From: an uncultured Rikenellaceae bacterium
Lineage (GTDB): Bacteria; Bacteroidota; Bacteroidia; Bacteroidales; Rikenellaceae
Length of the DNA: 64,000 bases
Reading direction: 5' to 3'
Assembly: GCA_947040435.1 (NCBI GenBank)
Contig: CAMRBL010000002.1
Coordinates: 23,778 to 87,777 of the forward strand
Shown here: in pieces, positions 1 to 64,000 of the stretch
Position numbering within the stretch: the stretch's first letter is position 1
Layout: every line of letters begins with the position of its first letter
Translations under genes and position numbers: made by a program
Notes under the pieces: generated by a model
Database searches by the model: none
What the model was told of the DNA's origin: nothing
Seen by the model: only the letters and a program-made list of their open reading frames with translations

Positions 1-60
1 TTTTTAGTTTTGAGTATGATGGAACTGCCTTTGGGGCTAAACTTTACAGCCTTTTATTAA

Positions 61-101
61 AAAATGGTGACTTAGTTTGCTCGAAACTAGGTCACCATTT
101 T
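61..101 (-). terminator. Rho-independent terminator downstream of the LTA synthase-like gene
   Basis: AAAATGGTGACTTAGTTT-gctcg-AAACTAGGTCACCATTTT, near-perfect 18-bp arms with A/T tracts, beyond the stop at 122. Confidence 0.75.
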
Positions 102-121
102 TTTTAAAGTATATATCGCTT

Positions 122-2098
122 TTACTCTTTAGACTCTACCTTGTACTCGCGTTTGCGCAGTGAGTTATAGTATTGTTGAATCACAGCTTTTAATAATCGC
201 TCATTAGCGGCAATTTCACCATTCTGTGTAGCGGAAATATCCTTCACCATAAGAGTATCACTCATTTGGAAAGCTCCTGTGATCTTGTCTGTTTGGTCAT
301 TGTATATTACCGATAGAGAGTCGCTATTAGCCACAAATGTACCTCGGTAGTTAAATACCATAGGTCTTCTACCTGGTTCATTAAATATATCTCTACCAAA
401 TGAGTAGTAAGGCTTCTCATTGCCAAGTAGACCAAGGAGTGTCGGCATGATATCCAATTGCTGGAACACACTATTATACTCTCCCGAGAGTGAGCCGTCA
501 GGCGTATAGAACGTAGTGACAATCTGTTGCTTTCCTCTTGGTGTTTTACTCTTGGCTGTGTATACCTCTGAAGATACATGGTCTGCAACAAAGATAAAAA
601 GTGTATTTTGAAACCACTCATCATTTGAGTACTTTTCAAAAAATTTACGCAATGACATATCTGTGTATGCAGCAGGTTGGTGGATCCTCGACTCACCCTT
701 TGGTAGTACTGATTTGTAGCGTTCAGGTACGTTAAATGGGTGGTGTGATGATATAGAGAATAGTGCACTCATAAATGGCTCTTTCGTCTGAGATAGTACT
801 TCGCCAGTATAGTCAAAAAACTCCTCATCCCATAGACCCCAATACCCATCATATGCATCCTCTCTTGTCTGGTTGTACTCATCCATAGAGTAGAGATTCT
901 CTATTCCTGCTGACTTAGCATAGGCTTCGAAGCCCATAGAGCCTCGAGGTGATCCACAAAAGAATGCAGTCTCGTAACCTAGATCTGTCATATACTTAGG
1001 TAGTTGTTTCCCTTCGCCTAAAGATGCAGGCATCAATACAAAAGGGGTCTTGAAAGAGGGAATAGAGCTGAGTACAGATGGAAGACCCTCAATTGATTTT
1101 GTCCCATTTGCATAACCACGCTTCATTACAAATCCACTCCTCATGAGAGAGTCCAAGAATGGAGTATATCCACCACCATCGGGATATATGTCGGGGTTTA
1201 GGTACCCTGATAACTCGGCACTAAAACTCTCAAGAACAAATATACAGATGTTTTTGCCCTTCATAGAGCCAAAATACTCTCGGTTAACTTGTGTTGTATC
1301 GACTTTGTGTATAGGTGTGAATATCTCATTCAGCTCCTCATCGCTGAAAAATTTTGTATCTATAAACTCATTGTTCCCCGTACTTCTAAATATAGAGAAG
1401 GGGTTGCTAAGAATCATTGTTGCTTTGGCAGATGAATTTGTATATGATAGTGCATTACTCAAAGTTATAGGTCGTGTGTATCTGCTGAGACTTCCGCCCC
1501 TTACAGCCCATATTGTTGCAGTAATTACGAGTGCCATTGTAGCGGTATGCACTATTAAGTATATCCACTTATTGTGAAGACGACTGCTGGGTGTTCCGCA
1601 CAGCTTCCAGCCATACCAGATCATCGAAACTAGAGCGATCCATAGGATGATAAGATACCAGTTCTCTACTGCAAATTGCCCTATAAGTAGAGCTGTATTG
1701 CTATTATCCGCAAAGAATATATCTCCAGATGTAAACCTAGATTGTGTATATCTAAAATATACAATGTCCGATAGATTCACCGCAATAACTAGTGCCGATA
1801 CAATTATAGTGTAGCTTTTGAGTATTGTCTGCCACCATCTCTGCTCTACAAAACGAAACGGGAGTACAGATAGTAGAATAAGTGCTCCAAAGGCGTAGAT
1901 TATTGATATAGTATCAAACTGTGTCGCCCCTTTTAGAAGTTGCCAAGCTTCACCATCCTCCATTGCTCCAACAATAGAGGAGTTATAGATGTAGAACGCT
2001 GCTCTGCATATAAAAAGAGCTACGTAGATTAGCCCAAGGCGTTTGAGTAGAATTAATATATTGCTACCCCAAATTGTTTTAAATATCTCTTTATTCAT
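122..2098 (-). CDS. LTA synthase-like sulfatase/phosphoglycerol transferase family membrane protein
   Basis: 658 aa; N-terminal TM segments followed by a sulfatase-like domain (KNICIFVLESFSAE, GYANGTKSIEGLPSVLSSIPS, FVADHVSSE). Confidence 0.9.
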   Translation of the reverse strand: MNKEIFKTIWGSNILILLKRLGLIYVALFICRAAFYIYNSSIVGAMEDGEAWQLLKGATQFDTISIIYAFGALILLSVLPFRFVEQRWWQTILKSYTIIVSALVIAVNLSDIVYFRYTQSRFTSGDIFFADNSNTALLIGQFAVENWYLIILWIALVSMIWYGWKLCGTPSSRLHNKWIYLIVHTATMALVITATIWAVRGGSLSRYTRPITLSNALSYTNSSAKATMILSNPFSIFRSTGNNEFIDTKFFSDEELNEIFTPIHKVDTTQVNREYFGSMKGKNICIFVLESFSAELSGYLNPDIYPDGGGYTPFLDSLMRSGFVMKRGYANGTKSIEGLPSVLSSIPSFKTPFVLMPASLGEGKQLPKYMTDLGYETAFFCGSPRGSMGFEAYAKSAGIENLYSMDEYNQTREDAYDGYWGLWDEEFFDYTGEVLSQTKEPFMSALFSISSHHPFNVPERYKSVLPKGESRIHQPAAYTDMSLRKFFEKYSNDEWFQNTLFIFVADHVSSEVYTAKSKTPRGKQQIVTTFYTPDGSLSGEYNSVFQQLDIMPTLLGLLGNEKPYYSFGRDIFNEPGRRPMVFNYRGTFVANSDSLSVIYNDQTDKITGAFQMSDTLMVKDISATQNGEIAANERLLKAVIQQYYNSLRKREYKVESKE

Positions 2099-2921
2099 AC
2101 TTTTTATTACTTCCTTTTATTATTATTTCTGGAGTGTGATATACTCTTGAATCCCTCGGAACACTCGCTGTAAGCCATACATTACCTCCAATTATAGTGT
2201 TCTTGCCAATTGTCGTTTCCCCTCCTAGTATCGTGCTTCCTGCATATATAATAACATCATCCTCTATTTTAGGGTGACGTCTTACTCCGCTTAGAGTTTT
2301 GTTAACAAATATTGCCCCTAGAGTAACTCCTTGGTAAATTTTTACTCTATTTCCGATAATTGTCGTCTCACCTATGACTATGCCAGTTCCGTGGTCAATA
2401 TATAGATTACTTCCTATTGTTGCTCCAGGGTGTATGTCAATGCCCGTTTGTGAGTGTGCGTATTCAGATATTATTCTCGGAAATACAGGTACATCCAACT
2501 TGTAAAGTACATTCGCAAATCGGTATATCATAACGGAATAGAATCCAGGATAACATAAAATAACCTCTTCTGCGCTATCTGAAGCAGGGTCATTAGATCT
2601 GTATATCTCTGCATCTTTTAATAGACGAGTGTATATTAATGGTATTTCGTTAAAAAAGTTATCAACAATATCATGGCAATTACAGCCATTTTCATCTTTT
2701 TTGCATAGTGGATATATGATTTTAAGCAGATGCTCTTGAAGAACTTCCCATCTTAATTCTGTCTCCTTTAGTGATAGAGGTTTCTTATCTCGTATCGGGA
2801 AAAGTGTAGCCACAAGAAGATCTATAAATGATCGTGATTCAATTGTTGATGGTACTTCCCGACAGAATGCTTGAGTCATCTTGTATAGTCTTGCGGGAAA
2901 ATTTTTTGTATTGAAGGTCAT
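2091..2921 (-). CDS. cysE: Serine O-acetyltransferase
   Basis: 276 aa; hexapeptide-repeat region GIDIHPGATIGSNLYIDHGTGIVIGETTIIGNRVKIYQGVTLGA typical of CysE; overlaps the downstream gene by 8 bp. Confidence 0.9.
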   Translation of the reverse strand: MTFNTKNFPARLYKMTQAFCREVPSTIESRSFIDLLVATLFPIRDKKPLSLKETELRWEVLQEHLLKIIYPLCKKDENGCNCHDIVDNFFNEIPLIYTRLLKDAEIYRSNDPASDSAEEVILCYPGFYSVMIYRFANVLYKLDVPVFPRIISEYAHSQTGIDIHPGATIGSNLYIDHGTGIVIGETTIIGNRVKIYQGVTLGAIFVNKTLSGVRRHPKIEDDVIIYAGSTILGGETTIGKNTIIGGNVWLTASVPRDSRVYHTPEIIIKGSNKKYE

Positions 2922-2956
2922 AAACTACCTATTGATATAGTATTAAGTCAAATATA

Positions 2957-2991
2957 CGAAGAGAGCCATCCTGCATGGGCAGCTCTCTTCG
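2957..2991 (-). terminator. Terminator hairpin downstream of the DUF4837 gene
   Basis: CGAAGAGAGC ... GCTCTCTTCG perfect 10-bp arms. Confidence 0.6.
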
Positions 2992-3010
2992 AGAAAATTG
3001 TTAAATAAAT

Positions 3011-4039
3011 TTATTCTGCTTTAGTTGAGTCTGCCGACGTTGCTTGCTTTTTTGTTGTGTCAGGAAACTTAACTGTATATATTAGATTCTCTAATTGTCT
3101 CATGAAATTTCTTTTCCCTTTGTCGGGAGAGTATACATAACAGTCAATACATACAACTCTTTGATTTTGTTTGTCTATTGTAGAGTAGCTTACGAATGGT
3201 CCTCCCATAAAATCCTTGGTTACTTCCCAAAATCCACGAACTTCAGCCCAAGCTCTGTTGTTGATCTTCTGGTACTTAATATCTGGTTCAATATCTGCAG
3301 TTGTCATATGTGTCCCATCATTTTGCCCCGGTATTAAAGTTGTGAATTTATTGCGCTTGTCAACTATGTTATTAAGCTTGAAAACATCTATTCCTGTGTA
3401 TGGGTACTCGTAGATGATTATACCTAAGCTACTTAATGGATATTCGTTTGTTATCCACATAAATCCATCGGCTTCTTTACGTATATCAAATCCTTGAGGT
3501 ATTTTCATTGAGAAGTCAAATTTTGCTTGAATTTCTTTGTGTAGTTGAGATACATAGTGACGTTCGTTTGTCTCTATCGCTCTATCTCTCTCGGCCATCA
3601 TAAATACGTGTAGTAGTTGTTTGCGGTTTTCCCACAAATAACTTGCCAGTGATGACTCATTTGCAGCGGATACACTCACAATGATTTGCGGCTCTGCATA
3701 GACATTATATTGAACACTCATTGAGGGCTTAGTGTACTTATCTCCAGTGTTAACAATAAGTTGATTTCTGTGGCGAGGTACAAGGTTTGTATATGCAACA
3801 GGGTTTATTCTTAGAAGGTCAAAGTGTGGCTCAGTTTGATTCAACATAGCTATTGGAGCTCCTAGAATTAATTTTAAAGTGTCACCAAGTCCACTCTCCC
3901 ATTTAGGTTGAGAGCACACAACAAACATCTCATATAGAGCACCTTGTGAATCAGGTTTGGTTTTAACCACTTGATCTTTACACGAGTGTATAGATAGTAT
4001 TGATAGGATAGCGATTAGAAATTGGAATATCTTTTTCAT
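3011..4039 (-). CDS. DUF4837 family lipoprotein
   Basis: 342 aa; lipobox-like N-terminus (MKKIFQFLIAILSILSIHSCKD); overall pattern of the Bacteroidetes DUF4837 family. Confidence 0.75.
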   Translation of the reverse strand: MKKIFQFLIAILSILSIHSCKDQVVKTKPDSQGALYEMFVVCSQPKWESGLGDTLKLILGAPIAMLNQTEPHFDLLRINPVAYTNLVPRHRNQLIVNTGDKYTKPSMSVQYNVYAEPQIIVSVSAANESSLASYLWENRKQLLHVFMMAERDRAIETNERHYVSQLHKEIQAKFDFSMKIPQGFDIRKEADGFMWITNEYPLSSLGIIIYEYPYTGIDVFKLNNIVDKRNKFTTLIPGQNDGTHMTTADIEPDIKYQKINNRAWAEVRGFWEVTKDFMGGPFVSYSTIDKQNQRVVCIDCYVYSPDKGKRNFMRQLENLIYTVKFPDTTKKQATSADSTKAE

Positions 4040-4300
4040 AATAATATATTTTAGTAGTTGATTTTATTAGCATGGATATGCAAATGTATTATTTTTATTC
4101 AAAAAAAGCAGTCTATTTGCCCGATTATTTTTCGATAAAATTGGTGTGTAAATGAAATTTGTATGAAAATAAAAGAAACACATCTCTCCTATGGCTGAGT
4201 AATTCATATTTTTGACTACATTTGTTTGATATGCAGAGTATTAATTTTGATAATTCTCTGAATTAGATTTACTTTGCACCTTAATCTGTTATTGGACGTT

Positions 4301-4909
4301 ATGAGATTTACACCACCAAAATTTTTAAAGCGTCTTATGCCATCCTTGATTTGGAGTATGGAGGGTGAAGATGATGTGTTCCTTACATTTGATGATGGAC
4401 CTACGCCAGGTATTACGGAGTGGATATTGGATGCGTTATCGAAACATAATGCTAAAGCAACTTTTTTCTGTTTGGGCAAGAATGTAGAGCAATATCCTGA
4501 TCTATATCAGATGATATTGGATGGAGGTCATAAGGTTGGGAATCACACTTATAGTCATCAAAAGGGTTGGTCTATGAGTGTGGAGAGATATATTGAAGAT
4601 GTTGATTTTGCTAACCAATATATTCACTCTGATCTTTTTCGTCCACCGTATGGACGTATAAAACCTGCGCAAGCAAGAATGCTAAGTGAAAGATATAGCC
4701 TGATTATGTGGGATGTGTTGAGTCAGGATTATAGTAATTTGATATCACCTCGTACTTGTCTTCGTAATGTGACAAAACACGTTCAACCTGGATCTATTGT
4801 CGTATTTCATGACTCTCTAAAGTCTTTTAGAAATTTGAAATATGCACTCCCTCGCTCCTTGGATCATATTCATAAGATGGGGTGGAGTTGCTCGATACTT
4901 GAACCTTAA
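4301..4909 (+). CDS. Polysaccharide deacetylase family protein (NodB homology)
   Basis: TFDDGPTPGITEWILDAL, ATFFCLGKNVE, GHKVGNHTYSH and RPPYGR motifs. ATG at 4301 preferred over the TTG at 4274 used in the ORF track. Confidence 0.9.
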   Translation: MRFTPPKFLKRLMPSLIWSMEGEDDVFLTFDDGPTPGITEWILDALSKHNAKATFFCLGKNVEQYPDLYQMILDGGHKVGNHTYSHQKGWSMSVERYIEDVDFANQYIHSDLFRPPYGRIKPAQARMLSERYSLIMWDVLSQDYSNLISPRTCLRNVTKHVQPGSIVVFHDSLKSFRNLKYALPRSLDHIHKMGWSCSILEP

Positions 4910-4961
4910 ATATCCTAAACACTTTGAGAGGAGTGTAGTTGTAACGTAAGTTCTGAAAACT

Positions 4962-5516
4962 ATGAAAATTATTATTGCTGTAACTGGAGCTAGTGGATCT
5001 GTATATGCGAGACAACTAGTGGAAAGTATATTAAAAAATAAAGAGGTCAAGGAGGTTGCTTTAATCGTAAGTAGATGTGGCGATGAGGTGATGAAATATG
5101 AAGAGAATGAGATCGCTATGGATGATCCTCGCATCACAAAATACGATAATAATGATATGTTCTCCCCCGTTGCCTCTGGATCTGCGGGATACGACGCAAT
5201 GGTTGTAACTCCATGCTCTATGGGGACGTTGAGCCGTATTGCTATGGGAACTTCAAGTGATCTACTCTCACGTGCTGCGGATGTGATGCTTAAAGAGAGA
5301 CGTCGTTTAATATTAGTAACACGAGAGACGCCATTAAGTATGATACATCTGCGTAACATGCTTTCTGTAACCGAGAGTGGTGCAGTCGTTCTGCCCGCTT
5401 CACCATCGTTTTATAGCCACCCAAAGAGTATTGAAGAGGTTTGTATGACGGTTACAGAGAGAGTTATACAATTATTGGGTATCGAAGCACCACATTTTAA
5501 TTGGGGACATAGATAA
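4962..5516 (+). CDS. ubiX: UbiX family flavin prenyltransferase
   Basis: 184 aa; IIIAVTGASGSVYARQLVE, VVTPCSMGTLSRIAMGTSSDLLSRAADVMLKERRRLILVTRETPLS. Confidence 0.93.
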   Translation: MKIIIAVTGASGSVYARQLVESILKNKEVKEVALIVSRCGDEVMKYEENEIAMDDPRITKYDNNDMFSPVASGSAGYDAMVVTPCSMGTLSRIAMGTSSDLLSRAADVMLKERRRLILVTRETPLSMIHLRNMLSVTESGAVVLPASPSFYSHPKSIEEVCMTVTERVIQLLGIEAPHFNWGHR

Positions 5517-5571
5517 TTATGTCTACTGTGGGGGCGTAGACAATGGAGATTAAATTAAGATGTAATTTTTC

Positions 5572-5595
5572 TTGTTGATATTTTTATTACCTTTG
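5572..5595 (+). promoter_or_regulatory. Bacteroidetes-type promoter for efp
   Basis: TTGTTGATATTTTTATTACCTTTG: TTG (-33) and TAccTTTG (-7) with suitable spacing, about 50 bp before the efp ATG. Confidence 0.6.
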
Positions 5596-5643
5596 TAAAT
5601 GTATTAAGATTATTGAAATTAATTAAACAAAAATATACTACTA

Positions 5644-6210
5644 ATGGCAACTACTGCAGACATTAAAAATGGAATGTGTATTGAGTATAATGGTAAAACA
5701 TTCTCAATCGTTGAATTCCAACACGTTAAGCCAGGTAAAGGACCTGCTTTTGTAAGAACAAAGTTAAAAAACTTAGAAAATGGTCGTGTTATAGATAACA
5801 CATTTACAGCGGGAGAGAAGATCGAACTTGTACGTGTGGAGCGTCGTCCATATCAGTTCTTATATGATGATGATATGGGTAGCAACTTTATGCATACAGA
5901 GACTTTTGAACAAATTGTGATTCAAAAAGATCTTATTCATAATGCAGATCTTATGGGCGAAGGTCAGGTTGTGGAAGTTATGTTCCACACAGAGAAAGAT
6001 GTTGTATTATCTGCGGAACTTCCAGCAGTGGTTGATATGGAAGTTGAGTATACTGAGCCAGGAATCAAAGGTGATACTGCATCGACAAACTCTTTGAAGC
6101 CTGCAACTATGAATACTGGAGCAATAGTTCGTGTTCCTCTATTTATTAAGACGGGAGAGAAGATTCGTGTTGATACTCGTAACCGTGAGTATTATGAGAG
6201 AATAAAGTAG
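5644..6210 (+). CDS. efp: Translation elongation factor P
   Basis: 188 aa; [41 protein letters not shown] and C-terminal [13 protein letters not shown]. Confidence 0.97.
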
Positions 6211-6231
6211 GTTATACTTTATATATAATAA

Positions 6232-6269
6232 AAAAGAGGTCGTTCTAATTGTTTAGAACGACCTCTTTT
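6232..6269. terminator. Bidirectional terminator between efp and the ferredoxin gene
   Basis: AAAAGAGGTCGTTCTA-attgtt-TAGAACGACCTCTTTT between convergent genes. Confidence 0.85.
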
Positions 6270-6283
6270 ATTTTGAATCTCAA

Positions 6284-6451
6284 TTAAGCTTGAGTGATTG
6301 CTTCTGTTGGGCAAGCACCCGCACAAGAACCACAATCAGTACAAACTTCAGGGTCAATCATATAAATATCTCCTGCTGAGATAGCCTCTACTGGGCACTC
6401 ATCGATACATGTACCACAAGCGATACAGTCGTCATTAATAATATAAGCCAT
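6284..6451 (-). CDS. 2[4Fe-4S] ferredoxin (absent from supplied ORF track)
   Basis: Reading the reverse strand from ATG 6451 gives MAYIINDDCIACGTCIDECPVEAISAGDIYMIDPEVCTDCGSCAGACPTEAITQA*, 55 aa with two CxxCxxCxxxCP clusters. Confidence 0.95.
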   Translation of the reverse strand: MAYIINDDCIACGTCIDECPVEAISAGDIYMIDPEVCTDCGSCAGACPTEAITQA

Positions 6452-6486
6452 TTTCTTTTAATATTAGTTGTTAAACATATGCACTA

Positions 6487-6514
6487 CAAAAGTATTAAAC
6501 TTTTTCTAATTCAA
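6487..6514 (-). promoter_or_regulatory. Promoter of the ferredoxin gene
   Basis: Reverse strand TACTTTTG (6494-6487) with an upstream TTG at 6514-6512, about 17 bp spacer. Confidence 0.5.
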
Positions 6515-6584
6515 AAATAAATTGTATTATAAACTGATAAAAAAATTATCAGCTTTATTGAAAAATACATTATTTTATCCTAGA

Positions 6585-7856
6585 TTACTTTATAGTATCA
6601 AATCTAGTGTATGGTACTAATACTTCTGGAATCTTAATTCCATCAGGAGTCTGGTTGTTCTCTAATAGCGCAGCTACAATTCTTGGTAGAGCTAAAGAAC
6701 TACCATTCAATGTGTGTGCTAATTGTGTCTTCTTGTTCGCATCCTTATATCTAAGCTTTAATCTATTTGCTTGGAAAGATTCAAAATTAGATACCGAAGA
6801 TACCTCTAACCACATCTTCTGTGCAGCAGAATATACCTCAAAGTCATATGTAATAGCTGACGTAAAACTCATGTCTCCACTACATAGGCGAAGGATTCTG
6901 TATGGTAGACCCAAGCTCTTTATTAACGCTTCAACGTGTGCAACCATTCCATCTAGTGCTGCGTATGAGTTATCTGGGTGAGAAATCTGTACGATTTCAA
7001 CCTTGTCGAATTGGTGAAGTCTATTCAACCCTCTTACATCCTTACCATAAGATCCAGCCTCACGTCTGAAACATGGAGTGTAGGCAGTAAGTTTGATTGG
7101 AAAATCTTTCTCTTCAACAATTACATCTCTATATATATTAGTAATAGGAACCTCTGCTGTTGGAATTAAGTAGAAATTGTCTTGTGTAGCGTGATACATC
7201 TGACCCTCTTTGTCTGGAAGTTGTCCTGTTCCAAAACCCGACGCTTCGTTAACCATAATTGGAGGCATAACCTCAGTGTAGCCACCTGCAATATTGTGAT
7301 CTAAAAAGTAGGTAATAAGTGCACGTTGTAGTGCTGCTCCTTGACCCTTGTAGACAGGAAAACCTGCGCCAGTTAATTTCACTCCTAGCTCAAAATCTAT
7401 GATGTCATACTTTTTTGTTAACTCCCAATGTGGAAGTGCACTATCATCTAATTGAGGGATATTATCCGTCTCTTTTAGAATTATATTATCCTTTGCGCTA
7501 TTTCCTTTAGGAACTATTGCTGCTGGAAAGTTAGGCAATAATACAATCTCTGCATTAAGAGCTTCAACTACACTCTTTAGATCTTCGTCCAAAGATTTAG
7601 ATTGCTCTTTTAGCTCCGCTGTACGTGCCTTTAAAACATCCGCTTCATCTCTCTTACCCTGCGCATATAGACCACCGATACTCTTGGCGATAGAATTCTG
7701 CTCAGCTAGAAGTGCTTCTGCTTCAGCTTGAATGGCTTTACGTTTGTCATCAAGAGTTTCAATTCTTTCAATTGCTGCAACAGCATCAACACCTTTGATT
7801 GAAAGGCGCTCTATTGCAAACTCTTTATTATCCCTTATCTGCTTTAAAGTTAACAT
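6585..7856 (-). CDS. serS: Seryl-tRNA synthetase
   Basis: 423 aa; MLTLKQIRDNKEFAIERLSIKG; class II motifs CFRREAGSYGKDVRGLNRLHQFDKVEIV and NGSSLALPRIVAALLEN. Confidence 0.97.
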   Translation of the reverse strand: MLTLKQIRDNKEFAIERLSIKGVDAVAAIERIETLDDKRKAIQAEAEALLAEQNSIAKSIGGLYAQGKRDEADVLKARTAELKEQSKSLDEDLKSVVEALNAEIVLLPNFPAAIVPKGNSAKDNIILKETDNIPQLDDSALPHWELTKKYDIIDFELGVKLTGAGFPVYKGQGAALQRALITYFLDHNIAGGYTEVMPPIMVNEASGFGTGQLPDKEGQMYHATQDNFYLIPTAEVPITNIYRDVIVEEKDFPIKLTAYTPCFRREAGSYGKDVRGLNRLHQFDKVEIVQISHPDNSYAALDGMVAHVEALIKSLGLPYRILRLCSGDMSFTSAITYDFEVYSAAQKMWLEVSSVSNFESFQANRLKLRYKDANKKTQLAHTLNGSSLALPRIVAALLENNQTPDGIKIPEVLVPYTRFDTIK

Positions 7857-7895
7857 CTTATATTTTTAATATTTAAATTATAATCAACTATACTA

Positions 7896-7903
7896 CAAAG
7901 GTA
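7896..7903 (-). promoter_or_regulatory. -7 box of the serS promoter
   Basis: Reverse strand TACCTTTG about 40 bp upstream of the serS ATG. Confidence 0.5.
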
Positions 7904-7965
7904 TTATTTTTTTTGTTAGGTTGTTCCAATACTTAGAAAAATTAAGAGGGAGTATTGTCTAATGA

Positions 7966-8021
7966 AGTTGCCCTACTCGGGTGGAACTGCGATCATGCAG
8001 CTCCACCCGAGTAGGGCAACT
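7966..8021 (-). terminator. GC-rich nested hairpin / probable terminator after ddh (family-2 repeat copy)
   Basis: AGTTGCCCTACTCGGGTGGA and TCCACCCGAGTAGGGCAACT, perfect 20-bp arms; the loop contains CTGCgatcatGCAG. Confidence 0.7.
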
Positions 8022-8040
8022 CTATATAATATAGTTTGTA

Positions 8041-8937
8041 TTACACTAGATGCTTAATAAGCTCCTCTCTATCTCCTTGTAGGAAGTCGATCAATGGAAC
8101 TTCAATCATTGTGTAGCACCCTGGCAATTGCATCATTGTTGCTCTTGCTGAAGAGATCAAGATCTGCGCTGTAAGAGCTGGATTGTTAATCTTCATATTG
8201 AACTCAAATAGTTGATTTTGAGTCGTTCCAGATACACCTTTTCTCACCATGTTCACACCATGTCCCATATCTAAAAGATCGTCAACACATTGAACTTGCA
8301 TTACGTGAGTGTCATCATTCACAAAATACTCATCAGTTTTGATTGCGTTAGCAACTGTATTGAAATCAGAACCCTCTTTCAACTCAATGTAAACCATTCT
8401 TCTGTGGATACTTGTTCCTGTTGGTATAGTCATTGACAACGCAGCTTCAACACCATCAATCGCTTTAACAGCAACTGTGTGTCCCATGCTCATACCTGGT
8501 CCAAAGTTAGTATATGTGATACCCTTTGGAGCACAAGCCTCAAGAAGAGCTCTAACAACAGAGTCACTTCCTGGATCCCATCCTGCTGACATGATAGATA
8601 CTGCGCCACTCTCTTTAGCAACTTTACCCATGTTCTGGCGTAGTGTTACTACTTGTGAGTGAATATCAAAACTATCAACAGTGTTGATACCTTTTGCAAG
8701 GATCTCAACTGCGAAACTCTCTACACTACGACTTGGTGTGCAAAGAATCGCAACATCAACATCTGTTAAATCATCAATGCTAGTTACAACGCTATACTTA
8801 GCTAACTCCTCAGGGATATTAGTTGCGTCACGACGTACAATTCCTGCTACTTCAAAATCGCTTGCTGCTTCAATAGCGTTAAGTACATATTGACCAATGT
8901 TACCATACCCAACGATGGCTGCTCTAATCTTATTCAT
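8041..8937 (-). CDS. ddh: meso-diaminopimelate D-dehydrogenase
   Basis: 298 aa; RAAIVGYGNIGQYVLNAIEAASDFEVAGIVRRDA, SAGWDPGSDSVVRALLEACAPKGITYTNFGPGMSMGHTVAVK. Confidence 0.95.
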   Translation of the reverse strand: MNKIRAAIVGYGNIGQYVLNAIEAASDFEVAGIVRRDATNIPEELAKYSVVTSIDDLTDVDVAILCTPSRSVESFAVEILAKGINTVDSFDIHSQVVTLRQNMGKVAKESGAVSIMSAGWDPGSDSVVRALLEACAPKGITYTNFGPGMSMGHTVAVKAIDGVEAALSMTIPTGTSIHRRMVYIELKEGSDFNTVANAIKTDEYFVNDDTHVMQVQCVDDLLDMGHGVNMVRKGVSGTTQNQLFEFNMKINNPALTAQILISSARATMMQLPGCYTMIEVPLIDFLQGDREELIKHLV

Positions 8938-9064
8938 ATTAATTATATTTTAATTTAGTTTTATTTTTAACGTTTATATTTAAATTGTGTTAAAAAAACA
9001 CGTTTGTGTGATAAAAAACACATTTACGTTGCTAAATTAACATTAATTTTCACAAACTCAAATA

Positions 9065-9206
9065 GGAAAATGAAGTTTTCAAAAAAGTTTAATGAATTTT
9101 TACAAAAAATATCGCCGAAGGCTGTTCCGTTAGACTAGACTACGAACTGCCTTCGGCGAAAAACTTTATAAAGTTTTATCAAATTTCATTGAAAACTTCG
9201 TTTTCT
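9065..9206. repeat. Family-1 palindromic repeat, complete copy
   Basis: Left arm GAAAATGAAGTTTTCAAAAAAGTTTAATGAATTTTTACAAAAAATATCGCCGAAGGCTGTTC; right arm reversed AGAAAACGAAGTTTTCAATGAAATTTGATAAAACTTTATAAAGTTTTTCGCCGAAGGCAGTTCGTAGTCTAG. Confidence 0.85.
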
Positions 9207-9216
9207 GAGAGATATA

Positions 9217-10197
9217 CTATGTTGATAATATTTTAACAGTATTCAACAGATCTCTATTGATTGGTTTACCCTTCTTAATAGCTTTGTTAAATGGTATGTA
9301 CACTAATTCGTCATTCTGTACCCCTATCATAACGTTACGTTGACCATCAAGGAGTGCATCTATTGCAGCTTCTCCCATGCGACTAGCTAATATTCTATCA
9401 CTTGCCGTTGGTGATCCACCTCGTTGGATGTGTCCTAAAATAGTTACACGCACATCATATTGTGGGTACTCTTTCTTTACACGCTCCGCTAGACCCATAG
9501 CACCTCCAGTAATCTCACTCTCAGCAACAAGTACGATACTACTATTTTTACTCTTACGAAAACCACTCTCAATCAGTTCAGATAATTGGTCAACTTCTGT
9601 TGCAATCTCTGGAATAATAGCCGCTTCAGCACCTGTTGCAATGGCACCGTTGATAGCCAAGAAACCCGCATTACGACCCATTACCTCAATGAAAAATAGT
9701 CTATCATGTGAAGATGCCGTATCTTTAATCTTATCGACAGCATCCATAATTGTATTTAGTGCTGTGTCATATCCGATAGTTGTGTCGGTACCATTTAGAT
9801 CATTGTCAATTGTACCTGGTAGACCCACGATAGGAATATTAAACTCTGAAGCAAATATTTTTGCCCCCGTAAGAGAACCATCTCCTCCGATAACAACTAG
9901 AGCATCAATCCCCTCTCGTTGCATTGTTTCATACGCTACTTGACGTCCCTCAGCTGTTGTAAACTCTTTAGACCTTGCAGTTTTAAGAATTGTACCCCCT
10001 TGCTGTATAATATTACTTACATTTTGTGTCACATATGGTACAATTTCCCCTGTTATAAGACCTTTGTAACCTCTCATAATAGCCTTTACAGTGAACCCAT
10101 TATAGATTGCTGTACGTGTCACAGCACGGATTGCTGCATTCATCCCTGGAGCATCTCCACCGGATGTTAATATTCCAATACATTTGATTTCTAACAT
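9217..10197 (-). CDS. pfkA: ATP-dependent 6-phosphofructokinase
   Basis: 326 aa; [68 protein letters not shown]. Confidence 0.97.
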
Positions 10198-10314
10198 ACT
10201 TCAAAACTATTAAGTTGTATAGGTGGAAACTATATTCCACTCTCGATTACAAATGTAAAAATATTTTGCAAACTTTTTTTAATATATATGTTAAAAAACT
10301 AATAAGTTTTTAAT

Positions 10315-10366
10315 GTTCAGTGCGATCACGCACCGCAGCCCACTTAGGGCAGTTCATAGCCTAGTT
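10315..10366. repeat. Composite intergenic repeat: family-2 head joined to family-1 core
   Basis: GTTCAGTGCGATCACGCACCGCAGCCCACTTAGGGCAGTTCATAGCCTAGTTT; the first part matches copies at 7986 and 61961, the last part matches GGCAGTTCATAGTCTAGTTT at 20512. Confidence 0.6.
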
Positions 10367-12700
10367 TATATCTACTATATGCGTATAGTTAGTAATAGTA
10401 TCTATCTTAACAGAATCACCAACTATACTCTTGGTTGTCGTAAGTTTAGAGTGCGAAACATTGACTTCGGAGGTAAAATAAAGCTCCTTAATGAAATACG
10501 CACAAGTAAGAACCCAAAGTGCAATCATTATTGTGAGACCTAATACATAGTACTTCTTTCTATCTTTTATACTCATCCAGATAACCCATAGTGTCGCTAA
10601 TATGGAGAGAGCGAGTAGTATCTTACATATAGTGTAGTTGCCTTGCAGCGGAGTTAAATTAGACGTAGGGCGGATAGACATATTCTGACTATCTAAGGTG
10701 TCGACTCTATGTCCATCGTCAACTTTAATACATTGGGTTACAAGTTTGGCATCTATAATAGTATCTCCTCTAAATATAGTACCCCTTTCATATATTATGG
10801 TATCTTTAATTGTAGTGGTTTCAATATAATACTCCTTGAAGGAGTTGTGGTTTCGTTTAGCGGTAAATTTATACCAATGATTAGAGTTGTTAGATCCTTC
10901 GCTGTAAGTATTCGCGAACACCTTAGCAATATTCATATCGTCTATTTGGCTGGCAACTGTGTATGTAAAACATGAGCCCACTGCAATCCAAATAGTAATC
11001 ATTATAGTTAAACACCATGCAATGCCCCTCTTCCAACTAGATAGAAGTGCTATTAAAGCTACGAGTGTTGCAGTGATAGGGATAATCATAACAGGAAGAG
11101 AGAGTATCGTTGTTTCGACTATTTCAATTGGGAAAAGGTATGGATACTGAGTAAAAAATATTGGAATTACAGACATAAAGTAAGGGAACGAAAATGCTAA
11201 TGATCCATTAATCGACATAATGAATAGTGTCAAGATTATTACTATTACGAGTAGTAAAGGTAGTCCGACTGAGAATGAGAGAGCAACTAGTGCAAGCTTT
11301 AATATTTTCATTATTACCTTACCTATAAATTTCAGCATCTCTGCAAATATTGAAGCTAAACCTGCCTCCTTGCTCTGCGAATCAATCTCAGTAGCATCAC
11401 TACTGATTTGTCTGCCGATAGAGAATGCAGTGACACTCTCTCCACTCATCTCTAGCTTTTGGCGTGCATTTTTTGCCATCGGGATAGAAATCCACATTAC
11501 TATGTAGGATATAATTATGATACTGAGAAGAGAAAGAAAGAAAGTTATTCCCCCTGTGCTTTTATGATGGGTTATCATCATAAAAGAGAAGAAGCTAAGA
11601 GTCGAAAATAAAATTATAAACAATAGGCGAATCCAAGCGACGTGTATGTTAATATACTTTGATAATCCAGAGCATACACCACCAATAACTCCCCCCTTTG
11701 ATGAGCGATATAATCTTTTAGGGAATACGTCGTTACTACTGATTGGGTTGCTGTTAGTTTGTTCACTATTGTTCATAGAGTAGATTGGAGGAGCCTTTTT
11801 ATTGCTTTCGTAACTCGCTTGACGATATTTAAGTTTAGGTATCGCAATCCATAATACTATGTAAGATAGTATAGTCCCAAGTATGAACGTGAGTGTAAAG
11901 TCGAAAATAACTGGTTTAGCTACGAAAAGAGTTGCAAATGGTAGTACAACTAGAAGTATGAACGCTAAGCGAATCAGTGTAACGTCAATTTGAAAGTGAT
12001 TGGACAATCCAGCACAAACACCCCCAATTACCCCACCTTCAGAAGATCTGTATAGTTGCTTATGTGCTATCGCCCCATTTTTAGTTGCGTTAAATGCACT
12101 TTGAGTTGTAGGGTCAATATCTGCTTCGTTCATCTCTTGCTCTACCTGCTTCCATGTAGCTTTAGGAATTGCAATCCATAGTATAATGTAGGAGATAATC
12201 CACCCTAATGAGATTTGAATTGGTAGCTCATTTGAGTAGATCATAGCTGATGGAGTGAATACAATAGAGAATAAAAATATAAGCCTAATCCATGCAACAT
12301 TAATATTAAAATGTTTTGATAGTCCTGCACATACCCCTGCAATTTTGCCTCCTTGTCTAGGGCGGTATAATCTCTTATTTACAACTTGCGCTCTCTCATG
12401 TTGGTTGTTTTGAGGTGGTGTTGTCGCTTTAGGTTCTGGATTTGTCTCCTCTGAATCGGGAAAGCCTAAGCGCTCAATAATATCTGCAATGGTAACTGTG
12501 TTGACCACTGTAGATTGCTCTTGTTGCTCTAATATTAGCTCTATGATACGTGATTCAATATCTGACAAAATCTCAGCTCCATCGGGATTGCCGATATATT
12601 TAGTCTCCAGTTTTTGTAGATAACTATTTAGAATGTCGTAAGCGTCTTGATTCAAGGCTATATTGATTCCTGCAATACTCACTTTAATTACTTCGTTCAT
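10361..12700 (-). CDS. Membrane protein with three tandem PspC domains
   Basis: 779 aa; three repeats: KRLYRPRQGGKIAGVCAGLSKHFNINVAWIRLIFLF, KQLYRSSEGGVIGGVCAGLSNHFQIDVTLIRLAFI, KRLYRSSKGGVIGGVCSGLSKYINIHVAWIRLLFI; extra C-terminal TM segments. Confidence 0.9.
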   Translation of the reverse strand: MNEVIKVSIAGINIALNQDAYDILNSYLQKLETKYIGNPDGAEILSDIESRIIELILEQQEQSTVVNTVTIADIIERLGFPDSEETNPEPKATTPPQNNQHERAQVVNKRLYRPRQGGKIAGVCAGLSKHFNINVAWIRLIFLFSIVFTPSAMIYSNELPIQISLGWIISYIILWIAIPKATWKQVEQEMNEADIDPTTQSAFNATKNGAIAHKQLYRSSEGGVIGGVCAGLSNHFQIDVTLIRLAFILLVVLPFATLFVAKPVIFDFTLTFILGTILSYIVLWIAIPKLKYRQASYESNKKAPPIYSMNNSEQTNSNPISSNDVFPKRLYRSSKGGVIGGVCSGLSKYINIHVAWIRLLFIILFSTLSFFSFMMITHHKSTGGITFFLSLLSIIIISYIVMWISIPMAKNARQKLEMSGESVTAFSIGRQISSDATEIDSQSKEAGLASIFAEMLKFIGKVIMKILKLALVALSFSVGLPLLLVIVIILTLFIMSINGSLAFSFPYFMSVIPIFFTQYPYLFPIEIVETTILSLPVMIIPITATLVALIALLSSWKRGIAWCLTIMITIWIAVGSCFTYTVASQIDDMNIAKVFANTYSEGSNNSNHWYKFTAKRNHNSFKEYYIETTTIKDTIIYERGTIFRGDTIIDAKLVTQCIKVDDGHRVDTLDSQNMSIRPTSNLTPLQGNYTICKILLALSILATLWVIWMSIKDRKKYYVLGLTIMIALWVLTCAYFIKELYFTSEVNVSHSKLTTTKSIVGDSVKIDTITNYTHIVDIN

Positions 12701-12705
12701 ACTCT

Positions 12706-13038
12706 TTATCCTTTACGAATTACATTTATTTGATTAACTAGTTCACTCCACGCCTTATCTAGGGCAAAAAGTGACTCAATTCCTGTATATGTAAGTGTGT
12801 AGTACTTACGTGGAGGACCCTGTGGGGACTCCTCCCATCTGTAACTCAAGAGACCTTGGTTTTTTTGTCGAGTGAGTATCGGATATAATGTACCCTCTAC
12901 AACGATCATCTCGGCACTCTTTAGTTCTGCGAGTATTTGGGAGGCGTAAGCATCTCCCTTAGATAATATTGAGAGTATACAGTACTCTAATATCCCCTTT
13001 CTCATCTGCGCCTTGGCGTTATCAATATTTGCTGCCAT
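12706..13038 (-). CDS. PadR family transcriptional regulator
   Basis: 110 aa; GILEYCILSILSKGDAYASQILAELKSAEMIVVEGTLYPILTRQKNQGLLSYRWEESPQGPPRKYYTLT. Confidence 0.95.
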   Translation of the reverse strand: MAANIDNAKAQMRKGILEYCILSILSKGDAYASQILAELKSAEMIVVEGTLYPILTRQKNQGLLSYRWEESPQGPPRKYYTLTYTGIESLFALDKAWSELVNQINVIRKG

Positions 13039-13043
13039 ACCGC

Positions 13044-13508
13044 TTAGTATATGTTGCTCTTAGGTAGAACTATCCATAATATGATATATACGAATATGCT
13101 TAATCCACCAACCATGAGTAGTAGTGTGACTAACCTAACTACCATGGGGTCGATGCCAAAAAATTCACCTATTCCAGAGCAGACTCCTCCTAATATTGAG
13201 TTTCTACTTGAGCGTGATAATTTCCCCTTATAGTTATATGTTGTTTGTCTACCTCCAAAGCTTGACGCTGGGCCAATAATGGCAATAGTGCGGAGTACAA
13301 TCTCTAGTGTCACAACCTGCATGTTATTAAATAGTGCCTTGCGGAAGATTTCGGCAATGCGTGACTCTACGTCTTCAATTATTTCTCCATTTTCATAAGG
13401 ACTAAGTCTTGATTTTATGTCCTCTAGATAATTTTCTAATGCAATATATGCATCATTATCAATCGTAAATGCTATTGATCCTAAATTAATACTTATCGTC
13501 TTTTTCAT
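13044..13508 (-). CDS. PspC domain-containing protein
   Basis: 154 aa; KLSRSSRNSILGGVCSGIGEFFGIDPMVVRLVTLLLMVGGLSIFVYIILWIVLPK. Confidence 0.9.
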   Translation of the reverse strand: MKKTISINLGSIAFTIDNDAYIALENYLEDIKSRLSPYENGEIIEDVESRIAEIFRKALFNNMQVVTLEIVLRTIAIIGPASSFGGRQTTYNYKGKLSRSSRNSILGGVCSGIGEFFGIDPMVVRLVTLLLMVGGLSIFVYIILWIVLPKSNIY

Positions 13509-13560
13509 AAAAATATGGTTAATTAGTTTATAGTTAACGTTTTATGTTTGCTTCTGTCGG

Positions 13561-13614
13561 TACTGTGTATTGCAAAGGTATTAATTTATTTGGAATACTA
13601 TGTATTACACAGTA
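13561..13614 (-). promoter_or_regulatory. Promoter and inverted-repeat operator candidate for the PspC-PadR-PspC operon
   Basis: TACTGTGTA (13561-13569) and TACACAGTA (13606-13614) flank a reverse-strand TACCTTTG -7 box (13580-13573); AATACTAtgtattacacagTAGTATT also present. Confidence 0.5.
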
Positions 13615-13623
13615 GTATTTTGT

Positions 13624-13658
13624 AAAAAAAATAGTGCGACCAACAACACTATTTTTTT
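13624..13658 (-). terminator. Terminator after meaB
   Basis: AAAAAAATAGTG ... CACTATTTTTTT perfect 12-bp arms. Confidence 0.5.
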
Positions 13659-13710
13659 ATTTGTTCATTTCAATTGCTCAACTCTCTCCCTAGAGGAGCG
13701 TTGCAGCAGT

Positions 13711-14838
13711 TTATATTTTGTGTGATTTATCTTGTTGAAAATATATGTCTAATAGCTCTTTAGCTGCTATGAATGAACTTATTTCGTCTTTGAGTACTTT
13801 GTCAAGATAACCATCAATAGCTGCAACAACAGCCTCATTGCGATAGAATCCCTCACGTAGAGCCTCATTTATAGTCTCACGCATCCAATATTGACTTTGA
13901 CGATTTCTATTTTTATCAAAGTATCCGTTTGCTTTAATAAAGGCGATATACTCTTCGACATCAGCCCAAATCTCAGTTAAACCAGACTTGTCAACAGAAG
14001 AGCATGTAAATACATTCGGGTTCCACTCTGATTTTGGAGTTGGGAATAGCATTAGAGCATTAATAAAATGACTTCTTGCAACTAATGCTTTGTTCACGTT
14101 AGATCCATCGGCTTTGGTTATTGCCACAAGGTCTGCCATCTCCATAATTCCACGCTTGATACCTTGTAGTTCATCTCCAGCACCAGATATTTGTAGCATC
14201 AAGAACATATCTACCATAGAGTGTACGGCAGTCTCAGACTGTCCAACACCAACAGTCTCAATAAATATAATATCATATCCAGCAGCTTCGCATAGAACGA
14301 TAGTTTCTCGTGTTTTTCTCGCTACCCCACCAAGAGATCCTGCTGCGGGTGAAGGTCGAATAAATACATCTGGATTAGCGGAGATTGTCTCCATACGGGT
14401 TTTGTCTCCAAGTATAGAACCCCCACTCCTCTCAGAACTAGGGTCAATTGCTAGTACAGCTAACTTGTGTTCCATTTGTGTCACCATGCCGCCGATAGCT
14501 TCGATGAACGTAGACTTTCCAGCTCCAGGAACTCCCGTTATTCCCAAGCGTATCGCCTTTCCTGAATATGGCAAGCAACGCTCTATTATCTCTTGTGCCT
14601 GAGCATAGTGTACAGGATTCTGACTCTCCACTAGAGTTATTGCTTGAGATAGTGTTGTCATGTTTGACTCTAAAATCTCCTTTACATACTCATCTGTGGA
14701 TATATTGCGCCTTTTTACTCTTTTAAAATGTGGATTTATAATGGGCACATCAACTACTCCCGTAGATACATTTAGTGCACTATTTATATTGTGCTCCTTA
14801 TGATGATTTTCGTAATGGTCAATATTTAAATGCTTCAT
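13711..14838 (-). CDS. meaB: Methylmalonyl-CoA mutase-associated GTPase MeaB
   Basis: 375 aa; RLGITGVPGAGKSTFIEAIGG, LAIDPSSERSGGSILGDKTRM, FIETVGVGQSE. Confidence 0.95.
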   Translation of the reverse strand: MKHLNIDHYENHHKEHNINSALNVSTGVVDVPIINPHFKRVKRRNISTDEYVKEILESNMTTLSQAITLVESQNPVHYAQAQEIIERCLPYSGKAIRLGITGVPGAGKSTFIEAIGGMVTQMEHKLAVLAIDPSSERSGGSILGDKTRMETISANPDVFIRPSPAAGSLGGVARKTRETIVLCEAAGYDIIFIETVGVGQSETAVHSMVDMFLMLQISGAGDELQGIKRGIMEMADLVAITKADGSNVNKALVARSHFINALMLFPTPKSEWNPNVFTCSSVDKSGLTEIWADVEEYIAFIKANGYFDKNRNRQSQYWMRETINEALREGFYRNEAVVAAIDGYLDKVLKDEISSFIAAKELLDIYFQQDKSHKI

Positions 14839-14852
14839 ATCTTCTAATTATA

Positions 14853-15314
14853 CTACTTTAACGCCTCTTTTATTATATTATCGTTTAGCTGATCTGAGTT
14901 TCCAAACCAAATTGCATTACCCTTTTTATCAACAATGATGCTAAATGGAACGAAGTTCACTCCATATGATGAGAATGTTTTACCTTCATTGTCCAGAGCA
15001 GAAAAAAACTTATGGTTGTTATGTTTTAAATGCTTCATAACAATATCTTTATCTTCTTTGAACAGTAATATGATATTAATGTTGGGCATTGATACTGCCA
15101 AGTTATTTAGCTTTTCTAGTCGAGACATGCTTGGAGGGCTTGTTGTGTGAGCAAACTCTATGACATATACCATCTTACCTGGCTGAGGTTTGTTGTTTAA
15201 CCACTCAGCGACTTTGAGCTCAGGAACTTTTTCTCCGATCATCAGTTTTTGTGCCGAGGCAGAAGAGATCGAGAGTGCTATCGAAAAAAGGAGTACTAAA
15301 AAGTAAGTTTTCAT
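14853..15314 (-). CDS. Thioredoxin-like protein (secreted)
   Basis: Signal peptide MKTYFLVLLFSIALSISSASAQ, redoxin-like fold region NNEGKTFSSYGVNFVPFSIIVDKKGNAIWFG; internal ATG at 15314 preferred over 15341. Confidence 0.65.
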   Translation of the reverse strand: MKTYFLVLLFSIALSISSASAQKLMIGEKVPELKVAEWLNNKPQPGKMVYVIEFAHTTSPPSMSRLEKLNNLAVSMPNINIILLFKEDKDIVMKHLKHNNHKFFSALDNEGKTFSSYGVNFVPFSIIVDKKGNAIWFGNSDQLNDNIIKEALK

Positions 15315-15644
15315 AATATTGTAATATATTAAATTGGACACTATGTAAATGTAAAAATAGAGTATATATATGTATAATACCTGATGCGAAGGTAGTAAAT
15401 TTCCAATTAATAAATGAAATATACAAGCTTTTTTTCATAATCAACTTCAATGAGCACCTCTATATGTGTTGTGGTAGATAGTTGCAGTTAATATGGGTTT
15501 AGATGTAAAAATAGATTGTTCTGCGAGATCACTTATCACCACTAGCATTGTGCGGTTTACGTAAATAAAAAAGACATTTTGTGTGGGAGCTTTTTTTTTG
15601 TGAAAAAAGTGCTGTTTTTATGATAAAATCTCATTTATTACTAG

Positions 15645-15674
15645 TACTTTTGTGGGACAGGTGCACATGTGCCT
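15645..15674 (+). promoter_or_regulatory. -7 box and adjacent palindrome upstream of the mce/mmd operon
   Basis: TACTTTTG (15645-15652) then AGGTGCACATGTGCCT containing perfect palindrome GCACATGTGC (15663-15672). Confidence 0.4.
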
Positions 15675-15723
15675 ATAAGTTTATCTAACATATTGTAATT
15701 TCAAATAAAATAATCTTTTTCAA

Positions 15724-16149
15724 ATGAAAGTTTCTCACATTGAGCATATCGGTATCGCTGTAACGAGCATCGATGAAGCCATCCCATACTGGGAGAATGT
15801 TTTAGGTCTAAAGTGTTATAACATCGAAGAAGTAGCAGATCAAAAAGTTAAGACTGCATTCTTCATGGTTGGTCAAACAAAAATTGAATTACTAGAGTCT
15901 ACATCTCCAGACGGTTCGATTGCTAAGTTTATCGATAAAAATAACGGTAAAGGTGGAGTTCATCACCTAGCTTTTGCTGTTGATGGAATCGAAGATGCTC
16001 TTGCAGATGCAGAGTCTAAAAATGTGCAGCTTATTGATAAGACTCCTAGAGCTGGAGCTGAAGGGTTGACTATCGCATTTTTACACCCTAAGTCAACTAT
16101 GGGAGTACTTACTGAACTTTGTGAAGATAAAAATAAAAACTGCAAATAA
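15724..16149 (+). CDS. mce: Methylmalonyl-CoA epimerase
   Basis: 141 aa; [61 protein letters not shown]. Confidence 0.95.
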
Positions 16150-17711
16150 TGAGTAGTAATATTGAAAAAATCCAGGAATTAATCACTTTCCGTGAACAAG
16201 CTAAACTTGGCGGTGGTCAAAAAAGAATTGACTCTCAGCACAAAAGAGGGAAATTTACAGCACGTGAGAGAATTAATATGCTTCTTGATGAGGGTTCTTT
16301 CGAGGAGTTTGATATGTTCGTAACTCATAGATGCCATAACTTTGGTATCGAGAAAGAGAGCTACTTCGGAGATGGAGTTGTTACGGGTTATGGTACAATT
16401 GATGGTAGATTAGTCTATATCTATGCTCAAGATTTTACTGTATTTGGAGGATCTCTTTCTGAGACTCTTGCAGCTAAGATCTGTAAAGTAATGGATATGT
16501 CTATGAAAAATGGTGCGCCAATTATCGGTCTTAATGACTCGGGTGGTGCTCGTATCCAAGAGGGTGTTAACGCTCTTGCTGGATATGCTGAAATTTTTCA
16601 AAGAAATATATTAGCATCTGGTGTAGTTCCTCAGATCTCTGCAATATTTGGTCCATGTGCTGGTGGTGCTGTGTACTCTCCTGCATTGACTGACTTTATC
16701 ATGATGAGAAAAGATACTAGTTATATGTTCTTGACTGGACCTAAGGTTGTTAAGACTGTAACTGGAGAGAATGTTACACAAGAGCAACTTGGTGGAGCAT
16801 CTATTCACGCTACAAAGTCAGGTGTTGCTCATTTCGTTGTTGACGATGAGGAGGAGGGAATCGCACTTCTTCGTAAGTTGATCGGATATATGCCACAGAA
16901 TAATCTTGAAGATGCTCCTCTTGCTATCTGTACTGATAGTATTAGCCGTATTGAAGATTCTCTTAATGAGATCATTCCAGATAATCCAAACAAACCTTAT
17001 GATATGTTTGACGTTATCTCATCTATCGTTGATAATGGTGATTTCTTAGAGTCTCAAAAAGGTTTTGCTCCAAACATTATAACTTGTTTCGCTAGATTTA
17101 ATGGACAGAGTGTTGGTATTGTTGCAAATCAACCTAAATACCTTGCAGGTGTTTTAGATTGTAATGCTTCTCGTAAAGCAGCAAGATTTGTTCGTTTTTG
17201 TGACGCGTTCAACATTCCACTTGTAACACTTGTTGACGTTCCTGGATTCCTTCCTGGAACAACTCAAGAGTATGGTGGCGTAATTGTTCATGGTGCAAAA
17301 TTATTGTTTGCTTATGGTGAGGCTACTGTACCAAAAGTTACAATCGTACTTCGTAAAGCATACGGTGGTGCATATTGTGTAATGAGTTCTAAGCACCTTA
17401 GAGGTGACTTAAACTACGCTTGGCCAACAGCAGAAATTGCGGTTATGGGTGCATCTGGTGCAACAGAAGTCCTTGCAGGTAAAGAGGTGAATGCTGTTGA
17501 AGATCCAGCGGCAAGAGCTAAACTTGTCGCAGAGAAAGAGGCTGATTATAGTAAGCAGTTTGCAAATCCATACAATGCAGCAAAATACGGATATATTGAT
17601 GATGTAATTGAACCTAGAAATACTCGTTTCAGAGTAATTAGAGCTCTTCAATCTCTTGCAACAAAACGTCTTGTTAACCCTGCTAAGAAGCACTCAAATA
17701 TTCCACTTTAA
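16149..17711 (+). CDS. mmdA: Methylmalonyl-CoA decarboxylase alpha / acyl-CoA carboxylase carboxyltransferase subunit
   Basis: 520 aa; [73 protein letters not shown]. Confidence 0.93.
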
Positions 17712-17715
17712 GGCT

Positions 17716-18615
17716 ATGATGAAAGTGATTTATATACTCATCTTCTCTTTGATAACTCTTGGTAGTTATGCACAAGGATTGAAAGATGTTAGGATTAATG
17801 AGGTGCTTGTAAAGAACCTCACAAATTATGAGGACGATTATGGTGATCGTAGCTCATGGTTTGAGATATACAATACTGGTCACGCAAGAATTAAGCTTGG
17901 AGGTTGTAACCTAAAAGCTACAATGATTGATGGAACAGTTGTTAACTACCAGATCCCAATCAGTGATAAACACGCAGATATTGCGCCTTTGAGCTATAGA
18001 ATATTCTATTGTACAGGGTCTGATTATAAGGGAACTTACTACACAAACTTTACACTAGATAACATAAAGAGCATTGCTCTTTATGATGCTAGTGGAAAGG
18101 GTGAGGCTATTGATAAAGTAGATATTGTTATTGGCGATCAAGTTAACGATGTATCGGTTGGAAACAAGAAGGTTGATAATACAGTTATATTTACTACATT
18201 AACTGAGGTTACTCCTGGAGCAACCAATGAGACTGGATACGTTAAGCCTAAATCGGTTAAGTTTTTAGAGCATGATCCAACAGGAGGAGCTATGGCTTTT
18301 ACTGCAATTGTGGTTGTATTTACTGTATTGTGTTTGCTATTCTTAATCTTCAAGCTTATTGGTGTCTATATGGTTAGAGTTGCTAAAAGAAAAGATACTA
18401 ATAGTAAGAGAGTTAAAGATAGTGCTAATACAGTAGGAAACTCTACAAGTTCATATAGTGGCGAAGAGGTTGCTGCAATTGCTATGGCATTAGCTCTATA
18501 CAAAGAGGATCTACACGATAAAGAGTCTACAATTCTTACAATTAACAGAGTTGCAAGAGCATATTCGCCGTGGAGTTCTAAAATTTATGGTCTAAGACAA
18601 ACCCCAAGAAAATAA
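17716..18615 (+). CDS. OadG-like gamma subunit with N-terminal lamin-tail-like domain
   Basis: ATG at 17716; signal peptide, LTD-like LKDVRINEVLVKN...GDRSSWFEIYNTGHARIKLGGCNL, then one TM (AMAFTAIVVVFTVLCLLFLIFKLIGVYM) typical of OadG; located between mmdA and the biotin carrier. Confidence 0.8.
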   Translation: MMKVIYILIFSLITLGSYAQGLKDVRINEVLVKNLTNYEDDYGDRSSWFEIYNTGHARIKLGGCNLKATMIDGTVVNYQIPISDKHADIAPLSYRIFYCTGSDYKGTYYTNFTLDNIKSIALYDASGKGEAIDKVDIVIGDQVNDVSVGNKKVDNTVIFTTLTEVTPGATNETGYVKPKSVKFLEHDPTGGAMAFTAIVVVFTVLCLLFLIFKLIGVYMVRVAKRKDTNSKRVKDSANTVGNSTSSYSGEEVAAIAMALALYKEDLHDKESTILTINRVARAYSPWSSKIYGLRQTPRK

Positions 18616-18680
18616 AGAGATAAATTATTTATTGTATAGTGTGTTTTACAGCGCAATAGATATTAATATTACTTATCAAT

Positions 18681-19133
18681 ATGAAGGAATATAATTTTAA
18701 AATAAACGGCAATGACTACTCTGTCTCTATAACTAAAGTAGAAGAGTCTTGTGCTGAAGTTACCGTAAATGGTGCTTTGTATAACGTTGAACTTGAGAAG
18801 GACAACATAACACCAAAAATTTCTCCAGTAGCGCAAGTTGCTCCTGATCCACAAATAGTAGCGGCAGCGGCAGCAACGCCAAGACCTCAAGTGGCAAGAC
18901 CTAATGTTGCATCTAGTGCAGCTAGCGGAATTAAGAGTCCACTTCCAGGAGCTATTTTATCTATCAGTGTATCTGTTGGAGACAGCGTTAAGGTTGGACA
19001 AAGACTTCTTGTTCTTGAAGCAATGAAGATGGAGAACAATATTGACTCTGATAGAGAAGGTGTTGTTAAATCTATAAACATCGGTCAGGGCGATCTAGTG
19101 CTTGAAGGTGATTTATTACTAACAATTGAATAA
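18681..19133 (+). CDS. Biotin carboxyl carrier subunit of the decarboxylase
   Basis: 150 aa; Ala/Pro linker and biotinylation motif LLVLEAMKMENNIDSDREGVVKSI. Confidence 0.93.
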   Translation: MKEYNFKINGNDYSVSITKVEESCAEVTVNGALYNVELEKDNITPKISPVAQVAPDPQIVAAAAATPRPQVARPNVASSAASGIKSPLPGAILSISVSVGDSVKVGQRLLVLEAMKMENNIDSDREGVVKSINIGQGDLVLEGDLLLTIE

Positions 19134-19135
19134 TT

Positions 19136-20308
19136 ATGTTAGAACTGGTAGCAAATAGCTCTTTTTTATCATTTATTGGTGAAAATTTGCAACAATTTTA
19201 TCAATTCACAGGCTTTGCAAACATAACATGGGGACATATTATTATGATTTGCATAGGACTGGGGTTCTTATTCTTGGCAATCAAGTATAAGTTTGAGCCT
19301 ATGCTCCTTGTGCCTATTGGATTCGGTATAATTTTAGGTAATATACCATTTTATCCAGGTATGGATGTTGGTATATACGAAGAGGGTTCAGTTTTAAACT
19401 TACTCTATTTTGGAGTTGTTAAAGGGCTATATCCCCCACTTATTTTCTTGGGGATTGGTGCACTGACGGACTTTTCATCTCTTATATCTAATCCGAAACT
19501 AATGCTTGTTGGAGCGGCAGCGCAGATTGGTATATTTATAGCTTATTCGGCAGCTCTTGCATTTGGTTATACAGGTGCTGAGGCTGGTGCAATTGGTATT
19601 ATTGGAGGTGCGGATGGTCCTACGGCTATCTTTATCACATCTAAACTTGCTCCTGATTTCTTAGGTGCAGTAGCAGTGTCTGCTTACTCATATATGGCGA
19701 TGGTTCCGATTATTCAGCCTATTGTGATGAAGTTGTTCACAACTAAGAAGGAGAGATTGATTAAAATGAAACCAGCACGTCCTATTTCACAAACGGAAAA
19801 GATATTATTCCCGATTGTTGGTGTGTTATTAACAACATTCATTGTTCCTTCGGCGATTCCTTTATTGGGTATGTTATTCCTTGGAAATCTATTGAAGGAG
19901 TGTGGTGTAACTAAGCGTCTAGCAATTACGGCTGGTGGACCGCTTATTGATATTGTTACTATCCTTATTGGTATTACTGTTGGTGCTTCAACACAAGCAA
20001 CTACATTCCTAACGCCAAAGTCGGTAGGTATATTTGTATTGGGTGCTTGTTCATTCTTTGTTGCTACAATGGGTGGAGTCCTTTTCGTTAAGTTTATGAA
20101 CTTATTCCTTTCTGAGGAGAATAAGATCAATCCACTTATCGGAAATGCTGGAGTATCTGCTGTCCCTGCTGCGGCTAGGGTTTCTCATGATATGGGTCTT
20201 AAGTATGATAAGTCAAATTATCTTCTTATGCACGCAATGGGACCTAATGTTGCGGGAGTAATTGGTAGTGCTGTTGCTGCGGGTATTCTTTTAGGATTCC
20301 TTGCATAG
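19136..20308 (+). CDS. Na+-translocating decarboxylase beta subunit (OadB/MmdB)
   Basis: 390 aa polytopic; GADGPTAIFITSKLAPDFLGAVAVSAYSYMAMVPIIQPI, GNAGVSAVPAAARVSHDMGLKYDKSNYLLMHAMGPNVAGVIGSAVAAGILL. Confidence 0.96.
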   Translation: MLELVANSSFLSFIGENLQQFYQFTGFANITWGHIIMICIGLGFLFLAIKYKFEPMLLVPIGFGIILGNIPFYPGMDVGIYEEGSVLNLLYFGVVKGLYPPLIFLGIGALTDFSSLISNPKLMLVGAAAQIGIFIAYSAALAFGYTGAEAGAIGIIGGADGPTAIFITSKLAPDFLGAVAVSAYSYMAMVPIIQPIVMKLFTTKKERLIKMKPARPISQTEKILFPIVGVLLTTFIVPSAIPLLGMLFLGNLLKECGVTKRLAITAGGPLIDIVTILIGITVGASTQATTFLTPKSVGIFVLGACSFFVATMGGVLFVKFMNLFLSEENKINPLIGNAGVSAVPAAARVSHDMGLKYDKSNYLLMHAMGPNVAGVIGSAVAAGILLGFLA

Positions 20309-20340
20309 ACCACTGTAAGTAATTACATCTTATATATATA

Positions 20341-20372
20341 ACAAGCCCTTTAGCTAATGCTAGAGGGCTTGT
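20341..20372 (+). terminator. Terminator of the mce-mmd operon
   Basis: ACAAGCCCTTTAGC-taat-GCTAGAGGGCTTGT followed by TTTTGTTT. Confidence 0.8.
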
Positions 20373-20456
20373 TTTGTTTGTAGTAGTAGTGTTGTGTGCT
20401 TTTGTATTATGCGTCATTATACGTACTCCTAATGAACTATACGTAATGATAGATTC

Positions 20457-20531
20457 AGAAAACGAAGTTTTCAAGGAAGTTTAATTAAACTTTTTAAAGT
20501 TTATCGGCGAAGGCAGTTCATAGTCTAGTTT
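20457..20531 (+). repeat. Family-1 repeat, single arm (left of XRE cassette)
   Basis: AGAAAACGAAGTTTTCAAGGAAGTTTAATTAAACTTTTTAAAGTTTATCGGCGAAGGCAGTTCATAGTCTAGTTT. Confidence 0.8.
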
Positions 20532-20820
20532 GACAAACATCAAACACTGCGTAGTTTTACAATTTGGAACGGGTTCATCATGAGTTACGAAAAGTTCAGC
20601 ACCAAGAGCTTTCGGATATCTTCTCACAGAAGATATCAAAACACACTCCTTATCCAAGGCAGATAGACATAGACCAGTATTACCCTGCAACCTGTAACCT
20701 GCAAAGCCATAGGTAAATCAGGTATGACAGTCCTAAAACAGTGGAATCGTAATACATCTGATATGTTTGCTTAAAAAAAGGTACAATATTTTGAACCAAA
20801 ATAGTTAAGAGAGTTACCTG

Positions 20821-20866
20821 CGATCAAGCGGTGTCGCCTGCGGAGGGTAGTTCTATCAACTACCCT
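20821..20866 (-). terminator. Hairpin downstream of the XRE gene; degenerate family-2 sequence
   Basis: AGGGTAGTT-ctatc-AACTACCCT (20844-20866), preceded by TGCGATCAAGCG. Confidence 0.55.
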
Positions 20867-20879
20867 ACAAGCGAAAAAA

Positions 20880-21074
20880 TTACTCTACTAAGAATACACT
20901 TTCGACAGGCTTCTTAAATACCCGAGCTATTTTAATAGCAAGAATTGCTGAGGGGGTATATTTCCCCGATTCAATAGCATTTATTGTCTGCCTACTTACC
21001 TTAACCATATCTGCTAATTGTTGCTGTGTTATATTTAACATAGCACGTTCTACTTTAATTATATTATTCATCAC
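20880..21074 (-). CDS. XRE-family helix-turn-helix transcriptional regulator
   Basis: 64 aa; NNIIKVERAMLNITQQQLADMVKVSRQTINAIESGKYTPSAILAIKIARVFKKPVESVF. Confidence 0.93.
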   Translation of the reverse strand: MMNNIIKVERAMLNITQQQLADMVKVSRQTINAIESGKYTPSAILAIKIARVFKKPVESVFLVE

Positions 21075-21519
21075 AACTATTTCTAAGTTTAGCTAATCGT
21101 ATATTAAAGATTAGAACAAATGTGATGAGCAGAAAAAACATATTAAGGAGTGTAAATAGAAGAAAGGAGATACCGTACAGAAATAATGTACCTAAAATCA
21201 ATACAATACAACTTATCATAAGAGATTGTACTAACGATTGTAATCTAATCTTTTCAATGTATTCATCTTCATCTTTTTCTCGTGAAAAAGATATAAGAGA
21301 TAGAGATGACACTAATCCAATAATACCAATTTCAAATAAAATTCCTGTCTCTATAAATTTGAACCAACCATCGTCTGATACTACAGCAAAAACTTTCATT
21401 ACAATATCACCATCATAAGACGAGTCTGACAAAACGAATAAAAAAATTGCCATAAAAGGCAAAAGCATACACCAACCTATAATTTTACAGCAAGGTGGTA
21501 ATAAATAGTTAGTTTTCAT
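21064..21519 (-). CDS. Four-TM membrane protein of unknown function, operonic with the XRE regulator
   Basis: 151 aa with about four hydrophobic segments; overlaps the XRE gene by 11 bp. Confidence 0.75.
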   Translation of the reverse strand: MKTNYLLPPCCKIIGWCMLLPFMAIFLFVLSDSSYDGDIVMKVFAVVSDDGWFKFIETGILFEIGIIGLVSSLSLISFSREKDEDEYIEKIRLQSLVQSLMISCIVLILGTLFLYGISFLLFTLLNMFFLLITFVLIFNIRLAKLRNSCDE

Positions 21520-21550
21520 AATTTAAGATTTTAATTTATGTTACTTATCT

Positions 21551-21591
21551 CAAAGGTAAAGTATATTTTACATTATATCAAGTATACTTTA
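21551..21591 (-). promoter_or_regulatory. Promoter and tandem palindromic operator candidate of the XRE/membrane-protein operon
   Basis: -7 box TACCTTTG on the reverse strand (21558-21551) overlapped by TAAAGTATATTTTA (21557-21570) and TCAAGTATACTTTA (21578-21591). Confidence 0.6.
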
Positions 21592-21628
21592 CATTTTAAT
21601 CTATTTTCTTTCATATAGGCTAAAAAAA

Positions 21629-21704
21629 GACGAGCCTTCGAATTGCCTTTAGAGATAAATCTAGAAAAAAATTGATTAATCTATTTTGAAAACTTCTTTT
21701 TATG
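21629..21704 (-). repeat. Family-1 repeat, diverged inverted arm (right of XRE cassette)
   Basis: Reverse complement AAAAAGAAGTTTTCAAAATAGATTAATCAATTTTTTTCTAGATTTATCTCTAAAGGCAATTCGAAGGCTCG aligns along its length with the 20457 arm. Confidence 0.6.
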
Positions 21705-21750
21705 AGGTGTATTATTTATCTTAGAATAGATTGTATCTGTTAACATAAAA

Positions 21751-21791
21751 AAAGAGAAGCCTTCTTGCTCAATGCAAGAAGGCTTCTCTTT
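21751..21791 (-). terminator. Terminator of the TPR lipoprotein gene
   Basis: AAAGAGAAGCCTTCTTGC-tcaat-GCAAGAAGGCTTCTCTTT perfect 18-bp arms. Confidence 0.9.
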
Positions 21792-21814
21792 ATAAAAATA
21801 TGTTATATCGGATA

Positions 21815-23512
21815 TTACAGAGCAAGAAACTCTTCAGTTCCGAATAATTTTGCGAAATCAACATTCTTCGCAGCCATAGCTTTGAATTTGTTGTCTTTAG
21901 CGATAGCAACTTTAAGGTTTGCAACTGCATTCTTAGAGTCACCCTCTTTCATACAGATAACAGCTTTAAGGTAATCAACGTTAGCACACTTAGAAGCTGC
22001 TGGACATTGACCCGCTTTTGCTAGAGCTGCTTTAGCAGCAGAAAGATTACCGTTGCAAACTTGAGCAACAGCAAGGTTATAAGGAGTTATAGGACCTTTA
22101 ACAGCCTCAGTATAGTTACCTTCTTTAAGAGCAAGAAGAGCTTTTCCTGGAGTGTTAAGAGATGCTAGGTAACCATTAGCTGCTACCATGTCGTTTTGCG
22201 CTAGAGCAATAACACCAAGGTTGTTTGTAATCTCAGTACAAGAGTTAATAGAAGCCGCTTTTTCAATTGCTTTCTTAGCGTCAGCAATTTTGTCTTGCTT
22301 AGCCAATACAACACCTAAGTTGTTATAAGCACGGTTGTCATTAAACTTAGTTGCAGCAGTTTGGTAAGCCTTAGCTTTGATATCCAAGTCGCTAACTAGT
22401 GTAGCAGCAAATAGAAGCTCCTCTAGTTTAAGACAATCAAGGTTGCTAACAAGTGCATCCTTAAGCTCTTGGTCAGTGTATCCAGTTACGTCAGCAGAAG
22501 CTACAAGTTGAGTTCTACGAAGTTGTGGAAGGATCTCTTTCTTCAATACGTCAAATACTTGAGCCATATTTTGGATTTGTTGATCTCTCTCAGCAGGAGA
22601 ACTGTACATTGCAAGAACTTGAAGAATTACATCTTTATCTTCAATATCAGAAGCAGCAACAAGTTTTTTGAAACCTTCCCAATCTTCACCATAAGCAGCC
22701 ATGTCATAAGTTAAATCATTAACTTCTTTAAGTTGCTTACGAGCAGCTTTCTCACCAGCTTCACTACGTTGCTTAGCAAGTTTGTCATTGAATTTAACAG
22801 GTCCATCAGGAGATGCATAACCTTTAGCATATATACCACCTAAAGCTACTCTATCTTTGTCTGAGTTCTCAGTTACGAAATCTTCGAACATTTTAACTTG
22901 CTCTGAAGTAAGTTGAGCCGATCTAACTCTTGAACTGTTAATCAAATACATGATGTCAGCCTCTTTAGAGATAGTTGTAACTCTTTTGAAGTTATCAGCC
23001 ATGTATACAAGACCATCAGTTAGTTTAGCAAGGTTCTGAACAGCGCTAATACCTGAAGCAACAGGGATAGCAGCCATTGGTTGGAATTCAACCTCTTTCT
23101 TACCTTTAGCACACTTAGACTCTACGCGTAGCTCCAAAGTAGAAAGATCTGCTCTTGAATCGTAAGGGAAAGTAACAGTTTGAGTGTAAGTACCACCCTT
23201 TTTGTATGCGATAACAGTGTAGTTATCTTTTACTTTTTCTCCTTGAAGGAACTTAGGAGTACCTGCAATCTCACCACCTTCAAAAACTAAAACTGGTGTT
23301 ACTTTAATTACAGCTTTTTTGTCAAAGTACTTAGCAGGGAACGTAACTGAGATATCAGCAGTTACAGTTGATCCTTTAAGTGTTAGTACTTCTGGAGTAG
23401 AGCTAATCTCTACTTCGTCGATGTTCTTTAGCATTTTTTTGTAACAGTTACAGCTAGAAAGTAAAACTACCATCGCTGTAAGCATCATTGCAATACTTGT
23501 GAATCTTTTCAT
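21815..23512 (-). CDS. TPR-containing lipoprotein with OmpA-like segment
   Basis: MKRFTSIAMMLTAMVVLLSSCNCYKK lipobox; GYASPDGPVKFNDKLAKQRSEAGEKAARK OmpA-like; AYNNLGVVLAKQDKIADAKKAIEKAASINS TPR-like. ATG 23512 preferred to the TTG at 23521. Confidence 0.7.
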   Translation of the reverse strand: MKRFTSIAMMLTAMVVLLSSCNCYKKMLKNIDEVEISSTPEVLTLKGSTVTADISVTFPAKYFDKKAVIKVTPVLVFEGGEIAGTPKFLQGEKVKDNYTVIAYKKGGTYTQTVTFPYDSRADLSTLELRVESKCAKGKKEVEFQPMAAIPVASGISAVQNLAKLTDGLVYMADNFKRVTTISKEADIMYLINSSRVRSAQLTSEQVKMFEDFVTENSDKDRVALGGIYAKGYASPDGPVKFNDKLAKQRSEAGEKAARKQLKEVNDLTYDMAAYGEDWEGFKKLVAASDIEDKDVILQVLAMYSSPAERDQQIQNMAQVFDVLKKEILPQLRRTQLVASADVTGYTDQELKDALVSNLDCLKLEELLFAATLVSDLDIKAKAYQTAATKFNDNRAYNNLGVVLAKQDKIADAKKAIEKAASINSCTEITNNLGVIALAQNDMVAANGYLASLNTPGKALLALKEGNYTEAVKGPITPYNLAVAQVCNGNLSAAKAALAKAGQCPAASKCANVDYLKAVICMKEGDSKNAVANLKVAIAKDNKFKAMAAKNVDFAKLFGTEEFLAL

Positions 23513-23682
23513 AATGCGCAAATTAAGGTTAATTATTATTTAATTGTTTTGACTATTTTGTTCTTTTTAAAATAACAAATCTATTAAGGCAAATTTAATA
23601 AAGTATATTATCTATGCTTGTTTACCTGTTTAATAAACATTTGACTCACATTAATAATATACCATTATCAATATTTATGCCA

Positions 23683-25809
23683 CTATTTTTTCTCAATAAG
23701 AACTTTTCTTGAAAGTTTTAGTTTATTTGTTTTCGGATCAACACCGATCAATTTAACCTCAATTACATCACCCTCTTTCAATCCTGTTTGTTCCATTGTT
23801 TCAAAACGTTGGTGATCTACCTCTGAGATGTGTAGTAAAGCGTCTTTTCCTGGAAGAATCTCAATAAAAGCACCAAATGCTACTACTGATTTAATTTTTC
23901 CTTTGTAGATCTCTCCAACCTCAGGGACAGTAACGATACCTCTAATTCTCATTTGAGCTGCTTCTAGAGCCTCTCTATCTTGACAGAAGATATCAACTAC
24001 ACCTTTATTATCAACTTCACTTATCGTGATTGTAGCACCAGTAGTTTTTTGAATCTCTTGAATAACTTTTCCACCAGGTCCGATAACTGCACCAATAAAC
24101 TCAACTGGTATAACAATTTGAACGATACGAGGAACAAATGATTTCATCTCAACTCTTGGCTCACTGATTGTCTCACAAATCTTATCTAGTATGTGTAGAC
24201 GACCTTGTTTCGCCTGCTCTAAAGCACTTGAAAGAACTTCGTATGATAAACCGTCAACTTTGATGTCCATTTGAGCAGCAGTAATACCATCTCTAGTACC
24301 TGTTACTTTAAAGTCCATATCACCCAAGTGATCTTCATCTCCTAGTATGTCTGACAATACAGCAAATTTTCCAGTTGTAGTATCTGAGATAAGACCCATT
24401 GCGATACCTGATACTGGTTTTTTCAACTTAATACCTGAGTCAAGAAGAGCAAGTGTTCCTGCGCAAACTGTCGCCATAGAAGATGAACCATTAGATTCTA
24501 AGATGTCAGAAACTACACGTATTGCATATGGATTCTCTGATCCTACTGGAACCATTGGTTTCAATGCTCTCCAAGCCAAGTTACCATGACCAATCTCTCT
24601 ACGAGAAAGACCTCTAGAAGCTCTTGCATCACCTGTTGAGAATGGAGGGAAGTTGTAGTGAAGAACAAATTGCTCTGATCCTTTAACTAAAACCTCATCT
24701 TTTTGCTTCTCATCAAGTTTTGTACCTAATGTTACAGTTGTTAATGATTGAGTCTCACCACGTGTAAAGATTGCTGAGCCGTGAGCTGCAGGTAGGTAGT
24801 TGATTTCACTCCAGATAGGTCTGATTTCAGTTGTTTTTCTTCCGTCAAGACGAACACCTTCATTAAGAACCATGTTACGCATAGCCATCTTAAGAACATC
24901 ATCATGGAAATACTTCTTAATCAAAGAACCCTTCTCTACTAACTCTTCTGCAGAGTATGTTGCAGCAAATTCAGTCTCTAGATCGTGGAACTTGTCAGTA
25001 CGCTCATGTTTAGATGAACCTGCTCTAGCTATTTCGTATGCTTTGTCATAAGTTCCTGCGATAACTTCTTTACGTAGCTCCTCGTCATTTACTTCGTGAC
25101 AGTATGTTCTTTTTACATCTTTACCTAACTCTTTGCAAAGTTCAATTTGAACTGCACAGTGTCTTTTGATCTCTTCGTGAGCAAACTTGATAGCCTCAAG
25201 CATATCAGCTTCACTAGCTTCAAGCATTTCGCCTTCCACCATTAAGATGTTGTCAATTGTAGCACCAACCATAATATCAAGATCAGCATCTGCCATCTGA
25301 GAGAATGTTGGGTTGATTACTAACTCGCCATTAACACGAGCAACTCTAACTTCAGAGATTGGTCCGTTAAAAGGAATATCAGAAACAGCTAGTGCTGCAG
25401 ATGCTGCAAGTCCCGCTAGTGCGTCAGCTTGAATATCTTTATCTGCAGAAATAAGTTGAACTGTAACAAATACGTCTGCGTGATAGTCTGCAGGGAAAAG
25501 AGGTCTTAGAGCTCTATCGATAAGACGTGAAACTAAGATTTCACTATCATTAGGACGAGCTTCTCTCTTCATGAATCCTCCAGGGAAACGTCCACAAGAG
25601 GCATATTTCTCTTTGTATTCAACTTGAAGTGGCATGAAATCTACATCAGCTTTAGCTGTTGTCGCAGCAACGACAGTTGCTAATAACATTGTGTCTCCTT
25701 GTTTTACAACAACGGCACCGTCAGCTTGCTTTGCTAGTTTTCCTGTTTCAATCATAATCTCGCGGCCATCGCTAAGAGTTATGAATTTTTGAGTTGCGTT
25801 ATACATCAT
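23683..25809 (-). CDS. pnp: Polyribonucleotide nucleotidyltransferase
   Basis: 708 aa; two RNase PH-like domains, KH ([30 protein letters not shown]) and S1 ([33 protein letters not shown]) domains. Confidence 0.98.
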
Positions 25810-25838
25810 AGATATTTAATAAATGTCCGATTATTAAT

Positions 25839-25873
25839 CAAATAAAGGCAATTTTAATAATTGCCTTTATTTG
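25839..25873 (-). terminator. rpsO-pnp intercistronic hairpin
   Basis: CAAATAAAGGCAATT-ttaat-AATTGCCTTTATTTG, perfect 15-bp arms between rpsO stop and pnp start. Confidence 0.7.
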
Positions 25874-25905
25874 TTTTCACTCCTTAAAGAATAAGAAGTA
25901 ATTTA

Positions 25906-26178
25906 CTATTTTCTCAAGTTAAGAGCCTTGATGATCGCTCTGTAACGCTCAATATCTACTTTCTTAAGATATTCCAATAGACGACGACGCTTACCTACTA
26001 GTCTAAGTAGTGAACGTTGAGTTCCAAAGTCATGTTTGTTTGACTTTAGATGTCCTGTAAGGTGGCTAATACGGTAAGTAAAAAGCGCAACTTGGCTCTC
26101 TGCTGATCCTGTGTCTGTGTTAGATGTTCCGTACGTGCCGAAAAGTTCTTGTTTTTTCTCTGCTGATAAATAGCTCAT
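25906..26178 (-). CDS. rpsO: 30S ribosomal protein S15
   Basis: 90 aa; GSAESQVALFTYRISHLTGHLKSNKHDFGTQRSLLRLVGKRRRLLEYLKK. Confidence 0.98.
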   Translation of the reverse strand: MSYLSAEKKQELFGTYGTSNTDTGSAESQVALFTYRISHLTGHLKSNKHDFGTQRSLLRLVGKRRRLLEYLKKVDIERYRAIIKALNLRK

Positions 26179-26400
26179 TGTTATGATTTTAATTATTCCA
26201 CTTTACGATAAATTCGCCTTACCGAATATTACCAAAGCGTGCCGCAAAGTTATATTAATTTTATTTACCAACCAACTAAATAATATGTTTTTTAACTGAT
26301 ATAGTATCAGATATATAACTCATTTGTAGACCCTGCTTTAAATATTTCTATAAAAACTAAATTTACAACGACCTATACTATACTCTTAATTCGATATAAC

Positions 26401-26434
26401 TTGTTATGAAACCCCATTTATTTAATTAACTTTG
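26401..26434 (+). promoter_or_regulatory. Promoter of apbE
   Basis: TTG at 26401 and TAACTTTG at 26427-26434. Confidence 0.4.
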
Positions 26435-26454
26435 CGTGAATTAACAAAATATAA

Positions 26455-27459
26455 ATGATGAAATTTACAACTTTTACAACACTGTGTTTTATATTATTTG
26501 CTCTCTATTCTTGTGAAGAAAGTAGGGCTAAATATAGTGCAATAGATGGTTTTGCGCAGGGTTCAACATATCATATTGTTGTTGAATATGATGATGTCGA
26601 GAGGCTACAAAATGGCATTGACTCTGTATTTGATGCCATTGATAACTCGCTTTCTTTATATAATAGAAACTCTCTTTTATATAGGGTGAATAGTGGTGAA
26701 ACGGACTCGATTGATAGACATATTGAGCAGTGTATTGCGGTTTCGGAGCAGATTAGTCGTGAGAGTGATGGAGCATACGATATAACTATTAAGCCCGTAA
26801 CGGCAGCGTGGGGATTTGTTGGAGAGGGGAAAGTTGAGACTCCAAATATCGATTCGTTAATGCAGTACGTTGATTATAGAGGTATAAGAGTAGAGGATGG
26901 AGTATTGATAAAGAGAGACCCTAATATTCAAATAGACCTTAATGCAACGGCACAAGGTTATACGGTAGATGTAATGGGAGAGATGCTCTCTCAGCTAGGG
27001 ATAGAGAACTATCTTGTAGAGATTGGAGGGGAGATCATTTGTAAAGGGGTAAATTCGAAGGGTACTGAGTGGGTTATTGGAATTGACAAGCCTATCGAAG
27101 GGAACTTTATTCCGGGACAAACTTTGCAATCTACAATTGAGATGACTGGTAGAGCCTTGGCAACATCGGGAAATTACAGAAAATTCCATATAGGTGAGAA
27201 TGGGCAGAAAATTGTCCATACGATAGATGCGAAGACGGGATATAGTAAGATAAGTAATCTTCTTTCAGTTACTGTAATTGCAGATAATGCGCTACTTGCG
27301 GATGGATATAGTACAATGATGATGATATTGGGTGTCGATGCATCAAAGGTTTTTCTTGAGGATCGCTCAGATTTAGAGGCTTTTTTTGTGTATAGTGACA
27401 ATACTGACACGCTAAGGACATATCATTCACCATCACTGAAAATTAACGAGACAAAATAG
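26455..27459 (+). CDS. apbE: FAD:protein FMN transferase
   Basis: 334 aa; lipobox LYSCEE; GFAQGSTYHIVVE, DLNATAQGYTVDVMGEMLSQLGIENYLVEIGGEI, VTVIADNALLADGYSTMMMILG. Confidence 0.93.
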   Translation: MMKFTTFTTLCFILFALYSCEESRAKYSAIDGFAQGSTYHIVVEYDDVERLQNGIDSVFDAIDNSLSLYNRNSLLYRVNSGETDSIDRHIEQCIAVSEQISRESDGAYDITIKPVTAAWGFVGEGKVETPNIDSLMQYVDYRGIRVEDGVLIKRDPNIQIDLNATAQGYTVDVMGEMLSQLGIENYLVEIGGEIICKGVNSKGTEWVIGIDKPIEGNFIPGQTLQSTIEMTGRALATSGNYRKFHIGENGQKIVHTIDAKTGYSKISNLLSVTVIADNALLADGYSTMMMILGVDASKVFLEDRSDLEAFFVYSDNTDTLRTYHSPSLKINETK

Positions 27460-27484
27460 ACGGTATAACATTCGTCAATTGAAT

Positions 27485-28372
27485 ATGAAAAAAGTAAAAT
27501 TTATATACAACCCCTCCTCTGGAGAGACTACGGTTGCAGCCTATTTAGATAAGATAATTGCTATATACCAGAGTTATGGGTATACACTTACTATCCACAG
27601 ATTGGATTTTAAGGGCGATGAAAAAGATATTATCCTCGGACTTAAAGAACTCAGCTATCACCACGTGTTGATTGCAGGAGGAGATGGTACCGTAAATTAC
27701 ATTGTCAATATATTGATGTCTAACGGCATTAATACACCAATATCAATTCTTCCGACGGGTACGGCAAATGACTTTTCATCAATGCTTAATATTCCGAGTG
27801 ATATAGAAAAAGCGTGCCATAAGATACTCAATGGGACATTTAAGAGCATTGACCTTGGAGTTGTAAATAACAACTATTTTGTCAATGTTTTCAGTTGTGG
27901 ACTTTTCACAGATGTATCGCAGAAGACGCCGACGATCTTAAAAAATACATTTGGAAAGTTAGCCTATTATGTGGGAGGTATAGGTGAGATTCCAAACTTT
28001 AGGAGGATGAACATTAAGATTACATCTGACGGTGGAGATTATGAGGGTTCTAGTCTAATTTTTTTTGTCTTTAATGGGCAGACTGCTGGTAAATTTAAGA
28101 TTGCGAAAGGAGCAAAGGTAAATGATGGGATGTTAGATGTTCTTATCTTCAAGGGAGATAACTCTTTTGAGACAGTACAGACGATTTTTCACTATATTTC
28201 GATACTTCCCAAGCGTCAAATGTACCCTGCGGGAGTTGTTCACATCCAGTGCAAAACTCTACATGCGGAGTGTCTCAGAGATGAGCATACAGATATGGAT
28301 GGGCAGGCGGGACCTCGTTTCCCTCTTCAAATAGAGTGTGCAGCAGGTGCGATAAAGATATTATGTCCGTAA
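27485..28372 (+). CDS. Diacylglycerol kinase-family lipid kinase (YegS-like)
   Basis: MKKVKFIYNPSSGETT, LIAGGDGTVNYIVNILM, SILPTGTANDFSSML; ATG at 27485. Confidence 0.9.
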   Translation: MKKVKFIYNPSSGETTVAAYLDKIIAIYQSYGYTLTIHRLDFKGDEKDIILGLKELSYHHVLIAGGDGTVNYIVNILMSNGINTPISILPTGTANDFSSMLNIPSDIEKACHKILNGTFKSIDLGVVNNNYFVNVFSCGLFTDVSQKTPTILKNTFGKLAYYVGGIGEIPNFRRMNIKITSDGGDYEGSSLIFFVFNGQTAGKFKIAKGAKVNDGMLDVLIFKGDNSFETVQTIFHYISILPKRQMYPAGVVHIQCKTLHAECLRDEHTDMDGQAGPRFPLQIECAAGAIKILCP

Positions 28373-28376
28373 ATAA

Positions 28377-28414
28377 AAAGAGCAGTCTTCAAATTTAATT
28401 GAAAACTGCTCTTT
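28377..28414. terminator. Terminator between convergent lipid kinase and S46 peptidase genes
   Basis: AAAGAGCAGT ... ACTGCTCTTT with flanking A/T tracts. Confidence 0.75.
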
Positions 28415-28434
28415 CTTTTTGAGTGTGGTAGTTA

Positions 28435-30570
28435 TTAGTTAGCTATTGTCATCTCGTCAATTAGCCACTCTGCATTACCGTACTTCTCTATGATAAATAG
28501 TACATATCTAATATCAACACTAATTGAGCGTTGTAATTCAGGCTCAAAAGCTATATCGCCACTCATAGCCTCCCAGTTTCCATCAAACACAAGTCCAATC
28601 AACTCACCTTTACCATTCAAAACGGGACTACCTGAGTTTCCGCCAGTAATATCATTGTTAGAGATAAATCCAACTCTAATATCTCCATTTTCTGCATACT
28701 CTCCAAAATCTTTAGCTTCGTAAAGTTTTTTTAGTCTGCTTGGGACTGTAAAGTCTACTGGATTAGATCTATCTTCCTTGGCAATAATACCAGAAAGTGT
28801 TGTAAAGTAGTTGTATGTCACTGCATCTGCGGGGTTGTATGGAAGTACGTTACCGTAGGTTAGGCGAAGAGTGAAGTTTGCGTCTGGGTAGTGGGTTTTA
28901 CTATCTCCGTCCATCTTGATAACGCCGTCAACAAATAATCTATGTCCCTCTGCAAATTGAGCTCTGTACTTGGCACTCATCGCTGAATATGTATTATTCG
29001 TTTTATATATATCTTCACGAGCTTTTACCGCTGGATCAGATGCAATAGTAGAGAAGTCTCCTTTAGCTACATAAGCATTGAATTTTGCTTGGTTTGCAAA
29101 GATTGAGCTGTCGTATAGATAGTCTACATATTTTGACACATCGCCATCGAAATTTGCTGCAATTTGCTCCTGAATATAAGTTGGTTGTTCAGTAGTCGAT
29201 AGAGAGTCAAAGATTATTTTAAACATAGACTTTGCAACCTTACGATCTGTCGCCTCATTATAATCTTTATAAAAAGCAGCTATTGCCGATTTAGCCCCTT
29301 CAACGTCAGCTGGAGTCACCTCTTTTTTCTCTAAGTTCCTTGCAATTGCCGAAACTTGTATGATTTCAACACTTCTTAGTAGTGCCTCACTAATATATTG
29401 TGTTACTTTGTCGCTTTTTGCGCTCTCCTTTACAGACTCCTCAATAAGAGGTAGTGCAGTTCTATATTTTGCCCTACTCTCATTTGCATTTGCCCACTTA
29501 GTAAAGTTAGCTTCAATAGCCTCTTTTTTCGACTTAACGTTAAGTTTTTTTAGACCACGACTCATTCCGATAGAGTTTTTCCAGTAGTTAGAAGAGCCAG
29601 CATATTTAGATGCATACTGAATTCTAACTCTATCTGAGGCAGCCATATCTTTTTTCAAAATATCTTGACGCTCACCTCTGACGAAGATTCTAATTGGATT
29701 CTCTTGTGCAAGAGTTTTCTCTATCTCGTACGATGTCATATATCTCTTCGTAGAGCCAGGGAATCCCATTATCATAGCGAAATCACCCTCTTTTATCTTT
29801 TTTGTAGATATTGTTAAATGCGTAGGAGATTGATATGGAACATTATCTTTTGAGTACTCAGCTGGGCGTCCCTCTGTATTAGAGTATATACGGAAAACAG
29901 AGAAGTCACCTGTGTGACGTGGCCACATCCAGTTGTCTGTATCGCCTCCAAATTTACCAATTGATGATGGAGGTGTTCCCACTAGACGAACATCCTTGTA
30001 CTCCTCAATTGAGAATAGGAAAAATTGATTCCCACCAAAGAAACTCTTTACAAGTACTGTTTTACCGAGGTTGTTCTTCTCATATTCAGTTGTGATTTGT
30101 TTGATGTTTTGCTTTGATTTCTCATTGCGTTGAACCTCTGTATCTGCATCCACTACACCAGCAAGAGCACCCTCTGTAACATCCTCTATGTGTCTAATAA
30201 ATTTGACCGACAACCCTTCGGCAGGGAGCTCCTCTTTGTTGTTCATCGCCCAAAAACCATTTTTAAGGTAGTCATAGTTTACACTACTAAGTTTTTGGAT
30301 AGCTCCGAATCCACAGTGGTGGTTCGTTAGCAGTAGACCTTCCGATGAAACCACCTCGCCAGTACAACCTCCTCCAAAGATAACAATGGCATCTTTTAGT
30401 GAGTTGGCATTAATATCGTAAATATCTTTGGCTGAGAGTTTCATCCCCTTAGCCTTCATATCTTTGATGTTTAGCTTTTCAAGCATTGGTAGTAGCCACA
30501 TACCTTCGTCTGCTGACACTCTTGGGGCTATTAAAAGAAGTGTTGCGATTAATAAAGTTAATTTTTTCAT
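28435..30570 (-). CDS. S46 family dipeptidyl-peptidase (DPP7/DPP11 family)
   Basis: 711 aa; signal peptide, ADEGMWLLPMLEKLN, GGGCTGEVVSSEGLLLTNHHCGFGAIQKLSS, GGNSGSPVLNGKGELIGLVFDGNWEAMSGDIAFEPELQRSISVDIRYVL. Confidence 0.95.
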   Translation of the reverse strand: MKKLTLLIATLLLIAPRVSADEGMWLLPMLEKLNIKDMKAKGMKLSAKDIYDINANSLKDAIVIFGGGCTGEVVSSEGLLLTNHHCGFGAIQKLSSVNYDYLKNGFWAMNNKEELPAEGLSVKFIRHIEDVTEGALAGVVDADTEVQRNEKSKQNIKQITTEYEKNNLGKTVLVKSFFGGNQFFLFSIEEYKDVRLVGTPPSSIGKFGGDTDNWMWPRHTGDFSVFRIYSNTEGRPAEYSKDNVPYQSPTHLTISTKKIKEGDFAMIMGFPGSTKRYMTSYEIEKTLAQENPIRIFVRGERQDILKKDMAASDRVRIQYASKYAGSSNYWKNSIGMSRGLKKLNVKSKKEAIEANFTKWANANESRAKYRTALPLIEESVKESAKSDKVTQYISEALLRSVEIIQVSAIARNLEKKEVTPADVEGAKSAIAAFYKDYNEATDRKVAKSMFKIIFDSLSTTEQPTYIQEQIAANFDGDVSKYVDYLYDSSIFANQAKFNAYVAKGDFSTIASDPAVKAREDIYKTNNTYSAMSAKYRAQFAEGHRLFVDGVIKMDGDSKTHYPDANFTLRLTYGNVLPYNPADAVTYNYFTTLSGIIAKEDRSNPVDFTVPSRLKKLYEAKDFGEYAENGDIRVGFISNNDITGGNSGSPVLNGKGELIGLVFDGNWEAMSGDIAFEPELQRSISVDIRYVLFIIEKYGNAEWLIDEMTIAN

Positions 30571-30627
30571 TTTTTTTCTATTTAATATATTATTTATTTA
30601 AATATTGAGACCGTATAATCTGTACCT

Positions 30628-31797
30628 TTATACAATCTTTTGAATTAGCATTCCGAAGTTTACAATAGGTGTGTTATGCTCCTTTGCACTCCTTAATCTG
30701 CTATTTAACTCGCTTCGGGTTACCATACACCCTCCGCATTGAACTACAAGGGCATACTTCTCGACATCCATAGGGAGCGGCTCTCTGCCTGATATAATAT
30801 CAAAATCCAACTCTATATTTGTGTACTCTCTTAGCCACTTGGGAATCTTTACTCGACCTATATCTTCGCAGCTAACTTGGTGTGTACAGCTCTCCGCAAT
30901 CAATACTCTGTCTCCAGATTTTAGATTGTCAACAGCAGATAACCCAGCTTTGTATTGTTCAATGTCTCCTTTAGATGCAGCCAGTAGTATGCTAAATGAA
31001 GTTAGTTTTATCTCCTTGGGGACAATAGCTTTTGCTTTTGCAATAATTTGGCTATCTACAACAACTAATTTTGGGTTTGTCAACTCAATTGCCATTTGTA
31101 ATTGCTCTAATTGAACAACGGTTGCCATAGCTCCAATATCCAATAATTCACGAATAGCCTGAACTTGAGGGAGGATTAATCTTCCCGCAGGAGCTTCGGA
31201 GTCAATAGGGCACACTAGTACTACCTTGTCTCCCGAGACAACCATATCACCAAACATTCTAGGGGTTTTGTATGATCTTTCAGGAAGAGTTGATTTAATT
31301 AATTCAATGATTTTATCAACCTCTAAAGTCTCCGCACAGCTTATGTCTAGAGACATCATTGCACGAGAGTCTAGAGTAATAGGTGTAGTTTCCCATATAT
31401 TTTGAACTATAATATATGGGAGAGATACTCTTTTGAACCTCTCCATTAGTTCATCTTCTGCCCTACCCCACTCTTTAAATAGAAGGATTGCCATATCAAC
31501 TTGGCTCAGACTTTCCATGCTCTTACGCACTCTTTCAGTGCTTAGGTCGGAATCATCGTCAACCCCTGCTGTATCTAAAAACACAACGGGAGCAAAATTA
31601 ATTATCTCATAAGATTTGCGTACAATATCTGTTGTTGTCCCCTTGTATGGGGATACGATTGCAGTATTTGCACCTGTAATCAGGTTTATTAGTGAACTTT
31701 TGCCAACATTACACCCACCATATATTCCTATATGAGAACGCATCTCACGACCAGTTGATTGTGAGATGCGTTTTTTGTTATTGTCTGTACCTTGCAT
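30628..31797 (-). CDS. hydF: [FeFe] hydrogenase maturation GTPase HydF
   Basis: 389 aa; HIGIYGGCNVGKSSLINLITGANTAIVSPYKGTTTD, VLVCPIDSEAPAGRLILPQVQ, ESCTHQVSCEDIGRVKIPKWL, VVQCGGCMVTR. Confidence 0.95.
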   Translation of the reverse strand: MQGTDNNKKRISQSTGREMRSHIGIYGGCNVGKSSLINLITGANTAIVSPYKGTTTDIVRKSYEIINFAPVVFLDTAGVDDDSDLSTERVRKSMESLSQVDMAILLFKEWGRAEDELMERFKRVSLPYIIVQNIWETTPITLDSRAMMSLDISCAETLEVDKIIELIKSTLPERSYKTPRMFGDMVVSGDKVVLVCPIDSEAPAGRLILPQVQAIRELLDIGAMATVVQLEQLQMAIELTNPKLVVVDSQIIAKAKAIVPKEIKLTSFSILLAASKGDIEQYKAGLSAVDNLKSGDRVLIAESCTHQVSCEDIGRVKIPKWLREYTNIELDFDIISGREPLPMDVEKYALVVQCGGCMVTRSELNSRLRSAKEHNTPIVNFGMLIQKIV

Positions 31798-31808
31798 GTA
31801 CTATTACT

Positions 31809-32765
31809 CTATTGTTCTTGCCATACAAGAGCTGACGCTCCCAATATTGCAGCATTTTTACCATCAATACCAGATGGTAAAAGTTTAACTTGATTTCTAA
31901 AATTAGAGAGCATATGCATCTCCATATATTTTTTAGTTGGCTCAAATAGGTATTTTCCAGCTTTAGCTAATCCTCCAAATAGGAATATAGCCTCAGGAGA
32001 TGTGATTGTTACCGCATCAGCAAGAGCCTGACCCAACAACATTCCCGTATACTCATAAGCCTCAATAGCTAGTGTGTCTCCGTTTAATGCTGCTCTAGTA
32101 ATCATTTCAGCAGTCAAATCATTATAGCTAATGCTTCTAAACTCGCTGTTTTCAAGGTGATCCGCAAGAAGTTTGAACACAGTACGCTTAATACCTGTTG
32201 CAGATACGTATGTCTCAAGACACCCTTTTCTACCACAACCACAAATACGTCCAGTGCGGTTCACTATAACATGACCTAATTCTCCTGCAAATCCATCATT
32301 ACCATAAATTAGCTCTCCGTTTGCAACGAAACCGCTACCAAGACCAGTTCCTAACGTTACTACGACGAAATTTTTCATCCCTTTTGCACCACCGTATACC
32401 ATCTCTCCGATAGCTGCGGCATTTGCATCATTTGTTACAATTACTGGGATATTTATGAAATATCTTTTCATCATTTCAACGATAGGTATAACGCCTTTCC
32501 ATTGTAGGTTAGCAGCATTTTCGATTGTTCCTCGGTAGTAGTTTGCATTCGGACCTCCGATACCAACACCTACTAACTCACATTCAAAATTTAACTGTTT
32601 GATTAGAGACTGAATTCCTATGTAAAGCTCTTCAACATACTGGTCTATGTCTGGATACTTACGAGTCGATATAGATGCTTCCCCGTGCATGTTTCCTTCG
32701 TTATCTACTAACCCGAATACAGTGTTAGTTCCCCCAATATCTATTCCAATTGCTAATTTTTTCAT
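31809..32765 (-). CDS. ROK family kinase (glucokinase-like)
   Basis: 318 aa; AIGIDIGGTNTVFGLVD, VTLGTGLGSGFVANGELIYG, GELGHVIVNRTGRICGCGRKGCLETYVSATG. Confidence 0.93.
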   Translation of the reverse strand: MKKLAIGIDIGGTNTVFGLVDNEGNMHGEASISTRKYPDIDQYVEELYIGIQSLIKQLNFECELVGVGIGGPNANYYRGTIENAANLQWKGVIPIVEMMKRYFINIPVIVTNDANAAAIGEMVYGGAKGMKNFVVVTLGTGLGSGFVANGELIYGNDGFAGELGHVIVNRTGRICGCGRKGCLETYVSATGIKRTVFKLLADHLENSEFRSISYNDLTAEMITRAALNGDTLAIEAYEYTGMLLGQALADAVTITSPEAIFLFGGLAKAGKYLFEPTKKYMEMHMLSNFRNQVKLLPSGIDGKNAAILGASALVWQEQ

Positions 32766-32925
32766 TTCAAGTTATGTTTTATAGTTTCAAGATTGTCAAA
32801 TTTACATATTTATTTATTTATATACAAATAATTTCTTTTAGTTCGAGTAAACAGCACAAGTAGTGCGGTTAGAGCAAAGATAAAAAATTATTCAAAAACA
32901 GTACTAAACTTACGACACTATCTCT

Positions 32926-32933
32926 TATCTTTG
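32926..32933 (+). promoter_or_regulatory. -7 box upstream of polyprenyl synthase
   Basis: TATCTTTG 20 bp before ATG 32953. Confidence 0.45.
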
Positions 32934-32952
32934 CAAAAAACTACAGTTTAAG

Positions 32953-33927
32953 ATGAAAAATAGAGACGAATTAAGTATATTAATAGAAGATTATATATCT
33001 AAATTACCATTTCCTGCACAGCCAAGAGGGTTATATGAGCCAATTGAGTATACACTTGAGGGTGGAGGTAAGAGGCTACGCCCCTTGATTTTACTTATGA
33101 CTCAATCAATATTTAATCCTACTATGGAGCATGAACTTAATGCAGCAGCAGCAGTAGAGGTTTTTCATAACTTCACACTTCTGCATGATGACATTATGGA
33201 TAATGCCAAGATACGAAGAGGTAAAGATACGGTGCATGTGAAGTGGGGAAATAGTACGTCTATATTATCTGGAGATGCGATGGTTATATATGCATACTCG
33301 CTGTTGAGTAGAGTAGATAGTCGTTATTTGTCAAAAGTTCTTGAGATCTTTAGTAAAATGGCAATCGAAGTTTGTGAGGGTCAACAGTACGATATGGACT
33401 TTGAGTCAACACAGAATGTTTCGCTTGAAGAGTATCTTGAGATGATAAGGTTGAAAACATCTGTACTGATCGCTGGATCTGCTCAAATAGGTGCTACGCT
33501 AGGTGGGGCAACAGCGCAAGAGGGAGATATCGTATATAGATATGCACTTGAATTAGGTTTAGCATTTCAGATTCAGGATGACTATCTTGATGCATTTGGT
33601 AGTAGAGAGTTGTTAGGTAAAAGTATCGGGGGAGATATCCTTGAGGGGAAAAAAACATTCTTATCAATCATTGCTACTTTAGAGGCAGACGCAAAGTTAA
33701 GAGAAGAGTTTATAACTCTATTGCATAGTGATGCGCTTGCTCCTGAGGCTAAAATAGAGCAGGTAAAAGAGATATACAACACTCTTAATGTGGCAGATAT
33801 AGCAAAGAAGAGGATTGAGAAGCATCTTAATGCTGCACTAGAAATACTAAATGAATTAGACTTGGCAACAGAGAAAATAGAACCACTGAAGCAGTTAGTT
33901 TCTAGTCTATTAGATAGGAATAATTAA
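32953..33927 (+). CDS. Polyprenyl synthetase family protein (short/medium-chain type)
   Basis: 324 aa; EGGGKRLRPLILLMTQ, LLHDDIMDNAKIRRGKDTVH, GLAFQIQDDYLDAFG. Confidence 0.92.
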   Translation: MKNRDELSILIEDYISKLPFPAQPRGLYEPIEYTLEGGGKRLRPLILLMTQSIFNPTMEHELNAAAAVEVFHNFTLLHDDIMDNAKIRRGKDTVHVKWGNSTSILSGDAMVIYAYSLLSRVDSRYLSKVLEIFSKMAIEVCEGQQYDMDFESTQNVSLEEYLEMIRLKTSVLIAGSAQIGATLGGATAQEGDIVYRYALELGLAFQIQDDYLDAFGSRELLGKSIGGDILEGKKTFLSIIATLEADAKLREEFITLLHSDALAPEAKIEQVKEIYNTLNVADIAKKRIEKHLNAALEILNELDLATEKIEPLKQLVSSLLDRNN

Positions 33928-34013
33928 TATTGTCTCCAGTGACTACACATTGTTAACAAGATCAGAGTAGTTAGTTGTGTCTAAACTATTCGCACGAAGT
34001 TAAAAGAAAAAAA

Positions 34014-35261
34014 ATGATAAAAAGAGAAGATATAGAGATTATGGCACCCGTTGGCTCGTATGAGTCTCTGATGGCAGCTATAAATGCTGGAGCAGATTCT
34101 GTCTATTTTGGAGTTGAGAAGCTTAATATGAGGGCTCGTTCATCGGCAAATTTTACGCTTGAAGATTTGGCTAAAATTGTTGAAATAGCAAAAAATGGTG
34201 GTGTTAAAACATATCTAACAGTAAATACAGTGCTCTATGATGACGAGATAGAGACTATGCGAAGTGTTATTGATAGAGCTAAAATAGAGGGGATCACAGC
34301 TATAATTGCATCAGATCAAGCGGCTATATTATATGCTCGAAGCCAAGGAGTTGAAGTTCATATATCTACGCAGTTGAATGTATCTAATAGCGAGACATTA
34401 AAATTTTATGCTCAATATGCAGATGTAGTGGTTTTGGCTCGTGAGTTAACTCTGCAACAGATTGAAAAGATCCAAAATACCATTATTCAAGATAAGATTA
34501 CGGGTCCTAATGGAGAACTCGTTAAGATAGAGATGTTTGCCCATGGAGCGTTGTGTATGGCTGTCTCAGGGAAGTGCTACCTAAGCCTGCACGAGACAAA
34601 TTGCTCTGCAAATAGAGGTGCTTGTCGTCAGATTTGCCGTAGAGATTATGAGCTTAGAGACAAAGATACTGGTGAGATACTACATACCCAAGGGGGGTAT
34701 ATTTTATCTCCTAAAGACTTGTGTACCATAGAGTTTCTGGATAAGTTTATAGGTGCTGGAGTTCGAGTTCTGAAGATTGAGGGACGTGCACGCTCTGGAG
34801 AGTATGTGAAGCGTGTTGTTGAGTGTTACAATGAGGCTCTTATTGCTATTGAGAATGGTACATACAATCTTGAGTTTAGCCAGTCGTTAACAGAGCGTCT
34901 GTCAGAGGTGTTCAACCGAGGATTTTGGGGCGGGTATTATTGTGGGTCACCAACCGCAGAACTTAGTACACAATATGGATCTTCTGCTACAAAGAAAAAA
35001 GTCTATGTGGGTAAAGTAACCAACTATTTTAAGAAAATTGGTGTTGCAGAGGTGCAGATTGAGGCATCTCCACTAGAATATGATAGCTCTGTTGTTATAC
35101 TTGGAGAGACAACTGGTGTTGTGGAGTTTACAATGGATGGTGTTTTTGTTGACGAAAAGCCAACAACTGAGGCGATTCAAGGACAATGCAGTTCGCTGTT
35201 AACCCCAGAACCTGTTAGAAGAGGTGATAAATTATATAAAATAGTGGACGCTAGCGTATAG
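34014..35261 (+). CDS. Peptidase U32 family protein
   Basis: REDIEIMAPVGSYESLMAAINAGADSVYFGVEKLNMRARS, MFAHGALCMAVSGKCYLSLHETNCSANRGACRQICRRDY; start at ATG 34014. Confidence 0.92.
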   Translation: MIKREDIEIMAPVGSYESLMAAINAGADSVYFGVEKLNMRARSSANFTLEDLAKIVEIAKNGGVKTYLTVNTVLYDDEIETMRSVIDRAKIEGITAIIASDQAAILYARSQGVEVHISTQLNVSNSETLKFYAQYADVVVLARELTLQQIEKIQNTIIQDKITGPNGELVKIEMFAHGALCMAVSGKCYLSLHETNCSANRGACRQICRRDYELRDKDTGEILHTQGGYILSPKDLCTIEFLDKFIGAGVRVLKIEGRARSGEYVKRVVECYNEALIAIENGTYNLEFSQSLTERLSEVFNRGFWGGYYCGSPTAELSTQYGSSATKKKVYVGKVTNYFKKIGVAEVQIEASPLEYDSSVVILGETTGVVEFTMDGVFVDEKPTTEAIQGQCSSLLTPEPVRRGDKLYKIVDASV

Positions 35262-35284
35262 CGTTAACTTGGACAACACAATAA

Positions 35285-35344
35285 AGCGCCGCCCACATAT
35301 AATAACTTACTGCATTTAGTAATCTATTATATGTGGGCGGCGCT
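35285..35344. terminator. GC-rich bidirectional terminator between U32 and folA
   Basis: AGCGCCGCCCACATATAATA ... TATTATATGTGGGCGGCGCT perfect 20-bp arms between convergent genes. Confidence 0.75.
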
Positions 35345-35364
35345 GTGTGTTATTTGTCTATTAA

Positions 35365-35847
35365 TTATATCTTTTCGTAGGTTTCAAACATAAATGGATA
35401 TTGAAACTTCGCTCCCCTTGCGTGAAACTCCGCTGATATACGACTCCATTTTTGAACACTTATCTCAGGGAAATATGTATCTCCTTCGTAAGAGTGCATA
35501 ACTTTAGTTACATATAATCTATCCACTATATCTATCGCAGATTTATAGATCTCACCTCCACCAATTATAAATGGATTCTCATCTTCGCTGGATAACTCGA
35601 TCGCACTCTCTAGAGAATTTACAACGATACATCCCTCTATTTTCAGAGCCGAGTCTCTACTAATTACAATGTTTTTGCGTTTTGGTAGAGGTCTGCCAAT
35701 TGATTCGTATGTCTTTCGACCCATAATCACGGTGTGACCCATCGTTACTTCCTTGAAATAACGTAGATCTTCGGAAATATGCCATAAGAGTGAGTTTGCT
35801 CCCCCTATTACATTCCCATCTGCCATTGCTACTATTAATGAGATCAT
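35365..35847 (-). CDS. folA: Dihydrofolate reductase
   Basis: 160 aa; [69 protein letters not shown]. Confidence 0.96.
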
Positions 35848-36638
35848 ATTGCTATTGGTGCTTTAATTGCTGGGTCTGGATTGTAATCTTTAATACAAAA
35901 GTCCTCATACTTAAAATCAAATATAGATTTTATATCTTTATTAATGCTCATCGTAGGTAAGGCTTTAGGAGTGCGCAGTAGCTGCTCTTCCACTTGGTCC
36001 ATATGATTTAGATATAGATGAGCATCCCCTAGTGTGTGAACAAAGTCTCCTAGTTCAAGATTTGTTACCTGAGCAACCATCATTGTTAATAGTGCATATG
36101 ATGCTATGTTAAACGGTACACCTAGAAATACATCCGCACTTCGTTGGTATAGTTGACAAGATAGCTTCCCATCTGCTACATAGAACTGAAATAGAGCGTG
36201 ACAAGGAGGTAGAGCCATATTGTCTATCTCCGCAACATTCCATGCACTAACAATGTGTCGTCGTGAGTCTGGGTTCTCTACTATTGCCTTTATTACCTGT
36301 GATATTTGATCTATATGTCCACCGTTTGGAGTTGGCCAACTACGCCACTGATACCCGTATACGTGTCCCAAGTCCCCATTCTCATCGGCCCATTCATCCC
36401 AGATACTCACCTTATTATCTTTGAGATATTTTATATTTGTGTCACCCTTTAAAAACCATAGTAACTCATGGATGATAGATCGTAAGTGGAGTTTTTTTGT
36501 TGTAAGCATAGGGAAGCCTTCATTAAGATCAAAGCGCATCTGAACACCAAATATACTTTTTGTCCCAGTTCCAGTTCTATCTTCTTTAATTACGCCCTCT
36601 GTTTTTATCTTATCGAGTAGCTCTAAATACTGTTTCAT
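35844..36638 (-). CDS. thyA: Thymidylate synthase
   Basis: 264 aa; [69 protein letters not shown]. Confidence 0.98.
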
Positions 36639-37369
36639 TATTGAAATTTAAATAGTTTAATACCATTACTGTCCATTCGGGCATATGTAGGACTTTCAAT
36701 CCACTCCCCTAAAAATATAGCTTTTGATAGCTCATTAAGCTTGAATATTTCGGCACAATGGATGTGTCCATATATAAAATAGTCGATTTTATCTTGTTCG
36801 AGTACCCTCCTAGAGTATTGAACAAGATACTCATCTTCACCCCTAAAACAATGACTAATACTCTTCGATTTTCTACTATGACCACTCCACCAGCAGCCAA
36901 ATTTAAGAGCTAAATTAGGGTGGACTAGCGCAGAGAAGTATCGATGTAAGAGTTTGCTGCGGAAGATACTATTCATTAACCTGACAGGTATAGATGTAAT
37001 CCCGACGGCATCGCCATGTCTAAGTAGTAACGTTTTGCCTAAAAGTGTGATTCTCTGCTCGTCTCTGTGTATCATCATGCCACACTCCTTTTCAAAGTAG
37101 TCTAGCATCCACATATCGTGGTTTCCTGCGAGAATATGTATCTCAATACCTCTATCTGTTAGTTCTGCAATTTTGCCTAGTATGCGTACAAATCCTTTTG
37201 GTGCAACTCTCTTGTATTCAAACCAAAAATCAAATATATCTCCAAGGAGATAGATCGCAATTGCATCTTCTGCAACCATGTCAAGCCACTTAATAGCTTT
37301 GAGTTCTGTTGCTCTGCTAGTTGAATATCCATCAAATTTCAGGTGCATATCAGATGCAAAGTAGTACAT
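36638..37369 (-). CDS. UDP-2,3-diacylglucosamine diphosphatase-type metallophosphatase (LpxH-like)
   Basis: 243 aa; [57 protein letters not shown]. Confidence 0.88.
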
Positions 37370-37449
37370 TGTATTCTAGTATGTTGAGTTAATAATTTAG
37401 ATCGTGTTATCCTGTTTTGCTGCCATGTAGGCGTATGTTGAGTACGATA

Positions 37450-38601
37450 CTATCGTGAGAAAAGCTCTGAAAGTCTCTTTATAAGCTCCTCGCCATATAT
37501 ATTTTTAGCTATAATATTCCCCTCTTTATCTATTAAATAGTTACTTGGAACCTCTGTTATATTGTACGTTCCAGTAGTCTCTGAGTATCTGCCCTGAAAG
37601 TCACATAGTGTAATCCATGGAAGTTTTTGCTCTTGGACTGCATTTGTCCATAGCGACTTGGAGGTATCTATTGATACTTGATATACTTCAAATCCATCTT
37701 TAGAATACTTCTCATATAGCTCTTTTAGCCCTGTATTTATCTGTTTAGATTGTGCTGATGCCGAAGTCCAAAAGTCAACTAATATAACTTTACCTTCGCT
37801 ATCCGACAACTTAATCTTGTTGTTGTACATATCTGGCAGCTCAATCTCAGGGTAATTGAGAGGGTTGTCGTACTCATCTTGAATCCGATTCATAAGTGCT
37901 ATGTTGTCATCGTAGTCTGCGACTACTTTTTCAAGCGATTTGACATACGGAGAGTTCGGGTATACACTCTTAGTGGAGTCTGCTACCATCTTGTAGTATA
38001 GTATGTCTGAGTTCCCAAATAGGGTCTCGTCGTTCGGTAGTCTTTGGTACAGTGCATATATTGCTGCAATAGAGTGTACATTAGCTACAACAAATTTTAT
38101 GTGCTCTTTTTTTATTGTTTGGTACTTCTTTAGGTACTCTTTGCGCAGATTGTTTTTTGTTAGCGTGTCCATTGTGCCGACATATAAATTAGCTAATGAG
38201 TCTAATGATATAGCGCCGTTTGATAGTAGGGAAGATATCTCTTTGACTAATTCGGACTCTTCGGATCCATCGATTATGTAATTTCTCGTTATATCTCCAA
38301 CGGAGTTAACCTTAACGTTGTCACCCCTCTTTAAAATTAATGGTATTATTGCTCCATCTTGGTGTAGCCTTAGGTTGTATATTGCAGGGTTATCGTCATG
38401 TAGTTTAACCGCAAATTTAAAATTACCATTACCATCTAATGTCGTAGAGTCTATCAGTTCTTGTTCTCCTGGGGTGATTGCATCTAGGTATATTTTGCAA
38501 TTAGGATGACATGCTATTCTCCCCTTAATTACAAACTTGGAGTCGTTACATGAGTATAAAAGGCTAGCAATGAAAATAACTAATAAATATCTATTTTTCA
38601 T
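37450..38601 (-). CDS. TlpA-like thioredoxin-fold lipoprotein with DUF4369-like N-terminus
   Basis: 383 aa; lipobox SLLYSCND; VILVDFWTSASAQSKQINTGLKELYEKYSKDGFEVYQVSIDTSKSLW (CxxC replaced by ASAQ). Confidence 0.85.
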   Translation of the reverse strand: MKNRYLLVIFIASLLYSCNDSKFVIKGRIACHPNCKIYLDAITPGEQELIDSTTLDGNGNFKFAVKLHDDNPAIYNLRLHQDGAIIPLILKRGDNVKVNSVGDITRNYIIDGSEESELVKEISSLLSNGAISLDSLANLYVGTMDTLTKNNLRKEYLKKYQTIKKEHIKFVVANVHSIAAIYALYQRLPNDETLFGNSDILYYKMVADSTKSVYPNSPYVKSLEKVVADYDDNIALMNRIQDEYDNPLNYPEIELPDMYNNKIKLSDSEGKVILVDFWTSASAQSKQINTGLKELYEKYSKDGFEVYQVSIDTSKSLWTNAVQEQKLPWITLCDFQGRYSETTGTYNITEVPSNYLIDKEGNIIAKNIYGEELIKRLSELFSR

Positions 38602-38843
38602 ATTGAATCACACATTAAGATTTTACTATGGTCTCACTCATCTTTATAACTGAAAAGATAGTTATTTTTTGAACGAGACTATAGATTATAATTGTTTCTT
38701 TAAATAAGCTTATAATTAGTAATTGTAATTACGTCATACCGTCAAATACATAACAAATATACAATCATTTTTACTCATAAAGAAACGTAATAATACATTT
38801 ATTGGTATTTTCATGATATTATTTTTTATTAATTATGGAATAT

Positions 38844-38892
38844 ACAACGCAATAGGCTAAGAAAAGATACTCTTCTTAGCCTATTGTGTTGT
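38844..38892 (-). terminator. Terminator downstream of GH57/glycogen cluster
   Basis: ACAACGCAATAGGCTAAGAA ... TTCTTAGCCTATTGTGTTGT, 20-bp arms with one G:U-type mismatch. Confidence 0.7.
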
Positions 38893-38914
38893 GTGTAATA
38901 TATTTAGTTATAAT

Positions 38915-40129
38915 CTATTCTATAGTCTTATTGTTTTTGTTTTCAATTGCTTTGTTTAACTCAAGTTCGAAATCACTCAGAACATTCATGTATATAATGA
39001 ACGCTTCATAGGCAGAATCATATGGATTGAAGTAGCTGTGTACATTGCCATCAGAGAGCCATTTAGTAGCCATGTAGAAGAAATGGTCTGAAGACTGCAT
39101 TAATCTCCATTTGTAATTAAATGTTTCGTCATTCAAACTCTTTACACTATCATTTAGTTTATATAGCTTTGAGAATGCTTCACTTTGGAGCTCATTTCCG
39201 AGCCAAGCAGTTATATCTCTCTCCTCGTCAGTCCATGACATGGCATGAGGTGAGTGTAGAACAGCAACTGGTTTGTTTTGCGCAGCGGCTTCACTTACTG
39301 TTAATAGTTTAATGCTGTCACAAACTGCCAGATTATTCATTAAAGCCTTCATAAACTCAAAGATCCCAGTATCAACACTATGGTGCTCCCCGAATGCTTC
39401 GTAGTTCATAAATAGATTGATAACTTCTCCTGGAGTAGTCTCGCTCGTAATCCAGTTTGCATAAACATCGGCAGTTAATGGCCATTCAGACCACTCTCTG
39501 TTTGAAAAACGGAAAGAGATGTCATCACTCAATTTGTAGTTTCTCAATAGTAGTCTTAGTTTTTGGCTCTTTGCACTTGCGTAGACATAATTAGGACTCT
39601 TCCATCCTAATATGTGCTTTGCCCCCTCGGCTATAACACTCTTGAACCCCATTTTAGCAATCTCCTCTCCAATAGAATCTGAGTATATTAACTCGGTATT
39701 TCTAAATGATATAGGCTTTTGTCCAAACTCTTGCTCAATAAGATCACAGTGTCGTTTTACATCAGAAGTAAACTCCTCTGTATTTATAAGTGATGAGAGT
39801 GAGTGAGAATAGGTCTCTGCTAAAAACTCTACACATCCTGTTTTTGCCAACGCTTTAAAGCTATCTAAAACCTGTGGAGCATACATCTTAAACTGCTCAA
39901 TTGCTATACCTGAGATTGAAAAACTAATCTTTAATGCCCCTTTATGTGCATTGATTAGCTCTAAAAAAAGATTGTTCATAGGTAAATAGCATCGTGTTGC
40001 AATACCATTAACTATTGAGCGATTCAATGGCTCGTCAAGATAGTTATGATCTTTTCCTATGCTGAAAAATCTATATTTTTTCAACCTTAAAGGTTGGTGT
40101 ACTTGAAAATAGAAACATACTGTCTTCAT
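38915..40129 (-). CDS. Glycoside hydrolase family 57 (alpha-amylase/glucanotransferase-like)
   Basis: 404 aa; KTVCFYFQVHQPLRLKKY, FLAETYSHSLSSL, FRNTELIYSDSIGEEIAKMGFKSVIAEGAKHILGWKSPNYVY. Confidence 0.92.
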   Translation of the reverse strand: MKTVCFYFQVHQPLRLKKYRFFSIGKDHNYLDEPLNRSIVNGIATRCYLPMNNLFLELINAHKGALKISFSISGIAIEQFKMYAPQVLDSFKALAKTGCVEFLAETYSHSLSSLINTEEFTSDVKRHCDLIEQEFGQKPISFRNTELIYSDSIGEEIAKMGFKSVIAEGAKHILGWKSPNYVYASAKSQKLRLLLRNYKLSDDISFRFSNREWSEWPLTADVYANWITSETTPGEVINLFMNYEAFGEHHSVDTGIFEFMKALMNNLAVCDSIKLLTVSEAAAQNKPVAVLHSPHAMSWTDEERDITAWLGNELQSEAFSKLYKLNDSVKSLNDETFNYKWRLMQSSDHFFYMATKWLSDGNVHSYFNPYDSAYEAFIIYMNVLSDFELELNKAIENKNNKTIE

Positions 40130-40185
40130 GATTATATATTTTTAGTTCACAATACATTAAATTAATATTGTGGATAATTAGGTGA

Positions 40186-41502
40186 CTATTTAATTACACT
40201 CTCATATACATCCTTAACCTCTTTCGCTGCCTTGTCCCATTTTAAGTTGGTCACTTCTTTTAGCCCCTTATCACTAAACATCTTGGATAGGGCTGGGTAT
40301 TCAATCAACCCATATATTGCATCTGCCATTGCATCTACATCCCAGTAGTCTACTTTCAGTGCGTACTCTAGCACCTCTGCAACTCCAGATTGCTTTGAGA
40401 TAATTACAGGGACATTACTCTTCATTGCTTCAAGTGGTGAGATTCCAAATGGCTCACTTACTGATGGCATGACATAGACATCACTCATGTCAAACATTCT
40501 ATGAACTTCATCTCCCTTCAAAAAGCCTGTAAAGTGGAATCTATCTGCGATACCTAGTTTCGCAACACGTTTAACAACGTGAGTGAATAGGTCTCCACTA
40601 CCAGCCATTACAAAGTGTACATTAGGCACTTTTTGTAGAACCTTTGCAGCGGCTTCAACAAAGTAGTCTGGTCCTTTTTGATAGGTTATACGACCTAAGA
40701 AGGTAACTATTTTATCTGTGATACCCCTTGATTCAAATACCTTTCCTCCGTCTGCAAATCTAACAGCATTGTGTACCGTTACAACCTTATCAGGGTGAAT
40801 GTTATATTTCTCAATGACAATTTTACGAGTTAAATTACTAACAGCAATAACTTTATCTGCTGCTGCCATGCCACTACGCTCAATGTCATAGACAACTTGA
40901 TTGACATTCTCTCCACTACGATCATACTCCGTAGCGTGCATATGTACAACTAATGGTTTTCCTGAAACTCTTTTCGCTGCGATACCTGCATAGTAAGTAA
41001 GCCAGTCATGTGCGTGTATGACATCAAATTTACCCTCATTCTCTTTTGCTACTTGAGCACCAATAATTGCATATCTTGCAACTTCTTCCATGAGGTTAGC
41101 ACCGTATTTGCCCGAAAAAGAGTAACGCTCTTTCCACACATCGGAATCGCCATATTCAATCTCATTTCGCTCAACTCTACTCTTATACTCATTTTGTTCA
41201 ACCTCAAACTCCTCTGGAGATATGTATGGAACCATATTTGAGTCAATATGTATAAAGGTCATCTTATCCCAGAACTCACGCTCTTCGATAGAGGTAGAGA
41301 GTTCGCCACATACTGATAATTCAACATCACTTGCATTAACAATGTGTGTAAACCTCTGATCTTCGTCTCCATACGCTTTGGGTACAGTAAAGATAACCTC
41401 CACGTCATTTTTTGCAAGTCCACGTGTCAGACCGTAACACGCAGTACCTAATCCCCCGGCAATATGGGGAGGGAACTCCCATCCAAACATTAATACTTTC
41501 AT
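40186..41502 (-). CDS. Glycosyltransferase family 4/5, glycogen synthase-like
   Basis: 438 aa; MKVLMFGWEFPPHIAGGLGTACYGLTRGLAKN, FLGRITYQKGPDYFVEAAAKVL, VMPSVSEPFGISPLEAMKSNVPVIISKQSGVAEVL. Confidence 0.93.
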   Translation of the reverse strand: MKVLMFGWEFPPHIAGGLGTACYGLTRGLAKNDVEVIFTVPKAYGDEDQRFTHIVNASDVELSVCGELSTSIEEREFWDKMTFIHIDSNMVPYISPEEFEVEQNEYKSRVERNEIEYGDSDVWKERYSFSGKYGANLMEEVARYAIIGAQVAKENEGKFDVIHAHDWLTYYAGIAAKRVSGKPLVVHMHATEYDRSGENVNQVVYDIERSGMAAADKVIAVSNLTRKIVIEKYNIHPDKVVTVHNAVRFADGGKVFESRGITDKIVTFLGRITYQKGPDYFVEAAAKVLQKVPNVHFVMAGSGDLFTHVVKRVAKLGIADRFHFTGFLKGDEVHRMFDMSDVYVMPSVSEPFGISPLEAMKSNVPVIISKQSGVAEVLEYALKVDYWDVDAMADAIYGLIEYPALSKMFSDKGLKEVTNLKWDKAAKEVKDVYESVIK

Positions 41503-41512
41503 ATTTGTTGTT

Positions 41513-43450
41513 TTATTGTTTTACGTTTGTATATCTTTCAATCATCTCCATAATTCTCAGTAAAGCTCCAACGCTCCATGCTTGTGAAATTGTTCCTCGT
41601 GAGGTGTATGGTGGGTCTCCGTCGTATATCTCAGAAATTGTACCTATACCATGTGTACTTATATCTTCATTGAAATTGCGTAAAATTTCAGTCGCAGTAT
41701 TTAAGTACTCATCACCTCTCAACATGAAATTTGCTTCAACATAGTGCTCTAATAACCACACCCAAGTTGTTCCTTGGTGGTAGGCTCTATCTCTTGTTGG
41801 TTGGTCTCCCTCACAGCGACCCTTGTACTTTGGATCTACGGGAGATAGTGTTCTTAGCCCTTTAGGTGTTAGTAAATGTTGTGTCACAACCCTTAGCATC
41901 GTGTTGATTTGACTATCGTCTATCATCTTGTATTTTAAAGAGGCTGCAATAACTTGATTTGGACGAATATCTATGTTTTGAGTGTCACCAACATAATCTG
42001 CTAGGTAACCACAAGATTCTAGCCAAAATAGATCATTAAACGATTTTTTTATCGCTTCAGGTCTATTTTCCCACTCTTTTATGAATTTTCTATTTTTGAA
42101 TTTAGTTGCAAGCTCTAAGCAGTAGCATATAGCATTGTACCATAAAGCATTGATCTCTACTTGGTAACCGTCTCTTCCTGTGACAGGTATACCTTCAACC
42201 ATAGCATCCATCCATGTCATAGCGTGTGTTTTGCTCGATGCCCAAACTAAACCATTATCACCTACTGAGATTACGTCGTCAATACCAGTAGAATAAGACT
42301 CTAGAATCCCTTTCATTACTTTTCCATAGCGCTTCCATATCTTCTCTGCTCCAATGTGCTCCTCTAGTTGTTGAAGAGTCCAGAATAGCCATAATGGAGC
42401 ATCTACGGAGTTATAGGCACTTCCCATATTTGGGAATAGACCGCTCTGTATTTCACTAACCATGGTGTCTATAACAGCCATGCACTGATCGACATTACCT
42501 TGTGTTAGGGTGACACCTGGAAGTGCGATGAAGGTATCTCTACCCCAACGTCCAAACCATGGATAGCCTGCAACTAACTCTGTCTTTTTGCCGTGTTGTA
42601 CAACAAATTGGCGTGCTGCATGTTTTAGACAAGATACTAGATCTACTTTATCTGAGCGTTTTGCTATTTCTGTCTCAAATAATTTTTTTATGTTAGAAGC
42701 TTTTACTTGCTCTGTTGAACATGATATAATTATACTTTGTCCCTTCTTGATGTCCATCTCAAAGTATCCAGGTGTTAGAAGATCCTCATGGCAAGGATAG
42801 CCACGTTTCACCTCCTCTGTGTACTCAAAGTTATAGTACCAATCAGGTGCAACGACATATTCATGAGGGGAATCCATCTGCATGTGTAACCACGGGTATT
42901 TATCGTACATCTTACATTTTACACCGCCATCAATATCATACGAGTGTGTATCTGCAGCCATGTTGGTCTTGCTTAGTTGATGGGAGTTTCTGAAAGAGAG
43001 GAATGGTCTTAGTGCAAGTTTAGTCTCTGAACGAGCCTCTACTAGTGTGTATCTTATGAGGAGTTGGGTTTGAGAGTGTATCCACAACATCTCTTTTTTT
43101 AGTACAACACCACCTACACGATAGATGATTGTTGGAACTGGGGTGTATTTAAAATCGACAATGTATTTATGACCCTTGGGTTCATAGGTACTGGGGAATT
43201 TATGTATAGCTAGATTGAATGAGTGGTCATGTTGAATTATTGTCTCATCTAGTGAGTTTAAAAGTACAAAATTATTCTCACTATCCAACTCGGGAGCGGG
43301 AACTACTAATAAACCATGGTATTTACGAGTATTGCAACATACAATTGTAGTACTCATATATCCTCCAGCCCTATTTGTACTTAGAATCTCTCTCTGTAGT
43401 GAGTATTCAAGATTGCCAAGTTCACTTTTATCAAAAATTATTCCAGACAT
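41513..43450 (-). CDS. Glycogen debranching enzyme (amylo-alpha-1,6-glucosidase family)
   Basis: 645 aa; STNRAGGYMSTTIVCCNTRKYHGLLVVPAP, AGYPWFGRWGRDTFIALPGVTLTQGN, DQPTRDRAYHQGTTWVWLLEHYVEA. Confidence 0.95.
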   Translation of the reverse strand: MSGIIFDKSELGNLEYSLQREILSTNRAGGYMSTTIVCCNTRKYHGLLVVPAPELDSENNFVLLNSLDETIIQHDHSFNLAIHKFPSTYEPKGHKYIVDFKYTPVPTIIYRVGGVVLKKEMLWIHSQTQLLIRYTLVEARSETKLALRPFLSFRNSHQLSKTNMAADTHSYDIDGGVKCKMYDKYPWLHMQMDSPHEYVVAPDWYYNFEYTEEVKRGYPCHEDLLTPGYFEMDIKKGQSIIISCSTEQVKASNIKKLFETEIAKRSDKVDLVSCLKHAARQFVVQHGKKTELVAGYPWFGRWGRDTFIALPGVTLTQGNVDQCMAVIDTMVSEIQSGLFPNMGSAYNSVDAPLWLFWTLQQLEEHIGAEKIWKRYGKVMKGILESYSTGIDDVISVGDNGLVWASSKTHAMTWMDAMVEGIPVTGRDGYQVEINALWYNAICYCLELATKFKNRKFIKEWENRPEAIKKSFNDLFWLESCGYLADYVGDTQNIDIRPNQVIAASLKYKMIDDSQINTMLRVVTQHLLTPKGLRTLSPVDPKYKGRCEGDQPTRDRAYHQGTTWVWLLEHYVEANFMLRGDEYLNTATEILRNFNEDISTHGIGTISEIYDGDPPYTSRGTISQAWSVGALLRIMEMIERYTNVKQ

Positions 43451-43713
43451 ATGCTTTAATATTTTATTGTTATTTCTACAAGATATGAAATATATTTGTT
43501 AAAATGGTTAAAATATTGCTTTTTTTTATCTATATATGGACATATTAGTATGTAAATTTTGGGTCGTTGTACTAATTTCATAAAACTTTTAAGTTTGAGG
43601 TCGTGCGGTAATATGCCTATTAATAGACTAAGGTGGTTGTTTTACACAAAACTCTCATCTTTTTTTTATTTGCTTATATAAGCCAATACAATGGTGCTTA
43701 TTTAAATTTTTAA

Positions 43714-43721
43714 TACCTTTG
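43714..43721 (+). promoter_or_regulatory. -7 box upstream of rlmN
   Basis: TACCTTTG about 36 bp before ATG. Confidence 0.45.
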
Positions 43722-43756
43722 TTTTTTCGAATTATAATTATTTATAAAACATTGGC

Positions 43757-44794
43757 ATGATGAGAGTAAATTTATATGGGATGACACTTTCCCAACTACA
43801 AAAAGTTGTTCAAGAGTTAAATATGCCTAAGTTCACGGCAAAGCAGATTGCTGAGTGGTTGTACAAAAAGAGAGCTACAGAGATAGAGCAGATGACTAAT
43901 ATTTCTACTGTTAATCGTCAAAAACTTGGAGAGCTATACAGTGTCGGACTACACGAGCCGGTGCGTGAAAGTGTCTCAACTGATGGAACAAAGAAGTTTC
44001 TTTTTAAAACGTCAGATAACAAATATATAGAGTCTGCATATATTCCAGACAATAATAGAGCAACTTTATGCGTTTCTTCTCAGACGGGGTGTAAGATGGG
44101 GTGTAAGTTTTGTATGACGGCAAAACAAGGGTTTCAACACAACCTTACTGCTAACGAGATATTAAATCAAGTGAGATCAATTCCAGATAGTGAAACACTT
44201 ACTAATATTGTCTATATGGGGATGGGAGAGCCATTGGATAATCTTAAAGAGGTGTTGAATTCACTTGAGGTGTTGACTGCTGAGTGGGGGTTTGCGTGGA
44301 GTCCATCTCGTATTACACTATCGACAATAGGGGTGATGCCTGCATTGAAGGAGTTTTTAGATAAAACAAAAGTTCATCTTGCTGTGAGTTTACATAATCC
44401 ATTTCCTGAGGAGAGAGCCGAAATTGTACCTGCAGAAAAAGCATTCCCAATTAAGAGTGTTATTGAGCTATTAAAGGAGTATGATTTTACACACCAAAGG
44501 AGAGTGAGCTTTGAGTATATTATGCTTAATGGAATGAATGATTCTCCTAAGTATATAAAAGAGTTATGTAGGGTGTTAGATGGGATTAAATGTAGGATAA
44601 ACCTTATTAGATTTCATAAAATTCCAGATTCTAAATTTTTTAGCCCTAGTTATTTTGTTATCGAGAAGTTTAGAGATGCATTGACTGAGAAGGGAATCGT
44701 AACGACAATTAGAGCGTCAAGGGGTGAGGATATTAAAGCTGCTTGTGGATTGTTGTCAACAATCGAGCAGGATGAAGAGAAGAGTAATGAATAA
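43757..44794 (+). CDS. rlmN: 23S rRNA (adenine2503-C2)-methyltransferase RlmN
   Basis: 345 aa radical SAM; CVSSQTGCKMGCKFCMTAKQGFQHNLTANEIL, NIVYMGMGEPLDN, ASRGEDIKAACGLL. Confidence 0.96.
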   Translation: MMRVNLYGMTLSQLQKVVQELNMPKFTAKQIAEWLYKKRATEIEQMTNISTVNRQKLGELYSVGLHEPVRESVSTDGTKKFLFKTSDNKYIESAYIPDNNRATLCVSSQTGCKMGCKFCMTAKQGFQHNLTANEILNQVRSIPDSETLTNIVYMGMGEPLDNLKEVLNSLEVLTAEWGFAWSPSRITLSTIGVMPALKEFLDKTKVHLAVSLHNPFPEERAEIVPAEKAFPIKSVIELLKEYDFTHQRRVSFEYIMLNGMNDSPKYIKELCRVLDGIKCRINLIRFHKIPDSKFFSPSYFVIEKFRDALTEKGIVTTIRASRGEDIKAACGLLSTIEQDEEKSNE

Positions 44795-44809
44795 TTAAAA
44801 AAAAATAGT

Positions 44810-45241
44810 ATGAAAAAGATCACATTAATTATGCTTTGTCTAGGAGCTTTCCTTTTTGGAAAAGCACAAGATAACAGTAAAGGAATTAAATTTGAAACAG
44901 GAACATTTAGCGATATTTTAGCTAAGGCTAAGGCTGAAGATAAACTTATATTTATGGATGTTTATGCAACATGGTGTGGACCTTGTAAACAGATGTCAAA
45001 AAATGTATTCCCACTAGAGAAGGTTGGAACATATTTTAATAAAGGTTTCGTAAATGCAAAGTTTGATGCTGAGAAAGGTGAAGGTATTACACTAGCTAAG
45101 AGGTATAAGGTGACGGCTTACCCTACTTTTTTACTTATTAATGGTGATGGAGAGCTTGTAGGAAGATTAGTTGGAGGAGCATCTCCAGATAGTTTCATTA
45201 AAAAGATTGAAGCATTAAAAGTAAAGGCTCTAAAGAAATAG
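44810..45241 (+). CDS. Thioredoxin family protein (exported)
   Basis: 143 aa; signal peptide; FMDVYATWCGPCKQMSKNVFPLEKVGTYF. Confidence 0.92.
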   Translation: MKKITLIMLCLGAFLFGKAQDNSKGIKFETGTFSDILAKAKAEDKLIFMDVYATWCGPCKQMSKNVFPLEKVGTYFNKGFVNAKFDAEKGEGITLAKRYKVTAYPTFLLINGDGELVGRLVGGASPDSFIKKIEALKVKALKK

Positions 45242-45254
45242 AAATATTTTAAAT

Positions 45255-45320
45255 AAACTATATCACAAAAAAAATGATAAAACCTTATAAAGTTTTATCA
45301 TTTTTTTTGTGATATAGTTT
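45255..45320. terminator. Bidirectional terminator between thioredoxin gene and obgE
   Basis: AAACTATATCACAAAAAAAATGATAAAAC-cttataaa-GTTTTATCATTTTTTTTGTGATATAGTTT, perfect 29-bp arms. Confidence 0.9.
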
Positions 45321-45338
45321 GCTGAACTTTTTCGGTGA

Positions 45339-46340
45339 CTACTCTCCGTCAGTGTGTAGTGCACTCCATAGCATATCTTTCAGTTGTAGAATGTTGAATC
45401 CTGATACAGAAGAGATAAATATACTTTTAATCCCTTCAGGTATTGTAGATTTAAGCTCGTTGCTTAACTCCTCATCTAACATGTCACACTTTGTGATCGC
45501 TAGTAAACGCTCTTTATCAAGGAGCTCAGGATTGTACATCGTTAATTCGTTAAGCAGAATTTCATACTCTTTTGTAATATCTGATGTATCCGCAGGTATC
45601 ATAAATAGTAGAATAGAGTTACGTTCAATATGCCTTAAAAAGCGAATTCCAAGCCCTTTACCTTCGTGTGCACCCTCAATGATACCAGGGATATCTGCCA
45701 TAACGAAAGATTTGTAGTCTCTATACTCAACAATTCCAAGATTTGGTTCGATTGTCGTAAACGCATAGTTTGCAATTTTTGGTGTTGCTGCCGAAACAAC
45801 AGAAAGTAGTGTTGATTTTCCTGCATTAGGGAATCCTACTAAACCTACATCTGCCAAAACTTTAAGCTCTAGAACATAAGTTCCCTCTATTGCCTCGCCA
45901 CCTGGTTGAGCATATCGAGGAGCTTGGTTTACTGAAGTTTTAAAGTTCCAGTTTCCGAGTCCGCCTCTACCACCTTTAATTAGTACAACCTCTTGTCCCT
46001 CTTCCGTGATCTCGCAGGCAATCTCTCCTGTCTCAATATCACGTGCAATAGTTCCTAAAGGCACATTAATAATGATATCTTCGCCATCTCTACCAGAACT
46101 TTTCGATCCAGATCCAGATTTTCCATCCTCAGCAAATAGATGTCGTTTGTATTTTAAGTGGATCAGTGTCCAATATTGTTTGTTTCCCTTTAGGATAAGA
46201 CTGCCGCCAACTCCGCCATTGCCACCGTCAGGGCCACCAAAAGCTTCAAACTTCTCTCTACGAAAGTGAGATGAGCCATTACCTCCCTTACCTGCACGGC
46301 AAAAGATTTTCACATAATCAACAAAGTTTGATGAAGCCAT
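45339..46340 (-). CDS. obgE: GTPase Obg
   Basis: 333 aa; [66 protein letters not shown]. Confidence 0.97.
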
Positions 46341-46381
46341 AATTTTGAGTATTTTTATTTTTGTATATACTTATATAGCTA

Positions 46382-46389
46382 CAAAGATA
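46382..46389 (-). promoter_or_regulatory. -7 box of obgE promoter
   Basis: Reverse strand TATCTTTG about 42 bp upstream of the obgE ATG. Confidence 0.45.
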
Positions 46390-46601
46390 GTATTTTTTTC
46401 AGCTACTACAATTCTACCACCAATTAGTGTGCTTTTTTAACATAATATTATTGTTTGGCAATGAATAATATCTAAATATACATGTTGCTCCTTGCTTTAG
46501 GAATTCGGTAGCTTTAAGCATCTGTACTGCTAAATTGGGAAAAAGATTCGTTTTATGCCATGAGTTTGGTTTGGCTTAGCTATTTATCGAACAAAAAATA
46601 T

Positions 46602-46609
46602 TATATTTG
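46602..46609 (+). promoter_or_regulatory. -7 box upstream of era
   Basis: TATATTTG 30 bp before ATG 46639. Confidence 0.4.
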
Positions 46610-46638
46610 TAGCTATTAATTAATTAATAACAAGTATA

Positions 46639-47517
46639 ATGCATAAAGCAGGTTTCGTAAATATAATCGGGAATCCAAATGTTGGTAAGTCAACATTGAT
46701 GAATGCCCTTGTCGGTGAACGACTGTCAATTATAACATCTAAAGCACAAACTACCCGCCACAGAATTATGGGGATTGTGAGTGATGAGGATTATCAAATA
46801 GTATACTCAGACACTCCAGGTATCTTAAAGCCAAACTATAAGATGCAGGAGTCTATGATGAAGTTTGTTCAGGGTGCAATCCGTGATGCAGACGTTATAC
46901 TCTTTGTTACTGACACAGTAGAGCATGGGGATCGTAGTGCTGATTTTGTAGAGAAGGTAAGACTTAGTGGTATCCCTACTATAGTAGTTATCAACAAAAT
47001 CGACTTAACGCAACAAGAGCCTCTTGTAGCTTTAGTAGACAAGTGGCAAGAGAAGCTCCCTAATGCTGTCATAGTGCCAGCATCGGCTCTAAATAAGTTC
47101 AATATCGAAGGTCTTTTCTCTCTAATAATTGAGAAACTTCCAGAGGGAGAGGCGTTCTACTCTAAAGATACACTTACGGATAAGTCTTTGCGTTTCTTCG
47201 CATCAGAAATTATCCGAGAGAAGGTGTTTCTTAACTATGACAAAGAGATTCCATACTCTGTTGAGATCACAATCGACGAATATACTGAAGAGCCAACAAT
47301 CGATAAGATTCACGCTACAATATACGTAAGTCGTAACTCTCAAAAGGGTATCATTATTGGTCATAAAGGTGCGATGCTAAAGAAGGTCGGAACTGCGGCT
47401 CGTGAGGATATGGAGAAGTTCTTGGATAAAAAAGTATTCCTTCAACTGCACGTAAAAGTTAACGATGATTGGAGAAATAGCGATAGACAGTTGAAGCGAT
47501 TCGGTTACGAAGAGTAG
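46639..47517 (+). CDS. era: GTPase Era
   Basis: 292 aa; GFVNIIGNPNVGKSTLMNALVGERLSIITSKAQTTRHRIMGI and KH domain IIIGHKGAMLKKVGTAAREDMEKFLDKKVFLQLHVKV. Confidence 0.98.
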   Translation: MHKAGFVNIIGNPNVGKSTLMNALVGERLSIITSKAQTTRHRIMGIVSDEDYQIVYSDTPGILKPNYKMQESMMKFVQGAIRDADVILFVTDTVEHGDRSADFVEKVRLSGIPTIVVINKIDLTQQEPLVALVDKWQEKLPNAVIVPASALNKFNIEGLFSLIIEKLPEGEAFYSKDTLTDKSLRFFASEIIREKVFLNYDKEIPYSVEITIDEYTEEPTIDKIHATIYVSRNSQKGIIIGHKGAMLKKVGTAAREDMEKFLDKKVFLQLHVKVNDDWRNSDRQLKRFGYEE

Positions 47518-47561
47518 TTGTAAATAAATATATAAATTAATAAACACTAAAATAATTTTTT

Positions 47562-50060
47562 ATGAAAACATTGTTTGCCTTTTTTATCTCAATAATGTTT
47601 ATGGTGCCTCTCGCATCTCAAACGTTAAAGGTGTATCCGAAACCGCAATCGATTAAATTATTGTCAGAGAATGACTCTAAATTTACTAGTATAAAAAATA
47701 TTACTCCAAAGGGTGATGATGTACTAGTTGATGCTTTTTGCAAGTCATTGGGAAGTAAAATAACTAAAAAAGGAGTTAAACTTCGTATTGGAACTGTAAA
47801 TGACAAAGCTGTTAGAAAATATGCAGATAACGTAAAAGCTGTTAAAGGTGCATATTATATCAAAGTTGAAAAAGAGATTGTTGTTGTTGGTTATGATCAA
47901 CGAGGAGTTATTTATGGACTTAATACCCTAAAGCAGATACTTATCTCTAATAGTGTATTGCCTTATGTCGAAATTTCGGACTACCCTGATGTTGCAGATA
48001 GAGGGGTTGTTGAAGGTTTCTATGGTGAGCCTTGGAGTCATGAAGACCGTATATCTTTGCTTAAATATTTTGGTAAGAATAGATTGAATATATACATCTA
48101 TGGACCTAAAGATGATACATTTCACAGCCTTCCTAACTGGAGAAAACCATATCCAACGGAAGAGGCTAATAAAATTTCAGAACTTGTTAAGGTTGCAACT
48201 GAAAATCAAGTTGATTTCGTATGGGCAATACATCCAGGTCAAGACATAAAGTGGAATGATACGGATCGTGAAAATATTGTTAAGAAGTTTGAAATGATGT
48301 ACCAATTAGGGGTTAGATCATTTGCTGTATTCTTTGATGATATTTCGGGAATCGGAACAGATCCCACTCGTCAAGCGGAGTTGTTGAATTACTTACATGA
48401 CAACTTTATCGCTCTGAAGAGTGATTGTACACCACTTATTATGTGTCCTACGGAGTATAATAAAAGTTGGAGTAACCAAAAACCTGGGTCATACCTTGAT
48501 ATATTGGGAGATAAATTATATCCATCTATTGAGATCATGTGGACGGGAGATAGAGTTATATCGGATATTACCGTAGATGGTCTGAATTATATAAATAAAA
48601 GGATTAAGCGTGATGCATACATCTGGTGGAACTTCCCCGTTAGCGACTATGTGAGAGATCACTTGTTGCTTGGGAAGTCATATGGACTAGATACTAATGC
48701 AGAGGGTTTAATGTCTGGATTTGTATCAAACCCAATGGATAAGGCAGAGTGCTCAAAAGTTGCAATATACTCAATCGCACAGTACGCTTGGAATATCTCG
48801 GAGTATGATAGTGAGGTGGAGTGGAATAATGGTATGAGAGATATTATGCCTAAAAGCTTTGATGCATATAAGACATTCTCTACACACAACTCGGATCTAG
48901 GAAAGAATGGTCATGGGTATCGTAGAGAGGAGTCTGTTAATATGGTAAAGTTGGTAGATGACTTCTATAAAACAAACTCGACAGCTAACTTCAAAGTGAT
49001 AAACGATGAGTTTGTTAAGATTGAGAGTGCTCCAGCAATAATTCGTGGAAATAACGAGAACCCAAATCTTATAGATGAGATCTCTCCATGGTTAGACCAG
49101 TTCGAGAAACTTGGTGAGAGTGGACAGTTGGCTATATCTATCTACAATGCTTGCCCTAATGAGAAGGCATCGCTAACGTGGGCTAAATTGTGTACCCTCC
49201 TTAATATTAAAGATCAACAAAAAGCTATTGATAAGAGTAACAACCAAAACCCATATCAACCAGGTATCGAGTCAGGATCTCTTGTTATGCAGCCATTTGT
49301 TGATACATTGACAAAAAGAATAGTTAGTAATATCACAGCTAAATTGAGTGGTAATAGTGCTGTAAGTAGTGCCTCTGTACCTGTGGTTATATCTAACACA
49401 CCGCAGATTAAAGAGAATCCTACGCAGCAAGTTGGGTCTAAGATCTCTATCTCGCCAATACTTGAAACTGTAACTATTGATACAAATCAATATTTTGGTG
49501 TTAAGTTACCTATGGTAATCACTGAGGGTGTTGTGGAGTTGAACTTTAATAAAGATAAACCCCAAGATCTTTTCGTTGCAGAGGTTTCTGTGGATGGTGA
49601 GAATTGGACTCCTATCGAGATGCAGGTTAACGGTCATAATTGTAAGTTCAACACTCCAAAAGAGGGGGTATCATACATTAGACTTGTTAGTAAAAGTGAT
49701 AAAAAAGAGCAGTTTCACATGAGAAAGTTCCACGTTACATCGGCTCAACTTGACGGTGAGAATGGAAATAGTTTCATGGCTTTAGATGGAGATATTCATA
49801 GTAGCTTTAATTTGAAGTACTCTGCTACTATTCCTAATGTAAAGGCTGATACTAAGACAATTACTACTCTTGTAAACTCTACTAGCTCTATTTTGATGGA
49901 TGTTTATGCTATTGATTCACAGAAAAAAGAGACTAAGATTGGTGTCGTTAATAGTGTCTTCTCGAAGATGTCTATTCCTACAAAATTAAGATCTAATATA
50001 GAGGCTTTCAGACTTCAAAGTACAAAACCTATAAAAGTACATGAAGTAATATTGCAGTAG
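47562..50060 (+). CDS. Secreted GH84 beta-N-acetylglucosaminidase (hyaluronidase/O-GlcNAcase family)
   Basis: 832 aa; GVVEGFYGEPWSHEDRISLLKYFGKNRLNIYIYGPKDD, FAVFFDDISGIGTD (catalytic Asp pair), TEYNKSW. Confidence 0.94.
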   Translation: MKTLFAFFISIMFMVPLASQTLKVYPKPQSIKLLSENDSKFTSIKNITPKGDDVLVDAFCKSLGSKITKKGVKLRIGTVNDKAVRKYADNVKAVKGAYYIKVEKEIVVVGYDQRGVIYGLNTLKQILISNSVLPYVEISDYPDVADRGVVEGFYGEPWSHEDRISLLKYFGKNRLNIYIYGPKDDTFHSLPNWRKPYPTEEANKISELVKVATENQVDFVWAIHPGQDIKWNDTDRENIVKKFEMMYQLGVRSFAVFFDDISGIGTDPTRQAELLNYLHDNFIALKSDCTPLIMCPTEYNKSWSNQKPGSYLDILGDKLYPSIEIMWTGDRVISDITVDGLNYINKRIKRDAYIWWNFPVSDYVRDHLLLGKSYGLDTNAEGLMSGFVSNPMDKAECSKVAIYSIAQYAWNISEYDSEVEWNNGMRDIMPKSFDAYKTFSTHNSDLGKNGHGYRREESVNMVKLVDDFYKTNSTANFKVINDEFVKIESAPAIIRGNNENPNLIDEISPWLDQFEKLGESGQLAISIYNACPNEKASLTWAKLCTLLNIKDQQKAIDKSNNQNPYQPGIESGSLVMQPFVDTLTKRIVSNITAKLSGNSAVSSASVPVVISNTPQIKENPTQQVGSKISISPILETVTIDTNQYFGVKLPMVITEGVVELNFNKDKPQDLFVAEVSVDGENWTPIEMQVNGHNCKFNTPKEGVSYIRLVSKSDKKEQFHMRKFHVTSAQLDGENGNSFMALDGDIHSSFNLKYSATIPNVKADTKTITTLVNSTSSILMDVYAIDSQKKETKIGVVNSVFSKMSIPTKLRSNIEAFRLQSTKPIKVHEVILQ

Positions 50061-50076
50061 GTTAGTCGTAGTGCAC

Positions 50077-50130
50077 AAAAAGGCCGTTTTCGGTGAGATG
50101 TAATTAAGTCTCTCTGAAAACGGCCTTTTT
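50077..50130. terminator. Bidirectional terminator between GH84 gene and polyprenyl synthase gene
   Basis: AAAAAGGCCGTTTTC ... GAAAACGGCCTTTTT, perfect 15-bp arms between convergent genes. Confidence 0.85.
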
Positions 50131-50142
50131 ATTTTGTGGTTA

Positions 50143-51135
50143 CTATTTTTTCCTATCTGCTATGTAGTCGCATAGCTCAAGTAGGGCACTCTTTATTGGA
50201 GAGTCTGCATAGCCACTAAGCTGTGATTTAGCAGCTGTAATATATTGTTGCATAACGTCATATGCTTTTTCAATCCCGCCGCCATTCATAACGCTATCTA
50301 TAATATAGTTTGCATTTGATGGTTTGTTTCTAATGTTTGATAGTAGTGATATTATCTTTTTGTGTTCTGATGGAGTCGCCTCTTCGAGTACTGTTAGAAG
50401 GGGTAGTGTAATTTTACGCTCTCTAATATCTGCACAGTTTGATTTTCCTGTATTCTTAGTTGGTTCAAAGTCTAGAATGTCATCTTTTATCTGAAATGCC
50501 ATACCTAAATTATCACCAAAACTCTTCATTAACTCTATTGACTCTTTTGTTGCTCCAGCAGCAATTGCCCCAGTTGCACTACTCGCCCCTATTAATGTTG
50601 CAGTTTTTTTGTAAATTATATCTAAATATATAGATCGTGTCATTTTTAACTTCTCGCTCTGACTGCTTTGTAGAAATTCGCCATCGCAGAGCTCTTCCAT
50701 AGCTTGAGTAATATACCGTACGATGTCATACTCCCCCAATTTCAGACCCACAGAGTAACTCTTCGCAAGAATATAATCTCCTGCTAGTACTGCATTGTGA
50801 GATCTCCATAGTGCATGAGCGGATGGTTTTCCCCGCCTTACATACGCTTCGTCTACAACGTCGTCGTGAAGTAGTGATGCTGTGTGTATCATCTCTATGA
50901 GCATCGCTCCAATATAACACCTGTCATTTGTTAGCTCTCTCTGCTCCTGCGTAGTGTGCAGTGAGTGGGTCAACATAACCAATAGAGGTCTAATTCCTTT
51001 CCCTCTAGTTGAATGTATGTACGTTAATATGTTTGTAATCGCCCCAGAGTCGCTTTTTAGCCAAGAGCTAACCTTCTTGTCATACTGTGCTATCTGCTCG
51101 TTGATTGGAGCTTTTATTCTATTTAATGATGTCAT
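50143..51135 (-). CDS. Polyprenyl synthetase family protein (long-chain, octaprenyl-type)
   Basis: 330 aa; TRGKGIRPLLVMLTHSL, LLHDDVVDEAYVRRGKPSAHALW, GMAFQIKDDILDFEP. Confidence 0.92.
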   Translation of the reverse strand: MTSLNRIKAPINEQIAQYDKKVSSWLKSDSGAITNILTYIHSTRGKGIRPLLVMLTHSLHTTQEQRELTNDRCYIGAMLIEMIHTASLLHDDVVDEAYVRRGKPSAHALWRSHNAVLAGDYILAKSYSVGLKLGEYDIVRYITQAMEELCDGEFLQSSQSEKLKMTRSIYLDIIYKKTATLIGASSATGAIAAGATKESIELMKSFGDNLGMAFQIKDDILDFEPTKNTGKSNCADIRERKITLPLLTVLEEATPSEHKKIISLLSNIRNKPSNANYIIDSVMNGGGIEKAYDVMQQYITAAKSQLSGYADSPIKSALLELCDYIADRKK

Positions 51136-51262
51136 CGACTATAATTATCCCGCTTGTAAATATAACTTAATGAGAGACAAAAGTATATTAAAATTCTTAT
51201 ATTACAACAATTTTTTGTTTCTTTGTAAATTGTTATAATGTATATTTATACTGATAGAATTT

Positions 51263-53701
51263 ATGAAAAAATGTAACAGACTATTTAAAACACTAAGTTA
51301 TGCAGCTATTGTAGCATTATTTGCAATAATATCGCTTTCATATTTTGCGCCACAACTTAGTGGTAAGGTGATAAGAATGGGTGATGTAGTGCAGTACGAA
51401 GGTATGCATCAGGATATTACAACACATAAAGCTAAGTATGGGGAGGATCCGCAATGGGCTGGAAGACTCTTCGGTGGAATGCCATCATACCTTATTAACT
51501 TCACTAATGATGCAATGTTGGTGAACCAGATAGATAAATTCCTTGAGAGGACGTGGAGACCTGCTTCTCTGATATTTACGGCGATGCTCGGCTTTTGGAT
51601 TATGCTCCTGTTGTGGGGGGTGAATCCCTGGTTAGGTGCAGTATTTGCCGTTGCATATGGTTTGTCAAGCTACTCAATTATAATAATCGGCGCAGGTCAC
51701 ATAACTAAAGCTGTTGCAATTGCATATATTCCTATGCTACTCGGCTCAGTATTCTATGCATTTAGAAAAAATATGTGGATCGGTGCTGGACTTACATCGC
51801 TATTTGCTGCCTTAGAAATTTATGCAAATCACTCTCAAATAACATACTATTTCTTATTTGTACTCGTGGCATTTTGGATTAATGAGGGGATAAAGGCGTA
51901 TAAAAATAAACTGATGGCTCGATTTGCCAAAACTACTGCCCTACTAGCTCTTGCTGCGGTGGTGGGTGTTGGAGCAAATCTCTCAAACTTGTGGTACATT
52001 CAGGACTACGCCAAAGATACGATGAGAGGTGGTGCTGTATTGGCTGAAGAGAGTAGTGGTGATCAGAGTAAAAGTGATAAAGGGTTGTCTCTCGATTACG
52101 TTACAATGTGGAGCTACGGTAAGGTTGAGAGTCTAAATATGTTTGTTCCATCGCTTATGGGTGGGGCTTCGGATAAAACTTTTAGTCGTGATGGAGAGGT
52201 TGCTGACGCTCTATCAAAGTATGATGCGAAGGAGATGGCAACTCAGTTACCAGCATATTGGGGGGATCAACCTGGAACATCAGGTCCAACATATATTGGT
52301 GCTGTTATGATATTTTTGGCTGTATTTGCACTGTTCCTGTTAAAAGGGAGATATACATACTGGGTCGTAGCGGTCTCTGTCTTGGCAATCGCTTTAGCTT
52401 GGGGACGTAATATGATGTGGTTTACAGAGCTATTCTTCAATTACTTCCCACTATATGGTAAGTTTCGAACGGTGTCAATGATTCTGGTTATCGTGCAGTG
52501 GAGTGTTCCGTTTCTCGCTGCATTGAGTGTTGCAAAGGTGTGGAGTGGAGACTACTCAAGAGAATATGTGTTAAGTGCACTGAAAAAAAGTGTTATGGTT
52601 GTGGGTGGAGTTGCACTAGCTCTCCTACTATTCGGGGGGGTGCTATTCGGATTCTCAGGAAATTATGATGTGCAGTTTCAGTTGCCAGATGACGTAATAG
52701 AGGCTATGAAAGCTGAGAGAGCTTCAATAATGAAAATAGATGCATTCAGATCTTTGATTTTTGTTATGTTGACGGCTCTTGTGATGTGGTTGTTTGCAAA
52801 GGGGCGTGTGAAGAGAGTTGTTGTTGTTGTTGCGTTGATGGCTTTGACTTGTTCGGATATGATTCCTATCGGTTTAAGATTCCTTCCTCAGAGCAGATTC
52901 TTAGAGCGTAAGACAATTGAAGTTAAACCTACAACGGCAGATATCGAGATATTAAAGGATAAGGAGCTTGGTTATAGAGTGTTGAATACTAGTGTTAGTA
53001 CATTTAATGACGCTTCAACTTCATACTATCACCGTTCAGTGGGAGGTTACCACGCTGCAAAACTTCAGCGTTACCAAGATATTATTACTTACCATTTAAG
53101 TGAAAATAACTGGAATGTATATAATATGCTCAATACGAAGTATATTATTTTTGTAAATAAAACTACAAAAGCTCTAGAGGTAGAGTTAAATAAGGATGCA
53201 CATGGTGCAGCATGGTTTGTTGATGAGGTGATGTTTGTAGATAATCCAAATCAAGAGATTGAGGCGTTGAATAGTGCCGATACTAGATATGTAGCTATTG
53301 TAGATGAGCAATTTAAAGGTCAAGTTAATGGTCTGGAGATCGTGGTCGATTCAATGGCAACGGTAGATTTGATTGACTATAAGGTTAATCACCTTACTTA
53401 TAAAGCGAACTCTAAAAATGATGGTGTTGTAGTCTTTTCAGAGGTGTTTTATGATAAAGGTTGGAGCGCTTGGTTAGATGGTATAGAAGTCCCTTATTTC
53501 AGAACGGACTATATTCTTAGAGGTATGGTTGTACCAGCTGGGGAGCATACTATTGAGTTTAAATTCGCCGCACCACACTTCAAACTACTATCTACGATAA
53601 CATTTATTTCATCGCTCATTGCAATCTTAGGAGCATTAGCAGCAATAATATATTTGGTATTTAAAAATTATAATGTAAAAGATGGGAAAGAAGTCAAATA
53701 A
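51263..53701 (+). CDS. YfhO family membrane protein
   Basis: 812 aa, many TM segments; GDVVQYEGMHQDIT, NMLNTKYIIF, C-terminal FSEVFYDKGWSAWLDGIEVPYFRTDYILRGMVVPAGEHTIEFKF. Confidence 0.9.
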   Translation: MKKCNRLFKTLSYAAIVALFAIISLSYFAPQLSGKVIRMGDVVQYEGMHQDITTHKAKYGEDPQWAGRLFGGMPSYLINFTNDAMLVNQIDKFLERTWRPASLIFTAMLGFWIMLLLWGVNPWLGAVFAVAYGLSSYSIIIIGAGHITKAVAIAYIPMLLGSVFYAFRKNMWIGAGLTSLFAALEIYANHSQITYYFLFVLVAFWINEGIKAYKNKLMARFAKTTALLALAAVVGVGANLSNLWYIQDYAKDTMRGGAVLAEESSGDQSKSDKGLSLDYVTMWSYGKVESLNMFVPSLMGGASDKTFSRDGEVADALSKYDAKEMATQLPAYWGDQPGTSGPTYIGAVMIFLAVFALFLLKGRYTYWVVAVSVLAIALAWGRNMMWFTELFFNYFPLYGKFRTVSMILVIVQWSVPFLAALSVAKVWSGDYSREYVLSALKKSVMVVGGVALALLLFGGVLFGFSGNYDVQFQLPDDVIEAMKAERASIMKIDAFRSLIFVMLTALVMWLFAKGRVKRVVVVVALMALTCSDMIPIGLRFLPQSRFLERKTIEVKPTTADIEILKDKELGYRVLNTSVSTFNDASTSYYHRSVGGYHAAKLQRYQDIITYHLSENNWNVYNMLNTKYIIFVNKTTKALEVELNKDAHGAAWFVDEVMFVDNPNQEIEALNSADTRYVAIVDEQFKGQVNGLEIVVDSMATVDLIDYKVNHLTYKANSKNDGVVVFSEVFYDKGWSAWLDGIEVPYFRTDYILRGMVVPAGEHTIEFKFAAPHFKLLSTITFISSLIAILGALAAIIYLVFKNYNVKDGKEVK

Positions 53702-54560
53702 AATTAACCGTAAAGTTAGAAACTCATATATTGTATCCACGATAAGTGTGGCTATGGTTCTGTTTTTATTGAGTTCTGTTAGCTACTTAATCTTGAATGC
53801 TCTTAGTGCAACGCAGAGTATTAAGGAGAGTGTCGTTATACACATGATACTGAATGATAAGCTGCCGCAAGAGGATAAAATTGCTTTGAAAGATAAATTG
53901 ATAGAGCTGAATACTGTAAAATCAGTAGTGTATATCACGAAGGATAAAGCCGCAGAGGAGTTTGTTGAGTATATCGGAGGAGACTTTGAGGAGTTCTTAG
54001 AGGGTAATCCCCTACCAGATTCATATGAGATAAATATGATGGCTGAGAACTCAGACATGAGTAGTGTAGAGAAGTTCGAAAAACTCGTAATGGAGTGGGA
54101 CGGTGTTGATGAGGTGATATATCAGAAAAATGTGCTGGAGCAGATAACTTCAAATATTAATAAGTTCAACTTGGTTCTTTTGATGTTTGGCGGGATGTTG
54201 TTGTTGATCTCACTTATCCTACTCAATAACACTATACGAGTAAGTATCTATGCAAAACGACATATTATAAGTACAATGAAACTTGTTGGTGCTACCAAAT
54301 GGTTCATTCAACGCCCTTTTATTTGGGGTGGAATTAAACAAGGTATTGTAGCTGCTACAATTGCAACTATTATGTTTGTTGGCTTGATCGCAGGGTTACA
54401 TGAGGGACTCCCTGATATTGCTTTTTTATCTAATAATGTTTACATCGCAATGATTGTTGGTGGAATGTATGCTCTAGGTGTCACTATTTCACTCCTATTT
54501 ACAACTATTGCTGTGAGTAAGTTTATTAGAATGCACTCTAATGATATGAACTTCTATTAA
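53682..54560 (+). CDS. ftsX: Cell division protein FtsX
   Basis: 292 aa; four-TM FtsX topology, LLMFGGMLLLISLILLNNTIRVSIYAKRHIISTMKLVGATKWFIQRPF; overlaps YfhO by 20 bp. Confidence 0.93.
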   Translation: MGKKSNKINRKVRNSYIVSTISVAMVLFLLSSVSYLILNALSATQSIKESVVIHMILNDKLPQEDKIALKDKLIELNTVKSVVYITKDKAAEEFVEYIGGDFEEFLEGNPLPDSYEINMMAENSDMSSVEKFEKLVMEWDGVDEVIYQKNVLEQITSNINKFNLVLLMFGGMLLLISLILLNNTIRVSIYAKRHIISTMKLVGATKWFIQRPFIWGGIKQGIVAATIATIMFVGLIAGLHEGLPDIAFLSNNVYIAMIVGGMYALGVTISLLFTTIAVSKFIRMHSNDMNFY

Positions 54561-54653
54561 TAGAGTTAAACGCAGGGTTGGACATATGATAAAGTCTTAC
54601 ATTTAGGGTGTAATTAATGGTCGAAAAAATATATAATAAATAATTCAAATAAT

Positions 54654-54914
54654 ATGAAAGATCAAAAGAACGAAATTGAAGCTACTGAGAAAGAGGCTCA
54701 AATGGCACTTACAAAGAAAAATTATGTATTAATGCTTATAGGCTTTGGTATAATTATTCTTGGTTTTATATTGATGATTGGTGGAGAGAGTACAGATCCT
54801 GTTAATGAGTTTAACTATGAGATGTTTAATTTTCAGAGAATAACACTTGCTCCAATGTTGGTAATTGGAGGATTTATTTTTGAGGTGTACGCAATTATGA
54901 AACGTAATAAATAA
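54654..54914 (+). CDS. DUF3098 domain membrane protein
   Basis: 86 aa; ALTKKNYVLMLIGFGIIILGFILMIGGESTDPVNEFNYEMFNFQRITLAPMLVIGGFIFEVYAIM; ftsX-DUF3098-uppP order. Confidence 0.88.
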   Translation: MKDQKNEIEATEKEAQMALTKKNYVLMLIGFGIIILGFILMIGGESTDPVNEFNYEMFNFQRITLAPMLVIGGFIFEVYAIMKRNK

Positions 54915-54922
54915 TATAGCAT

Positions 54923-55705
54923 ATGAGCATTTTAGAATCTATTGTTCTTGGTATAATTCAAGGATTAACAGAATTTTTACCCGTTAGTAGTAGTGGACAC
55001 CTTGAGTTGGCAAGCTATCTTTTTGGCATCGAGGAGTCTAATAATATGCAGTTCACTGTTGCAGTTCATGCTGCTACGGTATTGAGTACGATTGTTGTTT
55101 TTTGGAAAGAGATAGTAAAAATATTTCAAGGAATATTTAAATTCAAATTCAACGATGAGACTCTCTTTGCAATTAATATCATAGTCTCTATGATTCCAGT
55201 TGCATTTGTAGGGCTATTCTTTAGAGATGCTGTTGAGTCTCTATTTACCAGTAACTTACTTCTCGTTGGGTCAATGTTGTTGGTTACTGCATCACTCCTT
55301 ACATTCACACACTACTCAAAAGTGCGTATTAAACCTATTACCCCACAAAGAGCCTTCATAATCGGACTTGCTCAAGCTTGTGCCGTACTTCCAGGATTGT
55401 CTAGGTCTGGGTCTACAATCTCTGTTGGACTGCTTCTGGGTGTCAATAAGGATGAAGTTGCGAAGTTCTCTTTCTTGATGATATTAGTTCCTATTTTAGG
55501 AGTTAGTTTTCTTGATGCAATAGATACTCAAACTACTAGTTCTGTCGATATGACAAGTATTATAGCTGGTTCTATCGCAGCTTTTATATCTGGATTAGTG
55601 GCTTGTAAGTTTATGCTTAGGATCGTTAAGCAAGGTAAGTTAATTTGGTTTGCAATTTATTGCGCAATTGTGGGTATCACATCAATCTCAATATACTTAT
55701 TATAG
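54923..55705 (+). CDS. uppP: Undecaprenyl-diphosphate phosphatase
   Basis: 260 aa; [48 protein letters not shown]. Confidence 0.96.
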
Positions 55706-55759
55706 TATTAGTTAAAGAGAGTTAAAATATACGTTTGATAAATAGTTAAAAATAATTAT

Positions 55760-57049
55760 ATGAATTTTATAGATGAATTAGAGTGGAGAGGTATGATCCA
55801 CGACTCAACACCAGGGGTGAAAGAGCAATTAGCAAAAGAGATGACAACGGCATATGTAGGATTTGATCCAACAGCAGATTCGTTGCATATTGGTCACCTG
55901 GTAGGGGTTATGATATTGAAGCATTTCCAGATGAGCGGACACCGTCCAGTTGTTCTAATAGGAGGTGCAACAGGTATGATTGGTGACCCTTCGGGCAAGT
56001 CTCAAGAGCGTAATTTGCTTGATGAACCAACTTTAAGACACAACCAAGAGGCGATTAGAACGCAGTTGACTCAATTGATAGACTTTGATTCGGATGCTAA
56101 GAATAGAGCAGTCTTAGTTAATAACTACGATTGGATGAAAGAGTTTTCATTCCTAGATTTTATTCGTGACATTGGTAAGTTGATTACGGTTAACTATATG
56201 ATGGCAAAAGACTCTGTTAAGAAGCGTTTTAGCGGAGATGGTGATGGTATGAGCTTTACGGAGTTTACATATCAACTTGTGCAGGGATATGATTACGTAC
56301 ACCTATATAAAGAGCTAGATTGTAAAGTTCAGCTTGGTGGTTCTGACCAGTGGGGTAACATTATAACTGGAACAGAGTTAATTCGTCGTATGTTGGGTAA
56401 AGAGGCTTACGGAATAACTTGTCCACTTATCAAAAAGGCTGATGGAACAAAGTTTGGTAAGACTGAAGGTGGTAATATCTGGCTTGATCCTAGATATACA
56501 TCTCCATACAAATTCTACCAATTTTGGTTGAACGTTAGTGATGAAGATGCTAAGAGTTACATCAAAATTTTCACACTACTAGATAAGGAGACAATTCATG
56601 CTCTTGTTGCTGAACATGAAACTGCTCCGCATTTAAGAGTCCTACAAAAAACTCTTGCAAAAGAGATTACATGTATGATTCACACTGAGAAGGAGTATAA
56701 TAAAGCTGTAGAAGCTACTGCAATCCTATTTGGTGGAGCAACAGCAGAGGCTTTGAAAAGTCTTGATGGAGAGACTCTATTGCAAGTATTTGATGGAGTG
56801 CCTCAATTTAATATTGAAGCTGCAGATATTGAAAACGGTATCAATTTCATCGATCTATGTGGTGAGAAGTTACCTGTGTTCTCATCTAAAGGAGAGACTC
56901 GTAAGTTGATTCAAGGTGGTGGTATCTCACTAAACAAAGAGAAGATCACTTCTATTGATGCAGTCGTTACAGAGGCGGACTTCATTGCAGGAAAGTATCT
57001 ATTGGTACAAAAAGGAAAGAAAAACTATTACTTGATAATTAAAAAATAA
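55760..57049 (+). CDS. tyrS: Tyrosyl-tRNA synthetase
   Basis: 429 aa; [75 protein letters not shown]. Confidence 0.97.
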
Positions 57050-57053
57050 TAAG

Positions 57054-58091
57054 ATGTCATTAGTTAAACCTGTAGGTTATCGCAATGTATTGGGTTCAGT
57101 AGAGAACACAGAGAAAGCAATCAAGTTGGTAAAGGATATGTTTCAGATAAATCTATCTGCACAACTCGCATTATTGAGGGTTACTGCACCAATGGTAGTT
57201 TTAAAGGGTACTGGTATTAATGATGATTTAAACGGAGTGGAGAGAGCGGTTTCATTTCCTATTAAAGATATGAATGATGCTCCAGCAGAGGTGGTTCATT
57301 CATTGGCGAAATGGAAGCGTATGAAACTCGGTGAGATGGGTGTTAAGCCAGGAAGAGGTATATATACAGATATGAACGCTTTGCGTCCAGATGAGGAGCT
57401 TGATAATTTGCACTCTATATATGTAGATCAGTGGGACTGGGAGGTTGTCATTAAACCTGAACAGCGAAATATTGAGTTTTTGAAGCAGACCGTAAGACGT
57501 ATTTATGAGTCGCTAAAGGTTACTGAAAATAGATTATATGTTGAGTTCCCAGAGATTGAACCTCAGTTTCCAGAGAATATTTGTTTTATTCATGCGCAAG
57601 AATTATTAGATCTTTACCCAACTCTCACACCAAAAGAGAGAGAGAATGCGTTTGTGAAGGAGAATAAGGCTGTATTTTTAATGGGAATTGGTTGTAAGTT
57701 GTCAAATGGGGAGTCTCATGATGGACGTGCAGCTGATTATGACGATTGGAGTACACCTAACGGAGATGGTTTCTTTGGACTTAATGGTGATATACTATTG
57801 TGGAATCCTATAATCGAGTGTACTTTTGAGATCTCTAGTATGGGTATCAGGGTAGATAGAGATGCATTGAAACTTCAACTTGAAGAGAGAGGTCAGCAGT
57901 GGAAAGAGGAGTTGATGTTCCATAAATCACTCTTAAATGGAGAGTTACCACTAACAATTGGAGGAGGAATAGGACAATCAAGGCTATGTATGTTGTTACT
58001 TAGAAAGGCTCACATTGGTGAGATTCAATCTAGTATATGGTCAGAGAGTATGAGAGTTGAGTGTGCAGAAGCAGGGATTGAATTAGTATAG
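57054..58091 (+). CDS. asnA: Aspartate--ammonia ligase
   Basis: 345 aa; LARVTAPMVV-like LLRVTAPMVVLKGTGINDDLNGVERAVSF, GDILLWNPIIECTFEISSMGIRVD, GGGIGQSRLCMLLLRKAHIGEIQ. Confidence 0.96.
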   Translation: MSLVKPVGYRNVLGSVENTEKAIKLVKDMFQINLSAQLALLRVTAPMVVLKGTGINDDLNGVERAVSFPIKDMNDAPAEVVHSLAKWKRMKLGEMGVKPGRGIYTDMNALRPDEELDNLHSIYVDQWDWEVVIKPEQRNIEFLKQTVRRIYESLKVTENRLYVEFPEIEPQFPENICFIHAQELLDLYPTLTPKERENAFVKENKAVFLMGIGCKLSNGESHDGRAADYDDWSTPNGDGFFGLNGDILLWNPIIECTFEISSMGIRVDRDALKLQLEERGQQWKEELMFHKSLLNGELPLTIGGGIGQSRLCMLLLRKAHIGEIQSSIWSESMRVECAEAGIELV

Positions 58092-58120
58092 ACTATACTA
58101 CAAAACTTGAATATATAGAT

Positions 58121-58278
58121 ACCAGAAAACGAAGTTTTCAAAGAAATTTGATGTGGCTTTTTATAGTTTTCTGTCGGAGACAGTTTGTAGACTAGGTTTA
58201 TAGAGACAAAGTACTATCTCCGACAAAAAATGTTAAAAATGTCTATTAAATTTACTTGAAAACTTCGTTTTCTCGTAT
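58121..58278. repeat. Family-1 palindromic repeat, complete copy
   Basis: Left ATACCAGAAAACGAAGTTTTCAAAGAAATTTGATGTGGCTTTTTATAGTTTTCTGTCGGAGACAGTTTGTAGACTAGG; right reversed ATACGAGAAAACGAAGTTTTCAAGTAAATTTAATAGACATTTTTAACATTTTTTGTCGGAGATAGT. Confidence 0.85.
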
Positions 58279-58301
58279 ACTAATAAGTAAAATAAAAGAG
58301 T

Positions 58302-60338
58302 ATGAAGAGGGGTTTATTATTATTTATATTTATTTTGGTCTCACACTCTCTAGTCGCTAGAGAGGTGCATAATATTAATCGTGGGTGGAAGTTTTTCTCA
58401 AATAGTGCTGTTTCTAGTGATGGAGCACTTACGGTCAATTTGCCGCATATGTGGAATAATGATGCGCTAAGTGGAAAGAGAGACTACTTTAGAGGTATTG
58501 GAAATTATCTTAAATCTATAAAAGTTCCAAATAACTGGCAGAATAAGCGTGTATTCATACGATTTTATGGTGCGAACTCATTAGCCAATTTCCTAGTAAA
58601 TGGTAAACATGTAGGTGAACACCGTGGTGGGTACACAAAATTCACATATGATATTACAGACTGCTTGAAGTATGGTGAGGCTAATACATTCTGGGTTATT
58701 GTCAATAACTCCCCACAGATGGATATACTGCCGACAGCGGGGGATCAAAACTCATATGGAGGGCTATCTAGAAATGTTGAAATAATTGTGACAGACCCAA
58801 CGGTTATATCACTAACTGATTACTCTTCAGATGGTGTGTCTGTTGTGCAAAATAGAGTCTCTGAAGAGATGGTAGAGGGTGTTGTTAACGTTATGGTAGA
58901 TAGTCATTTGGGCTGTAATGTGACTGCCGAGGTTACAATAAGTAAAAATGATAGTATGGTGGTGTTTACGCAGAGTACGGGATCGTATATTGGTGCTGAT
59001 GAAGAGCCTAAAATGTTGACAATTCCATATACAATTCAAGATCCAATACTTTGGAATGGTGTAATTAATCCTTATTTATATAGTGTAAATGTTAAGTTGT
59101 TTAGAGATGATACTCTTGTTGATTCACTGGAACTTCAAACAGGATTTAGATACTTCTCAATAGATAAGAATCGTGGGTTTATGTTGAACGGTTCGCCATA
59201 TAGGTTAAACGGTGTTGTTGCTCACCAAGATAGAGTGATGGTTGGACCAGCTATATCGACCTACCAAGTGATGGAGGATTTCACGTTAATGCAGGAGATG
59301 GGGGCTACGGCTGTGAGGGTTGCTAATGTACCGCACCACGCAGATTTTTATAAGCTATGTGATAGATTTGGAATGATTGTTTGGAGTGATATACCCCTGA
59401 TTGGAGCCGCTTTCTTAACAGATAAAGCATTTTTAGATACACCGTCGTTTAAGAATAATGGCATACAGCAAACTAAAGAGATTGTAAAACAGCACTTCAA
59501 CCACCCGAGTATTATATTTTGGGGGATATTTTCCGATCTAAGCCTTAGGGGTGATGATCCATTAAATTATATTAAAGAGTTAAATACTATCGTTAAAACA
59601 GAGGATGCAGGTAGATATACTGCGGCTACTAGTAGCGAAGATGGTGAGATAAACTTTGTTACAGATGTGATTGTTTGGAACCATCATTTAGGTTGGAAAG
59701 AGGGTTGGCCAGATGATATTATTGTGTGGTTAGAGCAGTTGAAAAAAGAGTGGAGTAACTTGAACTCTGGTATAAGCTATGGAGCAGGTGCATCAATCCA
59801 CCATCAGGAGGATTCGCTGTATCGCCCTAACTATATGGATAGTTGGCACCCTGAGCGTTGGCAGACATATTTCCATGAGTCATATTATAAAAATACGCAA
59901 AATAATCCGCAATTGTTTGGTACGTTTGTTTCGAACATGTTTGACTACGGTGCAACTGGTAGAACATGGGGTGAGGCAAATGGTATTAATGATTTAGGCT
60001 TAGTGACATTTGATAGAAGATATAAAAAAGATGCATTCTATCTATATAAGGCGAATTGGAATAAAAATAAACCATTCGTTTATATTGCTGAGAGAAGGTG
60101 GAATCAGCGTAATAATTCAAATCAAGATATAAAAATATATTCAAATTGTAGAGAAGTTGAGCTATTTGTTAATGGTGTATCAATGGGGATGAAGAGTGGA
60201 GATAATGGGATCTTTAGATGGAGTGATATACTATTTAAAGATGGAATTAGTCGTGTTGAAGCTAATGCTGTTACGGCAAAGGATGATATGTTTTTGGAGA
60301 TTTTAAATATTAAACCAATGGGTATTAGTATAGAGTAG
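58302..60338 (+). CDS. Glycoside hydrolase family 2 protein (beta-galactosidase-like, exported)
   Basis: 678 aa; signal peptide; GWKFFSNSAVS, HVGEHRGGYTKFTYDITDCLKYGEANTFWVIVNNSP, GFRYFSIDKNRGFMLNGSPYRLNGVVAHQDR, HPSIIFWGIFSD. Confidence 0.92.
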   Translation: MKRGLLLFIFILVSHSLVAREVHNINRGWKFFSNSAVSSDGALTVNLPHMWNNDALSGKRDYFRGIGNYLKSIKVPNNWQNKRVFIRFYGANSLANFLVNGKHVGEHRGGYTKFTYDITDCLKYGEANTFWVIVNNSPQMDILPTAGDQNSYGGLSRNVEIIVTDPTVISLTDYSSDGVSVVQNRVSEEMVEGVVNVMVDSHLGCNVTAEVTISKNDSMVVFTQSTGSYIGADEEPKMLTIPYTIQDPILWNGVINPYLYSVNVKLFRDDTLVDSLELQTGFRYFSIDKNRGFMLNGSPYRLNGVVAHQDRVMVGPAISTYQVMEDFTLMQEMGATAVRVANVPHHADFYKLCDRFGMIVWSDIPLIGAAFLTDKAFLDTPSFKNNGIQQTKEIVKQHFNHPSIIFWGIFSDLSLRGDDPLNYIKELNTIVKTEDAGRYTAATSSEDGEINFVTDVIVWNHHLGWKEGWPDDIIVWLEQLKKEWSNLNSGISYGAGASIHHQEDSLYRPNYMDSWHPERWQTYFHESYYKNTQNNPQLFGTFVSNMFDYGATGRTWGEANGINDLGLVTFDRRYKKDAFYLYKANWNKNKPFVYIAERRWNQRNNSNQDIKIYSNCREVELFVNGVSMGMKSGDNGIFRWSDILFKDGISRVEANAVTAKDDMFLEILNIKPMGISIE

Positions 60339-60371
60339 TATAGTGTGAGGGCTGCGCCTCCATCTTCGGTC

Positions 60372-61295
60372 TTATAGCTTTAGGGTTATGAATATCGGTA
60401 AGTGGTCGCTGTAGCCGCCATTGTACTTGCCCTTGTGGTATGAGCCGTTAATGTTGTGGCGATCTTTATACGACTCAAAGAGTAGGAATGGCTTTAGATA
60501 GATGCCGCAATGTTGAACGGTGCTAATAGCTCCATTGGATAGGCGGCGGTCAATCAAAATATTGTCATATAGATACCACGTTCCATCATATAGATATGAG
60601 CCAGCATCTTTGAAAGTATGCCCTACGGGGTTATCTAGTTGTGTTAACATTGCGTAGTAGTCATCTCTACTAAGTGATAGTTTTCGTATAGATTTTTCTG
60701 TCGTACTCCAGTTGAAATCTCCCATTAGTATTAGGGCTCTCTTTGGATCGTATACTTTGTTGTGCCATCTTGTTAGTGCAGAGAATGAGCGGTCAAAAAC
60801 GGCTCTACTATTGAGTCTGGATGGCATGTGGCAGATCACTATCGATACATCTTCTCCGAATAATTTCCCATCAATAGCCATTGGTTCTCTGTATGGGGAT
60901 GTGATTAGATAGTGCTTTGAGGGGATAAATATATCTGCTTTATATAGAAGCGCAAGGTCTAGTCCTCTTCTGTCTGAGGAGGTGATGTGTATATATGTAT
61001 AGTCGGTTTTTAACCTCTGAACTAAATCTCGAATGACACTTTCATTCTCCACTTCGCAAAGACCAATGACGTCACATGACATTTGGTCTATCACTTGAGT
61101 GATATTATTCATCTTGGTTTGATAACGATCACTTGTCCATGCTTTGCGACCTTCTGGCGTGAATTCGTCTTCGTAGAATAGTGATGGGATTGTATCAAAT
61201 AGATTTTCGACGTTGTAGAATCCTATCGTGACACTCTGCGCTTGTGCTTGATTAACAAGGGTAAATAGTGCGAGTATGATGAGGTGTTTGAGCAT
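60372..61295 (-). CDS. Endonuclease/exonuclease/phosphatase family protein (exported)
   Basis: 307 aa; signal peptide; SVTIGFYNVENLFDTI, IGLCEVENESVIRDL, LILMGDFNWSTTEKS, GGYSDHLPIFITL. Confidence 0.93.
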   Translation of the reverse strand: MLKHLIILALFTLVNQAQAQSVTIGFYNVENLFDTIPSLFYEDEFTPEGRKAWTSDRYQTKMNNITQVIDQMSCDVIGLCEVENESVIRDLVQRLKTDYTYIHITSSDRRGLDLALLYKADIFIPSKHYLITSPYREPMAIDGKLFGEDVSIVICHMPSRLNSRAVFDRSFSALTRWHNKVYDPKRALILMGDFNWSTTEKSIRKLSLSRDDYYAMLTQLDNPVGHTFKDAGSYLYDGTWYLYDNILIDRRLSNGAISTVQHCGIYLKPFLLFESYKDRHNINGSYHKGKYNGGYSDHLPIFITLKL

Positions 61296-61400
61296 GATTT
61301 TTGTTTTTATGAAAAGTGTGCTCTCGGTTATTTTGAACTCCTACATATATAGAGTAAAACCTCAGTTCTTTAACCACATAAATCGTGTGTGTACCAGATT

Positions 61401-61913
61401 TTAGTTCGATTTAAAAGATGATTTAGTCTCGATTACTAAGTCAACAAACTCTTGTGGATTGGGGCAGCTAATAATATATTTTTGACCATATGAATCTAAT
61501 ATCTCAACAAAATTACCCCAAGAACGAGTGTATAACTTAACAAGTTCCATGTTTTTTAGGTTTAAGTAGTACCCATAATATCCGAAGAAGCCAAAACTTC
61601 CCCAAATGGGAATGCACCCCTGCATATCTTTGTTCTGAAGAGTGCGTACTCTAGTAACATCCTCAATATTTATGGAGGTTAGCTCTAGTAGGCAGTGTAT
61701 CTCTACGGAATCATCATTAATATCTATGTGTCGAGGGATTGAGAGGGTGTATATTAGTATAATAGATATGATAAAAGCGAAAAGCCATGCCGAAAAATAA
61801 CTTCCCAAACTGATAAGTATTACAACGCCAAATAGTGCCAGTAGAGCAATAATAATAATTGTAGTGATTATTTTGCTGCGTGTATCGCTCTTGTATTTTA
61901 ATCTTGTACCCAT
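61401..61913 (-). CDS. Two-TM membrane protein, possible bacterial PH domain
   Basis: 170 aa; two N-terminal TM helices then beta-rich INDDSVEIHCLLELTSINIEDVTRVRTLQNKD. Confidence 0.55.
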   Translation of the reverse strand: MGTRLKYKSDTRSKIITTIIIIALLALFGVVILISLGSYFSAWLFAFIISIILIYTLSIPRHIDINDDSVEIHCLLELTSINIEDVTRVRTLQNKDMQGCIPIWGSFGFFGYYGYYLNLKNMELVKLYTRSWGNFVEILDSYGQKYIISCPNPQEFVDLVIETKSSFKSN

Positions 61914-61960
61914 ATATAATACCTATTTATGATCTTTTTTCTTTTTACTTAAACTATCAT

Positions 61961-62000
61961 GTTCCCTGCGATCACGCAGCTCCGCCCGAGCAGGGCAGTT
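61961..62000. repeat. Family-2 GC-rich intergenic repeat downstream of ispD
   Basis: GTTCCCTGCGATCACGCAGCTCCGCCCGAGCAGGGCAGTT; hairpins CTGCG-atca-CGCAG and CCCTGC...GCAGGG. Confidence 0.7.
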
Positions 62001-62018
62001 TCATCATACTATGTCTCA

Positions 62019-62687
62019 CTAAACTAAAAAACCCTCAGCAATAGCAATATCCATCGGAGTAGTAATCTTAATATTTCGTATATCTCCTTGACAAATTGTT
62101 ATTTTATGTCCAGAGTGTTCAACAACCGAAGCATCATCAGTGAAACTATCATTATAATCAACTCTATACGAACTCTTCAGTAGCGTTGCGTCAAACCATT
62201 GTGGGGTTTGAATCGCCTTTAATGTACTTCTATCAATTATATTAGAGCTTCCATCCTTGTTAAGTACTCTGAATGAGTCGATAACATCAATCGCAGGGAT
62301 TGCAGTGCCATTTAGTTTTACACACTCTAAGGCTCTGTCTATCATATCCTTTGTGAAGAGAGGTCTGACTCCGTCGTGAATTGCAATGTAGTCACACTCA
62401 CCAATTGAGGTGACTGCATTTTTTACGGACTCAAATCTTGTAGCTCCACCGATACATATATTATGGGTAGACTCAATATTATACTCTTTACAAATTACAC
62501 TCCACCTCTCAACATCGCTCGCAGATAAAACAACGGTAATCTCTGCCATTGGGAGCATACTGTGTATCGATTGTATACTGCGTACCAATATCGGAGTGCC
62601 TAAAATTGGTAGAAACTGTTTCGGAATTGTGCTATTCATGCGCAAACCTCCGCCTGCGGCTACTATAATAATGGATAATCTATTCAT
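62019..62687 (-). CDS. ispD: 2-C-methyl-D-erythritol 4-phosphate cytidylyltransferase
   Basis: 222 aa; IIVAAGGGLRMNSTIPKQFLPILGTPILVRSI, YIAIHDGVRPLF, QTPQWF, TDDASVVEHSGHKI. Confidence 0.95.
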   Translation of the reverse strand: MNRLSIIIVAAGGGLRMNSTIPKQFLPILGTPILVRSIQSIHSMLPMAEITVVLSASDVERWSVICKEYNIESTHNICIGGATRFESVKNAVTSIGECDYIAIHDGVRPLFTKDMIDRALECVKLNGTAIPAIDVIDSFRVLNKDGSSNIIDRSTLKAIQTPQWFDATLLKSSYRVDYNDSFTDDASVVEHSGHKITICQGDIRNIKITTPMDIAIAEGFLV

Positions 62688-63726
62688 CTTTACTCTTCAG
62701 ATAGGCGTTAACAGTTCTGCTTATTGTATCATCAATAGGTGTGTATTTAAAATCTATAAAATGATGCACTTTTGTCCCATTGTAATAGTTCTTATTCTGA
62801 GAGGTACGTGCCGTATACTTATTAAGGCGAGGTGGTTTGCCACTAAATAGACCATACAATAAGCTAATATAGTAGGCCATACGAATAGTTATTTCTCCGA
62901 TATTTATGAATGGTGCTCTTCGCTTGACTACCTTAGATGCTTTGGTCATTAACTCCATAAAGCTAAGATTCTCACTAGAGAGTATGAATTGCTCTCCAAT
63001 GGCTTCAGGTGTAGCACTCAGCTCAACTATTGCCCTTGCAACATCTCGAACATCAACATAACCTGTAACCCCTTGTGTACTAAATATTAACCCCTTAGTA
63101 AGAGGTGGTATTAGTGATGCACTGCTACTACCATTCCAATCCCCCTCACCAAGTATAACCGATGGGTTGACAATTATGGTTGGTAGACCAAATTCTGCGC
63201 CATATCTAACAACATTTTCACTATAAAACTTACTCAGAGTGTATGGAGATGATCTCTTCACAGTGGTCATCACACTACTCTCGTCAATATCTCTATTTTG
63301 ACTACTCGATGAGCTCAGAGTTGCAATAGAACTTACGTGTATAAAGAGTCCTACTTTAGCTTCAATAGCTGCATTTATTACGTGTGTTGTGAGTTCAACG
63401 TTGCAAGCTACAATATCAGTATCTGGATTAAGAGAGACATTAGCCGCACAGTTATATACACACTTAACACCATCCATTAGAGATGATATTTCGTGAGGGT
63501 TATTGAGTTGCACCAACTCAATAACACAACGCTCTTTCACTATCTCTTCTGGATTGGAATAGCCTAGATGAGAGAGTGTTTTATATATCTTGAGTATTGA
63601 GTCCTGTGTGCGAAGTGGAACTGAGATATTATCTGCTCCTCGTTTAATTAGCTCCCCAATTATATGGCTGCCAACTAATCCACTTCCTCCCGTTACTACT
63701 ATCTTATCACTAAAATTTTTCATCAC
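62680..63726 (-). CDS. NAD-dependent epimerase/dehydratase (SDR) family protein
   Basis: 348 aa; VVTGGSGLVGSHIIGELIKRGA, YTLSKFYSENVVR; overlaps ispD by 8 bp. Confidence 0.92.
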   Translation of the reverse strand: MMKNFSDKIVVTGGSGLVGSHIIGELIKRGADNISVPLRTQDSILKIYKTLSHLGYSNPEEIVKERCVIELVQLNNPHEISSLMDGVKCVYNCAANVSLNPDTDIVACNVELTTHVINAAIEAKVGLFIHVSSIATLSSSSSQNRDIDESSVMTTVKRSSPYTLSKFYSENVVRYGAEFGLPTIIVNPSVILGEGDWNGSSSASLIPPLTKGLIFSTQGVTGYVDVRDVARAIVELSATPEAIGEQFILSSENLSFMELMTKASKVVKRRAPFINIGEITIRMAYYISLLYGLFSGKPPRLNKYTARTSQNKNYYNGTKVHHFIDFKYTPIDDTISRTVNAYLKSKDE

Positions 63727-64000
63727 CCCAAATCAACTTTTTCCCGAAACCTAATGTATTATCGGTATACTTTAAGAAGTGTGGTTTTAAAACCCATAGC
63801 TCTAGATCTGGAATTGCTATTGCATATGGAAACTGCTTCAAATATGACCTTCTTGCTGACTTCGCAAAATCACTGTCAATTTCCGAACATAGCGTCATCT
63901 CTCCTTGAAATTGTAAGCCTTGTAGCTTTCCAATAATCTTGCTCTCTAGGGTGATAGAACCCGCAACAGAACTCTGAGCAAGAGCATCTTTCCCATGTCG
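63710..64000 (-). CDS. YhbP/UPF0306-like pyridoxamine-phosphate-oxidase-fold protein (N-terminus beyond window)
   Basis: Open to the window edge in the same frame as the 63710-63898 ORF: RHGKDALAQSSVAGSITLESKIIGKLQGLQFQGEMTLCSEIDSDFAKSARRSYLKQFPYAIAIPDLELWVLKPHFLKYTDNTLGFGKKLIWGDEKF; the TDNTLGFGKK-W ending is characteristic. Confidence 0.8.
   Translation of the reverse strand, partial: RHGKDALAQSSVAGSITLESKIIGKLQGLQFQGEMTLCSEIDSDFAKSARRSYLKQFPYAIAIPDLELWVLKPHFLKYTDNTLGFGKKLIWGDEKF

Follow-up and report, generated by a model that had tools for sequence, protein, structure and literature searches.

A two-gene operon encoding an XRE regulator and a small membrane protein is present in one species of a Rikenellaceae genus and missing from its congener, and it was probably gained or lost by ordinary recombination in an intergenic space that already bore old palindromic repeats. 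The operon lies in the window, the whole stretch of 64,000 nucleotides analysed here, which is part of a Rikenellaceae MAG (G000). This reading is built on the inverted repeat arms around the gene pair, a third arm between them, the lack of the pair in the congeneric MAG (G001) despite an array of repeats at the same site, the mostly ancestral state of the repeats and the bracketing of genes by repeats at chance level. The features of the locus are the following.

20457-20535, + strand: A-type repeat arm (20457-20531) followed by the loop of the family as far as about 20535; nhmmer E 4e-18; G001 has the orthologous arm
20536-20812, no strand: unexplained; no family match for any ORF; absent from G001
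20813-20864, arm 20813-20853 in + orientation: B-type repeat arm with its own short complement, forming a strong hairpin at the XRE 3' end; profile E 5e-5, full length (1-41)
20880-21074, - strand: XRE/Cro-like HTH regulator, 64 aa; Pfam HTH_3 E 1e-15
21064-21519, - strand: small multi-helix membrane protein, 151 aa, overlapping the XRE start; conserved Bacteroidales family
21552-21596, - strand: predicted AT-rich palindromic operator/promoter of the operon, GTAAAGTATACTTG...TGTAAAATATACTTTAC CTTTG; inverted repeat, like the palindrome upstream of many homologues
21629-21704, - strand: diverged A-type repeat arm in opposite orientation to the left arm, without partner; inverted repeat, blastn, profile 15 bits

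Repeat arms around and between the genes

The preliminary description had placed inverted arms at 20457-20531 and 21629-21704, and these are borne out: the arms face each other across the XRE and membrane-protein genes, with a 48-nt core (20455-20502 and 21658-21705) that is 75% complementary, and blastn within the 64-kb window aligns them at 74% identity over 66 nt (E 3e-5). The left arm matches the repeat family strongly, with 30 or more blast relatives across the MAG at identities of up to 91%, and it has no convincing partner arm downstream (20457-20535). The right arm is a weak member, with a profile score of 15 bits and an E-value of 0.03 over 1.58 Mb, which we rescaled to about 2e-5 for a 1.2-kb stretch, so that it is locally significant; by blastn it matches the copy at 9067-9101 at 89% over 35 nt (E 1e-7). 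As the arms of compact elements are themselves 71-76% identical, the divergence between left and right arm alone neither favours nor rules out an origin from one split element.

Complete copies of the repeat are near-perfect palindromes built as arm, short loop and arm. They had been described with arms about 150 bp apart, a figure that fits the whole element (about 140-165 bp) and not the arm spacing, which is about 10-40 nt. The approximately 300 bp first regarded as unexplained must likewise be divided, since 20813-20853 is a B-type arm and about 280 bp (20536-20812) keep that status. The B arm is self-paired, resembling 3'-end hairpins at other sites, and the fold of 20800-20885 (-30.7 kcal/mol, z -4.2) places the hairpin just past the XRE stop codon. 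At the DNA level the remaining stretch matched neither the 61 genomes searched nor phage records; a pseudogene was rejected for lack of any Pfam, plasmid or phage match, and a known RNA family was rejected, no Rfam match being found in the window.

The gene pair and the orthologous site in the sister species

The two genes form an operon that is conserved in Bacteroidales and brings its own operator and promoter. Within the family, 73 of 268 genomes encode a homologue of the membrane protein, further homologues are spread through the order, and in 49 of the 51 loci checked an XRE gene adjoins the homologue, directly downstream of it or overlapping it, as it does in the window. Curated Pfam families gave no match to the membrane protein and none that its relatives share, and no plasmid homologue was found. 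A palindrome of the GTAAA-N-TTTAC type stands at 21552-21596 and in front of many homologues, though not all, and it overlaps what we take to be a Bacteroidetes-type TAnnTTTG promoter box, which makes an autoregulated operon likely. The XRE protein would then be the autorepressor of the two genes, and the hairpin at their 3' end may have a role as well. Compared with the other Bacteroidales operons of this kind, that of the window shares gene order, gene overlap, upstream palindrome and a membrane protein 34-45% identical, and differs only in the surrounding repeats. As the repeat model matches no searched genome outside the genus while the protein family is order-wide, the pair is independent of the repeats.

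G001, a congeneric MAG with about 80-90% nucleotide identity, has a contig (C1) that is collinear with the whole window; the two MAGs are 85% (G000) and 94% (G001) complete. At the orthologous site of G001, oadB is followed by four directly ordered A arms, which alternate with three A' arms, and then by a TPR gene; the repeats form a tandem array of 3.5 palindromic units with a period of about 153 bp (G001:C1:123761-124283). The XRE pair is absent from this site, and a search of the whole 94%-complete MAG gave no match to the membrane protein; the pair is thus a species-level presence/absence difference. In the G001 array the final A arm has no partner, and it is the one that aligns furthest into the loop of the window (79 nt), which suggests that a half-element stood at the site before the gene pair.

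The preliminary description had called for a precise presence or absence of 20457-21704 in related genomes. The G001 site agrees in lacking the pair and in keeping repeats, but the missing segment does not have these limits: on the left it begins within the arm or immediately behind it (arm/loop), and on the right it continues for about 40 bp beyond the arm, so that the right arm falls within it. A search for target-site duplications had also been proposed, and none was found; around the two inner junctions the searched regions have no repeat of more than 6 bp in common, and the only 8-mer that they share is 54 bp away from the left arm, on its outer side. In an outgroup check of polarity, the adjacency of oadB and the TPR gene was found only in this genus, so that gain and loss of the pair are not separable.

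The repeat family in two genomes

Three types of arm, A, A' and B, are found as A-A' and A-B combinations, as single arms and as tandem arrays, and complete copies fold end to end with about -40 to -67 kcal/mol. A covariance model gave 69 matches in the G000 MAG and 116 in G001 (both strands counted) and, at E 1e-7, no match in a further 59 relatives, from which the family looks genus-restricted; as the model handles single arms poorly, arm profile HMMs were used for these instead. Several G000 contigs (C24, C45, C48, C50, C125, C131 and C150) end in a repeat, and the true copy number is therefore probably above the count. Besides the arms at the XRE locus, the window contains further B-type arms (10315-10355, 61961-62000 and 7986-8018), other near-perfect palindromes of 54-66 bp (45255-45320, 7966-8021, 35285-35344 and 50077-50130), some of which are perhaps terminators or relatives of the repeat, and two compact copies.

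9066-9208, - strand: compact complete repeat copy; the orthologous G001 site has a redoxin-family gene between two copies
58119-58278, + strand: second compact repeat copy; remnant at the orthologous G001 site

Over 1.58 Mb of the two genomes, with gene boundaries from a simple ORF caller, we counted 121 repeat clusters. None of the 121 lies inside a long ORF; their median distance from gene 3' ends is 26 nt, and they occupy 28% of convergent gaps against 10% of divergent gaps. In a single genome about 17% of intergenic gaps of at least 80 bp hold a repeat. Most mappable repeat sites in one species correspond to a repeat or to a decayed remnant in the other, with arrays of varying length, and most of the sites scored as empty contain decayed remnants, no clean empty site having been seen. 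The repeats are thus mostly ancestral at shared intergenic sites.

Long palindromic intergenic repeats such as ERIC/RU-1, Bcr1 and NEMIS are established in bacteria (reviewed in PMC2229807 and PMC3733652). Like these, the Rikenellaceae repeats are non-coding palindromes of about 130-165 bp that are intergenic, often near gene 3' ends, form long hairpins, reach dozens of copies and are restricted to one taxon; unlike these, they have modular arms (A, A', B) in several combinations and in tandem arrays, carry no demonstrated target duplication and are, in the two species, mostly ancestral and not freshly inserted. With REP/BIME sequences and REPINs, which are associated with RAYT transposases (PMC3116915, PMC2817692), they share the character of extragenic palindromes of alternating orientation, single or arrayed and enriched near gene 3' ends, but their arms measure 40-75 nt against 20-40 bp. 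The attC sites of integron gene cassettes are also imperfect palindromes beside gene 3' ends, with gene gain or loss at a site between two palindromes; the Rikenellaceae repeats, by contrast, are dispersed over the genome and form arrays without genes.

The recombinase search covered only Y1 transposases and integron-type integrases. No PF01797 match (Y1, IS200-like/RAYT) was found in G000 or G001, at 85% and 94% completeness and with positive controls, and the REP/RAYT reading was rejected for lack of such a transposase in either MAG. For the integron integrase (TIGR02249) only tyrosine-recombinase matches below the curated cut-off were obtained, as in all control genomes, and the integron reading was rejected because no integrase exceeded it. 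A literature search for such repeats in Rikenellaceae returned nothing relevant.

Explanations for the locus

In the explanation that we consider probable, genus-specific long palindromic repeats would have occupied the intergenic space before the operon difference arose, as old sequences that grow in place as tandem arrays and decay, mostly just 3' of genes. The arms paired in the preliminary description would then be independent repeat pieces, and ordinary recombination, possibly with repeat arms as joints, would have brought the operon into the lineage of the window or removed it from the sister lineage. Genome-wide placement agrees with this: over the 1.58 Mb, 20 pairs of neighbouring clusters have a spacing of 0.4-2.5 kb where random placement gives 17.4 +/- 3.6, and inward-facing neighbouring pairs number 3, against 3.4 at random, so that arms around genes are expected by chance; the genome-wide spacing of arm copies had been suggested earlier as a check. 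Four observations count against our explanation. The segment that G001 lacks includes the right arm, which could have arrived jointly with the genes; the two arms are as similar as those within compact elements; A arms stand on both sides in 2 of about 13 large species differences (at least 250 bp, in collinear regions); and the copy at 9066-9208 points to repeat-mediated gene exchange at least once more.

At the site orthologous to that copy (G001:C1:136709-138256), G001 has an A-B element, a 422-aa redoxin-family gene (AhpC-TSA) and another repeat copy whose left arm is truncated, and the window sequence looks like a fusion of the left part of the first copy with the second copy, the join being in register and inside the A arm. 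One recombination through the repeat arms would explain 9066-9208, as a loss in the window species or a gain in G001, and this single case keeps alive the idea, plausible from the sequence comparison, that repeats act as local recombination joints. A 371-aa glycosyltransferase-like gene of G001 (C1, about 129171-130512) is likewise missing from the window, at 15416-15562, where a decayed B-like arm can be seen by eye under the profile threshold.

Taken further, the apparent chimera at 9066-9208 could mean that arm-flanked gene units are inserted and deleted by in-register homologous recombination, the repeats serving as portable homology. The XRE site, with repeats on both sides in the window species and an array in G001, would fit such exchange, and some arm lies within 200 bp of about 6 of the 13 or so large species differences. 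Yet with a repeat in so many gaps several coincidences are expected, most large differences have no significant arm (for example g0_C1:33090, g0_C5:7585 and g0_C2:39193) and the bracketing is at chance level, and we hold this explanation to be unlikely. Its stricter form, in which modular repeats would be portable homology at gene 3' ends and single-operon cassettes (the XRE pair, the redoxin gene) would be swapped with neither transposase nor integrase, seems more doubtful still.

The preliminary description saw a resemblance to a cargo-bearing version of a non-autonomous element. Such an element would be a MITE with captured genes, the arms being terminal inverted repeats moved in trans together with the XRE pair. 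The compact copies do have the build of a MITE, short and non-coding with terminal inverted repeats, and inverted arms with genes between them, absent from a related genome, are what such an element would leave. However, the missing segment does not stop at the outer arm ends and is flanked by no target-site duplication, there is a third, self-paired arm within it, a further mobile copy bounded by such arms was not found, homologues of the pair have their own operator and promoter, neither MAG has a Y1 transposase and most repeats are ancestral at shared sites; we regard this origin as very improbable. Two independent half-copies, offered from the start as the alternative, fit better. An assembler joining unrelated sequence at repeats, which the contigs ending in repeats might bring to mind, is hardly to be credited either: the longest exact matches of the left, B and right arm regions to the other sequence analysed are 20, 19 and 15 nt, too short for a usual mis-join, and the flanking genes are collinear with G001.

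The locus therefore illustrates that a gene with repeats on both sides is not necessarily part of a mobile element, and it draws attention to an intergenic palindrome family of a Rikenellaceae genus that is seemingly undescribed. If the arms of this family are indeed joints for gene exchange, more genomes of the genus would show it directly.
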